From a virus, in IMG/VR virus record IMGVR_UViG_3300035005_000002, positions 1 to 46,406 of that record: a DNA stretch of 46,406 bases. One strand, written 5' to 3'. A program made the position numbers and the translations under genes. This document shows positions 1 to 46,406 of this stretch, piece after piece. The notes below the pieces were generated by a model. The model was not told where the DNA came from, made no database searches, and saw nothing but the letters and a program-made list of their open reading frames with translations. The stretch's first letter is position 1. Each line of letters opens with the position of its first letter.

Positions 1-342
1 TCACAGTATTACTTGTATTTCTCCGTCCTGTTCATCAACCTGATAAAAACAAGTAATAGGGATTTCCCCGTCTTCCCCTAAGTACCCTACAAGCCTAAAT
101 GTTACGCCAGGGTATTGAGATAGCCCTAGTGTTAGGCTTTGCTCTAGTGACCTCAAGAGCCTGGGCAGGTCAGATACCACAGTAAACTCAACCCCACCTA
201 TACCAAAGTCGGGGGTCATCACCCTTTCTTCATATGTAGTCTGTAATATGTGCGCTATGACCTCAGGTATGGTTCTATCATACTCAGAGGTTAACTGTAC
301 TGTACCGTTTAGTATAGTTATAGGGTATTTAAAAGTAGTCAT
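1..342 (-). CDS. Baseplate wedge protein, gp25/W-like
   Basis: The 113-residue product has the central signature of the T4 gp25 / P2 W family: an N-terminal helix followed by TTYEERVMTPDFG at about residues 35-47, which corresponds to the conserved E-R-x-M-x-P-x-F-G stretch. In contractile phages this protein joins the wedge and triggers sheath polymerisation at the baseplate. The length is typical. The stop codon is the first three bases of the window, so the gene is complete but its downstream neighbour is cut off. A late-type motif (353-362) lies just upstream. In P2-type order it should be followed by J, which is found at the opposite end of the window behind the integrase. Confidence 0.85.
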   Translation of the reverse strand: MTTFKYPITILNGTVQLTSEYDRTIPEVIAHILQTTYEERVMTPDFGIGGVEFTVVSDLPRLLRSLEQSLTLGLSQYPGVTFRLVGYLGEDGEIPITCFYQVDEQDGEIQVIL

Positions 343-352
343 AGTTTACCTA

Positions 353-362
353 TATTTAGTCA
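353..362 (-). promoter_or_regulatory. Late-gene motif upstream of gp25-like gene
   Basis: On the minus strand this reads TGACTAAATA, about 10 bases before the ATG of the wedge gene. The same element precedes most structural genes in the window. A late promoter element is inferred from recurrence only. Confidence 0.5.
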
Positions 363-397
363 GGTTGACTAAGTACCAATAACCATTGAGGTAACTT

Positions 398-568
398 ATG
401 ATTGTTAGTCCTGATAGACTTTATCGCGTACTTGAACACTTGGATTCAGCCCTAGCCGAGTTACAGGAAGCATCTGTAGAATCGCCGACTGACCGTACAC
501 TTCGCAGGGTTATTACTATTGTCATTACAGCCTTAGCTGTACTACGGTTTTACGTGGCTACTAACTAG
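398..568 (+). CDS. Small protein of unknown function (56 aa)
   Basis: A 56-codon open frame starts at ATG 398 after a degenerate operator-like stretch (363-384). The product begins MIVSPDRLYRVLEHLDSALA, is helical, and has a hydrophobic segment (ITIVITALAVLRFYV) near the C-terminus that could be one membrane helix. It ends directly before the next promoter at 569-599. No family is recognised. It sits with other small rightward genes set against the leftward tail operon, a usual place for accessory phage genes. Confidence 0.5.
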   Translation: MIVSPDRLYRVLEHLDSALAELQEASVESPTDRTLRRVITIVITALAVLRFYVATN

Positions 569-599
569 GGTTGACAGTTAAGGTTAACCTGGTTATAAT
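569..599 (+). promoter_or_regulatory. Promoter with class I operator
   Basis: TTGACA (571-576), a 17-bp spacer and TATAAT (594-599) give a perfect sigma70 consensus. The operator GGTTGAC-N7-GTTAACC (569-589) covers the -35 box and most of the spacer. It should drive the genes at 629 and 862. Confidence 0.85.
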
Positions 600-628
600 A
601 TTATTTATAATACTAGGTTAACTGATTT

Positions 629-865
629 ATGGAACTCGTTAGAGATAATAAACCCGCGCCTGTTTACCCGTTGGAAGTGGCGAGAGAGTTGCCAGCAGGG
701 GTTATCAGAGCATTTTGGCACCCTGAATATGGTAGACTATACCTATGGGATGACGTTAAGTATGCGTTTGATTATGAGGGTAAAACGGGTAACTCAGTAG
801 TAAGATACATGAAAGGTAACTTACAAAATCCCGCTCTGGGTCTCCTCTGGCTAGAGAGAGAGTGA
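629..865 (+). CDS. Small early protein, unknown (78 aa)
   Basis: The 78-residue product begins MELVRDNKPAPVYPLEVARE and contains the aromatic-rich stretch FWHPEYGRLYLWDD near residues 29-42. It is the first gene after a perfect-consensus promoter at 569-599, about 30 bases downstream, so a short leader and strong early expression are expected. Its stop overlaps the GTG start of the next gene (TGA inside GTGAGTG), which indicates translational coupling. No family recognised; the function is unknown. Confidence 0.65.
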   Translation: MELVRDNKPAPVYPLEVARELPAGVIRAFWHPEYGRLYLWDDVKYAFDYEGKTGNSVVRYMKGNLQNPALGLLWLERE

Positions 866-1152
866 GTGTCAGATTTAAGTTAACCGAGTTTCAAAAATGT
901 AAATCCCATATTTGGCTCACCGCAAGGGGTTTTGTTTTAACACTAGAACATTCTAAATCACCTAATATAGTAAAACTTAAGCAAGCTATAGAAGCTCAAG
1001 TAGACTGGGAGTTGTTCAAGGTAACTTTTATGAGTCATGGGTTCTCTCAGCTATCCCCACAATCTAACACTAGATTAGCTATGGAAGTTGAACTAGAGAA
1101 AAAGATTTTACCATATTCACAACGCACCATTTTAAGCCTAAAATCTGCTTAA
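862..1152 (+). CDS. Small early protein, unknown (96 aa)
   Basis: Starts at GTG 862, overlapping the previous stop by four bases, and ends four bases into the 3' end of the baseplate V gene on the other strand. The product is basic and mixed alpha/beta with no membrane segment and no recognisable motif. It shares the operon and the 569-599 promoter. The tight packing on both sides supports a real gene, but nothing in the sequence points to a function. Confidence 0.6.
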   Translation: MSVRFKLTEFQKCKSHIWLTARGFVLTLEHSKSPNIVKLKQAIEAQVDWELFKVTFMSHGFSQLSPQSNTRLAMEVELEKKILPYSQRTILSLKSA

Positions 1153-1670
1153 ACCCACCCCTTGGTAACTAAAGTATCATTACGGCTGTCCATGGCTCCC
1201 ACAGTGCAAACTTGGGAGCCATTTATGGTTACAGATGTTGCCTGAGTAAACTCCACAGACTCAGCCGCCATAGTTAACCCTGTAACCCCTGTAATCTCCA
1301 TATTACCCTCAGGCTTTACTGTAACTATCACCGATCCTACTTTGATTACTAGGTCATCTCCTGAGTTAATCACAGGATTACGTAGGTTCTGCATAGACCC
1401 AAAATATACCCCTTGATGCGGGTCTCCATCAATGAAGCCCATTAAGACGGTTTCACCCGCTAAGGGTAATGGGGGGCTAAATGAACTAAATGGTAATGAG
1501 CGGTATAGCCAGTTAGTGTTAGACCTGCCCCCCTTAGAAGCGTCTAAGCACTGGATACGTCCTAAGCCTAAGGGGTCGTCAGTTACACTAACTATCCCGT
1601 AGGCTAACCCTTGCACTCGACCTTGTAGTCCTTGGTTAGCTTTGACCAAATCTGCGAAAATGTCCATCAC
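1149..1670 (-). CDS. Baseplate assembly protein V / spike-like OB-fold protein
   Basis: The 173-residue protein contains the N-terminal OB-fold seen in P2 gpV, Mu gp45 and the N-terminus of T4 gp5: GLAYGIVSVTDDPLGLGRIQC at about residues 22-42, then LPLAGETVLMGFIDGDPHQGVYFGSM near 67-93. The C-terminal third (VIKVGSVIVTVKPEGNMEIT and onward) is the short beta-helical repeat typical of the membrane-piercing spike. It lies between the tube-connector gene (4-bp overlap at 1667-1670) and gp25, the normal V-W order. The spike tip would probably need a separate PAAR-like cap, which I do not see. Confidence 0.85.
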   Translation of the reverse strand: MMDIFADLVKANQGLQGRVQGLAYGIVSVTDDPLGLGRIQCLDASKGGRSNTNWLYRSLPFSSFSPPLPLAGETVLMGFIDGDPHQGVYFGSMQNLRNPVINSGDDLVIKVGSVIVTVKPEGNMEITGVTGLTMAAESVEFTQATSVTINGSQVCTVGAMDSRNDTLVTKGWV

Positions 1671-2335
1671 TTAATAATCCCTTGTACTCTTAGGTCTGCT
1701 ACTCTGAAGGTACCCGCAACGCCCCCGGATTTATAAGTTACCGTGACGTTACCGACCTCATCTGTGGCTACATTAACGCTTTGGTTTCTAATATTTAACT
1801 TAGCCCTTTTACCTGAGTTTTTTAGGGCTTCCGTTACCGAGTTAGTTATATTCTGCCGTTCTCTAGGTGTGTAAGTTACCTGAGGCTTACCAATAGTGCT
1901 AGGGGTGACCGCTACGGGTTCTCTACTAATGAGTAAGTCTAAGTTAGCCTCAGCCTGTGTGACTTTACCCGATCTCCATTGCTGCTCTACGGGCGTAAAC
2001 CTGAGTATATGACAACGCTCGATAGATGTAGAGCTAAAGCTAAACCTTAAACTAGCTCCTGAGATACACCATGATGTTAGTTGCTGTATGGTATCAGTAA
2101 CGTCCTTAGTCATACCTTGGGATATAAAAAGTATCCGAGGGATTACTAAGGTACTAGTAGAGCTATTCCAGCGTGTATCTGGTTTATCAGTCCCCAATAC
2201 GCTATTAGTTGCATAAGTAGCTTGGTGCGACCACTGCAACTTTTCAGGGTCTAGTAGAAAGTTATAAGTTATCTTACCGTCAGATAGGGTAGCCCCCGTA
2301 GTCCCTAAGGGCTTATCAGGTAGTCTATCTTGCAT
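1667..2335 (-). CDS. Tail tube-to-baseplate connector, CIS-tube/LysM-like
   Basis: The 222-residue protein begins with a stretch typical of contractile-injection tube-connector proteins: TYNFLLDPEKLQWSHQATYA near residues 24-43, then a beta-rich segment. It lies between tape measure and gpV, where the LysM or gp53/Afp7-type protein that joins tube and spike is expected. The C-terminal 40 residues are beta-rich. The late motif TGACTTAATA overlaps the stop of the upstream tape-measure gene, and the start overlaps that intergenic motif. The family assignment rests on position and the N-terminal pattern, so it is moderate. Confidence 0.6.
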   Translation of the reverse strand: MQDRLPDKPLGTTGATLSDGKITYNFLLDPEKLQWSHQATYATNSVLGTDKPDTRWNSSTSTLVIPRILFISQGMTKDVTDTIQQLTSWCISGASLRFSFSSTSIERCHILRFTPVEQQWRSGKVTQAEANLDLLISREPVAVTPSTIGKPQVTYTPRERQNITNSVTEALKNSGKRAKLNIRNQSVNVATDEVGNVTVTYKSGGVAGTFRVADLRVQGIIK

Positions 2336-2342
2336 TTATTAC

Positions 2343-2352
2343 TATTAAGTCA
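2343..2352 (-). promoter_or_regulatory. Late-gene motif upstream of tube-connector gene
   Basis: Minus-strand TGACTTAATA. Its TGA is the stop codon of the tape-measure gene, and the ATG of the next gene follows within about 10 bases. Confidence 0.45.
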
Positions 2353-4185
2353 GGCTAGGCTATTCTGTTGATATTGTACATATGCTTGGTTTAGGGCTTG
2401 CAGCATAGCTTGCGCGTTCTCTTGGGGGTTACCATTTTGTACTGGTACATTTATAGTAGGCGCAAATGATTGCTTAGTCTCTTTGGCTATAGGTACACTA
2501 GGTAGCGGTAATCCAGGGGTGACTACAGGTTCTACGGGGGTAGATTTAGTATCACTAGGGTTTAGCACGTTACCTATTATTCCACCACCAGATTTCAGTG
2601 CACCTAAAAGCCCATTATCCCCTAGAGGATTTAATCTACCAACTACACCTCCTAAGGCACCTAAAGGATCAGTAGTAACACGGTTCACACCAGTCTTAAC
2701 TGTTACCCCAACGTTAGGTATTATATTACCTACCCAGTTGGTAATGTAATCGAACAAGCGCTTTATGGCTGACCCTAACTCGTCTAAGTTACCTTGGATA
2801 GCTCCTAGGATAAACCCACCAATAAAGTCACCCAACCCATACAGAGCTTTTAAGATACCTACAGTAACGGTTCCCCAATCTACGCGGGTGAATAGCATGG
2901 TAAACAGTTGACCCGTCAAGAAACCTAGCTGTTTGCCTAGTTCCCCCCAGTTTACAGCTTTAATGGCATTACCCGTACCCTTCAGAGTGTTATTAAGCCC
3001 GTTGAACAGGTTAACAAATAAGTTACTGATGTACTTAGTAATGTCTGAAGCCTTACCTCCTTCCAAAGTGCCTGTAACGGTGTTAGTAAGGTCGGTGAAC
3101 CAGTCTAGTGTGGCAATAATACCCGACATAGGGTCGAAGCCAAAGATTTCATTACCTTTCAGGATACCTAATGAGTTAAAAAGGGTACCTAGGTTAGTCA
3201 TAAACCCTTGAACAGCGTCTAACCCCGACCGCCCTCCGGCACTTCCTAACTTTCTTAGAAAACCAAATAAACCTATATCCGTATCGAACAGGTTGGTATT
3301 GGCTAAGGCAATCATAGACTCTACTGTACCATCAAACTCCGCTATAGTTTCATCTGCTACAGCTTGTCTGGCTGCTACTTTAAGTATTTTAGCTCTAGTT
3401 TCGGTGGTCAATGATTTCCAGTCTGCGTCGGACTTTCCAATGATTTTGAGTTGCTCATCTATAAACTTACGGAGTAGCGGGTTCTTCTGAAATATATCAT
3501 TAGTCCCAAAGGCTTCCCCAATACTCATACTACCTGCTAATACGCGGTTAAGCGCGCTACCGCCCATATTAGCATCTACACCACGGATGCTGGCTAGTAC
3601 CCCAAAGCGTTTAGTTAGCTCCAATGAATCCTCACGGAACTTATCAATATTACCTTTAGAGTACCCGGCTACTGTAGCGGATATCTGGCTATTTATAGCA
3701 TTATATTCGGCGTTTTCCCCCGGTAGAGCCGCAGCCATCTTAGATATCTCTATACGGGTGTCTTGTACCAGTTCTTTAGCCCTGCCAAAGTTGATCCCTA
3801 ACTGGCTACTTAGGTCACCCGCTTGGGCTAACCCTAAAGTCTGGGACTTGGCGGCACTCTGAACCGTGCCTGTCATTTTCTGTATACCACTGGTGACTAG
3901 GGATACCGCAGCCATTACCCCTGCTGCTCCTAAGTTACCAAATAATATAGACCCCGCTAGCCCTCCTTGTCCTTGTTCAGCTTGTCCGCCTAAACCCTCC
4001 CTAAGTCCGCTTAGGTTAGCCTTAAGTGTGGATAGTTGCATAGGGTTTAGCCCTTGTATATCCTTCAAGCTTAGGTTAGCTCTGGTGGTAGCCCCCACCG
4101 CTTCTATATTTTTCTTTATCTTGGATAACTCAGGGGATAAAAGATCCTTAGCAGTTAGCGTAACTTGTATTTTATTACCGACCAT
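2350..4185 (-). CDS. Tail tape measure protein
   Basis: This is the longest tail gene (611 aa) and lies just downstream of the frameshifted chaperone gene, the standard place. The N-terminus is helical and lysine-rich; residues about 80-110 form a hydrophobic Gly/Ala segment (GSILFGNLGAAGVMAAVSLV), and further hydrophobic Gly/Phe-rich segments occur near 395-475. These are typical of tape-measure proteins that end up in the host membrane. The C-terminus is Pro/Gln-rich. It sets tail length, and 611 residues implies a short contractile tail. Its ATG lies directly beside the operator of the divergent promoter at 4185-4216. Confidence 0.88.
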   Translation of the reverse strand: MVGNKIQVTLTAKDLLSPELSKIKKNIEAVGATTRANLSLKDIQGLNPMQLSTLKANLSGLREGLGGQAEQGQGGLAGSILFGNLGAAGVMAAVSLVTSGIQKMTGTVQSAAKSQTLGLAQAGDLSSQLGINFGRAKELVQDTRIEISKMAAALPGENAEYNAINSQISATVAGYSKGNIDKFREDSLELTKRFGVLASIRGVDANMGGSALNRVLAGSMSIGEAFGTNDIFQKNPLLRKFIDEQLKIIGKSDADWKSLTTETRAKILKVAARQAVADETIAEFDGTVESMIALANTNLFDTDIGLFGFLRKLGSAGGRSGLDAVQGFMTNLGTLFNSLGILKGNEIFGFDPMSGIIATLDWFTDLTNTVTGTLEGGKASDITKYISNLFVNLFNGLNNTLKGTGNAIKAVNWGELGKQLGFLTGQLFTMLFTRVDWGTVTVGILKALYGLGDFIGGFILGAIQGNLDELGSAIKRLFDYITNWVGNIIPNVGVTVKTGVNRVTTDPLGALGGVVGRLNPLGDNGLLGALKSGGGIIGNVLNPSDTKSTPVEPVVTPGLPLPSVPIAKETKQSFAPTINVPVQNGNPQENAQAMLQALNQAYVQYQQNSLA

Positions 4186-4216
4186 GTTGACAGTTATGGT
4201 TAACCCAGTGTATAGT
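4185..4216 (+). promoter_or_regulatory. Promoter with class I operator
   Basis: TTGACA (4187-4192), 18-bp spacer, TATAGT (4211-4216), with operator 4185-4205. It faces the genes at 4244 and 4535. The operator abuts the start codon of the divergent tape-measure gene. Confidence 0.75.
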
Positions 4217-4243
4217 GATAAGTGTAGTTAAATAAAGATAGTC

Positions 4244-4534
4244 ATGGAACCGTTAACTGAAAGATTATCAATGCAAGCTTATATCGCAGGGTATCAAAGT
4301 ATAGACTCATGGTTAGCCGCACTAGAGGAGGGTGAGATACGTCAAGTTAAGGCAAAACTCTACCATGTGGCTTTAACCGAAGACGCATGTAAGTATCTAG
4401 ATATCCTAAAAATAACAGCATATCTCAGGGGTTGTACTCTCCTAGCACTAGACCCTGATGAAGCTTTTGAAACCTTTAGAGATTGTTATAACCCGCACGT
4501 TAACGAGTTTATGGTACTCATCGAGGAAATCTAA
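4244..4534 (+). CDS. Small early protein, unknown (96 aa)
   Basis: The 96-residue acidic helical protein (MEPLTERLSMQAYIAGYQSI...) starts 28 bases after the -10 box of the preceding promoter and ends directly before the Dam-like methyltransferase start with no gap. Translational coupling to that gene is likely. It has no membrane segment and no recognisable motif. The co-transcription could mean a shared role in DNA modification or anti-restriction, but this is only a guess from context. Confidence 0.6.
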   Translation: MEPLTERLSMQAYIAGYQSIDSWLAALEEGEIRQVKAKLYHVALTEDACKYLDILKITAYLRGCTLLALDPDEAFETFRDCYNPHVNEFMVLIEEI

Positions 4535-5050
4535 ATGGTACACGAGTTATTAGGTAACCATAAAGCATCTTCAGAATGGTATACCCCTGAAGACATTTGG
4601 GGTAGAATCCGGCTTATTTTTAACGAGGATCACGTGTATGACCCTTGTCCCGCAGGGGGTTTGGCAGGTTTAGAAGCAGATTGGAGTTTATTTAACAATA
4701 TTTACGTAAACCCACCTACCCCCGCAGCACCTTGGGCTTTAAAAGCACTTCAGACACATAAAGACAATCCTGAGGTTGACATCATATTTGCTTGTTTCTC
4801 TGAAGCTGTTCTATGGCAAGTTAACGAACTTCAAGACCATTTAGTCTGCTGGGTACGTAAAAGGATTAGCTGGATAGACGGCAACCAGACCGTTAAGGGT
4901 AAACCTAACTCTAACTATCTGAAACCTGCGAAGTCACCTAGAAACTATAATGCCTTTGTTTGCTTAACCAATAACCCTGAGATACGTCACAGGTTTCTTT
5001 TCCGTTTCCAAGACCTTGGTACTATTAGAACATCTATACCCTTAAACTAA
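4535..5050 (+). CDS. Phage DNA N6-adenine methyltransferase, Dam-like
   Basis: The pattern matches the phage Dam family (Pfam Dam/PF05869): SSEWYTPEDIWGRI at residues 11-24, DPCPAGG near 35-41, YVNPPTPAAPWALKAL near 55-70. NPPT replaces the DPPY catalytic motif, and NPPx is common in this family. The length (171 aa) is normal. It would transfer a methyl group from SAM to adenine in DNA, probably against host restriction. No restriction partner is visible nearby. It is a rightward early gene embedded among leftward tail genes, and its stop overlaps the frameshift extension of the tail chaperone coming from the other side. Confidence 0.8.
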   Translation: MVHELLGNHKASSEWYTPEDIWGRIRLIFNEDHVYDPCPAGGLAGLEADWSLFNNIYVNPPTPAAPWALKALQTHKDNPEVDIIFACFSEAVLWQVNELQDHLVCWVRKRISWIDGNQTVKGKPNSNYLKPAKSPRNYNAFVCLTNNPEIRHRFLFRFQDLGTIRTSIPLN

Positions 5051-5257
5051 CTCCGTATCTCTGATAATACTTCTAGGGTCTCAATAACCCTCCAGAGTTC
5101 CCAGTCTTCCCAACATACAGCTAACCCTACACTATAGCCACCTGAAGCACTCAAGGTGGCTTTTACAATATCGTACCTGGCAAAAGCCCGCCCGGATAAT
5201 GTGAATATCCAGATACCGTTATACTGCCTTCTGATTGAAAACTGGAAAGCTATTGGT
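5047..5257 (-). CDS. Frameshift extension of tail assembly chaperone (GT-like)
   Basis: Below the stop of the 94-aa chaperone a second frame (+1, equivalent to -2) is open from about 5257 to the TAG at 5047. It has no ATG, GTG or TTG start until deep inside, so it needs a ribosomal frameshift. The best slip site I see is G-TTT-TC (minus strand, plus coordinates 5237-5242), where tRNA-Phe on TTC can re-pair with TTT after moving back two bases. The fusion would be about 152 residues, adding a tail that begins SIRRQYNGIWIFTLSGRAFA and ends VIETLEVLSEIRS. A -2 shift is known for phage Mu tail genes; applying it here is inference. Confidence 0.6.
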
Positions 5258-5503
5258 TACAAGACCTCCTAGCTCGTTTAGGGTTTCGGCGGGCATATCT
5301 AATACCTCATCAACGGTCAGCATATCTGTACTCAGTGCTGACAGGATAACCGCCATCACTTCCACGGGTACGCTATCATCCTTAAGCGATCGCTGGATAG
5401 TTGCTAAGTCCCGACCCTTGGGCTGTCGAAATCCATAAGGTCTATCAAGTGTAACTGTGAGGTTACCAGAGCTGTCAAAAACTGCTTTAGGTTTACTAGG
5501 CAT
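5219..5503 (-). CDS. Tail assembly chaperone (G-like)
   Basis: The 94-residue product has the expected size, charge and position for the short tail assembly chaperone that coats the tape measure: it lies upstream of the tape-measure gene and downstream of the neck/tube block. A beta N-terminus (AVFDSSGNLTVTLDRPYGFR) precedes a helical part (PVEVMAVILSALSTDMLTVDEVLDMPAETLN, split here for description). A longer product from frameshifting near its end is likely (see 5047-5257). A late motif at 5525-5534 precedes it, and a divergent early promoter (5542-5570) lies behind that. Confidence 0.7.
   Translation of the reverse strand: MPSKPKAVFDSSGNLTVTLDRPYGFRQPKGRDLATIQRSLKDDSVPVEVMAVILSALSTDMLTVDEVLDMPAETLNELGGLVTNSFPVFNQKAV
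5386..5393. other. HIP1 palindrome
   Basis: GCGATCGC. Further copies at 7935-7942, 15313-15320, 23038-23045, 28498-28505, 38910-38917 and 46267-46274. Seven in 46 kb against less than one expected by chance indicates cyanobacterial ancestry. Confidence 0.75.
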
Positions 5504-5524
5504 AGGTTTTAGCTTATTTAAGAT

Positions 5525-5534
5525 TATTTAGTCA
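5525..5534 (-). promoter_or_regulatory. Late-gene motif upstream of tail chaperone
   Basis: Minus strand TGACTAAATA in the context TTTGACTAAATAATC, about 20 bases before the ATG at 5503. Confidence 0.5.
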
Positions 5535-5541
5535 AATAGGG

Positions 5542-5570
5542 TTGACACTCAGTGTACACTCCGTTAATAT
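5542..5570 (+). promoter_or_regulatory. Promoter with class II operator
   Basis: TTGACA (5542-5547), 17-bp spacer, TAATAT (5565-5570). The spacer holds AGTGTACACT (5551-5560), the core of the second operator type, flanked by partial symmetry. It faces the 54-aa gene at 5601. Confidence 0.7.
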
Positions 5571-5600
5571 AAGGGTATAAGTAAATAGCGAAGAAAACTT

Positions 5601-5765
5601 ATGAGTCCCCAAGAACGAGCTAGAGCTATCTCCGCCAAGTACAACCTAGAGAATCCCGCAGAAGCAGCCTTGATCAGACTTGAAAGAGAAACCCGGATGG
5701 AAAACGCCGAACTGCAAGCTGACCTCCAACTCCGACAGTACCAACTAAGAGTAACACAAGAGTAA
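5601..5765 (+). CDS. Small charged helical protein (54 aa)
   Basis: A 54-codon frame from ATG 5601, 30 bases after the class II promoter. The product (MSPQERARAISAKYNLENPA...) is almost entirely charged and helical with regular heptad-like spacing of Leu, so a small coiled coil is likely. It ends four bases before the next operator-promoter (5769). Being one of only three genes behind a class II operator, it may belong to the regulatory circuit; there is no direct evidence. Confidence 0.55.
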   Translation: MSPQERARAISAKYNLENPAEAALIRLERETRMENAELQADLQLRQYQLRVTQE

Positions 5766-5768
5766 TAG

Positions 5769-5799
5769 GGTTGACAGTTGTGGTTAACCCGGTTATAGT
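5769..5799 (+). promoter_or_regulatory. Promoter with class I operator
   Basis: TTGACA (5771-5776), 17-bp spacer, TATAGT (5794-5799); operator 5769-5789 is GGTTGAC-N7-GGTTAACC-like. The leader has the conserved TAGATACATA and an AAAGGAG ribosome site before ATG 5827. Confidence 0.85.
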
Positions 5800-5826
5800 A
5801 GATACATAGAGAACAAAGGAGCCGAT

Positions 5827-6054
5827 ATGAGCCGCACACAGAGGGATATACAATACAGCAATGATGCAGGAATCCGGATAGTTCGTTTCAGAAATAACCA
5901 AAGGCTCGAACAGCAGGCAATAGACGAACTTTATGATTATGGGTTACTCCCTAACCCTAGGCTCATGGTTAGGGCTAACCGCCTAACCCATCCTAACGAC
6001 GATTTAACCATATCTGCGGTATTAGAAACCTATATAAGAGAAGACGATGAGTAA
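5827..6054 (+). CDS. Small early protein, unknown (75 aa)
   Basis: A 75-residue product (MSRTQRDIQYSNDAGIRIVR...) with a good AAAGGAG Shine-Dalgarno. It is basic in the middle and acidic at the end (YIREDDE). It overlaps the next small gene by eight bases. No family recognised. The strong promoter and SD suggest an abundant early host-takeover or regulatory protein, which is inference. Confidence 0.65.
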   Translation: MSRTQRDIQYSNDAGIRIVRFRNNQRLEQQAIDELYDYGLLPNPRLMVRANRLTHPNDDLTISAVLETYIREDDE

Positions 6055-6205
6055 AGAACCCGATTTATTAGTTAGTGATACTACCGTGATTGTTACCGTA
6101 CAGGAGTCGGCAGATACTCAGGTCATTTATGAGGCACCTGCTAATGAATATGCGGATTTCTTAGAGGCTAATAATCAAGCCGACCAAGCCCGTAACCGTA
6201 AGTGA
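6047..6205 (+). CDS. Small acidic protein (52 aa)
   Basis: ATG 6047 overlaps the preceding stop region, typical of coupled translation. The product (MSKEPDLLVSDTTVIVTVQE...) is short, acidic in the middle and ends in a basic NQADQARNRK tail. It ends five bases before the next operator (6210-6230). It shares the promoter at 5769-5799. Function unknown. Confidence 0.5.
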   Translation: MSKEPDLLVSDTTVIVTVQESADTQVIYEAPANEYADFLEANNQADQARNRK

Positions 6206-6209
6206 TTTA

Positions 6210-6230
6210 GGTTGACAGTACCCATTAACC
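6210..6230. promoter_or_regulatory. Class I operator with weak promoter
   Basis: GGTTGAC-N7-ATTAACC with a TTGACA at 6212-6217, but no good -10 at 16-18 bp spacing. It stands at the head of a roughly 150-base stretch without a clear gene that ends in a terminator. Confidence 0.55.
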
Positions 6231-6381
6231 CTATCAGGTGTGCTATGAAGGTTTTACTCTAAAAATGTTATTCTTTACGTAGACGTTGAAACCTGCGTAC
6301 GCCGAGGTGGTCACCCATTACCTAACGGTAAATGTCTACTACTACCACTAAAATAAGATTGTAATATTTTGTACATCATAA
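6231..6381 (+). ncRNA. Possible small RNA or frameshifted micro-ORF
   Basis: The segment between operator 6210-6230 and terminator 6382-6407 has no ordinary gene. It shows pairing AGACGTT/AATGTCT around nested hairpins (GCGTACGC, GGTG/CACC), which fits a structured RNA. A micro-ORF (ATGAAGGTTTTACTCTAA) is followed in the -2/+1 frame by an open stretch to about 6353 ending ...GGHPLPNGKCLLLPLK. Either reading is tentative. Confidence 0.3.
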
Positions 6382-6407
6382 CCCCCTAACCACTTAGGGG
6401 CTTTTTA
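6382..6407 (+). terminator. Rho-independent terminator
   Basis: CCCCTAA-ccac-TTAGGGG followed by CTTTTTATT. It separates the preceding unit from the class II promoter at 6420. Confidence 0.8.
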
Positions 6408-6419
6408 TTGTTTATAGGG

Positions 6420-6448
6420 TTGACACTGAGTGTACACTCAGTTATAAT
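6420..6448 (+). promoter_or_regulatory. Consensus promoter with perfect class II operator
   Basis: TTGACA (6420-6425), 17-bp spacer, TATAAT (6443-6448). The spacer is the perfect 18-bp palindrome ACTGAGTGTACACTCAGT (6425-6442), so a bound dimer would cover the whole core promoter. It drives the antirepressor-like gene. Confidence 0.85.
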
Positions 6449-6476
6449 AGAGAAGTAAAGAGACAAAGGTTAAATC

Positions 6477-7211
6477 ATGGCTTATCAATCAGGCACTCAA
6501 GTGATTAAAGGCGAGCGTGCAGTTATTGAAGTAGCTGGCAAGCCTATTGAAGTGTTCATGTTACCGAACGGAGATTATGTTTACTCTCAAGCTTCTGCCT
6601 GTGAATCCATTGGCAAAGACAGAAATGACTGGTCTAACTATCTACGCAGTAATAAGGGTTCCACGGGTCGTCACCCCTCGGCTGAAACCCCTATTAATAC
6701 GTTAGAGGATTTTGCAGAACCCCCACGGGCTAAGGGTTCCACGGGTCGTCACCAGGGTACTCTGGTATCAATCGGGCGGACTAGAGTAAAGGCGATTAAT
6801 GATGTACAAGTAGCAGCTTACTGGTCTTGGAAGTCTAAGAACGGTAGCGTAGAAGCTGAGGCACTGTTAACCGCATTAGTATCCGAGGCATTAGCCAGAC
6901 GTGCTGACGATGCTTTTGGAATCAAAAAGGCTGAGGCAACCTATGAGCAACAGACAACTACTTTGAGACTAGACCTAATAGAACACGCCAAAGCGCAATA
7001 TATGGCAGGGAATAAAGATGAGGTGTATTCCACACTCAGTGAGACTGAAGAGGAAATAAGTCTACTTATGGTTACTATAGAGCGCCTAAAGTTATCCATA
7101 GACGATCTGGATAACTGGTTGATGCGTCATAAAGACTCAGAGAAGCTAGAGATAGCAGAAAATAGACTAAAAGCACTACTAGGTGTGCCAGTTAGTAAAG
7201 TGGCACAATAG
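6477..7211 (+). CDS. Antirepressor-like DNA-binding protein of a cyanobacterial type
   Basis: The 244-residue product has an N-terminal domain (about residues 15-60) of the kind found in phage and cyanobacterial antirepressor-like proteins (VFMLPNGDYVYSQASACESI...WSNYLR), a middle AAYWSWKSKNGSVEAEALL and LARRADDAFG block (about 120-155), and a coiled-coil C-terminus. Residues 60-95 contain the heptapeptide KGSTGRH twice, encoded by a 23-bp exact repeat (6653-6675 and 6731-6753), an in-frame 78-bp duplication or insertion. The perfect class II operator in its promoter suggests it is a regulator, perhaps of itself. A distant relative lies at 36492. The family is named from pattern memory only. 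Confidence 0.55.
   Translation: MAYQSGTQVIKGERAVIEVAGKPIEVFMLPNGDYVYSQASACESIGKDRNDWSNYLRSNKGSTGRHPSAETPINTLEDFAEPPRAKGSTGRHQGTLVSIGRTRVKAINDVQVAAYWSWKSKNGSVEAEALLTALVSEALARRADDAFGIKKAEATYEQQTTTLRLDLIEHAKAQYMAGNKDEVYSTLSETEEEISLLMVTIERLKLSIDDLDNWLMRHKDSEKLEIAENRLKALLGVPVSKVAQ
6653..6753 (+). repeat. In-frame 23-bp direct repeat inside the antirepressor-like gene
   Basis: The 23-base unit TAAGGGTTCC...GTCGTCACC occurs at 6653-6675 and 6731-6753, 78 bases apart, so both copies are read in the same frame (KGSTGRH). It looks like a recent insertion or tandem duplication. Confidence 0.85.
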
Positions 7212-7242
7212 GGTTAACAGTTAGAGCAAACCAAGTTATAGT
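7212..7242 (+). promoter_or_regulatory. Promoter with variant class I operator
   Basis: TTAACA (7214-7219), 17-bp spacer, TATAGT (7237-7242); operator GGTTAAC-N7-CAAACC-like (7212-7232), more degenerate than the others. The leader TAGATACATAAGCAA and AAGGAGCC match other class I leaders. Confidence 0.75.
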
Positions 7243-7270
7243 AGATACATAAGCAACCAAGGAGCCAACA

Positions 7271-7576
7271 ATGAGCCGTTTAACAACAACACAAGCCCGT
7301 CGTAACTTTACTTCAGTGTTAGCCAGACACAACGTTAATGACTTCCGTTCTGTGACTAACTTAGTATATAGAGAGCTATTCGGGTTAGATGCTAACGGGT
7401 TAAGAGAAGCCCACGGGTTACCTGATGGTACTAACTTACGGGAAAGCCTACCAGGGTTAGATTTAGCAGCTATTACTATGCTTGAAGCGTACGTGGCTAT
7501 CAATATTGATAACTTTAACTCCATTGAAGATGCTATTAGCTACGCGGCTACGGAAGTTAAAGACCTACTCGCATGA
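7271..7576 (+). CDS. Small early protein, unknown (101 aa)
   Basis: The 101-residue product (MSRLTTTQARRNFTSVLARH...) follows a strong AAGGAGCC ribosome site. The basic N-terminus with a helical THTQARRNF-like pattern and the even helix content would suit a small DNA- or protein-binding protein; the C-terminus is acidic. No family recognised. It lies in the cluster of small rightward early genes, each behind its own operator. Confidence 0.6.
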   Translation: MSRLTTTQARRNFTSVLARHNVNDFRSVTNLVYRELFGLDANGLREAHGLPDGTNLRESLPGLDLAAITMLEAYVAINIDNFNSIEDAISYAATEVKDLLA

Positions 7577-7582
7577 ATAAGT

Positions 7583-7620
7583 GACCCGGTGGAAGCTACC
7601 AACTGTACGCCGGGTCGTCC
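7583..7620 (+). other. Intergenic hairpin
   Basis: GACCCGG and CCGGGTC pair across about 20 bases, with an inner TGG/CCA pair, between the gene at 7271 and the next small gene. There is no T-run, so it is more likely an mRNA structure than a terminator. Confidence 0.45.
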
Positions 7621-7643
7621 AATAACCTTAGGGAGTACCAGAC

Positions 7644-7787
7644 ATGACTAATGATAAACGAGAACAAGAAAAACAACAAGTACGCGAGCAATGGGTAAAA
7701 GATGAAGCCGAGTTGCAGATATACAAAGAACAGATAAAGTTATCCAAGGAAGCGGCGGAAAAAGATAGCCGAGGTAGTGGGAGATAG
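7644..7787 (+). CDS. Small highly charged protein (47 aa)
   Basis: ATG 7644 is preceded by AGGGAG at 8-13 bases. The product (MTNDKREQEKQQVREQWVKD...) is nearly all Lys, Glu, Gln and Arg, so a single amphipathic helix is likely. It shares the operon of the gene at 7271. The function is unknown. Confidence 0.5.
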   Translation: MTNDKREQEKQQVREQWVKDEAELQIYKEQIKLSKEAAEKDSRGSGR

Positions 7788-7793
7788 CTTATT

Positions 7794-7820
7794 ATAGTGG
7801 TAGCCTAATACTACCACTAT
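7794..7820 (+). promoter_or_regulatory. Perfect hairpin running into a start codon
   Basis: ATAGTGGTAG and CTACCACTAT form a 10-bp perfect stem with a 7-base loop. The first two bases of the ATG at 7819 lie in the right arm, so the structure should occlude initiation of the next gene. Confidence 0.7.
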
Positions 7821-8052
7821 GGATATACAAAACCAATATAAAGCATTAGAGACTAGCTTGATTGAACTCAGGGCTAGTCTTTCTACTGAGGACGCAGATT
7901 ATATGATAGTCACTACCGCGCTTAGGGCACTTCGGCGATCGCAGATAGCCTATAGCCTAACCCGGTATTCAGATAGCCAGACACCTCTTGATAATAAACT
8001 ACATCCATTACTAACGCCCTCTAAACTTACGCACAAGCGCACGGTGCGTTAA
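7819..8052 (+). CDS. Small protein of unknown function (77 aa)
   Basis: Product MDIQNQYKALETSLIELRAS..., helical in its first 50 residues and basic at the end. Its start is buried in a perfect hairpin (7794-7820), and no ribosome site is visible. The 3' end overlaps the end of the leftward gene at 8011 by 42 bases. The first 35 residues resemble in style the 56-aa protein at 398 (helical pairs, L-E-L-R-A pattern), but this is not firm homology. Confidence 0.45.
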   Translation: MDIQNQYKALETSLIELRASLSTEDADYMIVTTALRALRRSQIAYSLTRYSDSQTPLDNKLHPLLTPSKLTHKRTVR

Positions 8053-8397
8053 TAGTTGATTACGGTCAACCCATAGTACTTGAGTATTTATACCTACCCA
8101 TGAGCCATCTTGGGTGGGTTGAGCATTTAATATAAGTATCCCTTTAGCTAACTCATCCGGCGTGTAAGTCCTAGGGATTCCCTCAACCCATAGATCCTCT
8201 TGGTTAATGTCTACCTGGTTAGCCATAAAGTTTACAATGTCTTGCTTAGTCATTGTCATAACTTTAGGGCGAGGGATTAGCTCTTTAAACACACTACCTG
8301 ATTTTAGGACTACTGTTTGGTATTGCGGGATTCCTAACCGGTCAGCTATGGCGGACATTCGGCTATTAACATCAACTAGTCGGGAAACTAGACTCAC
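8011..8397 (-). CDS. Phage neck or tail-completion protein, unknown family
   Basis: The 128-residue protein is the last gene of the head-tail joining run (8011-9280), which overlaps by four bases with the gp10-like gene. It has an N-terminal helix (SLVSRLVDVNSRMSAIADRL) and a mixed domain (VEGIPRTYTPDELAKGIL, WVDRNQLL). The position between tail completion and tail genes suggests a tail terminator or connector. No family motif is recognised. Confidence 0.5.
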   Translation of the reverse strand: MSLVSRLVDVNSRMSAIADRLGIPQYQTVVLKSGSVFKELIPRPKVMTMTKQDIVNFMANQVDINQEDLWVEGIPRTYTPDELAKGILILNAQPTQDGSWVGINTQVLWVDRNQLLTHRALVRKFRGR

Positions 8398-8906
8398 GGT
8401 CTACCTCCACGGCGTAGAAGTGGTTTAGCGGCTCCTATAATGTCTTTTTGTTTACGCGTCAACTTAGTCTTAGGGTCAAACCCTCTGCGGTTGGAGAAAC
8501 CGCCGGGTACATTATCTGACACTCGGTTACCGTAGGTGGGCTGGTCAGGGGTACCCACCATCTCAGCTATTACTGAGGCTCCTAATGTCCGTCCTAACTC
8601 TTTAGCTAACTCTTGCTCAAACACTAGGCTAATATCAATCAAGCTAGACGTTAGCATTTGCCTAGGTGCCATTTTACGGGTACCTAGTTCTACAAAACCA
8701 GCATAAGGTGTATCATTTAACCATCGGATGCCGTTACCCTCTAACTTAGCCTTCCAGTTACTTTTTAGCTCTCCAGTGTCCACCGGGGTTCTAGCGGATA
8801 CTAAGGCTAACCCAAAGGTTTTAGCCACATTAGCGGCTTTAGTGATTGCCGGGGTGACTTTATTACCTGTAAAAAGTTCCCCAAAGTAGCTTATTTCTGC
8901 GCTCAT
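8394..8906 (-). CDS. Tail completion protein, HK97 gp10-like
   Basis: The core PVDTGELKSNWKAK (about residues 41-54), YAGFVELGTRKMAPRQML (about 67-84) is the typical HK97 gp10 / tail-completion signature, in which a helix is followed by the Y-x-x-x-x-E-x-G-T loop. The 170-residue length is somewhat longer than average, with a basic C-terminal extension (KTKLTRKQKDIIGAAKPLLR). It would cap the tail or join tail and neck. Start and end overlap both neighbours by four bases, which shows a tight operon. Confidence 0.8.
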   Translation of the reverse strand: MSAEISYFGELFTGNKVTPAITKAANVAKTFGLALVSARTPVDTGELKSNWKAKLEGNGIRWLNDTPYAGFVELGTRKMAPRQMLTSSLIDISLVFEQELAKELGRTLGASVIAEMVGTPDQPTYGNRVSDNVPGGFSNRRGFDPKTKLTRKQKDIIGAAKPLLRRGGRP

Positions 8907-9280
8907 GCGTAGTTCCTAACGACTAAGGGGGTGACTGATAAACCCTGAGGGCTTCTACCTAGGTACTTATCAAACTTTAGGGTAACTCCTGATATTTGTT
9001 CTAGCTCTTTAAGCAGCCTAGTACCCTCGGCTTTAGTTATTAGGATGTTACGGTTAAAGTCTACCTTAACGCCCCCCACATCTATAGCCATCGAGTCTTT
9101 ACGGTTCTGTTCTAACTCAGCATCTATCAGTAGCAACTTAGACAGTATTGTCTGCATGTACTCGATGTCATCAGATGTGTAGTCAGGGATCTGTATAGGG
9201 TTACTCGTGTACCTAGGGTCAAACTGGCGCGCCGAATAACCTAATACATAACATAAGTTTTGATTAAACGACAGAGCCAT
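8903..9280 (-). CDS. Head completion / neck protein candidate
   Basis: The 125-residue product is mostly helical (MQTILSKLLLIDAELEQNRK, TKAEGTRLLKELEQISGVTL) and lies between tube and gp10-like genes. This is the position of head-tail adaptor proteins. No specific family is recognised. It overlaps the next gene by four bases and follows the tube gene by five. Confidence 0.5.
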   Translation of the reverse strand: MALSFNQNLCYVLGYSARQFDPRYTSNPIQIPDYTSDDIEYMQTILSKLLLIDAELEQNRKDSMAIDVGGVKVDFNRNILITKAEGTRLLKELEQISGVTLKFDKYLGRSPQGLSVTPLVVRNYA

Positions 9281-9285
9281 AAGTA

Positions 9286-9723
9286 TTACTGATATGTGGG
9301 TAATGAGTTGAATATTAGTACTAACTCAAACACTGCTAAACCTGAAGACTCACGATCCCAGGTGGGATACTTATAATCAGCTAACTGACAGTTAGAATAT
9401 AGGATCTGCTTAGCACCGTCGAAGGGTGAACCAACCAAATCGGACTTAACGGGTTGAATGGCTACGTTAAAGGGCGTAGGGTTAGCCACTTGTTGCTCTA
9501 CCCAGTTAATAACTACCCCATCCTCTTTAGGATCGAAGTTTTTCATTACCGTTAGGTCTTCGAGGCTAAGAAAACCTACGAAAGTCTGTTCTATACCTTG
9601 TTTACCGTCGTTATATTTGATTTTCTCACGGGCTACTTTACCGCCGTTTAATGCCTTCCAATATACCCCTGAGATGTCAGAGATGGTAATGATGGCTTGC
9701 TTTTGAGATATGGGATTTAGCAT
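9286..9723 (-). CDS. Tail tube protein (gp19-like)
   Basis: The 145-residue protein has the size and beta-rich layout of contractile-tail tube proteins (Afp1/gp19 style): an N-terminal beta strand region (AIITISDISGVYWKALNGGK), a central helix (ENL-like NWVEQQVANPTPFNVAIQP) and a C-terminal strand (LAVFELVLIFNSLPTYQ). It has its own late motif upstream and a terminator behind the capsid gene, which suits a highly expressed gene. The family is inferred from size, position and fold pattern. Confidence 0.6.
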   Translation of the reverse strand: MLNPISQKQAIITISDISGVYWKALNGGKVAREKIKYNDGKQGIEQTFVGFLSLEDLTVMKNFDPKEDGVVINWVEQQVANPTPFNVAIQPVKSDLVGSPFDGAKQILYSNCQLADYKYPTWDRESSGLAVFELVLIFNSLPTYQ

Positions 9724-9744
9724 AGTTAAACGTGGTTTAAATAT

Positions 9745-9753
9745 AAATAGTCA
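9745..9753 (-). promoter_or_regulatory. Late-gene motif upstream of tube gene
   Basis: Minus strand TTTGACTATTTATATTT, a variant of the late motif about 20-30 bases before the ATG at 9723. Confidence 0.45.
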
Positions 9754-9760
9754 AATATTA

Positions 9761-9789
9761 AAGCCTCTTAGGTGATTCTAAGAGGCTTA
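9761..9789 (-). terminator. Terminator after major capsid gene
   Basis: AAGCCTCTTAG pairs perfectly with CTAAGAGGCTT around a 7-base loop; on the minus strand it is followed by TTTAATATTT. It separates the capsid gene from the tube gene. Confidence 0.75.
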
Positions 9790-9808
9790 TTAGGCTATAA
9801 GCTAATAC

Positions 9809-10834
9809 TTAAAGTAGCGCACGGATAGCCTGAACCATTCGGCGATTTTCTACTTTCATCTGAGGTATCGTGAACATCTGGAAGGTTAAGGTACCTGGGT
9901 TAGTTTGAGGTAATAACGCCACGTTAATCCGCAAACCCCCTACTTCTGCGGAAGCGATGGTATTAAAGTTATCCTTTAGTCCGAAGCTAGCTAACTGACC
10001 CGCGTCTGCATCAGCTAAGTCAAAAGACATTAACTCGACACATGAGCTATCAAAGGTAACGATTTGTCCTACGGGGCAGTCTTTATCTGTTTTGATAGGT
10101 ACGCCGTCATAATGGCGTTCACCAGGAGCTAAGTCTACAGCCGAGCGAGTTGTTACCCCTGAGATTTGATAGTTACCCGCAATAGTATCAAATAGCTCAT
10201 TATATACTTGGCTAGTTAATGGGGACGTTACGATGGTATTATACATCACCTCCTCTAACTGGAGTACCCGATGGAAATCATACAGGATTTTACGGGTTAG
10301 CGCTCGGTTAGCGCCGGAGGTGTCCAGGATAGGTACCCAGTTAGGGTAAGCCACAGGGTCTATGTTGGCATAAGGTACAGCAGGGTCTAAGACGACTGGG
10401 AAGCCTACAAAGCCACCGTCTGCCGCAATACCTGTACCCGTCCAGATTAGGTTATTAATCTTTTTCCGGATGGTTAGTAAACCTGCCTTGATGTGGTGAC
10501 TAAACAGTCGCTTGATGTTGTTCGTCCCGCGTCTGCGAGCATCCACTAGCTCTACACGGTTAAGCGAGAACTGATGATATACTTTGTAGCTACCAATACC
10601 TAAGTTAGCCTGGATAGTATCACCCGTATTTTGGTCAACGCCTGCTACAGACATAGCTGCTACTGCTACAGCGCTATCGGTAGCAATAACATTCCAGTTC
10701 ATGTCAGTATGGTCAGCAGTCCTGACTCTTCCCTGTGCAGAAAGTAGGTCTAGAGTTACGGCATCCCGTAACCGTAAGTCCACTTCTTGTTCTTCGATTA
10801 TTTTCGCTAATACTTGAGCAGGCGCGTAAGGCAT
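9809..10834 (-). CDS. Major capsid protein
   Basis: The 341-residue protein has the length and order expected of a major capsid protein. It follows a scaffold-like gene, and the pattern VKVYHQFSLNRVELVDARRR, KAGLLTIRKKINNLIWTG (about residues 90-155) and the C-terminal PQMKVENRRMVQAIRALL is of the encapsulin/E-like capsid type (HK97-fold inferred). It has a separate scaffold upstream. A stop-adjacent terminator (9761-9789) and an upstream late motif (10900-10909) suggest high late expression. It has a clean leader of about 70 bases. Confidence 0.85.
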   Translation of the reverse strand: MPYAPAQVLAKIIEEQEVDLRLRDAVTLDLLSAQGRVRTADHTDMNWNVIATDSAVAVAAMSVAGVDQNTGDTIQANLGIGSYKVYHQFSLNRVELVDARRRGTNNIKRLFSHHIKAGLLTIRKKINNLIWTGTGIAADGGFVGFPVVLDPAVPYANIDPVAYPNWVPILDTSGANRALTRKILYDFHRVLQLEEVMYNTIVTSPLTSQVYNELFDTIAGNYQISGVTTRSAVDLAPGERHYDGVPIKTDKDCPVGQIVTFDSSCVELMSFDLADADAGQLASFGLKDNFNTIASAEVGGLRINVALLPQTNPGTLTFQMFTIPQMKVENRRMVQAIRALL

Positions 10835-10899
10835 ATTTCTTTAAGTTAGTGGTTTGAATATGTAGGGCTAACTAGGATCGTTAACCCAAGCAATAATAC

Positions 10900-10909
10900 T
10901 ACTTAGTCA
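10900..10909 (-). promoter_or_regulatory. Late-gene motif upstream of capsid gene
   Basis: Minus strand TTGACTAAGTAGTATTATT, in the intergenic space between scaffold and capsid genes, about 65 bases before the ATG. Confidence 0.5.
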
Positions 10910-10911
10910 AC

Positions 10912-11493
10912 TTACAAGCCCATATCAGATATCATGTCATCTACACTGACATCTTTAGGGTTGACTGGTTGGTTACCTGGTGGTTGTTTTAACCCTGGCG
11001 TTCCCGTACCGTTTTGGTGTTGACTCGGTAAGAAGTGTAGACCTTCAGGAGTACCAAAAAACCGGTCTACGGCTTCCGATAACTTAGAGCCATCCTTTGT
11101 ATACCATTGACCGTCTTTTTGCACAGCGCCATTACGTAGCTCTCGGCTCAGTATTTCACTTACTAACCCTTGGTGTAACACATTACCTTTAGTTGCTAAG
11201 GCATCCTTAAGGTTATTACTAAAATGTAAATCTTCAGCCTCTTTAACCCTCTGCTGCTCTCTGGCTTCTGACTCAGCTAACTTAGCCTCTAGCATTTTCA
11301 AGCGATTAGCCACAGGGTCGGAGTTATCAGGTTCAGGTTCTGATGCAACCTCAAACTGATTTAGTCGATCATTGATGGGTTTAAGTTGCTCATTAAAATA
11401 TGACTCAAACTCTGAAAAAGCACCCTTAAGCGCTACTGGTAAGCTAGCGTTAAAAGTGCTTTGGATTAGTTCTTTGATTTCTTCAGGGGTCAT
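10912..11493 (-). CDS. Capsid scaffolding protein candidate
   Basis: The product is 193 residues from the ATG at 11493 (MTPEEIKELI), preceded by AAAAGG; an upstream TTG at 11523 is less likely. Residues 20-110 are highly charged and coiled-coil-like (NRLKMLEAKLAESEAREQQR), followed by a Pro/Gly-rich C-terminus (TGTPGLKQPPGNQPVNPKDV). That layout and the position between portal/head genes and the capsid are typical of phage scaffolds. Confidence 0.75.
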   Translation of the reverse strand: MTPEEIKELIQSTFNASLPVALKGAFSEFESYFNEQLKPINDRLNQFEVASEPEPDNSDPVANRLKMLEAKLAESEAREQQRVKEAEDLHFSNNLKDALATKGNVLHQGLVSEILSRELRNGAVQKDGQWYTKDGSKLSEAVDRFFGTPEGLHFLPSQHQNGTGTPGLKQPPGNQPVNPKDVSVDDMISDMGL

Positions 11494-11525
11494 AGTACCT
11501 TTTCTTTTATGGTACTTTGTCAAGT

Positions 11526-11732
11526 TTACATAGGGTCTATGAACTGGTTAATGGCGTTTTCAGTCTCTATGGGTTGGTCTTCCATGAATAAGTTAAAGCT
11601 ACCTGCGCGGGTATTTAGGGTAATATATGTCTCCTGCTCAGTAACGCCTATAATATCAAACTGGTCTATGATTATGCTGGTGGTGTCAGTGGAATCTAGG
11701 GATTCAGCCACTTCTAAGGTTATTTGTCTCAT
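11526..11732 (-). CDS. Small head-module protein, unknown (68 aa)
   Basis: The 68-residue protein begins MRQITLEVAESLDSTDTTSI and looks beta-rich (YITLNTRAGSFNLFMEDQPI). It overlaps the start of the head nuclease gene by four bases and lies before the scaffold. Small beta proteins at this position can be capsid decoration or scaffold-associated proteins; no family recognised. Confidence 0.5.
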   Translation of the reverse strand: MRQITLEVAESLDSTDTTSIIIDQFDIIGVTEQETYITLNTRAGSFNLFMEDQPIETENAINQFIDPM

Positions 11733-13135
11733 GGTTTACTAGGGCTGTTAACCTGGTCTTTATTTCTTAAGTCTAGCATTGTTTTATAGGTCTTGTCCAC
11801 TTTCTCTAGTGATTTTTCCCAAAGACTCTTAACCTCTAGCTCTGTTATATCCCCATTACTCAGCCTACGGTTTAGTTCGTTAGTTAACACATTAGACTCT
11901 TTACGGTAGACCTCCCGCCAAAAACTATTACGGAAGTTACTAAACCATGGCTCCCTTCCCCCTTCACCGGTTTTAGGGATGCCAAACTCGGTTAGTTTAC
12001 CAGTATCCGGATGAATACCTAAAGGGTGATTAGCTTCATATAACTTACGGTTGGTGAAGTCGTGAGTACCTCCGGCTAGAACCACTAACTGTCTTTCGGA
12101 TTGTGCTTGTATCTTAATCTCATAGCCCTTAATAGTTTCTCCTTTACGGTTAGTTTTCTCTATGGGGTTTAGTAGCTCCCTCATTTGACTCTTAGCTTCA
12201 TCGAGGGTTATTAGACCTCCCTCGTAATCCTTAGTAACATCACTAAACTGCTTATTAGACCACTGGTCTACGTGATGTATTTGCATCTGACCATAGGGGA
12301 TTTTTTTACCTTGGTCTGTGGTCATTAAAGATTTATCTATAGACCCGTGTAACGTAGGTTTCCATTCAGGGGCAGGGGGGTTAACTGATTTAGCCTCTAC
12401 GTAGCTAGCGTACTTGGCTAGATCATCCATCACTCGTTCGTTACTCATCTCTCTAAGCTTAGGGGATAATGACGGTACTCCTCGTACTAACTCTCCTTGG
12501 AACTCATAGGTCTTATCTTGGCGGTTTAAGACAACCCTTTTACCGTCTACTATTACGGCATATTCCCTATTACGTTCTTTTTTCTCCTTAAAGGTCTTAT
12601 CTCTATCCTTAAGCCGTGGTTGGTTAACCCATAGTTCTACCTTACCGTTTTTTATGGTTATGGTGTCCTGGCTAGCGGGTGGTCTAGCGGTGGGTAGACG
12701 TTTTGCTCTAACCTTGGGTTGTCCAGTGTCCCTTGTGCTGGCTTTAGTCTTCCTAGGTTTCTTAGTGGTACTTTTAGAGAGAACGGGGGGTTTAGCTTTA
12801 GCTTTAGCTTCCGTTCTATCCTTAAGTGCCGACTGCAACCTTTTTCGCTGGTCAATATTTAGTCTTTGATATAGCTCAAGCCGTGCTTGGTATACCGTAG
12901 CTGCTTTTTTAGCAGCATTAAGGGTCATCGATTGCTTTATAATATCGGCGCGGGTGAGCTTACGCGCCGGGGGTGTCCGGTCAAAGCTAAGTCCCTTTAA
13001 TCTTGCTTGCTTATTTCTAACGCTACTACGGCGACCTGTAGCGGTATTAGGTAAATCTAGTGTTTCTGCAAACCGCCCGTTACGGCTTCTAGCGTAGTAT
13101 GTGCGTACTCTTCCGCCACGGATTACTTTAGCCAT
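11729..13135 (-). CDS. Head-module protein with C-terminal HNH-like nuclease domain
   Basis: A 468-residue protein. The N-terminal 160 residues are very basic and Ala/Lys/Arg-rich (KARLKGLSF, KAKAKPPVLSKSTTKKPRKT). The C-terminal half carries an HNH-like pattern: QMQIHHVDQWSNK (about residues 285-297) and LVVLAGGTHDFTNRKLYEAN with HPLGIHP (about 352-380). It lies directly after the portal, where Mu-type minor head (F) proteins are found. MuF-type proteins fused to C-terminal toxins are known from other temperate phages; here I see the nuclease end but not a clear MuF domain. A virion nuclease or injected effector is possible. Confidence 0.55.
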   Translation of the reverse strand: MAKVIRGGRVRTYYARSRNGRFAETLDLPNTATGRRSSVRNKQARLKGLSFDRTPPARKLTRADIIKQSMTLNAAKKAATVYQARLELYQRLNIDQRKRLQSALKDRTEAKAKAKPPVLSKSTTKKPRKTKASTRDTGQPKVRAKRLPTARPPASQDTITIKNGKVELWVNQPRLKDRDKTFKEKKERNREYAVIVDGKRVVLNRQDKTYEFQGELVRGVPSLSPKLREMSNERVMDDLAKYASYVEAKSVNPPAPEWKPTLHGSIDKSLMTTDQGKKIPYGQMQIHHVDQWSNKQFSDVTKDYEGGLITLDEAKSQMRELLNPIEKTNRKGETIKGYEIKIQAQSERQLVVLAGGTHDFTNRKLYEANHPLGIHPDTGKLTEFGIPKTGEGGREPWFSNFRNSFWREVYRKESNVLTNELNRRLSNGDITELEVKSLWEKSLEKVDKTYKTMLDLRNKDQVNSPSKP

Positions 13136-14753
13136 TCAAACCCCCTAGAATCCCTAAGGCTTCCTCTTCAGTAAACCCGTACGCTTCAGCCAAGTCTTTA
13201 GTAGTTACCTCTTTAGTTACTTTGTCAGCATCAGGACTTTCTAAGGTTTCTAAAGGTTCATCCGCGTTACTAATGTCTGCAAAGAGTTCATCTAGCTCTT
13301 TCTTAATCTTTTCTTCATCTTCTGGGCTAGCAGTGCCTACCATAAGTTGGGCTAGTTTCCCGTAGGTAATCTTTTTAGCTGTAGGTGGGACATAGGGTAA
13401 CTCTTCAATAACCGAAAGCTGGTTGATTAAATCTTCCATCTTATCCACGGAGTAGCTACTTAACCCGGTGGCTGTTACCTCAGGTAGCCCTAACATCTTA
13501 GATACTATACGGAGTATTGAGTTATACAAAGATATTACCTGTTGACCGTAGTCCTTCATAGAGTCTTCTAAGAGGCTCATATCCATAGCCTTGGAAGCCC
13601 CCGACTGGTCTAGTACACTTGTATTAGCACTAGCAAAATGTAGGGACACTAACTCCTTAATCTGCTGTTCAATCTTGTCTAGTTGCCCCTGGAGGTTAGC
13701 TAGCGCCGACCCAGTAGACTCTACGAACTGATAACCATTACCTACTAAAATATGTGCGTTACCTGCTAGCCTTAGTTCATTTGCGTAATCTGGCTGCTCA
13801 TAAGTAATCCTAGGGTCATCGCTGGGGGGGACATCGGGGGGGGTGAATAATCGCTGAACTACCCCTGATAAATATCCCGCATCCGTCCAAGCATTTTCGA
13901 TACGCAGGTGCTGTACCTGCTTATTGTAAACTTGTTTACATACCCACTTCTCACTTGGTAGTGTGAGAGTGGTTATCATTCTCTCATTTAGATTATGTTG
14001 CCAGACTTTAGTAGGCTCTAGGTACAGGTTGTCATCATCCCAGGGTAACCATTCTTTTTTCTTAGCGTCCCATACAGACTTTAGTGTGTCGTAGTAGTTA
14101 CCCTCGCTATCCTTAGCCACCTTGAGTTTTACCTCAGCTTCATAAATAATATTCTCGTTTAATCCCCAATAAGTCCATCGACAAATAGTCTTAGGTTGCT
14201 GGAATGGCGCTACTTCTGGGTAGTAGTGCTTAGAAATAGCCCAGTCATCACCCCAGTAAGGGATATCTAAAGGGTCATATAAAACTACATAGGGGTTATT
14301 AGGTAACCCCTGGGATTCATAGGCAGTTCTAGGAGTGACACCCAAGTCTGGACGGTCTACTGCTGCCCAAATCCTTGAGTAGTAAAGTAAACCATTAAAT
14401 ATTTCGTGTAGTAGGTTAGCCTCTTTACGCTTGGCAACTTTAGGGCTAGCATTATTGGCTCTAAAATCAGACCAGAAATCATTATCAGCACCACTAAGGT
14501 GTACAGGGCTACCTGCAAGCTTGGCTGAGTACTTGTTGACCGCATCAGACATCACGGGCGTGTATGAGAACTTCTGAAGACGCATATGATAGAGTTCGCT
14601 GTCTTCGTCAGGTCTCTTAGGTAGATAAAGTTGCACATTACGCTTGATGGCACATACACCCTCCTTGAGATCCTTGATAGTACGCCAAATAGAGCTGTGT
14701 GCCACATAATCCGGATGTTGTATTTCTAAGTCTCTAAGCCTTCTGGTTGACAT
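13128..14753 (-). CDS. Portal protein
   Basis: The 541-residue product matches a portal of the DUF4055/SPP1-like type: HPDYVAHSSIWRTIKDLKEG at 13-32, YLPKRPDEDSELYHMRLQKF near 43-62, NPYVVLYDPLDIPYWGDD near 152-169, and a long C-terminal helix block with a QGQLDKIEQQIKELVSLHF tunnel-loop-type helix (about 358-376). It lies between the terminase and the head nuclease gene, the standard order. The start codon is part of the -35 box of the divergent promoter at 14747-14775, which is unusual. Confidence 0.85.
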   Translation of the reverse strand: MSTRRLRDLEIQHPDYVAHSSIWRTIKDLKEGVCAIKRNVQLYLPKRPDEDSELYHMRLQKFSYTPVMSDAVNKYSAKLAGSPVHLSGADNDFWSDFRANNASPKVAKRKEANLLHEIFNGLLYYSRIWAAVDRPDLGVTPRTAYESQGLPNNPYVVLYDPLDIPYWGDDWAISKHYYPEVAPFQQPKTICRWTYWGLNENIIYEAEVKLKVAKDSEGNYYDTLKSVWDAKKKEWLPWDDDNLYLEPTKVWQHNLNERMITTLTLPSEKWVCKQVYNKQVQHLRIENAWTDAGYLSGVVQRLFTPPDVPPSDDPRITYEQPDYANELRLAGNAHILVGNGYQFVESTGSALANLQGQLDKIEQQIKELVSLHFASANTSVLDQSGASKAMDMSLLEDSMKDYGQQVISLYNSILRIVSKMLGLPEVTATGLSSYSVDKMEDLINQLSVIEELPYVPPTAKKITYGKLAQLMVGTASPEDEEKIKKELDELFADISNADEPLETLESPDADKVTKEVTTKDLAEAYGFTEEEALGILGGLNG

Positions 14754-14775
14754 AAGGTGTTAACCCTGTTAATAT
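14745..14775 (+). promoter_or_regulatory. Promoter with class I operator over portal start
   Basis: TTGACA (14747-14752), 17-bp spacer, TAATAT (14770-14775); operator 14745-14765 GGTTGAC-N7-GTTAACC. The CAT complement of the portal start codon (14751-14753) lies inside it. It faces the gene at 14802. Confidence 0.75.
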
Positions 14776-14801
14776 AGTAATATATTTAACTAGAAATAGT
14801 C

Positions 14802-15017
14802 ATGAAAGTAAATATAGGTGACACTTTAATACATAAGGGTGAGGCAAACCAGAATATTAAAAAGGTAGCGGTGATCAAAGTCGGGCGAAAGTATGCCTAC
14901 GTATCTGACGGCTACTCTTCGATTAAGCTGTTAGATATAGGTAATGGCGTATTCTTCGACAGATACCGTGATTACTACTATACTCCTAGTGCTTTTGAGC
15001 GTTTCAAAAGTAAATGA
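14802..15017 (+). CDS. Small basic beta-rich protein (71 aa)
   Basis: Product MKVNIGDTLIHKGEANQNIK..., 71 residues. The central AVIKVGRKYAYVSDGYSSIK and the tyrosine-rich DRYRDYYYTP stretch suggest a small beta barrel (KOW- or SH3-like, uncertain). It is the only gene of this rightward unit, under its own operator-promoter, lodged between terminase and portal. It is an early-expressed accessory protein by context; the function is unknown. Confidence 0.6.
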   Translation: MKVNIGDTLIHKGEANQNIKKVAVIKVGRKYAYVSDGYSSIKLLDIGNGVFFDRYRDYYYTPSAFERFKSK

Positions 15018-15028
15018 AATCATGTCCG

Positions 15029-16303
15029 TCAGCCCACCTTAGTAGCTAGAGCATATCGGGTGGCATCACATGTGTGACTAAAGTAACCATCTGCTACGTT
15101 ATCTGTAAACTGCCCATTTTTATCAGTTAGCCTATGGTAGGCTTCATGCAAATCATAGGCTTCCATCCCATCTAAAGAATCAGTAACACTATCGTTAAGA
15201 CCGGCTGTAAAAAGTAGGTCTTTTTGTTTTATTAACCCGTGTACTTGCCCAATACCTTCCCAGATGGGATTATAGCCAGCGATGGCGTTACGATACCCCG
15301 GTTCACTACCTAGCGATCGCATGGCTAGAATACTTGATGGTCTACTAGGGTCACAATATGTGTAACCTATAGACCATTTTTTAACCAACCTCTTAAAGTT
15401 ACCATGTAGCACTGGGTCTGTTATAGGCTGGGCATTCCTAGGATCTGCGTTGGGAGACCAGCCCTCCAAATAGTACCACCGTCTATCTATACCTCTTCCT
15501 AGTACGCTAATGTTAGGGTGTAGGTCGCCCCAATCTACCCCGGCTACCACCAGGCTTAACTTAGGTATATCCCCAAAATATTTATTATCGATACCTAACT
15601 CGCTATAGATTTTACCAGGGAAGTCTACGAAGTTAGCCTCGTATTCTTGTCTGAATAACCTAGCTGGATAAGTCAGCCTGGCTCTCTCTATCTCTTCTCT
15701 AGGGATGGTAGGGTTAGCTGATGTCGGGTAAGTAAAGAAAGCCCAGTCTGGGTCATGCTCTGCATTCTGGGATAAAACATATAGGTTATTTTGTTTACCT
15801 TTAGGGGTACCGGTGAACAAAGCCCGACTACCAGGCGTATCAGACATAGCCGGACGGATAACTTCGTCAAATGCAATCGGGTGAATATCTTGAGCCTCGT
15901 CTAACCACACAAAGTAGAGTTTAAGCCCTCTTAAACGGTCACCGCCTGAGTCATTGGCACCTACTATCTTAATCTGCACATCATTAATCAACTTAGCGTA
16001 CATAGATGTACGGTTGATTTCCTTGACCAGTTTATCTATCCCTGGGCTAGTCAGTATGTTGTACAAAGGTTTCCAGATAACTTCCCTAGCCTGGTTAGCC
16101 GTAGGTAACACCCCAAGGACGGTTACAGGGAACTTAGGGTCTACTTTACCTTTAAAAGATAAACCCCGGATGATTAACTCGGTGATACCTAGGGCAGTTT
16201 TGCCGAACCTTCGCCCGTTACAGGTGACCCTAAACCTTTTAGGGTTACTAAAGATTTCCCTTTGGGCTTCATGTAGCTTAAATGGTACAACTATCTGGCT
16301 CAT
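15029..16303 (-). CDS. terL: Terminase large subunit
   Basis: Walker A-like CNGRRFGKT at residues 28-36, Walker B LYFVWLDEAQD at 129-139, then a coupling segment ALFTGTPKG and an RNase H-type nuclease beginning with VAGVDWGD near residues 231-238 and a later acidic DGYFSHTCDATRYAL near the C-terminus. The 424-aa length is normal for a compact TerL. It is the packaging ATPase and endonuclease acting at the portal. It overlaps the next upstream gene by four bases. Confidence 0.93.
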   Translation of the reverse strand: MSQIVVPFKLHEAQREIFSNPKRFRVTCNGRRFGKTALGITELIIRGLSFKGKVDPKFPVTVLGVLPTANQAREVIWKPLYNILTSPGIDKLVKEINRTSMYAKLINDVQIKIVGANDSGGDRLRGLKLYFVWLDEAQDIHPIAFDEVIRPAMSDTPGSRALFTGTPKGKQNNLYVLSQNAEHDPDWAFFTYPTSANPTIPREEIERARLTYPARLFRQEYEANFVDFPGKIYSELGIDNKYFGDIPKLSLVVAGVDWGDLHPNISVLGRGIDRRWYYLEGWSPNADPRNAQPITDPVLHGNFKRLVKKWSIGYTYCDPSRPSSILAMRSLGSEPGYRNAIAGYNPIWEGIGQVHGLIKQKDLLFTAGLNDSVTDSLDGMEAYDLHEAYHRLTDKNGQFTDNVADGYFSHTCDATRYALATKVG

Positions 16304-16614
16304 AAAGTATCCTCTAACGCCATAAGTTGGATACTAACGGTAACTTCAGGGTCTACTGATTCCAGTTCTGCGAGCCTACTGATTTCTTTATAAACAGCTA
16401 GTTTCCCCATGACGGCTTGTAGGGCTACCTGGGGAAACTTCTCTATAACTATTAGTACACCGTCTTTGACAGACACTTTCTCTTGGGATATACCATCCAT
16501 ACACTGTTGTCGGATGTCCTCAAGTTGCCTGAGGATATCTGGTAGGTCTGCCGCATGTTCCCCTACCGAGTCTATGAGCTTCTTAGCTCTAGCTTTGTAG
16601 TCCGATTGAGACAT
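16300..16614 (-). CDS. Small protein between terminase subunits (104 aa)
   Basis: The 104-residue protein is entirely helical (KKLIDSVGEHAADLPDILRQ, VALQAVMGKLAVYKEISRLA) with no HTH. It overlaps TerL by four bases and follows the HTH protein after a late-type motif. It may be a terminase accessory factor or the true oligomerising small subunit; the HTH-bearing neighbour is the better small-terminase candidate. Confidence 0.5.
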   Translation of the reverse strand: MSQSDYKARAKKLIDSVGEHAADLPDILRQLEDIRQQCMDGISQEKVSVKDGVLIVIEKFPQVALQAVMGKLAVYKEISRLAELESVDPEVTVSIQLMALEDTL

Positions 16615-17052
16615 TTATAAATAAATAGTCAAAATATCTGTTAGCGCTTGGCAGAATAGGAGGAATAGTGGTAACTTTAAGCCTTCGGTACGCTCTTCTA
16701 CCTCTAAATACTTCTCACATACTGTACGGTACGATTCTTTTAGCTCTGTACCTTGGAACGTAGTAAGGTTCTGTTCTTTGCGTCTCGTCAGGTAACGACC
16801 TGATATGTTTCTAGTGGCTTCTACAGTATTCTGGTACGCTCTACCGTACTCCTGGGCTATTACCCGGCTCAGTCCTTGCATCTTGGGGTTACATGCCTCA
16901 TTACCATATCTAGCTCTAATAGCCGTCCATATAGTAGTTCTAGACCGTCCATATATCCGCCCAATCTTTCGTAAAGATAAGCCCTCGTAGACCCAGTGTT
17001 GATAAAGTACTTCTGCGTCTGGTAAAGTGGGTAGCTTTTTAGTGGTTGACAT
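16615..17052 (-). CDS. Terminase small subunit candidate (HTH)
   Basis: The 145-residue product has a clear helix-turn-helix, EGLSLRKIGRIYGRSRTTIW at about residues 19-38, followed by a helical domain with a hydrophobic end (LPLFLLFCQALTDILTIYL). That HTH-plus-oligomerisation layout, just upstream of TerL, fits a DNA-recognising small terminase. It could instead be a regulator. Its start codon lies in the -35 region of the divergent promoter at 17046-17074, and its own leftward promoter (TTAACC, 17-bp spacer, TATTAT) overlaps that promoter. Confidence 0.6.
   Translation of the reverse strand: MSTTKKLPTLPDAEVLYQHWVYEGLSLRKIGRIYGRSRTTIWTAIRARYGNEACNPKMQGLSRVIAQEYGRAYQNTVEATRNISGRYLTRRKEQNLTTFQGTELKESYRTVCEKYLEVEERTEGLKLPLFLLFCQALTDILTIYL
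16623..16631 (-). promoter_or_regulatory. Late-gene motif variant
   Basis: Minus strand TTTTGACTATTTATTTATAA, immediately before the 104-aa gene and within the last codons of the HTH gene. Confidence 0.35.
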
Positions 17053-17085
17053 GGTATAATAAATACATTATGATAGAGGGTTAAC
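17044..17085. promoter_or_regulatory. Divergent promoters with half-operators
   Basis: Rightward: TTGACA (17046-17051), 17-bp spacer, TATGAT (17069-17074). Leftward: TTAACC, 17-bp spacer, TATTAT, toward the HTH terminase gene. Each -35 is a half of the class I operator (GGTTGAC, GTTAACC), but the halves are spaced apart rather than paired. Confidence 0.55.
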
Positions 17086-17086
17086 A

Positions 17087-17323
17087 ATGTTTACTGGAAG
17101 TATCAACAATATTCGCCAATGGTTTTTAGTGGACTCGGTAAAGGCTATGTTCATCGGCACTTTCGCACGAGTTCACATTTTTAGGACTGACGGGGTTGAC
17201 AGTGACGGTCAACCAAAGCTTATTCAAGTGCCTTTAGAGACACTAGCGGATTACCAGATTAACCCGGTACCGCTTGTGACCTCTAAAGTTAAAGCTGAGG
17301 TAGAAGAGCGTACTGCCCGTTAA
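17087..17323 (+). CDS. Small protein with an operator inside its gene (78 aa)
   Basis: The 78-residue product (MFTGSINNIRQWFLVDSVKA...) is basic at its end and contains a short beta region (MFIGTFARVHIFRTDG). The coding region contains a perfect class I operator (17194-17214). It overlaps the 3' end of the leftward membrane gene by 35 bases. Function unknown. Confidence 0.5.
   Translation: MFTGSINNIRQWFLVDSVKAMFIGTFARVHIFRTDGVDSDGQPKLIQVPLETLADYQINPVPLVTSKVKAEVEERTAR
17194..17214. promoter_or_regulatory. Intragenic class I operator
   Basis: GGTTGAC-N7-GGTCAACC-like with 7-bp arms in perfect symmetry. It lies inside the coding region at 17087 with no -10 in place, so it may act as a roadblock (stoperator) rather than a promoter operator. 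Confidence 0.65.
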
Positions 17324-18149
17324 CTAGAACTGGGAACACCCCACCGCTCCAACGTCTTAATACTTCCTTAAAGTAAGGAAGTAAAGAACGTTCATGGGCG
17401 TGTTTAACCGCATCAGCGCCTACTAGTATTTCTTGCCAGCCGTCAAAATGTCTACCTAAAACTACATAGTATATGGATAGACTCACAGATCCCTTAATAT
17501 CGGGGGGATTAGGGGGGTTATCCCAAATGACGACGTAAGGCTCATTCTGGTGGCTTAGCTTATCTTTGATACGCCTATAATGTAGCTCACTATTGAATGC
17601 TTCTATGATGCCTAGGTAATCTGTGCTAACCGTATAGTTTTGTAGCTCGTTGATAGTACAAACGTTATACTGAGTAGATGGTACAATAGTTTGACTCACC
17701 TTAACATCTCCAGGGCTATCCGTGATGTACACGGATGTCCCCGGTGTCTTCCAGGCTAACCATTCTGCGATCTTCAGGGACTCTTGACGGTCGCCTATAA
17801 CACAAGTTGGTAGCCCCAGGGTTGCTAAGGTTTCCCAGTTATACTCCTCAATGGTTATGGAAGGCTCTTGTAACTGCTTGAACTCTACGTTAGTACGTGT
17901 TTGAGCGCTTATATCCTCATAGTCGTTTAGGATGTACTTAGTCTGATCTGCAACTTTTACGCTACTACGGGCGGCTATGGTAGCCCCAACCCCTATCCCT
18001 GTCAGTAACCAGCCCAAGTCTTTTTGTCCAAGCTTCCCAGATACCAGCCCACCTAAGCACGCTAAGGCTATTGATGTGGCTACAATAGCGGATAGTTTAG
18101 AACTATCCAAAGCTTGCTTATAAAAAGCGTAATCAAAAGGTTTAGTCAT
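17289..18149 (-). CDS. Membrane protein with a P-loop-like cytoplasmic domain, unknown
   Basis: Two hydrophobic segments (about residues 18-38, LSAIVATSIALACLGGLV, and 44-60, LGWLLTGIGVGATIAA) are followed by a soluble domain. GLPTCVIGDRQESLKIAEWL near residues 112-131 resembles the surroundings of a P-loop that has lost its GKS/T, and YVVIWDNPPNPPD near 205-217 resembles a Walker-B strand. The protein might be a degenerate FtsK/VirD4-like ATPase or a superinfection or host-interaction protein. It is the last gene of a small leftward membrane cassette starting at 18849. Confidence 0.4.
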   Translation of the reverse strand: MTKPFDYAFYKQALDSSKLSAIVATSIALACLGGLVSGKLGQKDLGWLLTGIGVGATIAARSSVKVADQTKYILNDYEDISAQTRTNVEFKQLQEPSITIEEYNWETLATLGLPTCVIGDRQESLKIAEWLAWKTPGTSVYITDSPGDVKVSQTIVPSTQYNVCTINELQNYTVSTDYLGIIEAFNSELHYRRIKDKLSHQNEPYVVIWDNPPNPPDIKGSVSLSIYYVVLGRHFDGWQEILVGADAVKHAHERSLLPYFKEVLRRWSGGVFPVLVNGQYALLPQL

Positions 18150-18327
18150 CTATCTGTGTCCATAACTCAGGGTTGTCTATTTTACAAAGCCATTCACCTT
18201 CATCCTTGACTGCGTACCAGGTGCCTCCTACGAGAACTGCTACCTGAGGTATGCTGCTAATAACGGTACGGGTAAGTACAAAGGTGCCTGGGCTTGGCTC
18301 AACTTCTCTTACTTCTAACCAGTTCAT
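18142..18327 (-). CDS. Small protein in membrane cassette (61 aa)
   Basis: The 61-residue product begins MNWLEVREVEPSPGTFVLTR. It is soluble, acidic at the end, and overlaps both neighbours by a few bases. No family recognised. It is translationally coupled in the leftward cassette. Confidence 0.5.
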   Translation of the reverse strand: MNWLEVREVEPSPGTFVLTRTVISSIPQVAVLVGGTWYAVKDEGEWLCKIDNPELWTQIDD

Positions 18328-18683
18328 AAGATGGCTAGTATAAATCCCAATAGCGCGCTAGTAGTGGTAAACAGGCAATCTCTAACCATTGCGGTATCTT
18401 TATTAGCAGCTATTACCATAAATACAGCCATGAGTAACCAGAAAGCCCCGAAAGCTACTTGAATAGCCACAGGGGTAATGAGCGCTATTTCTGCGGACGC
18501 TTTAGCCATAAATAACCACTGAAGACTCACAACGATCGCGTCTATAGGATTGGTAGGTACTGAAAATAGATTTATCCACTGACTTAGGTTAGGTCGGGTT
18601 TCCCTGTTACCTACTACGGTTGCAGTAGGTCTAAACTGAGAGGTCTGAGATACCAGGGGGTTACTGTTAGGATTATCTGACAT
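18324..18683 (-). CDS. Membrane protein, three predicted helices (119 aa)
   Basis: An N-terminal disordered stretch rich in Ser/Thr/Asn (residues 1-35) is followed by hydrophobic segments near 45-64 (AIVVSLQWLFMAKASAEIAL), 65-90 (ITPVAIQVAFGAFWLLMAVFM) and 100-119 (LFTTTSALLGFILAIL). A holin-like or superinfection-exclusion role is possible. It overlaps the end of the 58-aa gene at 18673. Confidence 0.45.
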   Translation of the reverse strand: MSDNPNSNPLVSQTSQFRPTATVVGNRETRPNLSQWINLFSVPTNPIDAIVVSLQWLFMAKASAEIALITPVAIQVAFGAFWLLMAVFMVIAANKDTAMVRDCLFTTTSALLGFILAIL

Positions 18684-18849
18684 TAAAACCCCTAAGTTTA
18701 TCTATAACTTCATCTGTACGTTCTTCACGTTGCTGATATACTTTTAGTTTCTCTTCCGTAACCTTTAATACTTCTGAAGTAGACCATAGTTGCCATGCCA
18801 GGAAGCCTGCGCAAGCTATAAAAACTAAAGGATAACTTTTTTCTTCCAT
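18673..18849 (-). CDS. Small single-pass membrane protein (58 aa)
   Basis: ATG 18849, with AAGGTCGT upstream. One N-terminal hydrophobic segment (YPLVFIACAGFLAWQLW) is followed by a charged coiled-coil stretch ending KLRGFNVR. That layout fits an i-spanin or small anchored factor. It is first in the cassette driven from the promoter at 18880-18909, and its stop overlaps the next start. Confidence 0.55.
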   Translation of the reverse strand: MEEKSYPLVFIACAGFLAWQLWSTSEVLKVTEEKLKVYQQREERTDEVIDKLRGFNVR

Positions 18850-18857
18850 ACGACCTT

Positions 18858-18879
18858 AGAGGAAGTGCTTACTTCCTCT
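18858..18879. promoter_or_regulatory. Perfect inverted repeat at a transcription start
   Basis: TAGAGGAAGT-gctt-ACTTCCTCTA (10-bp arms) lies at the predicted +1 region of the leftward promoter at 18880-18909. It could be an mRNA 5' hairpin or a further operator. Confidence 0.55.
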
Positions 18880-18911
18880 ATTATAGCTTAGGTTAACCTG
18901 GACTGTCAACC
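18880..18911 (-). promoter_or_regulatory. Promoter with class I operator (leftward)
   Basis: On the minus strand TTGACA (plus 18904-18909), 18-bp spacer, TATAAT (plus 18880-18885). Operator 18891-18911. It serves the membrane cassette and overlaps the 3' end of the methyltransferase-like gene. Confidence 0.8.
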
Positions 18912-19676
18912 CAAGGAATGAGATATTATGTACTTAATCACAGGTAGTGTAAGACAGTTAGCCAGTGCTAATCTTCGTTTACATTTACGTATACTATCTG
19001 TGTAACCCGGTGGTAGCCCTTGGGCATTTTCAAAGTCAACCCATGTCATGGGGGTATACTCGAAGTCTTGGAAGTAGTCATAGGGTAGTGGGTATTTTTG
19101 CCAAGCGTTAGTTTTTATGCTCCTGGTAAGTGTAGGAATATAACTGGAGAACCTATGAGACCCGGAAGCGGTAACCCTGTAGCCCCAGTGGTGATCTACT
19201 CTCTCAATATACCCAGCGTTATTAGGATGCACCACGGGAATGTTAGTCCAGTAGCATCTTAGTTTGTTTTGTAAAGTCCAGTAGCGGGAGTTAATGATTA
19301 TATGAGGCACCTCTAAGGCTTCAGAGATCGTGTCTAATATCTTCTTATCTTCCACTATACTCTCAAATACCCACCATGTAGGGTCGGTCTTGTTCTTAAT
19401 CCTTAAAGCTTCCCAGAATAGGCTAGAGCGGTACCCATTTAAACCTTTACGTTTACCTACTATGCTAATGTCTTGGTAGGGGCTACCACATATTAAGTAG
19501 TCTATCGGGTCTAAGTTTTTTACATCCCTTATATCCCTAATACCTGGAAACTTTTCACGGGTAAAGTTAGTCAGCATAGGGTCTACCCCTACTGTGTAAT
19601 ACTCAAAGTCTCCTAAAGTTTCCTGCATAGCTAGCCCAACCACACCTACGTCATCAAACAGGCTTAATAGCTTCAT
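18906..19676 (-). CDS. Cytosine C5-methyltransferase homologue lacking the catalytic Cys
   Basis: The fold is that of a Dcm-type C5 methyltransferase: motif I LSLFDDVGVVGLAM (about 4-17), motif IV DYLICGSPYQDIS (about 59-71), motif VI-like WVFESIVED, and motif VIII LQNKLRCYW near 135-143. Motif IV normally reads GSPCQ: here the codon is TAC (Tyr67), although a Cys sits four residues upstream (C63). The other motifs are clear, so this is not random decay. It may be an inactive DNA-binding decoy, a fraction of another activity, or an enzyme with shifted chemistry. Operator-promoter at 19700-19728. Confidence 0.7.
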   Translation of the reverse strand: MKLLSLFDDVGVVGLAMQETLGDFEYYTVGVDPMLTNFTREKFPGIRDIRDVKNLDPIDYLICGSPYQDISIVGKRKGLNGYRSSLFWEALRIKNKTDPTWWVFESIVEDKKILDTISEALEVPHIIINSRYWTLQNKLRCYWTNIPVVHPNNAGYIERVDHHWGYRVTASGSHRFSSYIPTLTRSIKTNAWQKYPLPYDYFQDFEYTPMTWVDFENAQGLPPGYTDSIRKCKRRLALANCLTLPVIKYIISHSLG

Positions 19677-19699
19677 CTTCTGGCTCCATTTATATAACT

Positions 19700-19730
19700 A
19701 CTATAGTTTGGTTAACTAGGACTGTCAACG
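19700..19730 (-). promoter_or_regulatory. Promoter with class I operator (leftward)
   Basis: Minus strand TTGACA (plus 19723-19728), 17-bp spacer, TATAGT (plus 19700-19705). Operator 19710-19730. Drives the methyltransferase-like gene. Confidence 0.8.
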
Positions 19731-19737
19731 CTATTAC

Positions 19738-20127
19738 TTACGGTTTTTTAATATAATCTGCTAGTCTTTTTATACGCCATGGGTCATCCTTAAGCATACC
19801 CAGCGCTACGTTACACTGGGTACATAAAATACCTCTAACTACCCCCGTGGTGTGGCAATGATCTATAACAGTATTCTTAGCTTTCCCTGGTGCAGGTATA
19901 TCATCTTTACACACGTCACACTTACACCCTTGGGCTTCCCATAACTTAACTGCTGTGTATAAAGTTATACCATACCTAGCTCGTCTCGCTCGGCACTTAG
20001 CCCGTTCCGAGTCACAGAGTTTACAAGTATATCTATGCCCTGATAACCTATTAACGTCAGTCGAGAAGTCTTCTAGAGGTTTAATAACCTGACATTTGGC
20101 GCACTTTCGGATTGACTGAATACTCAT
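19738..20127 (-). CDS. Recombination endonuclease VII / HNH nuclease
   Basis: Zinc-binding Cys pairs at residues 9/12, 35/38, 70/73 and 102/105 and the catalytic block VIDHCHTTGVVRGILC (about 87-102) are typical of the phage endonuclease VII family, which cuts branched DNA. The 129-residue length is normal. Part of the C-terminal coding sequence (GCGCTGGGTATGCTTAAGG) recurs at 37520-37538, where a related fragment remains. In this family some members are free-standing homing-type nucleases. Confidence 0.88.
   Translation of the reverse strand: MSIQSIRKCAKCQVIKPLEDFSTDVNRLSGHRYTCKLCDSERAKCRARRARYGITLYTAVKLWEAQGCKCDVCKDDIPAPGKAKNTVIDHCHTTGVVRGILCTQCNVALGMLKDDPWRIKRLADYIKKP
20112..20122 (+). 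promoter_or_regulatory. Late-gene motif upstream of 136-aa gene
   Basis: TTGACTGAATA, the same form as before the fibre gene at 40895, about 25 bases before ATG 20146. Confidence 0.45.
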
Positions 20128-20145
20128 AGATTATTAGGTGATTTT

Positions 20146-20556
20146 ATGTTTGGTTTAGGTATTGCTAAGACGGCTTCAGGTATCGCTAAGACGGTAACAG
20201 GTAAGGTAAAGGATTTTAGGGGTGTGCTTGCTACTAACCCAGGGGCTTTAGGGTTAGCGCTACCACCGCAAGTGCAACTTGGCATTAATGTAGCAAACTC
20301 CCTGGGACTTAAAATACCTTCGGCAGACGTGCTGAGTAAGCAAGTGATGTCGGAGTTAGACAAAGCAGTATTCGGGTTGTATCGTCCTAGCACTAAAGAC
20401 CTTCTCAATGGTCTTAAAGGTAGAGTTAGCACTACCCCTGGATTAGACCAGTACTTGGAACAGTTAAGAAAGTCGGGTAACAGTACCCTAGATAAGATAG
20501 AAGAGGCTACCAATACCGCAGAAGACCTCCTATCATCTATTAACTGGTTACTTTAA
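20146..20556 (+). CDS. Small putative virion protein (136 aa)
   Basis: Rightward gene with AGGTGA before the ATG. The N-terminus is Gly/Ala/Lys-rich with a short repeat (GIAKTASGIAKTVTGKVKDF), then a helical region (ADVLSKQVMSELDKAVFGLY, TLDKIEEATNTAEDLLSSIN). The late motif at 20112-20122 suggests a late protein. The overlapping leftward frame across the same bases is a shadow. No family assigned; it could be an internal virion or amphipathic head protein. Confidence 0.5.
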   Translation: MFGLGIAKTASGIAKTVTGKVKDFRGVLATNPGALGLALPPQVQLGINVANSLGLKIPSADVLSKQVMSELDKAVFGLYRPSTKDLLNGLKGRVSTTPGLDQYLEQLRKSGNSTLDKIEEATNTAEDLLSSINWLL

Positions 20557-21123
20557 CATCCACTGGGTATCCTTAAACTCAAACATCCTAGGCTTGTTAC
20601 CCCACTGTGATACGTAAGCCATCCATACCTCACCGTGTATATTTAAATACCCGCAGTGAGGTGTATTAGACTTACTATCGGGGTATATTTTTTTACACAA
20701 CTCCTGGATATGGTGCCGTACTTTAGCTAAGTTATGTAGCTTTTCGGTGATGTGAAAGCTCACATACTCGGATAAACCAGGTTTAAGTTTACCGTTTTCA
20801 TAACCACCATACCTTACAAGGGTTGCTTGTCTAGTTATCTCCCGTGTTTCTGTTTGGTAGAACTTACTGGCAGCAGCTAACCTGTGACATGCAGGTACTA
20901 CTACCTCTATGTAGTGTTTTATCCACCATAGGCACTGCTTATAAAATCGTACTTTTTTAGTGTTACCCCGATTCTCGTTTAGTGTGGTTAGATCGGCGTA
21001 CTTATCCCATATTTGGTGAAGTTTGGCTACTTTATTTTTATCCTTCTTAGCCGCTTGTACAGCCCCCCGGATGTCTAAGGGTAGCTGACCCCAGTTAGTA
21101 TCATTCTCATTGTTACGAGTCAT
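20548..21123 (-). CDS. Unknown helical protein (191 aa)
   Basis: The product begins MTRNNENDTNWGQLPLDIRG and is basic and helical (AAKKDKNKVAKLHQIWDKYA, HNLAKVRHHIQELCKKIYPD), with a more beta-rich end (HGEVWMAYVSQWGNKPRMFE). No family recognised. It converges with and overlaps the small gene at 20146 by nine bases. The next 780 bases upstream hold a noncoding unit. Confidence 0.5.
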   Translation of the reverse strand: MTRNNENDTNWGQLPLDIRGAVQAAKKDKNKVAKLHQIWDKYADLTTLNENRGNTKKVRFYKQCLWWIKHYIEVVVPACHRLAAASKFYQTETREITRQATLVRYGGYENGKLKPGLSEYVSFHITEKLHNLAKVRHHIQELCKKIYPDSKSNTPHCGYLNIHGEVWMAYVSQWGNKPRMFEFKDTQWMLK

Positions 21124-21145
21124 TTGTTAACCCAATAAATATTAA

Positions 21146-21438
21146 TGGAGCTAAAGGGAATCGAACCCTTGTGCTAATGGTTTCACTTTGGCTTTACCAC
21201 TAGACGACACCTACTAGCCCCTTAGTGCTTAGTGATTTAAAGTAGCCCGAATACTTTAAACCACTAGGCTATACCTTGACCCAGCCTCACCTCTAGCTTG
21301 GCTTTCAAGTCTCGGTATATTCACCTTTGGTTTTCCTTGGCTTTACTCAGGCTAGAGGACACTGAATAAAGACTTACTTGGTAGACCTTAGGTACTTTGT
21401 AAATGTAGATGATTTTTTAGGTCGAAGTCTACAGCTCC
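21146..21438 (-). ncRNA. tmRNA-like (or degenerate tRNA-like) RNA
   Basis: The 3' end carries a T-arm AAGGG-TTCGATT-CCCTT followed by TAGCTCC and A, so a genuine tRNA-type end. About 290 bases upstream, GGAGCTGTAGACTTCGACC begins with 7 bases that pair with TAGCTCC and shows the TTCGAC loop seen at the 5' end of tmRNAs. Between them, CCTCTAGC and GCTAGAGG (8 bp) enclose a stretch with GCC-AAG-GAA-AAC-CAA-AGG-TGA, and a 15-bp hairpin with a TTCGGGC loop follows. An alternative 76-base tRNA with acceptor GGGGCTA also exists, but it cannot form a normal anticodon arm. The tag lacks the usual AA end, so a normal tmRNA function is unproven. Confidence 0.4.
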
Positions 21439-21855
21439 TTGACTTATGCGGCAAAGCGTCAACCACTTTTACGTCCCCCGCTAACGGCTACTTACGTAAG
21501 CAGCTACCGCCCATGTATGAAAGTTCTGAGTACTTTGCCCTTATCGTGGGCTACTCTGAGAGTACCTTATTTTACTAGCATTAATACTCCCAACGCGCTA
21601 GTGTCCCCTGAGTTATTTAATGACCGACAGGTTAGGTCTAATAGCGCTACCTGTAGTTGAGAGTACAGGCTTTACGGTTAGCTGAGGCTCTGTCTTTGTC
21701 TTAGATTTGGTAGTCTAACCAGCCCTACTAATCCCCAACCGTAAATATTTGCTTTATTCACATCCAGACTCTGTAGCTCTCGCCGTTCTTTGATGTGGAG
21801 GGGTCACCAAACCCTCGCGCGCTATATGAGTTAGATTTCTCTCCCTCACCCTTTT
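21439..21855 (-). other. Noncoding structured region upstream of the tmRNA-like end
   Basis: I see no convincing protein gene on either strand. The stretch holds several strong pairings: TTTACGGTT/AACCGTAAA (21671-21679 with 21737-21745), CCTGTA/TACAGG, GCTACTTACGTAAGCAGC (21487-21504) and GAGGGGT/ACCCTC (about 21798-21816). The promoter at 21856-21884 reads into it leftward, so one long structured transcript is plausible. Confidence 0.4.
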
Positions 21856-21886
21856 ATAATAACAAGGTTTTCTAAGACTGTCAACC
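21856..21886 (-). promoter_or_regulatory. Promoter with class I operator for noncoding unit
   Basis: Minus strand TTGACA (plus 21879-21884), 17-bp spacer, TATTAT (plus 21856-21861). Operator 21866-21886 (GGTTTTC-N7-GTCAACC). It faces the noncoding region. Confidence 0.65.
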
Positions 21887-21902
21887 CTATAATGAAAAAT
21901 AT

Positions 21903-24068
21903 TTATTCCACTGGTGCGCCACCTATAACCGAGTTTAATCGTGTGCCCAACTTCTTGAAAATATTAGCCGGGTTCTGAGCTACCCCGTTCTTTAGAGTCT
22001 CGAAGTGGCAATGGTCACCGCTACCTATTCCAGTACTACCCATTGTGGCAATCTGTTGCCCTTTCTTTACTTGCTCTCCTAACTTGACCAATAGTGTCGT
22101 GTTATGTAAATATCTGGTAGCCCAGCCGTTATCATGTCGGATTTTAAGCATATTCCCGGCTCCTCCTTGGAAGCCTATAGGTGCTACTACTACCCCGTCT
22201 CTAGCCGCATAGATTGGGGTACCTTTTTTATTAGCAATATCTATCCCCTTGTGGTTTCTACTAGCCCCAGGGATACCTGTGTTTCTCAGTCCGAACCCTG
22301 ACGTTACCGTACCCGTACAAGGATATACCCAAACACCTGGGGTATCCGGTACGTTATTCTGCGGCATGGGCGCGTTAGGGGTATCGGCGGGCGTGTTATC
22401 CAGTACCTCTACCGGGCTGTACACATCTAAGGTAGAGGTATCAGAGGCTAACTTATGCGTTACTTTGTCGACTAACCAAATACGATCTAAGGGGCTAGGG
22501 AAACCTAGAGTACGCACTCCGTCCAATGGCTTCAATGGCATTGAAGCCGGGCTTAAGTTAACTGTAAACCTACTAGGTAGTCCCTTAACCCTCTTAAACC
22601 TAGACCTACTCTGATTTAATAATGCGTCCTGACCTGGACTAGGAGTCCCTGATATAACTTTAGTCTGGTTACCCGTAGCTGATATGTCTCGTGCTGGGTC
22701 TACGTCGATGTTCTTAGTTAGCATTTCCCCGGTTAGCGGTTCTACAGTTGCCTTAGGCTCCTCTTGAAGTAAACTAGACTCTTCCTGGTTTTTATCTAAC
22801 GCCTTATCTACTACCTCATACTTGATAAGGTTACCTTCACGGGTTATCGTAAACCCTGTATCATTTATTTTGTCCCTGGATTTAATAGTTAACGCCCCGT
22901 TATTCTCCGACACCCATAGTCCCGCATAGTTAGCCTCACGGATGAGTAACTGGTAATCGCTAATACCAGATTGGTCTATGTGTTGGTACAACGGGTCTAG
23001 AGTAGACTGCCAGTCTAACTTTATCTTATGGGCTTCTGCGATCGCTTGAGCTAGCTGTCTTAGGCTGGTATCCTTAACCGTCTTATTACGTTTCCGGCGG
23101 TTAAGTACCCACCGGATACCTTGCCCCATGACTTGAGTTTTACCTGTTTCATCCCACTTAGTACCTTGATGGAAGAACTCGAAACTCACCCCGCACCAGT
23201 CGATGATTATTTTATTACCCTTGATAACCTCTTGTACGGTTTCAGGGATACTAGGGCGTAACGCGGATATGTCAGGTTCTACCTTAGTAGCTACAGGGGT
23301 TACTGTAGAACCTTTGTTATAAAATGCTAATCGTTCGTTATAGTATGCTATTGCTGCATCCACTGTCCAACCCGTCTGCTGTTCAGCAGCACCTGGAAGG
23401 CTAGTCCATTCATTCCTGCCTCTTCTTATTGCTTCTCGGATATCCCCAGCCAGTAAAGGCGCTATCATCTTACGCTGACCCATTAACCAGAATGCGGCTC
23501 TATCCTGGGACGTGGGTAGGAAGTCCTTGAACTTACCAGGGTTCCTAGACTGTATATAACGCCAGGTCTTAGGTATAATCTGATACCTCCCGGATGCCCT
23601 TGTCCATTGAGTGATGGAAGTGGGATAACCTTTGGCGGCTTCTGCTTCTGTAAACCTAGTGTTATTTATTCCTGTAAAGTACCATTCACGGGTTATTTGG
23701 AAGCTAAAGTAACCCCCAACCTCCCTAACAGCTATCATGTCCAGAAAAGCTTTAACCTGCGGGGTAAACGGTTCCCCGGTAGACTCTACGCCCACGTTAC
23801 CATTACCGGGGGTTACTTTAGATGATTCAGGTGCCTGGTTACTGATTACGGGGCTATTATTAGGGTTAGGGGTTAACTGTCGGATACCCCCGGAGTTTAT
23901 AGTATGGCTAATCAAAGCTGATGCTATTAAGCCTAGGGGGTCGGATAAAGTAATCATACAGTTACTAGATTTATCATTTTGCCCAAGCGTTACTTCCAGG
24001 TCTATGAGTTCGTTCTTAGGCTTCCAGACCTGCCCAAAACCCTCTAAGCTAACCTCTACATCCCTCAT
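21903..24068 (-). CDS. Baseplate hub protein with muramidase and M23 peptidase domains
   Basis: The 721-residue protein combines several domains. Residues 1-60 look like the start of a gpD/gp27-type hub (RDVEVSLEGFGQVW). Residues about 103-250 form a muramidase of GH104-like pattern (AFLDMIAVRE with E116, then ASGRYQIIPKTW). Residues 280-560 return to hub/late-control D (ISDYQLLIREANYAGLWVSE, TRTLGFPSPLDRIWLVDKVT-like). Residues 575-705 form an M23 metallopeptidase (H606-x3-D610, H655, H686-C-H688). This makes one baseplate protein able to open the wall during injection; no separate endolysin is recognised in the window, so it may also matter for lysis. Late motif upstream. Confidence 0.85.
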   Translation of the reverse strand: MRDVEVSLEGFGQVWKPKNELIDLEVTLGQNDKSSNCMITLSDPLGLIASALISHTINSGGIRQLTPNPNNSPVISNQAPESSKVTPGNGNVGVESTGEPFTPQVKAFLDMIAVREVGGYFSFQITREWYFTGINNTRFTEAEAAKGYPTSITQWTRASGRYQIIPKTWRYIQSRNPGKFKDFLPTSQDRAAFWLMGQRKMIAPLLAGDIREAIRRGRNEWTSLPGAAEQQTGWTVDAAIAYYNERLAFYNKGSTVTPVATKVEPDISALRPSIPETVQEVIKGNKIIIDWCGVSFEFFHQGTKWDETGKTQVMGQGIRWVLNRRKRNKTVKDTSLRQLAQAIAEAHKIKLDWQSTLDPLYQHIDQSGISDYQLLIREANYAGLWVSENNGALTIKSRDKINDTGFTITREGNLIKYEVVDKALDKNQEESSLLQEEPKATVEPLTGEMLTKNIDVDPARDISATGNQTKVISGTPSPGQDALLNQSRSRFKRVKGLPSRFTVNLSPASMPLKPLDGVRTLGFPSPLDRIWLVDKVTHKLASDTSTLDVYSPVEVLDNTPADTPNAPMPQNNVPDTPGVWVYPCTGTVTSGFGLRNTGIPGASRNHKGIDIANKKGTPIYAARDGVVVAPIGFQGGAGNMLKIRHDNGWATRYLHNTTLLVKLGEQVKKGQQIATMGSTGIGSGDHCHFETLKNGVAQNPANIFKKLGTRLNSVIGGAPVE

Positions 24069-24078
24069 GGTTTATAGA

Positions 24079-24088
24079 TAATAAGTCA
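24079..24088 (-). promoter_or_regulatory. Late-gene motif upstream of hub gene
   Basis: Minus strand TTTGACTTATTATCTATAA, about 12 bases before the hub ATG (24068). Confidence 0.5.
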
Positions 24089-24090
24089 AA

Positions 24091-24113
24091 CGCCCTAGGG
24101 GTTAGCTAGGGCG
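24091..24113. terminator. Hairpin between the 124-aa gene and hub gene
   Basis: CGCCCTAG and CTAGGGCG form an 8-bp perfect stem with a 7-base loop. No long T-run follows on either strand, so termination is possible but not certain. Confidence 0.4.
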
Positions 24114-24123
24114 TTATATTAAG

Positions 24124-24144
24124 GGTTATACCTCACTGTTAACC
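24124..24144 (-). promoter_or_regulatory. Class I operator, probable leftward promoter
   Basis: GGTTATA-N7-GTTAACC on the plus strand. On the minus strand TTAACA with 17-18 bp spacing to TATAAC. It faces the hub gene. Confidence 0.5.
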
Positions 24145-24519
24145 TTAATAAACCTCAAAAATACTAAAAGTCAATAACTCTGGGCGGTTCTTAGGATGGC
24201 TGATTATCCATAGTGCTGAGCGGGCGGGTTCATTGAATATATGTGTCTCAGCCCCAGCCATCCACGTATTTAAGTCATATACTTCATTGTAATATTTTGT
24301 AGTTAAAAACCATGCTTTACGTCCGTCTAGCTCCGAAGAGTTTAGTAAGTACCTATCCTCTCTGTTTAGCTGGTCATCCCAGATAGATAAACCTATCTGC
24401 TTAAGTTCGGAAAACTGAAGTATACCTTTGAGCTTGGTTAACTTCATCTGGTTATCTTCTTCCCATAGTTCAGGTAGAAATATTTCCCGAATGTCTAACA
24501 AGTACTCAGTAGGTGTCAT
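24145..24519 (-). CDS. Unknown protein (124 aa)
   Basis: The product (MTPTEYLLDIREIFLPELWE...) is helical at the start and mixed later (RSALWIISHPKNRPELLTFS). Its start overlaps the stop of the kinase gene by four bases, so the two are coupled. No family recognised; co-expression with nucleotide metabolism is the only clue. Confidence 0.5.
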   Translation of the reverse strand: MTPTEYLLDIREIFLPELWEEDNQMKLTKLKGILQFSELKQIGLSIWDDQLNREDRYLLNSSELDGRKAWFLTTKYYNEVYDLNTWMAGAETHIFNEPARSALWIISHPKNRPELLTFSIFEVY

Positions 24520-25064
24520 GAGGCTAACTCCTCTGCCGCTACTTTCAGGTCTTCAGTAGTATGATTAGATACGAAAAAACCACGATTAGAACGTACCCAC
24601 AAACTATCAAATATTTCTCTCTGGTATTCATCCGACTTCATAGCAGTTATACCTGGTCTATTTATCCATACGGGTATAACCTCTATTCCTTCATCTAAAA
24701 ACTTAAGTATAACATACATCTCTGTAAAGTTACGGGTATCGGTTAAGATAACCGTGCGAGACATAAGCATCTGTTTTATTAGCTTTGTTACCTTTCTGGT
24801 CATCATGTGAGGGTCGATCTGAGGAAAAAACTCAAAAGCTTTTACCATTACGTCTAGGTAACTAATATCCGTACCTGGTAGCTTTTCTAACCGCTTCTCT
24901 GGGTCATCTAAGAAACCTGCGGGTAAATCATAGACCATTTCAAACATATCTTTCATCGGTCTAGACCACTTTACATTAGCTGCTCTTATCAGCTTTTGCA
25001 TTTCCCGGCACAGCGTATCTTTACCTGCGCCTGAATAACCCATTAGTACATAAATACTACTCAT
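24516..25064 (-). CDS. Deoxynucleoside monophosphate kinase-like P-loop protein
   Basis: P-loop GYSGAGKDT at residues 9-17 near the N-terminus and the LID/dNMP-kinase style layout (KWSRPMKDMF near 32-41, RTVILTDTRNFTEM near 102-115) fit phage dNMP kinases such as T4 gp1. It would phosphorylate dNMPs to dNDPs for replication. The 182-residue length is plausible but somewhat short. A GGAGGAGATA ribosome site lies upstream, after a 13-codon leader ORF (25086-25127). Confidence 0.7.
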   Translation of the reverse strand: MSSIYVLMGYSGAGKDTLCREMQKLIRAANVKWSRPMKDMFEMVYDLPAGFLDDPEKRLEKLPGTDISYLDVMVKAFEFFPQIDPHMMTRKVTKLIKQMLMSRTVILTDTRNFTEMYVILKFLDEGIEVIPVWINRPGITAMKSDEYQREIFDSLWVRSNRGFFVSNHTTEDLKVAAEELAS

Positions 25065-25085
25065 CTATTATCTCCTCCTGCTAAG

Positions 25086-25127
25086 TCAAACTTTGCTATC
25101 CCACCAGTAGGGACTACGTCCTGTCAT
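25086..25127 (-). CDS. Possible leader peptide before the kinase gene
   Basis: A 13-codon frame, MTGRSPYWWDSKV, ends 21 bases before the kinase start, between the operator at 25149 and the ribosome site. The ribosome site is weak. The two adjacent Trp codons could allow attenuation, but so short a frame may be chance. Confidence 0.25.
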   Translation of the reverse strand: MTGRSPYWWDSKV

Positions 25128-25148
25128 GTTATTCTCTGTAAGAATAAA

Positions 25149-25169
25149 GGTTGACTATCACTGTCAACC
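25149..25169 (-). promoter_or_regulatory. Class I operator before kinase gene
   Basis: GGTTGAC-N7-GTCAACC, symmetric. Minus-strand TTGACA is present, but the -10 candidate (TATTCT) is poorly spaced, so the promoter is weaker than most. Confidence 0.6.
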
Positions 25170-25178
25170 TAGTAGCGT

Positions 25179-25358
25179 TTACCAAATAACTATAGAATCT
25201 TCATCCTGATCTATATCCGGTGAATATTCCCAAAGAGCGTTCCAGAAAGGGTTATTTTCTAACTCATTCCGGAATCCTTCAGGGACTTCTAGCTCTAGTT
25301 CCGCTTCTAACTCGGCTTCTATCTGACTTTGGCTAACTTCTGACCCGTATCCTAGCAT
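25179..25358 (-). CDS. Small acidic protein (59 aa)
   Basis: Frame from ATG 25358, about 35 bases after the -10 of the promoter at 25388-25417. The product (MLGYGSEVSQSQIEAELEAE...) is extremely acidic, with a helical Glu/Leu repeat (residues 13-25) and an acidic end (DIDQDEDSIVIW). It looks like a DNA mimic or an SSB/sigma-binding peptide in charge distribution only. Function unknown. Confidence 0.5.
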   Translation of the reverse strand: MLGYGSEVSQSQIEAELEAELELEVPEGFRNELENNPFWNALWEYSPDIDQDEDSIVIW

Positions 25359-25387
25359 CTGTTTAGCTCCCTTTTGCTTATGTATCT

Positions 25388-25419
25388 ATAATAGCTTGGG
25401 TTGACCTTAACTGTCAACC
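25388..25419 (-). promoter_or_regulatory. Promoter with class I operator (leftward)
   Basis: Minus strand TTGACA (plus 25412-25417), 18-bp spacer, TATTAT (plus 25388-25393). Operator 25399-25419 symmetric. The leader contains ATAGATACATAAGCAA, shared by other class I promoters. Confidence 0.75.
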
Positions 25420-25448
25420 CTAAACTATATCTAGGATTGTGTGCTATT

Positions 25449-28400
25449 TTATACTAACATACTTAGTAACTGGCTAGGGGTTACTGTGTAACCTATGGGT
25501 AACCCTTGGGGCTGGCTAGGTGTTATTTGGGGGTCTTTAGGGTCTTTACGGAGGCAAAAAGGGTCTACGTCTACCGCAGAAAACCAAGCTACACCCGCCG
25601 GGATACAGTCTAACGACAAGGCGTCAATAAATGCGGCTCTAACGTATAAGTGGGCTAGTTGTAATGCCCAAATAGCATTTCTGATGTTATTGGGGTCATC
25701 TCCCACCATCGTCCTAATCTCATCGTGGATGGTTATCAGAAGTTTCCCGTCTACTCCTAGTTTCTTATAGAAGTGTCTAGTTAGTAGGATTAACATATCT
25801 CTGAAGTCTACACCGGAACTCTGAATAGTCCAGTTTACTCTAGATGGTTTGAAGTCTTTAAACCCTGCTAGTGACCTACTCATTACATTTTTGAGTAAAG
25901 GTGTCTTGGGTACCTTGGAGTCCGCTATGGATTCCATAACGTTAAACGAATCCGATGCTAACCCCCCTGTGTACCTCTTGAAGCTTCCTAACGCCCCTTC
26001 TTCCCTTACGGTTTGACCCTTGAACTTATTGATAAATACTTTACTGTTAGCCTGTGCCTCAGCTAATGTCATTGTGGGGATGTTCTTTAGAAGCGCGTTA
26101 GTATCCCCGGTTAGCCCCTGTCCATAAATGCAGTTACCTGTGATAGTTATTGTGTCACCTTGACGCATAACCCAAGTACCTAAAGCTGTAGTAGGACACC
26201 ATACGGATGTGTTCTCAATGCGAGTTTTAACTAACCTCTGAGCAGTTATGTGCGGCTTGGTTAAGTTCATTTTTTGGACTTTATTACCGTATCTTGTACC
26301 AACAGAAACTCTGTAACCAATCAAATAAGCCGCTAGTTTAAAAGCTTCTGCATGATGCCCCATTTTCTGAGTTATGCACCAAGTGCCAGTGGCTCGATCT
26401 TGATGTCCATCACTAAGTAAAACCCCTAATACAAAAGATTGTAGCTCCCTGTAAGACATTTTCAGGATCTCCGGTATGTAGTCTGTGCCGTATTTAACCC
26501 CAAAAGACTTAAGACCATAACCTGAGCCGCCATTATAAGGGGCTGACACGGTTATATTATTTTCTTGTTTTATGTTATCTGTGGTGAATATCTGAAATAT
26601 TGTGTATCCTTCCTTAACTCCTAGCTTCCTTACACGCTTAGACCCATACCATCTGTGATCACCTGTGCAAACTACAGACCACCCATGACTCATTTCTAAC
26701 TTATACACCTCAGCGTCTTCGTGATATGTCATATGGGTTATAGGAGACCATTCATTAACCCCTGTTTCTGCGTTGTAGGCTAATATTTCTGTCCCATGAG
26801 ATAACTCTGAGTAAACCCTCCAACCTTCTCTAGTCAGCGCTTGAGTATCCATTGGAACACAACCATACACCCTGGTCTTAGTATTGTCTCTACTGATACC
26901 AGTCTCTTTCGCCATTAAGCTATGAATGTCTGTGGACGCTTCTAAGGTCTCAGCCTTAGCCCCCGCCACACAAATAAAGCCCATAGGAGTACTTGCATTA
27001 ATACCTAACACTGAATCACCCATAATGCCCGCTAACCACGCTTCTTCACTGTCAATGTCCGCACCTACAAGCACATAACCTTTAGGTGGGGCTACCATAG
27101 ATTTAAGCTCGGTACCTAAGCGAGACTTTTTAGGGTTAGCCGCTACCTGCCAAAGGTTGTCGGCACATCTCCCTGTTATGGTGCCGTTAACAAGTAACGA
27201 GGGTAGGGTGACAGGGAAACCTTCAGGCGATTCAGTATGGATGGCGGCTACTCGTTTACGTAAACTTACCCAGTTTATTGTAGACACCTTTTCAGCTAAC
27301 ATCTGCTTTACTGAGTCATTAGCCGCACTAAGTACACCCTGTTCAAACGCTGCAACAAAGCCCTTAGCGAACACGGAGGTAACGTTTTTACCTCTAACTT
27401 CTGGATGTGGTAACCACCCGTGTACTTCTGTGTACCATGTTTTATTTTCATCATCCCAGAGCAAAGGCTCACCCCGCCAAGTTATCCCCATTACTATGGG
27501 CACAAAGCGCTTAGATAAGGTTAGGTCACCTTTGGCATAGTCAGATAGCACTTTACGGTACCAAGCGGGTAACCCTTTATTCTTCCCTGACTTCGCCGGA
27601 TTCCAGTCTAACGCCAATGCTGGCTTAGGTAGGTTATCAGGGTCACACTGGGATAGGTATTCCTCCGCTAAAATCATCAAGTCTTTGTTAGTCTTTACGG
27701 CTAACTCTTGATACATATTCTCTGCGGTCTCGTAATACTTAGGAAACCTATCAGCATCTAAAGGTAACCAGCACGACCCTAATAAAATAGACCCGGACTG
27801 CGCGACTAAGCTAGGTCTATGGTTAAGGTACTCAGGGTAGAGTCTCTTGAATAGCTGTGCTGTATGTAGCACATCTTCACAGCAATACCTGATAACCTCC
27901 AGCATGTTATCCCTAACCCAGGGTAGCCCGTCATTAACTATGTTATCTCTAACCCCTTTGTCTAGTGGTTTGTTAAAGAAGAACTCGTATACCGCAGATA
28001 AGCTGTTAGTTGCTGTCTCGCCCATCCAGTCTAGGTTAGTATCTTCGTCTAGATACAAGGGTCTTTGCTGGTTACTTAAACCACGGCATATTATCCACGC
28101 AGACATTAGGTCGAAGAATCGGTTACCCGTATCCTCCATCTGGTACTCAGATGATAAATAAGCTCTGTCATACTGAGTGTTGTAGTTTACCATTAGGTTA
28201 TTAAAACCGTAGGGGATAATAGAGGGCATCTGGTCGAAGTCGGTAACCCAAAGTAGCCAACCCCTAGCAGACATAGCCACAGCGCAAGTAGGTAACCACC
28301 TATCCCCCACTTGCACCGTTTCAGTATCTTGGAAGAACACCTTCCCAGATATTGGCTTTTCAAGGAGTTTCCATCGCTCACCTTTAGGGCACCAGTATTG

Positions 28401-28727
28401 CCATTTCCCTTTAATGGTATTGAAGTTAGTGGGTAGTTCTGGGAACTCCCAAGACATAATAGAACCTAACGCGTCAAGAGTACTCTTAGTATGTTCTGCG
28501 ATCGCTTGCTCCAGTTCTTGTTCCAGCGTACCAAAGTTATCAGGGATAGGTAGTTCTGCAACTTCGTTATTGTCATTGGCTTGATGAAGCCCGAACGGCT
28601 TTAGTTTATTTTCTATTTTCTGTTTATCTAGAATACTTAAGGGATTTGAAGGGTAACCCAATACCCTTACTTGAAGATCATCGGAAAGCTTTTTAATGTG
28701 CATTGGTAATCCTGGTTTATACAACAT
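25449..28727 (-). CDS. DNA polymerase, family A (pol gamma-like), interrupted by an intein
   Basis: Residues 130-300 are a 3'-5' exonuclease (VFFQDTETV near 130-138, NYNTQYDRAYL near 181-191, YCCEDVLHT near 281-289). Motif A is VLVGADIDSEEAWL near 552-565; motif C is LLITIHDEIR near 996-1005. Motif B lies at KTRVYG|CIYGQG, where the intein (623-865) is inserted; this YGxIYGxG form is of the pol gamma type rather than T7/pol I. The extein is about 849 residues. The splice junction is ITITGN|C866, so the second nucleophile is Cys. Active replication polymerase is inferred from intact motifs. Confidence 0.9.
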   Translation of the reverse strand: MLYKPGLPMHIKKLSDDLQVRVLGYPSNPLSILDKQKIENKLKPFGLHQANDNNEVAELPIPDNFGTLEQELEQAIAEHTKSTLDALGSIMSWEFPELPTNFNTIKGKWQYWCPKGERWKLLEKPISGKVFFQDTETVQVGDRWLPTCAVAMSARGWLLWVTDFDQMPSIIPYGFNNLMVNYNTQYDRAYLSSEYQMEDTGNRFFDLMSAWIICRGLSNQQRPLYLDEDTNLDWMGETATNSLSAVYEFFFNKPLDKGVRDNIVNDGLPWVRDNMLEVIRYCCEDVLHTAQLFKRLYPEYLNHRPSLVAQSGSILLGSCWLPLDADRFPKYYETAENMYQELAVKTNKDLMILAEEYLSQCDPDNLPKPALALDWNPAKSGKNKGLPAWYRKVLSDYAKGDLTLSKRFVPIVMGITWRGEPLLWDDENKTWYTEVHGWLPHPEVRGKNVTSVFAKGFVAAFEQGVLSAANDSVKQMLAEKVSTINWVSLRKRVAAIHTESPEGFPVTLPSLLVNGTITGRCADNLWQVAANPKKSRLGTELKSMVAPPKGYVLVGADIDSEEAWLAGIMGDSVLGINASTPMGFICVAGAKAETLEASTDIHSLMAKETGISRDNTKTRVYGCVPMDTQALTREGWRVYSELSHGTEILAYNAETGVNEWSPITHMTYHEDAEVYKLEMSHGWSVVCTGDHRWYGSKRVRKLGVKEGYTIFQIFTTDNIKQENNITVSAPYNGGSGYGLKSFGVKYGTDYIPEILKMSYRELQSFVLGVLLSDGHQDRATGTWCITQKMGHHAEAFKLAAYLIGYRVSVGTRYGNKVQKMNLTKPHITAQRLVKTRIENTSVWCPTTALGTWVMRQGDTITITGNCIYGQGLTGDTNALLKNIPTMTLAEAQANSKVFINKFKGQTVREEGALGSFKRYTGGLASDSFNVMESIADSKVPKTPLLKNVMSRSLAGFKDFKPSRVNWTIQSSGVDFRDMLILLTRHFYKKLGVDGKLLITIHDEIRTMVGDDPNNIRNAIWALQLAHLYVRAAFIDALSLDCIPAGVAWFSAVDVDPFCLRKDPKDPQITPSQPQGLPIGYTVTPSQLLSMLV
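26133..26861 (-). mobile_element. Intein in DNA polymerase motif B
   Basis: A 243-residue intein: block A CVPMDTQALTREGW (C623), block B with VVCTGDHRWYG, a homing-endonuclease-like trace VLGVLLSDGH near 767-776, block F SVWCPTTALGTWVMRQGDTI, and the end GN followed by Cys. The usual penultimate His is replaced by Gly, as in many phage inteins. It is short, so any LAGLIDADG endonuclease is likely reduced. The splice residues C1, N and +1 Cys are present. Confidence 0.88.
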
Positions 28728-28774
28728 GTAAACCCTATAAGGGGGTTGCTGTCAACCACCCTTTAAGAAAACCT

Positions 28775-29533
28775 CTAGAACAGTCCTTCTAGCTTTCTAA
28801 ATAACCTCTTGGTATACTCGGCTAACCTTAGCTCATTTATAAATCTACCCCCCTTTGCTATAACCCATACCACTAAAGGCTTCATCAAGCAACTAACCGC
28901 ACTCCAAAGTATAACTAACGAAGTGATTAAAAGCACTAGCACGGTACTATGAGATTTCCAAGGAGTTTCAGGGGTACCACTATCATCATATGAGGTTACC
29001 TTAGCAGCTTCCGAGATATCTTGAGCTACTTCGGGGGTGACAGGGTAGGAGCTAGCAGAGTTAAGCGCACAGATGAGAGCGTTAGCTCGGTCGTCTTGGG
29101 CCTTTCTAGACTTAATAAAGTCGTCTTTAGCCTCCTGCCAAACATCTTGTATATTGGCACCTTCCGGTACTTCTAGTGTGCGTTCATACCAACTAGTGAG
29201 TCTGCCGTCTTCATTGGCTACATAGCTATACACGGCAAGCCCTTCTAGTTCTAGCCTTTGGTATATTGTACACACATTATAGCAGCTATCTAAATACCTA
29301 AACGTAGGTGTTACTAAGTTTTCAGGCGACAAAGGGGACTCAGCGACAGCACAGGTGTCACCAGTACACTCCTGACCACTGAACTCACAGTCAGGGGGTG
29401 TTATAGTTTCTTCATGTCTTTTGGTTGATATTAGCTTTAATAAGCTAACACGGTCACTATTACGTCGTAAATCAAACCCTTTAATATCTATACCTAGTTG
29501 TAATGCAGATGCTTTTATTTGAGACGCGTACAT
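28775..29533 (-). CDS. Unknown protein with C-terminal membrane segment (252 aa)
   Basis: The N-terminal 40 residues (MYASQIKASALQLGIDIKGF...) could be a small helical domain. A Cys-rich patch lies near residues 49-60 (CEFSGQECTGDTC). Residues about 196-220 are hydrophobic (VLVLLITSLVILWSAVSCLM), so a tail-anchored membrane protein is likely, with a short basic C-terminus. It has its own operator-promoter at 29560-29591. Function unknown. Confidence 0.55.
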   Translation of the reverse strand: MYASQIKASALQLGIDIKGFDLRRNSDRVSLLKLISTKRHEETITPPDCEFSGQECTGDTCAVAESPLSPENLVTPTFRYLDSCYNVCTIYQRLELEGLAVYSYVANEDGRLTSWYERTLEVPEGANIQDVWQEAKDDFIKSRKAQDDRANALICALNSASSYPVTPEVAQDISEAAKVTSYDDSGTPETPWKSHSTVLVLLITSLVILWSAVSCLMKPLVVWVIAKGGRFINELRLAEYTKRLFRKLEGLF

Positions 29534-29558
29534 TATGAGGCTCCTTTGCTTATGTATC

Positions 29559-29591
29559 TACTATACTTTAGGTTAACACTAACTGTCAACC
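29559..29591 (-). promoter_or_regulatory. Promoter with class I operator (leftward)
   Basis: Minus strand TTGACA, 18-bp spacer, TATAGT; operator 29571-29591 (GGTTAAC-N7-GTCAACC). Leader TAGATACATAAGCAAAGGAGCC before ATG 29533, nearly the same as the leaders at 5794 and 7237. Confidence 0.8.
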
Positions 29592-29597
29592 CAAGTC

Positions 29598-30155
29598 TTA
29601 TATATTCCAAAGCCTATGGGGTATAACATTCCAATGCAAGTAACCACATATAGTATTACAGTAACGGTATCTACCCCCCAAGTAGCTTTTACACGCATCG
29701 CTCAACTGTCTAACCCTTAGAAAACCCTTACTATTTACATAGTTCTCAATAGACTTTTTGGTGTACAAGCGCAACTCATGCTCTTGGTAGAATAGATAGT
29801 TGGTTGCTTTACCTGTTGCATACCAGCCGGGTTCCCATGAACCTGTATCGATTAAAGTATCTACATCTAATAATGAAATACTTAACTTCCCTAAGATGTA
29901 CTCAGTGTCTCGGCAGGCTACTCTGGAGGTTAGCTGATTAGCCAACTCAAGCCCTATGTTTTTGAACTTGGCTCCCTTATGTGAGGATTTGATACTTACA
30001 GGCTTCCCATTTACCCAGCAATCAATGTCTTCCTTCTTGTTTTCCTGGCTACTTGCTGGCTTGACGTTATACCCCTGCCCCCTGAGGAAATCCATTACTT
30101 TTCTCTCGTCTGATAAACCCTTCTCATAGCACAAATCTAGCTCTGTGGTATACAT
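29598..30155 (-). CDS. PD-(D/E)XK nuclease-like protein
   Basis: The N-terminal part has the core of a PD-(D/E)xK nuclease: SDERKVMDFLRGQGYNV near 15-31, then DIDCWVNGKPVSIKSS near 43-58, where D43/D45 and K56 fit the metal and catalytic positions (SIK in place of the usual E-x-K). The second half (about 130-185) is a separate small domain. The likely role is a Holliday-junction resolvase or another recombination/replication nuclease. Upstream of it is a class I operator at 30192-30212. Confidence 0.65.
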   Translation of the reverse strand: MYTTELDLCYEKGLSDERKVMDFLRGQGYNVKPASSQENKKEDIDCWVNGKPVSIKSSHKGAKFKNIGLELANQLTSRVACRDTEYILGKLSISLLDVDTLIDTGSWEPGWYATGKATNYLFYQEHELRLYTKKSIENYVNSKGFLRVRQLSDACKSYLGGRYRYCNTICGYLHWNVIPHRLWNI

Positions 30156-30175
30156 TAGCTTACCTCTTATAATAA

Positions 30176-30212
30176 GGGGGCTAGTAACCCCCGTTAACCA
30201 GCACTGTCAACC
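30176..30212 (-). promoter_or_regulatory. Class I operator with hairpin, upstream of nuclease gene
   Basis: Operator 30192-30212 (CGTTAAC-N7-GTCAACC), with TTGACA on the minus strand but only a weak -10. A GGGGG/CCCCC hairpin (30176-30192) lies where the leader begins. It overlaps the end of the helicase gene. Confidence 0.55.
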
Positions 30213-32018
30213 CAAGTCTGTAAATAGCTTATGGACTTCTGCAATAGCTACTTGGACACCCTTAGGGGGGTCTATAGTGCTAATGACTTCCTCATACTTC
30301 TTCACCCATTTAGGTATTAGGCGTTTCACGGCTTGCCATTCTGGCATATAATGGCTTGACCTTAAGGGATAGCCAAAGCCTTTGTTAGACTTCATTTCCT
30401 TCATGAGAACTCCGAAAGAGTCTTCGGAAGTCTTCACAGTGCCTAATCTATCGAAGTCGGCTAACTTCTTACTTATGTACTCTTTAGCGTCCCAAGAAGC
30501 GTTAGGGAGGTCTAATGCAGCGTATTCACTAGGTAGTCGTGTGGATTGTTTGATAACTGAGAACATCCTCATAACTGCCAAGACTAACCCCGGTGAAAAA
30601 TCTAGATACTGTAGCAACTCCTCATAAGCTCTCCGTCTAGAGTTAGACGAGTCTGCTATAGATAGTGCTACTAAGTGCCCGACCGCGCTAACCAACTCCT
30701 CAGCATGTTTTAAGCTGGTGTCTATCCTAAAGTCTTTACGATTAGCCTTAGTCACCTCTTCTAATCGATCTTCATCATCCTTAAACAGTCTGCCATCGTC
30801 CCATACGTACCCGCAGACCTCCAGAAAATAGTCTGCGCTTCTGCGTAATAGATAAGCCGCTAGACACTCAGTAGAACACTTAAACTTCTTGGCTAAAGTT
30901 TCCCAGTGTGGCTTTACTCGTGGGTCAGGGATTTCTGGGTATCTTTCCTCCATCTCAGCCCTTGTGTATGTGTCTAACTGGTTTACCCGGCTGATGCTAC
31001 CTGAATCCATCCCAATGTAGTGGGCGTAACTGTGCATATTAGTACAACCCAGAATCGTTGTGGTAGCTCTAACGTCACAGGCTGGTTGCCCTTTTTCCTC
31101 TACTTTTAATGTATTATTTGATACAATGGACTTGATACGCACATCAGATAAAAGTCTTTTCTGTACATCGTCGGTCAAGTCATCGATGAAAGCTAAGTCG
31201 CTTTGGGCTATGGTACCCCAACCAAACTTAGTTTCATTTATATGTGCGTTAGACACGCTGTAACCTAAGTTACTTAGGGCTTTATTTATGTAGTTAGATT
31301 GAGTACTCTTACCTAACCCCGCTTGTTGTCCTACAATAATGGCATAAGACCGGGCTGTATGCTCTATGTCACCTTCCGCACATCTGGTCTCAGTTGCTCC
31401 TACAACTGTTCGTCCCAGGATTAGCATTAGTTGTCTAGCCTCAGCATCTGGAAATAATGTTAGTAGTCCCCTAGCATTAAACTCTTGTAGAGCCTCAGGG
31501 AACCAAGAAACTAAAGGGACTACCTTAAAGTGCCCATTACTACCGTTGAGCGTAACTGTCCTACCTAAACCTAGCCGTGCCTGATTACCATAACTAGTCT
31601 GGGCTATTTTAGCCACCGCAGACTTAGGGTCTACTGAGTTATCTAGGAAACATAGGGCTATGTTTTTATATACTTGTATGTGGTCTGATGCACAAGACCC
31701 CATTAAATCCTCACAAATCTCTTTAATCGCGGCATAGAACCCCGTAGCCTCATTAGGCTTAATGGTTCGCCAGTACCAAAAGGTATCGGGGGCTTTGATA
31801 CCAGGAATCGGTATCTTATTTTCCCGCTTATACACAGTGTGCCCGCAAAACGCCCCCCCGATCTCTGGTCGTAGTAAGTACCCATAGGTTAGTTCTAGTT
31901 CTATTTTTACTTTATTCAACGTTTCGCTAACGCTAACTAACCCTGAGTTAGTACCCTCAGTGCACTTATCCGACTCACCCGTGGCTGGCTTGTCGGCTTG
32001 TTGCCCTTTTTTACCCAT
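30207..32018 (-). CDS. SF3-type replicative helicase (D5-like)
   Basis: Walker A GQQAGLGKST at residues 230-239, Walker B LAFIDD at 275-280, and motif C-like TTILGCTN near 328-335 fit a superfamily 3 helicase of the D5/phage primase-helicase kind. The N-terminal 200 residues do not show a recognisable primase core, so a separate primase or none is expected. The 603-residue length is normal. It is the main DNA unwinding motor by inference. A structured leader lies upstream (32043-32087). Confidence 0.85.
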   Translation of the reverse strand: MGKKGQQADKPATGESDKCTEGTNSGLVSVSETLNKVKIELELTYGYLLRPEIGGAFCGHTVYKRENKIPIPGIKAPDTFWYWRTIKPNEATGFYAAIKEICEDLMGSCASDHIQVYKNIALCFLDNSVDPKSAVAKIAQTSYGNQARLGLGRTVTLNGSNGHFKVVPLVSWFPEALQEFNARGLLTLFPDAEARQLMLILGRTVVGATETRCAEGDIEHTARSYAIIVGQQAGLGKSTQSNYINKALSNLGYSVSNAHINETKFGWGTIAQSDLAFIDDLTDDVQKRLLSDVRIKSIVSNNTLKVEEKGQPACDVRATTTILGCTNMHSYAHYIGMDSGSISRVNQLDTYTRAEMEERYPEIPDPRVKPHWETLAKKFKCSTECLAAYLLRRSADYFLEVCGYVWDDGRLFKDDEDRLEEVTKANRKDFRIDTSLKHAEELVSAVGHLVALSIADSSNSRRRAYEELLQYLDFSPGLVLAVMRMFSVIKQSTRLPSEYAALDLPNASWDAKEYISKKLADFDRLGTVKTSEDSFGVLMKEMKSNKGFGYPLRSSHYMPEWQAVKRLIPKWVKKYEEVISTIDPPKGVQVAIAEVHKLFTDLG

Positions 32019-32042
32019 ATAAACTCCTGTTAGCGGGGTGAG

Positions 32043-32087
32043 TGGTTAGGGAGGACTTGCACCTCCTAAATATCTATTATTCTAACC
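32043..32087 (-). ncRNA. tRNA-minihelix-like structure in the helicase leader
   Basis: Minus strand GGTTAG-N15-GGAGG-TGCAAGT-CCTCC-CTAACC followed by A. The T-arm-like stem (7-base loop) stacks directly on the 6-bp outer stem, as the T-arm and acceptor do in a tRNA; the D and anticodon arms are missing. It may be a tRNA relic or an RNA regulatory element. Confidence 0.35.
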
Positions 32088-32089
32088 AG

Positions 32090-32110
32090 GGTTAACAGTT
32101 TTAGTTAACC
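32090..32110 (-). promoter_or_regulatory. Class I operator before the helicase gene
   Basis: GGTTAAC-N7-AGTTAACC-like, almost fully symmetric. On the minus strand TTAACT, 18-bp spacer, TAGAAT gives a plausible leftward promoter for the helicase. Confidence 0.6.
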
Positions 32111-32183
32111 TTATAGGTAGGAGCCTCCTATATACCACCTAATGGGCTTAGGCTCCGTTTACCGTGGATACGACCTATAAACT

Positions 32184-33059
32184 TTAATAAGATACGTCCT
32201 CATACTCGGCACGGTCAAAGTCTACGTTATCATTAACGTTATCCTCCAAGCCGGCTCCAAAGTCGAACACAGGTAGCTCTAAATCTGCCTGTGTAGTCAA
32301 TATCACAGGAAATATAGGGTAACCCGTTGTAGTTCTACCTGATTCATAACCCACTTCAAGTGTGGCTGGTTTGTCAGGAGTAATCTCAGGGGTATGTGAT
32401 AACTTTTTAACGAGTGCGGTGTTAGCTAATACTTTACCTTCAGAGGTTATTAGCTCAAACTTACCCCATAGGTTTAACTCGTACCCTGTTACGGTTAGTG
32501 TCTTACCTGCGAACTCCGCTAACTTCTTAGCCCGCTCAAAAGCCTGAGAGAGATATAAGTGTAACTTACCTGCCCGTAAAGCCTTGCGTAATATGTTTTT
32601 CTTGTCTTCCTCCGGTGCGCTAAATAGCTCTTTATGATACCTTGTAGCGTTGTCTGAGTCCCCTTTGGCTAACATTAAGGTTATGTTTAGCGTGTCTTCT
32701 AGTTCAAAAATGAAAGCCTCAATACAGGGTCTCTTAGCCCCCCCTAAGACCATTTCTACCAACTCCTTGTTAGCAGCTTTAAGTGGTTGTTGTACTTTTC
32801 CCCACACTAGTACAGCTTCAGTTCCATTAGAACCGATGTAAGGAGTGTAGATGACGTTCTCACCATTCTTAACCACTACTCTTAGTGTGTGTCCGGTTTC
32901 ATTCCAGTCAATACCGAAAGCTTTAGCTATAGTTACCCAGATAGCTTTTTGCTCTTCGTTAAAACACTGATGGTCATTAGGGATATTGTTAGACTCTTGG
33001 GGTAATCGGGCACGACTTAAAATAGACTCGGTACGCTCTGTGTAAAATGATAATGTCAT
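32184..33059 (-). CDS. SSB-like protein with acidic C-terminal tail
   Basis: The 291-residue protein has a beta-rich middle (TLTVTGYELNLWGKFELITS, near 185-215) and a very acidic C-terminus (DNVNDNVDFDRAEYEDVSY) ending in aromatic residues, the hallmark of phage single-strand DNA-binding proteins. It lies between helicase and FEN exonuclease with its own operator-promoter at 33095-33125. No direct OB-fold motif can be asserted, so the role is inferred from tail and position. Confidence 0.5.
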   Translation of the reverse strand: MTLSFYTERTESILSRARLPQESNNIPNDHQCFNEEQKAIWVTIAKAFGIDWNETGHTLRVVVKNGENVIYTPYIGSNGTEAVLVWGKVQQPLKAANKELVEMVLGGAKRPCIEAFIFELEDTLNITLMLAKGDSDNATRYHKELFSAPEEDKKNILRKALRAGKLHLYLSQAFERAKKLAEFAGKTLTVTGYELNLWGKFELITSEGKVLANTALVKKLSHTPEITPDKPATLEVGYESGRTTTGYPIFPVILTTQADLELPVFDFGAGLEDNVNDNVDFDRAEYEDVSY

Positions 33060-33094
33060 CGGGCGGCTCCTTAACTTGCTCTGTTTGTTTCTTT

Positions 33095-33125
33095 ATCATA
33101 ACCTGGTTGACCCTAACTGTCAACC
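33095..33125 (-). promoter_or_regulatory. Promoter with class I operator (leftward)
   Basis: Minus strand TTGACA (plus 33118-33123), 17-bp spacer, TATGAT (plus 33095-33100). Operator 33105-33125 symmetric. Confidence 0.8.
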
Positions 33126-34118
33126 CTAAACTGCAAAATCTTTTTGGATGTTTAGAGCGCGTACACAAGGGGCAACCCCGCAAGCTTGGATATACTGCAT
33201 TGCAGCGCTACCATCATATCTTCGATTACGTGGGTGCTCTAGGACATCTCTAATATCATCAGCCATTGGCGTATTCCATAGTTTGTGCTCGTCTGGTGGG
33301 TTTAATAAGTCTATAACTGGTAATAAAACCCCATCGGACGCGGGTAGGTTGTCCGACTTATCCCCCTTTACTCCTTTAATATCCCATATATCTGTATATG
33401 CATCTAACGTACTACCTAGCCGACGTAGTGCCCACTGATCACAGCTAAACCTATCCGACCTCATCCTAGGAGTCCAACCGTGCATACAAAACCAGGCAGT
33501 ATCATCATTTACTAGCCCCATCCAGTCCGAATCTATGGTAAGTAAAACCAGGCGGTTAGGGTTATCTAACCCCTGGTTAACCTTAACGACGCAAGCGGCT
33601 ACATCATCAGCCTCATATCCTACTTTACCTATCTGTGTGTAACCCTGATCTGTAAGGTACTTAAATAGTAGCCTTTTAACTTTAGTAAACTCGTAAGTAG
33701 GAAACTTTCGCCCGGCTTTGTAATGTATAGCTAAATCTTCGGTTAGCTTAAGTACTTCTTCTGAATCCCTATCATCTTTAGCTAACAGCTCTAGTAGACG
33801 CACTCTCTTATATTCTTCTGCTTTCTTCTTCCTAGGTACCTTTGATACTACATCACTGGATAGTAAATACTCGGTACGCCAATAAGGTTTACTATCAGTA
33901 ACAAAAATAAACTGCAACTTATTAGGCTTTAGATCATCTAACCAATCACCAGACACTAACCATTGTAGCTGTGCCTTAATCAATGCCGTCCAATGAGGAT
34001 TTTTGTGATTCAGTATAACGTGCTTCTCTTCCAGGCTGTGTAGGAATACAGAAGTGTCTACAATCACAGTCATCTGTGCATCCGTAGGGACACGGGGTTT
34101 TACTAGACTGTTGACCAT
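33126..34118 (-). CDS. 5'-3' exonuclease, FEN/RNase H-type
   Basis: The core FEN residues are visible: MTVIVDTSVFLHS (D21), KKKAEEYKRVRLLELL near 98-113, VGYEADDVAACVV near 165-177, LLTIDSDWMGLV near 194-205, and DIKGVKGDKSDNLPAS near 247-262. It should remove RNA primers and flaps during phage replication. The start is uncertain: ATG 34118 gives 330 residues, but ATG 34073 (MTVIVD...) starts right at the domain. It overlaps a small ORF upstream. Confidence 0.85.
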   Translation of the reverse strand: MVNSLVKPRVPTDAQMTVIVDTSVFLHSLEEKHVILNHKNPHWTALIKAQLQWLVSGDWLDDLKPNKLQFIFVTDSKPYWRTEYLLSSDVVSKVPRKKKAEEYKRVRLLELLAKDDRDSEEVLKLTEDLAIHYKAGRKFPTYEFTKVKRLLFKYLTDQGYTQIGKVGYEADDVAACVVKVNQGLDNPNRLVLLTIDSDWMGLVNDDTAWFCMHGWTPRMRSDRFSCDQWALRRLGSTLDAYTDIWDIKGVKGDKSDNLPASDGVLLPVIDLLNPPDEHKLWNTPMADDIRDVLEHPRNRRYDGSAAMQYIQACGVAPCVRALNIQKDFAV

Positions 34119-34206
34119 AATCAGGGTATAATATCTCGAATATATCCACGATCATAGCATCTATTATATCTCTTGTCAAGGGACTTACTGGGTTTATAGG
34201 TCTCAT
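33976..34206 (-). CDS. Possible small Cys-rich protein overlapping the exonuclease start
   Basis: ATG 34206 lies about 20 bases after a predicted transcription start. The frame encodes MRPINPVSPLTRDIIDAMIV... and a CPYGCTDDCDCRHFC cluster, then continues into the exonuclease gene in another frame. If the exonuclease really starts at 34073, the overlap is shorter and this frame becomes more credible. The Cys cluster suggests metal binding; otherwise unknown. Confidence 0.35.
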   Translation of the reverse strand: MRPINPVSPLTRDIIDAMIVDIFEILYPDYGQQSSKTPCPYGCTDDCDCRHFCIPTQPGREARYTESQKSSLDGID

Positions 34207-34231
34207 AATGTTATCCAAAGCACTTTTACTT

Positions 34232-34259
34232 ATTATACCTATAAATACCCAGCAGTCAA
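34232..34259 (-). promoter_or_regulatory. Leftward promoter before exonuclease unit
   Basis: Minus strand TTGACT, 16-bp spacer, TATAAT (plus 34232-34237). It lacks the paired class I operator, so it may be expressed differently from the rest of the replication genes. Confidence 0.6.
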
Positions 34260-34691
34260 CTAATGAGGATGTCTAGAGTGATTTACCGATAATAAACATT
34301 CCTCAATCAGTGGGAAGTCGGAGTCATCATAAGCATAACTTTTATTATTCCACTTACCCTCAGCATTCATACGAGACACCCTGCGTGGATTGATACCATA
34401 AGTTTCTCGGTATTTGTCAGCCACGATAGTAGCTAACTTATGATACTCCGACTCATCCAATATAATCTTATTATCATCCAAATACTGTCCTAGTGTCTTT
34501 AGGTCTTTAGCCGGAATGTCTTCCGATAGCTTTTTAACCGACTCAGCTTTGGTTACTACAAATCTGTCGGGATAGGTTAAGCTTTGCTCCCATTGCTTAA
34601 GTATCTGGGCTTTGGTTAAGGTAGTTAAATATACCACGTTAACCTGCTCCTCAGGATGGTGTTTAGGGGGTAGAACATTCAAGACTAACAC
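34260..34691 (-). CDS. Unknown protein (143 aa)
   Basis: The product begins MLVLNVLPPKHHPEEQVNVV and is a mixed helical protein (AQILKQWEQSLTYPDRFVVT, VKKLSEDIPAKDLKTLGQYL). It is the first gene of the leftward replication block, divergent from the sheath gene, with the operator at 34748-34768 between them. No family recognised. Confidence 0.5.
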   Translation of the reverse strand: MLVLNVLPPKHHPEEQVNVVYLTTLTKAQILKQWEQSLTYPDRFVVTKAESVKKLSEDIPAKDLKTLGQYLDDNKIILDESEYHKLATIVADKYRETYGINPRRVSRMNAEGKWNNKSYAYDDSDFPLIEECLLSVNHSRHPH

Positions 34692-34747
34692 GATTTATAG
34701 CGCTCATTGGTTTACTATGATTTAACGTTAGCATAGCGAACTTACTA

Positions 34748-34768
34748 GGTCAACATGATTGGTTGACC
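34748..34768. promoter_or_regulatory. Class I operator between replication block and sheath gene
   Basis: GGTCAAC-N7-GTTGACC, perfect 7-bp arms. TTGACC occurs on both strands, but the -10 boxes are poor in either direction. It lies in the divergent region of early and late genes. Confidence 0.6.
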
Positions 34769-34777
34769 CGGCTTGAC

Positions 34778-34789
34778 TTGACTTAGTTA
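34778..34789 (+). promoter_or_regulatory. Late-gene motif upstream of sheath gene
   Basis: TTGACTTAGTTA, about 23 bases before the ATG. Confidence 0.5.
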
Positions 34790-34811
34790 AGGTAATACTA
34801 TTGATTACCTT
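34789..34811 (+). promoter_or_regulatory. Perfect hairpin directly before sheath start codon
   Basis: AAGGTAAT-N7-ATTACCTT ends exactly at the base before ATG 34812. There is no free Shine-Dalgarno outside it; the only AAGG lies within its left arm. Confidence 0.65.
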
Positions 34812-36299
34812 ATGCCGATTTCCTACAACACCCCTGGGGTATATGTAAACGAAGCCACTTACGGCTCAATCCCGGCTATCCTGAATAGCCATGATGCTGT
34901 ATATGTGTTAGGCTCTAGCACAAAGTCGGGGGCACCTGTAGCAACCCCAACATACATTAGTAACTTAGATGATTTTACTAACGTTTTTGGTGCATCCCCT
35001 AGCGCTGCGGCTATCCAACTATTTTTTGACCAGCGTAGTGGTTATGGACTATATTTTGTAAATGTGCTGATGAGGGTAGAACGATCCTTAACGGTCAACA
35101 CATTCACCCCTGGTACTATTCTAACACTAACTATCGATGGTTACGCTATAAGTTACACTACGGTAACTGGTGACACTGACATTACCGCTAGAGATGCCTT
35201 AGGTAACCTGGTTAACACTCAGCTACCTTTAACCGCTAGTTACTACCCTGATGGTACATTAAGGTACGCTGACGGGGTAACAGTTACCGCGTCTGTAGAG
35301 CTAACTCTAGGGGTCGCTAGCACTTTGACTAGCCCTAAGGTTAAAGATGTCTCGGATACTATTAAGGTAGCCTTTGAGCCAGAAATGCGTCAAGGTTACT
35401 TATGTGCCCCTGAGTTCTTCCAAGCTTTCACCGACCAATCCGACCGGACAGCTCTAGCACTAGCTATGGAATCCCTAGCGGCTGACCCTGATTACTACTG
35501 GGTGGCAGTTATTGACTGTGGGTTGACTCAGGCAACACAGATTACCGGTGGCGGTGCTATCAATGCCGTGATAGCTGAACGTAATACTTTAGCTAGTCCT
35601 AGGGGTAACAGTTGGTTCTATTTCCCTTATCTGGTAAACCTAACTGGTACTTTAGTGCCTCCGAGTCTAGCAGCCATCGGAGTAGCCTTACGACGTACAC
35701 GCGCCGAGGGTTTCTCTAGACCTCCGGCGGGTGTTGGTTATCCTATTTATGGTGTGTCAGATATTTCCTTTAAAGTTACCAAGCTTCTACAAGGTCAACT
35801 AAACCCATTAGGTATCAACTGTATCCGGAGGCTACCCGCCGGACGGGGGATAGTGGTCTACGGAGCTAGGACTTTAAGTACCTCATCTTTTTACCGATTT
35901 GGTAACACCAGAGTTATCCTAAATGTGCTAGCTGGTAGTCTTAAAGTAGCTTTCGATGCCCTTATTTTTTCATTAGCCGACGGTCAAGGTATCTTATTTT
36001 CCCGCGTAAAACAAACTGCCTCAGCATTTTGTGAAATACTAAGGTTACCCGGTGCCCTATTCGGTTCTAGTCCTTCTGAAGCTTACTTAGTTGTCTGCGA
36101 CCTGACCAATAACACACTTGACGGGTTAGAAGCTGGACAGGTAAATGTAGATGTAGTCGTAAAACCTAGCCCCACTGTGGAAGCTCTTGTGGTTACACTG
36201 TCTAGGGCTTCATTAGGAACTGTATTAGCTGAGGTTTCCAGCTCTGGCTCCACGGCTCCAATCTCTAGACCCTCTACATCTCAAACTCCGTTAGCCTAA
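34812..36299 (+). CDS. Tail sheath protein
   Basis: The 495-residue protein begins PISYNTPGVYVNEATYGSIPAI, the standard opening of contractile sheath proteins, followed by ISNLDDFTNVFG near 48-59 and FDQRSGYGLYFVNV near 70-83. The C-terminal domain contains GARTLSTSSFYRFGNTRVILN near 351-371. The order here is separated from the tube gene (9286), unusual for P2-type phages, in which sheath and tube are adjacent. A strong terminator (36437-36475) and structured 3' RNA follow. Confidence 0.95.
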   Translation: MPISYNTPGVYVNEATYGSIPAILNSHDAVYVLGSSTKSGAPVATPTYISNLDDFTNVFGASPSAAAIQLFFDQRSGYGLYFVNVLMRVERSLTVNTFTPGTILTLTIDGYAISYTTVTGDTDITARDALGNLVNTQLPLTASYYPDGTLRYADGVTVTASVELTLGVASTLTSPKVKDVSDTIKVAFEPEMRQGYLCAPEFFQAFTDQSDRTALALAMESLAADPDYYWVAVIDCGLTQATQITGGGAINAVIAERNTLASPRGNSWFYFPYLVNLTGTLVPPSLAAIGVALRRTRAEGFSRPPAGVGYPIYGVSDISFKVTKLLQGQLNPLGINCIRRLPAGRGIVVYGARTLSTSSFYRFGNTRVILNVLAGSLKVAFDALIFSLADGQGILFSRVKQTASAFCEILRLPGALFGSSPSEAYLVVCDLTNNTLDGLEAGQVNVDVVVKPSPTVEALVVTLSRASLGTVLAEVSSSGSTAPISRPSTSQTPLA

Positions 36300-36304
36300 G
36301 TCTC

Positions 36305-36349
36305 TTGGTGCTTGTTGGGTAGTTTCGGGCTACTCCCAGGCACTAAGCT
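36305..36349 (+). other. Large hairpin in the sheath 3' region
   Basis: TTGGTGCTTG pairs with CAGGCACTAA (10 bp, two GU) and encloses GGGTAG/CTACTC around a TTTCGGG loop. The TTCGGGCTA loop recurs near 36395 and inside the tmRNA-like RNA (about 21250). Confidence 0.5.
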
Positions 36350-36436
36350 ACCTAAGGCAACTCAGAGCGTTATCAGTTTACTCCTTCATGTTCGGGCTAT
36401 CCAGAGTATTCCTCTAACAATATAATCATAACAAAT

Positions 36437-36475
36437 AACCCCAGGAATGTCAAGGCATCCTGGGGTTTTTTTTTT
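36437..36475 (+). terminator. Rho-independent terminator after sheath gene
   Basis: AACCCCAGGA pairs perfectly with TCCTGGGGTT around a 11-base loop and is followed by a run of ten T (36466-36475). Confidence 0.9.
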
Positions 36476-36491
36476 GGTTATTTATTCAATC

Positions 36492-37094
36492 TTACATGTC
36501 ATAAATAGCTTGGTTAACCCTCTGGACGCTTAAGGGTAACAATGACTCACGACGTGCCCTGGCTTCGCCCCAGATACGCTCTACCTCATCCATGTACTCT
36601 TTTACGCCCTGGGGATCTAACGAGTCAACTAAGGCATTCTTGCGGTCGATTACGGGTTGTAGTTCTTCACAGGTTAACTCGGAGAACTCGATCTCACGCG
36701 CTAGGTCTAAAGCCTGCCTTAGGTTAGCTCTGGTGCCCTCATGTTGCGCTGCGGTAACTTGAGTACCATTAGTTTCCTTAATGGTACGCTCTAAGTCGGC
36801 TCTAAAGGTAGCTGAGTAAAGGTTAGTTACCCGCTTATCCCCTAGGCTAACCCGATAGTCTAGGAAGTCACCAATGACGGATACAGGGTAAGCAGTAGCA
36901 GGTACTTGACGTTTACCAACCCTAACAGAGTGCCCCGCAGTTCTGCAGTGGTTATTATACCAGTTTTTGGCACTCTGACGTGAGATACCTAACCCATTGG
37001 CAAAGCCCGTTAGGGTTGTATAAGCCTCACCGTCAATAATGAAACCGTCTACGGGAATACCAGCGAACTCGAAAGATGAATGTAAATAAGCCAT
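36492..37094 (-). CDS. Second antirepressor-like/DNA-binding protein
   Basis: The 200-residue protein contains a DNA-binding-like N-terminus (EAYTTLTGFANGLGISRQSAKNWYNNH at about residues 24-50, split here into pattern TGFANGLGISRQSAKNWYNN) and a helical C-terminus (ANLRQALDLAREIEFSELTC). It is of the same general type as the 244-aa protein at 6477, with MAY start and similar layout, but not closely similar. Its promoter region carries an operator (37134-37154) next to the repeat modules. A regulator role is inferred. Confidence 0.5.
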   Translation of the reverse strand: MAYLHSSFEFAGIPVDGFIIDGEAYTTLTGFANGLGISRQSAKNWYNNHCRTAGHSVRVGKRQVPATAYPVSVIGDFLDYRVSLGDKRVTNLYSATFRADLERTIKETNGTQVTAAQHEGTRANLRQALDLAREIEFSELTCEELQPVIDRKNALVDSLDPQGVKEYMDEVERIWGEARARRESLLPLSVQRVNQAIYDM

Positions 37095-37133
37095 TGTTAG
37101 AACCTTTTCTTTTGACTCCTTTAGTCTAACTTA

Positions 37134-37154
37134 GGTTTACCATAAGTGTCAACC
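37134..37154 (-). promoter_or_regulatory. Class I operator upstream of second regulator-like gene
   Basis: GGTTTAC-N7-GTCAACC. Minus strand TTGACA is present; the -10 candidate (TTAGAC after 17 bp) is weak. It is also the start of the first 56-bp header repeat. Confidence 0.6.
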
Positions 37155-37185
37155 CTATGTTGGTTTTTAACGTATTATGGTCATT

Positions 37186-37267
37186 CCAAAGTGGTTAAAT
37201 GTTAAGCGTAAATAAGCCTTTAACCTTTGACTGGTAAGCATCCCAAAGTGGTTAAATGTTAAGCGTA
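37186..37267. repeat. Direct repeat pair A
   Basis: 25-bp exact repeat (CCAAAGTGG...GTTAAGCGTA) at 37186-37210 and 37243-37267, start to start 57 bases. Confidence 0.85.
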
Positions 37268-37274
37268 TAACTTA

Positions 37275-37295
37275 AGTTAACCTAACCTGTCAACC
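37275..37295 (-). promoter_or_regulatory. Class I operator, module 2
   Basis: AGTTAAC-N7-GTCAACC. Minus strand TTGACA with TATACG after 18 bp, pointing into repeat pair A. Confidence 0.55.
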
Positions 37296-37321
37296 CTATG
37301 TTATTTCTTTGACGTATTTTA

Positions 37322-37411
37322 GGCATTCCAACGTTACTCACTTGAACGTGTAAAACCTAGGTTAACCCTTGAGTAGTGGGCATTCCAACGTTACTCACTT
37401 GAACGTGTAAA
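37322..37411. repeat. Direct repeat pair B
   Basis: 33-bp exact repeat (GGCATTCCAACG...AACGTGTAAA) at 37322-37354 and 37379-37411, start to start 57 bases. Confidence 0.85.
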
Positions 37412-37459
37412 CCATATCACTCGTCGGCTGGCTGACGCTTAGGTTAAGCTAGTCAATAG

Positions 37460-37480
37460 TTTTGACCATAAGTGTCAACC
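37460..37480 (-). promoter_or_regulatory. Class I operator, module 3
   Basis: TTTTGAC-N7-GTCAACC. Minus strand TTGACA is present but no good -10. Confidence 0.5.
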
Positions 37481-37517
37481 CTATGTTGGTTTTTAACGTA
37501 TTATGGTCATTCCAAAG

Positions 37518-37570
37518 TGGCGCTGGGTATGCTTAAGGTTGACCCAAATAACGTCTCAAAACTCTTGAGA
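37518..37570 (+). pseudogene. Remnant of an endonuclease VII-like gene
   Basis: The stretch encodes KVALGMLKVDPNNVSKLL, matching the NVALGMLKDDPWRIKRLA end of the endonuclease VII at 19738. At DNA level GCGCTGGGTATGCTTAAGG is identical, and the match extends TGACCC after one substitution. No catalytic region remains. Confidence 0.5.
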
Positions 37571-37608
37571 GTCCCTTCTGGCAACGTTTTCAGGTTGACC
37601 CAAATAAC
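37536..37608. repeat. Direct repeat pair C
   Basis: AGGTTGACCCAAATAAC at 37536-37552 and 37592-37608, start to start 56 bases; it partly lies within the endonuclease VII remnant. Confidence 0.75.
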
Positions 37609-37624
37609 TGGAAGCACTTTGACG

Positions 37625-37654
37625 CTTAAGTTTACTCTAACTGTAAATCTTAAG
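37625..37654. promoter_or_regulatory. Operator-like inverted repeat, module 4 end
   Basis: CTTAAG-T-TTAC-N7-GTAAA-T-CTTAAG, extended symmetry with the class I core altered to TTTACA/GTAAAC. It has no good -10. Confidence 0.5.
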
Positions 37655-37787
37655 AAAACATAAAACTGTTCAGTTATTGTCAGTTGATTTTCATAGTTCG
37701 ACATTATCGAACAATGTGGCTAAACCTAGGTACAGTAGGGGACACAACGAGTCAAACGAATGCGTCAAGATAGATTTCAGAGAGCTA

Positions 37788-37814
37788 CAGGTACTAGACT
37801 ACCTGAGGCTTTTT
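37788..37814 (+). terminator. Terminator before class II promoter
   Basis: CAGGTA and TACCTG form a stem with a 6-base loop, followed by GAGGCTTTTTC. Confidence 0.55.
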
Positions 37815-37857
37815 CTAAAATCTACTATCTCAGCATAGGTATTTATACTCACCGGAT

Positions 37858-37886
37858 TTAGCACTGAGTGTACACTTTGACTAATA
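37858..37886 (+). promoter_or_regulatory. Promoter with class II operator for fibre/baseplate operon
   Basis: TTAGCA-like -35, 18-bp spacer, TAATAT. ACTGAGTGTACACT (37863-37876) forms the class II operator. It overlaps the palindrome at 37876-37895. Confidence 0.55.
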
Positions 37887-37895
37887 TTAGTCAAA
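37876..37895. promoter_or_regulatory. 20-bp perfect palindrome over the -10 box
   Basis: TTTGACTAATATTAGTCAAA is fully symmetric and contains the late motif core (TTGACTAATA) in both directions. Confidence 0.7.
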
Positions 37896-37900
37896 GGGAA

Positions 37901-37910
37901 TGACTAAGTA
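37901..37910 (+). promoter_or_regulatory. Late-gene motif upstream of 207-aa gene
   Basis: TGACTAAGTA, seven bases before ATG 37918. Confidence 0.5.
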
Positions 37911-37917
37911 GCTATAA

Positions 37918-38541
37918 ATGAGACTATCAACTTGGAGGCAATCAATAGTAGACTGGGTAGCCCAGAAAGTACAGATTGACACCTATGAACTTAGGAACCC
38001 AGAGGTAGTTGGGGAAACGGCGGGGTTTTTCCCGCCACTAAGAAACATTAAACACTATGATGGCGGGGAAGAGTCGGAAGGGCAGCCGACAGCCCAAGCT
38101 ACCCAAGAGATATACATAACTACTAGATACCCTAGGGACACCCCATATGCAGAACTACCATTAGCGACTACAGAGGGTGTCTACTCGTCACTGTGCCAGG
38201 GTTTACTCAAAGATGCTCAAGGGATAGCCGACCTCATAGACCTTTGGATTAACCCTAGTGACCAACCTATACAAGTTTCTGAAGTAGGGGACGATTATGG
38301 GGATTGGTTGGTAACGATGGTCATCTATGTAGTCATTAAGTGGTTACCAGAACCTGAACCGGGCTTCGGCTTCTCAGGTTACACGATTAATAAAATAGCA
38401 TTCAACCTGTACCGGGCTAAGCTAGATAACTTTAATGACAATACCCTAGTAGCTACCTTTGGCGGAGACCGTGAACTACTAACCGCAGAAGATGACTATG
38501 TATTTACAGAACCACCCCCTGACGACTTTTTAGTAGAATGA
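37918..38541 (+). CDS. Tail or baseplate structural protein, unknown (207 aa)
   Basis: First gene of the rightward fibre operon. The product (MRLSTWRQSIVDWVAQKVQI...) has a helical start, a middle segment with many Pro/Tyr (TTRYPRDTPYAELPLATTEG) and an acidic end (EPPPDDFLVE). It overlaps the fibre gene by four bases. It could be a tail terminator or connector, the usual small protein at the sheath side, but no family signature is clear. Confidence 0.5.
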   Translation: MRLSTWRQSIVDWVAQKVQIDTYELRNPEVVGETAGFFPPLRNIKHYDGGEESEGQPTAQATQEIYITTRYPRDTPYAELPLATTEGVYSSLCQGLLKDAQGIADLIDLWINPSDQPIQVSEVGDDYGDWLVTMVIYVVIKWLPEPEPGFGFSGYTINKIAFNLYRAKLDNFNDNTLVATFGGDRELLTAEDDYVFTEPPPDDFLVE

Positions 38542-39926
38542 CTACCCGCAGACTAGCTAACGTCAATACAGTACCCCAAAGCCTAACAGGTGATTATGTA
38601 TACATAAATAGGGGGGCTTATACTTACAGGCTATCCTTGGAATCGTTAACGTCCGCAGGGTTAGACTTGAGTGATTACGTGACCTATACGGTACTTAATG
38701 ATACCTTATTAGATTACGTAACTAATAATACGCTGACAACGACGTTGGGGGGTTACGTAACCTCTGACGCGTTTAATCTAGCTTTAGACACTAAGGCAGA
38801 CGTTACAGCACTTGCCGACTATACGTTAACCACCGATATACGGTTATCAGATGCTAGAGTGCCTACAGGAGTGGCGGGAGGGAGCCTAAGTGGTATTTAT
38901 CCTAACCCAGCGATCGCTAACTCAGGGGTAACCCCTGGGACTTATAACTTCGCCACAGTTACCATAGGTGAAGATGGGCGGGTCACGGATGCCCAGACTG
39001 GAGTCATCCCTGGGGTACCTGTAGCCTCACCGACTACCTCCGGAACCGTTAAGGTGGACAGTGCAGTAGCCGACCCTTTGGTGTATTTATCGTCTACCGT
39101 AGACTCTTTGTTAGGTGGTTATGTTACATCCGGGGGATTAACTACCATCCTAAACGATTATGTGACTAATAGTAGTCTAACTATTACATTAGCGGGGTAT
39201 GTGCTAGATGCGGATACTCGGCTATCAGATGCTAGGATACCCACAGGCACGGCGGGCGGTAGCTTGAGTGGTACTTATCCGAACCCAGGATTAAGCGAAG
39301 TGCTAATCACTCCAGGGTCATATACTAACGCGGATATTACCGTAAATACCGAAGGAAGGGTTACCGCCGTTGCTAATGGTGCAAGCGGGGGCATAACAGA
39401 ACGTAAGTTTTTTCAGGCTAGGAATCGTTGGTTTACCCCAGCCACCAAAATCACGATAACTAGTAGCACGGGGGCTATATCCGCTACATACGTTAGGTTA
39501 TGTCCTATTTATGTCCCGGCTATCGGTATACAATCGTTAGCTGTATCCACTGCATCGTCGGTAACAGGGGCTACTGGTAAGTTAGCAATATATTCTGTAG
39601 TTGATGGAATGCCTGGAGTGCTTCTAGAGTCATTAGCAGAAGTAGCTATGGATGTACAGGCATTTTTTGAGTTTGTCATATCCTCTGATTTAGCACAGGG
39701 GGAATATTTCATAGGACTGACCACAACTGGTACTGCACCAAGCATGAGGATACATAACTCAACAACTAATAATGATTCATACATATCTGCCGGGTCTTTA
39801 AGCACAACTTCAGTAATATCTTATGTTAGCCCTACAACGTCAGGGGTATTTCCTGGGGACTTAACAGGAGCTACGTTTACTGACTCTAGCTTATCCCCTG
39901 TAGTCTGGGTAAAAACTAAAGCATAG
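38538..39926 (+). CDS. Tail fibre protein
   Basis: The 462-residue protein contains repeated fibre shaft motifs: LSDARVPTGVAGGSLSGIYP near 103-122 and again LSDARIPTGTAGGSLSGTYP near 229-248, each followed by NP and a beta-rich stretch, the collar-type repeat found in many phage fibres. Strand repeats with TNNTLTTTLGGYVTS lie between them. The C-terminal 170 residues are a distinct beta-rich head with no repeat and probably bind the receptor. Confidence 0.85.
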   Translation: MTTRRLANVNTVPQSLTGDYVYINRGAYTYRLSLESLTSAGLDLSDYVTYTVLNDTLLDYVTNNTLTTTLGGYVTSDAFNLALDTKADVTALADYTLTTDIRLSDARVPTGVAGGSLSGIYPNPAIANSGVTPGTYNFATVTIGEDGRVTDAQTGVIPGVPVASPTTSGTVKVDSAVADPLVYLSSTVDSLLGGYVTSGGLTTILNDYVTNSSLTITLAGYVLDADTRLSDARIPTGTAGGSLSGTYPNPGLSEVLITPGSYTNADITVNTEGRVTAVANGASGGITERKFFQARNRWFTPATKITITSSTGAISATYVRLCPIYVPAIGIQSLAVSTASSVTGATGKLAIYSVVDGMPGVLLESLAEVAMDVQAFFEFVISSDLAQGEYFIGLTTTGTAPSMRIHNSTTNNDSYISAGSLSTTSVISYVSPTTSGVFPGDLTGATFTDSSLSPVVWVKTKA

Positions 39927-39935
39927 GAGACTAAA

Positions 39936-40298
39936 ATGGCACGAGTGATTACCTATAAGGACGGGGTATTAATGGCAGACTATGAAGACCCTAACATAAA
40001 AACACCCCCGGACTATCTTACATTTAGGGTTGACATGTTAAGTAATAACACATATAACCAATGTGTATTACAAGCCACACCTATTGGTAGATTATCCGCT
40101 CAGAGATTAGAAATCAATATATCCCAAGATTCCAGAGATTGGGGGTTAGTCTGTAGATTCTGGAACAGGTTAATAAGTAACACCTCGTATGTATTAACAC
40201 CTGGTGATATTAATGAACTACAAGATATTATCCATAGAAATAATATTCCTATGGAGATGGATAGTTTAGGGCGGTGCCAACCTAAAGTACATGAATAA
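39936..40298 (+). CDS. Baseplate/tail protein, unknown (120 aa)
   Basis: The 120-residue product (MARVITYKDGVLMADYEDPN...) lies between fibre and gpI and overlaps gpI by eight bases. GAGACTAAAATG precedes it, with a partial late motif. No family recognised. Its place between fibre and I suggests a baseplate-associated or fibre-attachment function. Confidence 0.5.
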   Translation: MARVITYKDGVLMADYEDPNIKTPPDYLTFRVDMLSNNTYNQCVLQATPIGRLSAQRLEINISQDSRDWGLVCRFWNRLISNTSYVLTPGDINELQDIIHRNNIPMEMDSLGRCQPKVHE

Positions 40299-40872
40299 TC
40301 AGTGGCATGAGGGTCGCCCAGTATTTAACAGACTACCTCAGACGGGCTACCAAGATAACTTAGCCGTAGACTGGCTAACCCTTTGGGTAGACCAAAAGTT
40401 ATCCGATAAAGCCGACCAACTCCAGACGCTATGGACTAAACTTGACCCCCTGACCACTACCGAAGACTGGTTAGATTATCTGGCTTTCCTATGTGGGTTA
40501 TCCGGTGTATATTATGATACTAAGTGGGCTGTAAATATAAAGAGGCAAATGATTAGCCAAGCCCATAGCCTTTGGAGTAGTAGGGGTACACTGGCTAGTA
40601 TCAGAACGGTGTTAGATATACATGAAATCCCGTATACCATATGGAATAGTGGGAGCCTGAGGTTACCCTTCGTATTATCTGCGACCTTTGGGCGTGATGA
40701 TCTTAGGTTGTATGTAAGGTTACCGTTAGACTACCAAAGGACTTCTAGGGAGTTCAAGGAAGCCCAAAGGACACTTAGGAACTACGCACCAGTAATAGTA
40801 GATGCTGAAGTAGTGTTTGAAAGATTTTATCTAGGTTTTAGCCGTATAGGAGAACCTCTATTTAGTAACTGA
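40291..40872 (+). CDS. Tail protein I (P2 gpI-like)
   Basis: The 193-residue protein matches the tail protein I family: NLAVDWLTLWVDQKLSDKAD near 22-41, TTEDWLDYLAFLCGLSGVYY near 57-76, and a helical core KRQMISQAHSLWSSRGTLAS near 86-105. In P2 it belongs to the baseplate wedge with J. The order here puts I beside fibres and away from J, which is on the other strand past the fibre block. Confidence 0.85.
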   Translation: MNNQWHEGRPVFNRLPQTGYQDNLAVDWLTLWVDQKLSDKADQLQTLWTKLDPLTTTEDWLDYLAFLCGLSGVYYDTKWAVNIKRQMISQAHSLWSSRGTLASIRTVLDIHEIPYTIWNSGSLRLPFVLSATFGRDDLRLYVRLPLDYQRTSREFKEAQRTLRNYAPVIVDAEVVFERFYLGFSRIGEPLFSN

Positions 40873-40883
40873 TTGACTGAATA
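40873..40883 (+). promoter_or_regulatory. Late-gene motif upstream of 365-aa fibre gene
   Basis: TTGACTGAATA overlapping the gpI stop codon, about 12 bases before ATG 40895. Confidence 0.45.
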
Positions 40884-40894
40884 TAAGTAAACCT

Positions 40895-41992
40895 ATGACT
40901 ACTATTATTTGTAATATAAAGGTAGCGGGCACTACTGAGAACTTAGTGGGTTATGTGAGAGTAAACATACCTTCTACCTTCTCAGATGAAGACACTCTAT
41001 ATGTCCCTGTTTTCCATGACTATGACTTAGTTGACGGCTCGGTCACGTTTGAGCTAGAACCTAGCGACTTGGCACGAGTAGCCTATAAGTTTGAGATATG
41101 GCAACTAATCCCAGACGAAGAAACCATAGATGACCTTGGGAACCCAGTAACCATAGTTAACGCGGATATATTAGTCAAGTCATTCAGTGCCGTAGTTCCC
41201 TTCAGCTCTACCCCAATAAATATTAAAGACTTGGCAGAGCAGTCAGGGGTTAGGTATGATGCCCAAGATGCTAGCCTACTAACCCTAAGTAGGTATTTAT
41301 ACTCCAACGATACATTTTGGGAAGCACTGGTTAACCAAGTCTTCCAGAATAAGGGGGCTTGGTCACCCTCGGTATTCTATAAGCGGGGGGACGTGGTGTC
41401 CTATGATGGCTCCGGTTACCAGTACGTGGCAACCGTGGCGAGTCAAGGTAACTTAACCACTGACGAAACGTTTTGGCGATTGTTGGTGTCTAGGGGTGAG
41501 ACTGGTACAGGCACAGCCGGTAACGACACTATCTATGGGGCATCATGGGATGGGGCTACTGACGCTCCCACCCGTAATGCTTTGTATGATATTATACAAA
41601 CACTAGCTACGAAGAATGAGCTAGATACTAAAGTAGCCGCAGAAGACGCTGTGCTAACTGGTAATCCTACAGCCACTACTCAAGCAACAGGGAACCGTAG
41701 TACGAGGATAGCCACTACTGACTTTGTTGGTAACGAGCTAGACGGCATTGGTAGGGTATCTATAGGTGACATTTTGATACACCCGACCACTGCAGCACCA
41801 AATAAATACAGGGTATTAACTAACCCAGGGGAAGTAGTGAGTCAGACCACCTACGCTGAGTTGTTTGCACAAATCGGTACCACTTATAACACGGGGTCAG
41901 AAGGAGCGGGTAACTTTAGGTTGCCATCTAATGGGGGTGGGGTACCTTTTGGGGATACTCGTATGAGATGGGTTATCTATACAGGCGTGTGA
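40895..41992 (+). CDS. Tail fibre/receptor-binding protein with carbohydrate-binding and collar domains
   Basis: Residues about 145-200 contain a carbohydrate-binding-type pattern (WSPSVFYKRGDVVSYDGSGY, then FWRLLV). Residues 280-365 form a collar-type C-terminus (GDILIHPTTAAPNKYRVLTN ... YAELFAQIGTTYN ... GAGNFRLP). The N-terminal 130 residues resemble a fibre attachment domain. It probably recognises surface glycan; target unknown. Confidence 0.75.
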   Translation: MTTIICNIKVAGTTENLVGYVRVNIPSTFSDEDTLYVPVFHDYDLVDGSVTFELEPSDLARVAYKFEIWQLIPDEETIDDLGNPVTIVNADILVKSFSAVVPFSSTPINIKDLAEQSGVRYDAQDASLLTLSRYLYSNDTFWEALVNQVFQNKGAWSPSVFYKRGDVVSYDGSGYQYVATVASQGNLTTDETFWRLLVSRGETGTGTAGNDTIYGASWDGATDAPTRNALYDIIQTLATKNELDTKVAAEDAVLTGNPTATTQATGNRSTRIATTDFVGNELDGIGRVSIGDILIHPTTAAPNKYRVLTNPGEVVSQTTYAELFAQIGTTYNTGSEGAGNFRLPSNGGGVPFGDTRMRWVIYTGV

Positions 41993-42003
41993 TTGACTAA
42001 ATA
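41993..42003 (+). promoter_or_regulatory. Late-gene motif upstream of Gly-rich fibre gene
   Basis: TTGACTAAATA, followed by ACGATAAATATATATATATT and an unusually long AT leader before ATG 42031. No Shine-Dalgarno is visible. Confidence 0.55.
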
Positions 42004-42030
42004 ACGATAAATATATATATATTCATCACT

Positions 42031-43398
42031 ATGGCTGGATTATACCCTAATACTCCTTTTTCGGAAGGTTCCGTATTTACGCCCGAACTTGCAGACTTAG
42101 CTTTTGAGGCTCCCATTTTTGACGGTCAAAATCAGTACAAAGGGCATCGGGAGAAGATCAGGGATGACGAGTTATCCGATTTAGCTGGGGCAACTAAGGA
42201 TAGATTGAGGATAGTTACGGATGGTTTAAAGCCTTCGGTAAGTTCGGGGTTAACTGTAGCGTACCAGTCAGGTACAGTTGTGTTACCTAGTGGTGAGCTA
42301 TTAGCCATAGTTAGTGGGTTAATCGTAGTACCTGATAATGCTACTAGCCTCATTTGGGTGGATTCTTTAGGGGTTATTGCATCCGGCACGATAGCACCTG
42401 CTATTAGGATATTAATAGCTAAAGTCACTACAGTATCAGGTACCATTACCGCGTTACAAGACCTTAGATTTAATGGGTTACATCCGGTAAGCCCTATTAG
42501 CGCGTCTATTAAGGTATTTGGAGGTTCTAATACTCAAGATAAGGTATGCACTAACGGTGAAGTACTAGATCAGGGTTACTATTATTTTAGGGATTTTACC
42601 GTTCCAGCCGGGGTATCAATAACCATAGATAAGCAGGCTAGGTTATTTTGTTCTGGTAACGTAAGTATTCAAGGGGTAATAAATATTACAACGGCTGCTA
42701 ATGGAGCGAGACCATTTTCAACCGGAACTATTAGTACGATAAATATTGGGGGGGTAACCGGTACAGGTCTTGGGGCAGGTTCAGGGTCTTCAGGGGCAGG
42801 TGTCACACCTTACCCTTACACAGCTCAACCTGTAGGGTCAGGAGGCGGTTTAGGGTTTGCAGGGGGGGATTCAGGGGCTGTAGCCTTTGGGGGGGCAGGT
42901 TCCGGCGGAGGGAGTTTATGGGTAGAAGCCTCCGGTGAAATAACAGTATCCGGTAGCATAGTCGCCAAAGGTACAGATGCCTCTATAGGGTTTATTACCA
43001 GTGGTACTAATGTATTAGTAAGTGGTTCCGGAGGGGGTTCCGGGGGTTTAGTATACTTATCCTCCCTAGTTGGCGTTACTTGTACTAACACATCTGTTAT
43101 TGACGTTAGAGGGGGTAACGGAGCTAGTGCAGTCCGAGTAGGCACAGGCAGCGCTAACGGTGGTGGTGGTGGTGGTGGTGGCTGGCTAGTTTTAGCCAGT
43201 CCCTTTAATAATACTACGGGGGCTACTTTTTTATTGTCCGGGGGTACTCCAGGGGCTACTGTAGGAGAAGGTACGGGGGCACTAGGTGGTGGTACTGGTG
43301 GTGCTTACGGTGGTGCCGGAGGTGGTGCCGGATCTACCCCCCAATCAGGGGGTACCGGGCGATTAGTTTTATTATCCTTCGTACCTATAGGTAGTTGA
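42031..43398 (+). CDS. Glycine-rich tail fibre protein
   Basis: The N-terminal 155 residues resemble a phage fibre N-domain (LYPNTPFSEGSVFTPELADL near 3-22). The C-terminal half is very Gly-rich (SGSGGGSGGLVYLSS, NGGGGGGGGWLVLA, GGTGGAYGGAGGGAG), typical of adhesive host-specificity tips as in T4 gp38-like proteins. The GGT/GGC stretch at about 43150-43185 makes strand slippage likely. Confidence 0.7.
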   Translation: MAGLYPNTPFSEGSVFTPELADLAFEAPIFDGQNQYKGHREKIRDDELSDLAGATKDRLRIVTDGLKPSVSSGLTVAYQSGTVVLPSGELLAIVSGLIVVPDNATSLIWVDSLGVIASGTIAPAIRILIAKVTTVSGTITALQDLRFNGLHPVSPISASIKVFGGSNTQDKVCTNGEVLDQGYYYFRDFTVPAGVSITIDKQARLFCSGNVSIQGVINITTAANGARPFSTGTISTINIGGVTGTGLGAGSGSSGAGVTPYPYTAQPVGSGGGLGFAGGDSGAVAFGGAGSGGGSLWVEASGEITVSGSIVAKGTDASIGFITSGTNVLVSGSGGGSGGLVYLSSLVGVTCTNTSVIDVRGGNGASAVRVGTGSANGGGGGGGGWLVLASPFNNTTGATFLLSGGTPGATVGEGTGALGGGTGGAYGGAGGGAGSTPQSGGTGRLVLLSFVPIGS

Positions 43399-43399
43399 T

Positions 43400-43789
43400 A
43401 TGTATATTTTAATACTAAATAATGAAATAGTAGGAAGCTCCGACACTCCTGTGGGGTTGCCACTAGGGTTTTCATCCATAGAGTATCCTGAATCATCTCT
43501 AGACACCCTTTATTACAGTGACGGAGAAGTTAGGGTTAAGCCAAATAAACCTAACCCAGAAGCGTATTGGGATAACCAAAGTAATAGATGGGCTACCCTA
43601 GAGCCTGTGAGGTTACCTCATCCAAACCCGCTAACCCAGCATAACCTGGCTGCGGCTATATACAACCATATAAAGCTACTAGACGAGCCGTTAGCCGATG
43701 TAATAGCGTTGTTACTAGCTTTGCAGCAAGGAGACTCGGCGGAGATCGCTATCAGGAGAACTCGGTTAACTGAACAGTTTGATAAGTGA
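43400..43789 (+). CDS. Tail fibre-associated/assembly protein (129 aa)
   Basis: The product begins MYILILNNEIVGSSDTPVGL and has a YWDNQSNRWATLE block near residues 56-68, common in small fibre assembly or fibre tail proteins. It follows the Gly-rich fibre with no gap and precedes the membrane protein. An assembly chaperone role is inferred from position. Confidence 0.5.
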   Translation: MYILILNNEIVGSSDTPVGLPLGFSSIEYPESSLDTLYYSDGEVRVKPNKPNPEAYWDNQSNRWATLEPVRLPHPNPLTQHNLAAAIYNHIKLLDEPLADVIALLLALQQGDSAEIAIRRTRLTEQFDK

Positions 43790-43819
43790 CATATTATTAG
43801 TAGTACCATACACTAAACT

Positions 43820-44158
43820 ATGTATAAAATACTACTAACAGAACAACCAGAAATCGTACAACCTGCTCCGGTGTATGGTATCCCACCGGAGATTCAAGGG
43901 GTACTAAGAAATGGTAGCTATGCCATCATCGTTTTTTTCTTTATAATATTCTGGATAACTAGAAAATCCATTGGGGATTTTACTAAAGAACACTTAAGCA
44001 TGATGAAGTCCCTAACGGATTCCAATAAACAACACTCGGAAAACTCAGAAAAAATGGTTAAGTCAGTGGAAAGGTCTACAAGAACTAATATAGTGTTAAC
44101 TAAAATACTTGCTAAGTACTTAAATATAGACCTTGATGCGCTTAACAGAGAGGACTAA
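43820..44158 (+). CDS. Membrane protein with coiled coil, holin- or spanin-like
   Basis: The 112-residue protein has one strong membrane segment near residues 33-50 (SYAIIVFFFIIFWITRKSIG) and a long charged coiled-coil C-terminus. It is the last gene of the rightward late run, where lysis genes are common. The layout suits an inner-membrane spanin or single-pass holin, but no signature separates these. It overlaps gene J by four bases at its end. Confidence 0.45.
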   Translation: MYKILLTEQPEIVQPAPVYGIPPEIQGVLRNGSYAIIVFFFIIFWITRKSIGDFTKEHLSMMKSLTDSNKQHSENSEKMVKSVERSTRTNIVLTKILAKYLNIDLDALNRED

Positions 44159-45306
44159 TCTAAATCCTCACCTAAACCTAAGAAGTAGGTTTGACTAACC
44201 CCGTCTGGTTGCATTAAGTTAATCATTAAGCTATCCGTAAACGGGCTAGTCCAGTTGTTAGCTAGTAGATGGTCTAACGGTTCCCCGTTAATGGTAACTG
44301 AGTCTACCTCAGTTACCCCTGGCACCAATCGGGCGTTATAAGATATCTCATTAATCTTAACCTTAGTGCCCCAGGGGTATGTTAAGGGACTTAGGTAGTC
44401 ATAAACTGCTTGGGCTATCTGTGTTGCCAATGTCTCCGATACCTCATCTACCCCACAGGTTATTTCTATAGCTAAGCTATCTAAGAGGCATGGGCTGACC
44501 CAAACCTTGCTGGCTGCAAAAGAGCGTAGCTGTAAAGCAGCCTGGATAACTTGACAGGTACCCGTAGAGGCTGGGGTACCCGTAGAATCGCATAGGAATA
44601 AATGTACTTGTCCTGGAACCTCTACGGTTTTATCCGAGTTTAAGAAAGGAATGCATACCGCCTTAGACCCGTCACCTAGTTCATCTTGTGCGGCTAACTC
44701 GTAATCAGTTGCGCTAACCAATACCTCACGACTCCTTAGTTGCTGTTGAGCGCGTGATATGGTGTTAGTAATATCCTCTAGGTCAGACCCTCCGGTTAGT
44801 GCTTGGGGGTTATATATACCTTGCAAAAAGTTTATTCCTGGGTTAGTTAATGTCAGGGCAAACTCTGGAACATTTAAGTCAGAGCCGGTACGTGCAGCAG
44901 TTACCAGCACGTCTGCCTCAGTAGCCCCTGGGGGTATCACTAGCTGTTCAGCAAGGATAAAGAAACTATCCTTATACGGTACAGCATACCCAGGGTTTAC
45001 CACGAACTCGGAGGCTAAAGGGGTTTGCAGTAAAAACCTGAGGTACCCTGAGGCTTTAGTCCCGTCAGACCGTGTAACCCCTAGTAGTCTAAAAGACTCT
45101 AAGGCTAAAGCCTCAGGCAACATATTCAAATAAAACAGTAGCTCAGCTATACCAAACATCTGCCCTTCTACTAATGCAGCCACCGGGCTACCTGGTCTAA
45201 AGTCATTTAGTTGCCCGTTACTAGCCTCACGTATCCTATTATACGCTAGCTGTACTAGTTCATCTTCATTCTGGTTATCAAGTATCAGCTTAGGGATTTC
45301 TGCCAT
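44155..45306 (-). CDS. Baseplate protein J
   Basis: The 383-residue protein shows the baseplate J pattern: NIxL-type opening KLILDNQNEDELVQLAYNRI near 6-25, FRPGSPVAALVEGQMFGIAE near 37-56, and later GGSDLEDITNTISRAQQQLR near 173-192 and REVLVSATDYELAA near 194-207. It builds the wedge with W and I. A late motif lies directly upstream at 45314-45323. Confidence 0.9.
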   Translation of the reverse strand: MAEIPKLILDNQNEDELVQLAYNRIREASNGQLNDFRPGSPVAALVEGQMFGIAELLFYLNMLPEALALESFRLLGVTRSDGTKASGYLRFLLQTPLASEFVVNPGYAVPYKDSFFILAEQLVIPPGATEADVLVTAARTGSDLNVPEFALTLTNPGINFLQGIYNPQALTGGSDLEDITNTISRAQQQLRSREVLVSATDYELAAQDELGDGSKAVCIPFLNSDKTVEVPGQVHLFLCDSTGTPASTGTCQVIQAALQLRSFAASKVWVSPCLLDSLAIEITCGVDEVSETLATQIAQAVYDYLSPLTYPWGTKVKINEISYNARLVPGVTEVDSVTINGEPLDHLLANNWTSPFTDSLMINLMQPDGVSQTYFLGLGEDLD

Positions 45307-45313
45307 TTATTAT

Positions 45314-45323
45314 AACTAAGTCA
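45314..45323 (-). promoter_or_regulatory. Late-gene motif upstream of J gene
   Basis: Minus strand ATGACTTAGTTATAATAA, about 8 bases before the ATG at 45306 and overlapping the end of the integrase gene. Confidence 0.5.
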
Positions 45324-46406
45324 TATTGGCAACGTGGGTAAATCAGGGCGGTTAATCATATGCCCATAAGTCTTGATGACCATAGATGTATCACTATGAC
45401 CAGCCAAATACGCAATACCCGTTAATGGTATCCCTTGCTCTATAGCATGGGAAATCATAGTATGTCTCATGGTGTACGGCTTACGGTAAGGCACTCCTTG
45501 GGCTTTTAACACACTAGCCCATTGGCGGTTACGAAAGTTATCTGCGTCTATAGGTCTCCCTTTGGGTGTGGTGAACACTAGGCTGTCAGGAGTAACCTTA
45601 GCGAGGTTAATAAAACTTAACACAGCTTGTAGCTCTAAGGATAATGGGAGGTGCCTAATATTACCAGTCTTGGTCTCTTTACGTATTCTACGGTAGCCGT
45701 TACCCGTCAAATCTTTAGGTAAACTTTCCTTAATGGTTATATCCGCCCGGTCGAAGTCAATGTTACCCCAGGTTAACCCGATGGCTTCGGAAGTCCTAAC
45801 ACCAGTAGCGAGTAAAAACCTTACAAAGGGGCTATAGTGCGGCTCTAGTGTGTCAAAACCTTCTAGTATAGCTTTTATCTCACTTAGTGTAAAGGGTTTT
45901 ATTTCCTTGGGTTTATCCTTACGAGGTTTTATGGTGTCATAAGGGTTACTAAGTATGATACCTCGGCTAACCGCCCACTTGCAGCAAGCCTTTAGCATAC
46001 TGAGACGTGTTCTAAAAGTCTTGGGGGATATCTCGGACTTGGTTAGCCATTGGATATCCTCTAACCCTGGGTTGGTTTTAGTAATCATTACGCGCGTCCA
46101 TCGGTAATGGTTAGCCTTGGTACTTTCCGTTAGCTCTAGTGAGTCTACCCATAAATCCCAAAGGTCTAGTAACTTCTTGGGCTTCGCATAAGGCTTAGGA
46201 GATAACCTGTAACTGTTTAATGTACTGTCGAAGTGCCCAGATAGGATATCATTCTGTATTTTGTTAGCGATCGCAGAAGCCGTAAATAAATCCCTTCTAT
46301 TCCCGAAGTGTCCACCAGGTATAGGGTTGAAGCTATAGCGCTTACCACCAAAACTAAACTTCAACTGGATAGACCCATTATTGTTAACTGGCTTTATTTC
46401 TCTCAT
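45321..46406 (-). CDS. int: Tyrosine-family integrase
   Basis: The 361-residue protein has the catalytic set of phage tyrosine recombinases: R204 (ATGVRTSEAIGL), R314 in YTMRHTMISH (the usual H of HxxR is Y311), H337 in AGHSDTS, and Y347 in KTYGHM. Residues about 70-170 form the SAM-like core-binding domain (ELTESTKANHYRWTRVMITK). Its start codon is the last base triplet of the window. It marks the phage as temperate. It sits 14 bases before J, so no att core lies between; attP could lie beyond the window edge. Confidence 0.92.
   Translation of the reverse strand: MREIKPVNNNGSIQLKFSFGGKRYSFNPIPGGHFGNRRDLFTASAIANKIQNDILSGHFDSTLNSYRLSPKPYAKPKKLLDLWDLWVDSLELTESTKANHYRWTRVMITKTNPGLEDIQWLTKSEISPKTFRTRLSMLKACCKWAVSRGIILSNPYDTIKPRKDKPKEIKPFTLSEIKAILEGFDTLEPHYSPFVRFLLATGVRTSEAIGLTWGNIDFDRADITIKESLPKDLTGNGYRRIRKETKTGNIRHLPLSLELQAVLSFINLAKVTPDSLVFTTPKGRPIDADNFRNRQWASVLKAQGVPYRKPYTMRHTMISHAIEQGIPLTGIAYLAGHSDTSMVIKTYGHMINRPDLPTLPI

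Follow-up and report, generated by a model that had tools for sequence, protein, structure and literature searches.

The region described here occupies part of an intergenic stretch (37095 to 37917) in a virus record of 46.4 kb, the whole of which constitutes the window that was analyzed. On one side lies a minus-strand gene for a protein of 200 amino acids, and on the other a plus-strand gene starting at 37918, whose relative in another viral contig immediately precedes the sheath gene. The stretch contains four promoter-like headers, designated A to D, and a pair of exact direct repeats sits between each two successive headers (Table 1). Elsewhere the window encodes a tail sheath protein, a baseplate J protein, a portal, a terminase, a DNA polymerase, a primase, and an integrase, with the primase and polymerase genes located at 25 to 32 kb, and the phage is contractile-tailed and probably temperate. 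The tail sheath protein shows 39% identity to that of the Leptolyngbya phage Lbo402-yong5 and about 34% identity to those of Nostoc and Anabaena phages. The sheath thus marks a contractile-tailed phage, and a filamentous cyanobacterium is the most likely host.

Table 1. Features of the intergenic region and of the adjacent minus-strand gene
Feature	Position	Strand	Remarks
Regulator-like gene, 200 aa (P0001)	36492-37094	minus	target of all headers
Header A, predicted operator/promoter	37131-37156	minus	TTGACA 37147-37152, 18-nt spacer, TAGACT 37123-37128; PWM 31.7 bits
56-bp block of header A	37139-37194	minus	identical to C block
Repeat A, near-gene copy	37186-37210	minus	25 nt exact
Linker A	37211-37242	minus	resembles translation starts of 6477-7211 and 36492-37094
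Repeat A, far copy	37243-37267	minus	57 nt from near copy
Header B, predicted operator/promoter	37272-37297	minus	TTGACA 37288-37293, 18-nt spacer, TATACG 37264-37269; PWM 25.1 bits
Repeat B, near-gene copy	37322-37354	minus	33 nt exact
Repeat B, far copy	37379-37411	minus	57 nt from near copy
Header C, predicted operator	37457-37482	minus	good -35 37473-37478, no recognizable -10; PWM 18.9 bits
56-bp block of header C	37465-37520	minus	identical to A block
Endonuclease VII-like stretch in module C	37516-37548	plus	28/33 nt identical to gene end 19780-19812 (minus)
Repeat C, near-gene copy	37536-37552	minus	17 nt exact
Repeat C, far copy	37592-37608	minus	56 nt from near copy
Header D, degenerate fourth copy	37626-37651	minus	TTTACA 37642-37647; PWM 15.5 bits

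Headers and the phage promoter cassette

On the minus strand, the headers read as a sigma70-type promoter of the phage with a built-in predicted operator, GGGTTGAC-N7-GTYAACCC. This element, TAGGGTTGACA with GTTAAGGTTAACC and a -10 sequence after it, precedes many genes of the phage. The predicted operator is an inverted repeat lying over the -35 element and the spacer, where repressor operators are usually located, and a repressor may be expected to bind there. A PWM built from 11 promoters of the phage, all of them outside the region, found 42 sites above 9 bits in the window, compared with 0 to 2 in shuffled sequences, and headers A to D were among the 42. The initial annotation had assigned an operator to each header, and the fit of the headers to a motif trained on other promoters of the phage bears out these predicted operators. 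The cassette recurs at about 20 places, and 15 of the 22 cassettes listed, header A included, lie 52 to 64 nt before a start codon. Examples are found at positions 567, 4183, 5767, 7210, 18888, 19707, 25396, 29568, and 33102, and the distance to the start codon is nearly constant, at about 57 nt. The strong sites, found on both strands, are inverted repeats that overlap promoters, and the cassette would define a phage regulon under a putative repressor.

A second operator type, a TGAGTGTACACTCA-like palindrome, is present at 5538 to 5563, 6416 to 6441, and 37863 to 37876. It replaces the usual operator in two promoters, one of which is the promoter of gene 6477-7211, a paralogue of gene 36492-37094, and the third copy precedes the plus-strand gene 37918. 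Adjoining this third copy, just upstream of gene 37918, is a perfect 18-bp palindrome, TTGACTAATATTAGTCAA (37877 to 37894). In a distantly related viral contig (L011), a dense intergenic array of TGTGCCAAAGTTGGCGCA-like palindromes occupies 4590 to 4755, some 570 nt upstream of the gene related to 37918, and this array is operator-like and similarly placed, with a different sequence.

The functional reading direction of the modules is the minus strand, and all four headers face gene 36492-37094, at distances from its start codon of 58 nt (A), 199 nt (B), 384 nt (C), and 553 nt (D). Header A is the only one of the four at the 52- to 64-nt distance typical of the cassette. The PWM scores drop from A to D with growing distance from the gene, and the -10 elements are acceptable in headers A and B and absent in C and D. 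Two of the headers had been described as identical over 56 bp, which was confirmed for A and C, and header B has a AACATAGGGTTGACA core in common with both, read on the minus strand. The earlier count of three headers was correct for A, B, and C but missed the degenerate header D, whose alignment scores to headers A and B were each reached by 2 of 1,000 shuffles. Judged from the sequence, header A is the predicted standard promoter/operator of gene 36492-37094 itself, and headers B, C, and D are, on the same grounds, copies of it placed further upstream and progressively decayed. Headers A and B are probably live as promoter/operator, with C and D probably degenerate. The identity of headers A and C over 56 bp means that decay with distance is not the full history and that exchange between copies must have happened. 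An inverted repeat flanking the headers (CCATAA/TTATGG in A and C, CCTAA/TTAGG in B), picked out by eye, was dropped, being out of register between copies.

Repeat pairs and kinship of the modules

The three repeat pairs reported by the initial annotation, with a spacing of 56 to 57 nt behind related headers, were all recovered, exact over 25, 33, and 17 nt. Only four exact direct repeats of at least 15 nt at a distance of 20 to 100 nt exist in the whole window, three of them being pairs A to C, and the same scan of 20 window shuffles gave 0. The fourth is a 23-nt exact repeat, with copies 78 nt apart (6653 to 6753), inside the paralogue 6477-7211. It encodes KGSTGRH twice, in a segment predicted with low confidence in the protein model.

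The repeats do differ in sequence between modules, as had been claimed, but they are not wholly unrelated. Repeats A and B have the common ends TTTAC-N17-KTTGGRATG, with 20 of 31 positions identical (P = 0.0002, in a register picked by eye), and their 17-nt cores show no significant match to each other (P of 0.13 to 0.59). Neither core had another match in the phage genome or in 50,697 phage records, and a comparison of the repeats with 390 cyanobacterial genomes gave no convincing match, only weak short ones with E values of at least 2.5e-4. Searches for DNA relatives found none in phage records, with weak matches in one search only, one of them to a recombination endonuclease gene, and only short weak matches in the 390 cyanobacterial genomes; a scan of viral contigs with the header and operator patterns likewise found no relative of the region. 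A small open reading frame through module A (VIRLTFNHFGM...KAYLRLTFNHFGM) has both repeats in frame, 57 nt being 19 codons. A coding role for it was rejected because the module B equivalent has a stop and the spacing in module C is 56 nt.

The alignment of modules A and B, which spans linker and repeat, has a score of 49.5, reached by 0 of 300 shuffles, and the linkers are related to one another (P = 0.0024 for A and B; P = 0.005 for B and C), although these P values are optimistic because the alignment registers were partly picked by eye. Linker A aligns to the translation start of gene 6477-7211 as AGACAAAGGTTAAATCATGGCTTAT against AGTCAAAGGTTAAA----GGCTTAT. The match of linker A to the translation-start region was reached by 0 of 500 shuffles for 6477-7211 and by 8 of 500 for 36492-37094, in a similarity that is partial and whose registers were likewise partly picked by eye, and there was no match between linker A and six other leaders of the phage. 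Since linker A resembles gene starts and the modules are interrelated, the modules look like tandem copies of a promoter, leader, and gene start. As far as sequence comparison goes, they are diverged duplicates of one unit and not separate designs.

Module C in addition contains a stretch resembling the end of the phage's own endonuclease VII gene (19738 to 20127; Pfam Endonuclease_7, E = 1.8e-21), a fragment that is a sign of recombination. An open frame over module C (37472 to 37663) reads ...VALGMLKVDPNNVSKLL..., resembling the end of endonuclease VII, and is probably a gene fragment rather than a gene.

The regulator-like gene

The gene that all headers face had been proposed as a possible regulator, and weak fold matches of its predicted product agree with a regulator-like protein. 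The product gave no convincing match in Pfam, NCBIfam, or PHROG. It is a distant member (hhalign E = 1.9e-6) of a cyanobacterial protein family found in 43 of 291 genomes, sometimes as neighboring copies, and within the phage the paralogue 6477-7211 is the better member of that family. Sequence-level relatives of gene 36492-37094 were absent from viral and genome contigs, phages, and plasmids, with weak ones in cyanobacterial genomes, and no ladder of repeat pairs was found upstream of 17 cellular relatives. The AlphaFold models had a pLDDT of about 75. The model of the 36492-37094 product matched APSES and Ski/Dachshund DNA-binding domains, the best PDB match being the Mbp1 APSES domain (probability 0.91, E = 0.065). 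Most named viral fold matches of the paralogue were KilA-N, Bro-N, and repressor-domain proteins, with E values of at least 0.0025 for the named matches. Only one BFVD match had an E value below 0.001. The likeness to KilA-N and Bro-N regulators is one of fold only, seen in the matches of the paralogue, and no sequence match to the family models was found. The 36492-37094 product is most likely a DNA-binding regulator; the fold matches, each of them weak, are consistent.

Interpretation of the duplicated units

The identity of the cassette, its orientation, its duplication, and the kinship of the modules are visible in the DNA itself. The explanation that we favor, and consider moderately probable, is a recombination-prone ladder of duplicated promoter/operator units, D-C-B-A, that tightly controls the regulator gene 36492-37094. 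A sigma70 promoter with a repressor operator over its -35 element and spacer would have undergone tandem duplication along with a portion of the leader and gene start. Header A would then be the gene's own promoter and B a second plausible promoter reading into the gene, with C and D decayed or operator-only. Binding of a putative phage repressor to A and B, and perhaps also to C, would silence the gene tightly and by degrees, and once repression was lifted, A and B could both fire into the gene, giving stronger or staged expression. The repeat copies might be kept identical by short-range recombination, or because a DNA-binding protein, perhaps the one that the gene itself encodes, uses both copies as sites. 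Short-range gene conversion would explain the identity within pairs, for which selection for paired sites is an alternative, and the equal spacing of the pairs follows if a pair was already present in the ancestral unit. Our inferences concern repressor binding, the activity of the promoters, cooperativity, and whatever role the pairs may have. A further reading, that the pairs are elements whose ends are conserved and whose core can be exchanged, actively kept identical at 56 to 57 nt such that specificity can be swapped while the architecture is kept, strikes us as quite improbable; one core would in that case be drawn partly from another phage gene.

It is rather unlikely, in our judgment, that the region is a mere scar, in which header A is the sole functional part and the rest consists of neutral leftovers of tandem duplication, slippage, and template switching. 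The decay of the headers with distance, the missing -10 elements of C and D, the scrap of the endonuclease VII gene in module C, and the absence of an RNA structure signal would all suit a scar, but about 560 bp is a lot of non-coding DNA for a phage with a compact genome, the three pairs are still identical over 17 to 33 nt with clean edges, and header B retains a good promoter and operator. The fixed spacing in all three modules could instead be functional if the repeat pairs were binding sites, set at a constant distance ahead of every promoter, for a specific protein, either the gene's own KilA-N/Bro-N-like product or an activator. In modules A and B alike, the repeats do lie about 30 nt upstream of their own -35 element, with conserved ends around variable cores and a similarity that falls sharply at the repeat edges. 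A single protein, however, should read one core, and the cores of A and B are unmatched; 57 bp amounts to a non-integral 5.4 helical turns; module C is offset and consists in part of endonuclease VII sequence; and such repeats are absent upstream of the 17 relatives of the gene. We regard this role of the pairs as unlikely.

With three or four operators stacked at one place, titration of the phage repressor, one of the roles raised by the initial annotation, is possible. It is a weaker explanation than the plain promoter/operator reading because header A appears to be the gene's own standard promoter/operator and the others copies upstream of it. Moreover, of these operators only A and B have scores typical of real ones, and about ten others elsewhere in the genome score equally well or better, so the extra titration capacity would be small, and that the operators serve mainly as decoys is very unlikely. 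The other suggested roles are not supported. A family of regulatory or decoy RNAs finds no support in the folding of the modules, which is no better than that of shuffles (z-scores of -1.4 to 1.3 for all modules and both strands), or in an Rfam search of the region, which gave no match; the z-score of -3.05 for the whole 531-nt plus strand (40 shuffles) is of the kind expected from long near-complementary operator copies. A replication origin is not borne out, there being no DnaA box in the region and no adjacent initiator gene. The region is, as had been stated, neither an ordinary iteron array, since there is no common iteron and the neighboring gene is unlike an initiator, nor a CRISPR, since the repeat changes from module to module. 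Cyanophage N-1 carries a CRISPR array of five 37-bp DR5-type repeats with a leader (PMC4916379). The present region resembles that array in having direct repeats with spacers in a cyanophage, and there is overlap with CRISPR arrays in the lengths of its repeats and spacers, but its repeat changes with every pair, and repeats A to C are without the ATTGAAAC/G end of DR5-type cyanobacterial CRISPRs (PMC4916379). A transcript running through module C on the minus strand would be complementary to about 30 nt of the endonuclease VII mRNA. Even so, given the lack of structure beyond shuffles and of matches to the cores of A and B in the databases searched, small or antisense RNAs, including one from module C against endonuclease VII mRNA, or mini-CRISPR arrays are highly improbable products of the modules.

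The ladder of promoter/operator units invites comparison with known immunity regions. In the OR and OL regions of lambda, several operators and promoters are stacked by a regulator gene, with a divergent repressor/Cro pair. The stacking of several operators and promoters beside a regulator-like gene is similar here, but whole promoter/leader duplicates face one way, with repeat pairs between them, and there is no divergent repressor/Cro pair. Cluster A mycobacteriophages have dispersed operators and stoperators, a short repressor-site motif repeated across a temperate phage genome and in some cases located inside promoters; the stoperators are mostly asymmetric, promoter independent, and in one orientation, and they block elongation (PMC6550527). 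The phage described here likewise has one short predicted repressor-site motif repeated many times, some copies lying in promoters, but nearly every strong site is a promoter-overlapping inverted repeat.

At heart, the region appears from its sequence to be a duplicated promoter/operator control region, in which the identity of repeats at a fixed distance is a puzzling detail. To our knowledge, gene control in such cyanophages has been little described, and for a group of them the analysis supplies a clear operator motif and a promoter cassette. It shows how the control region of a phage can expand when a whole promoter/operator/leader unit is copied in tandem, and if the pairs are maintained by selection, they would represent a paired site of a new kind, one whose specificity can change.
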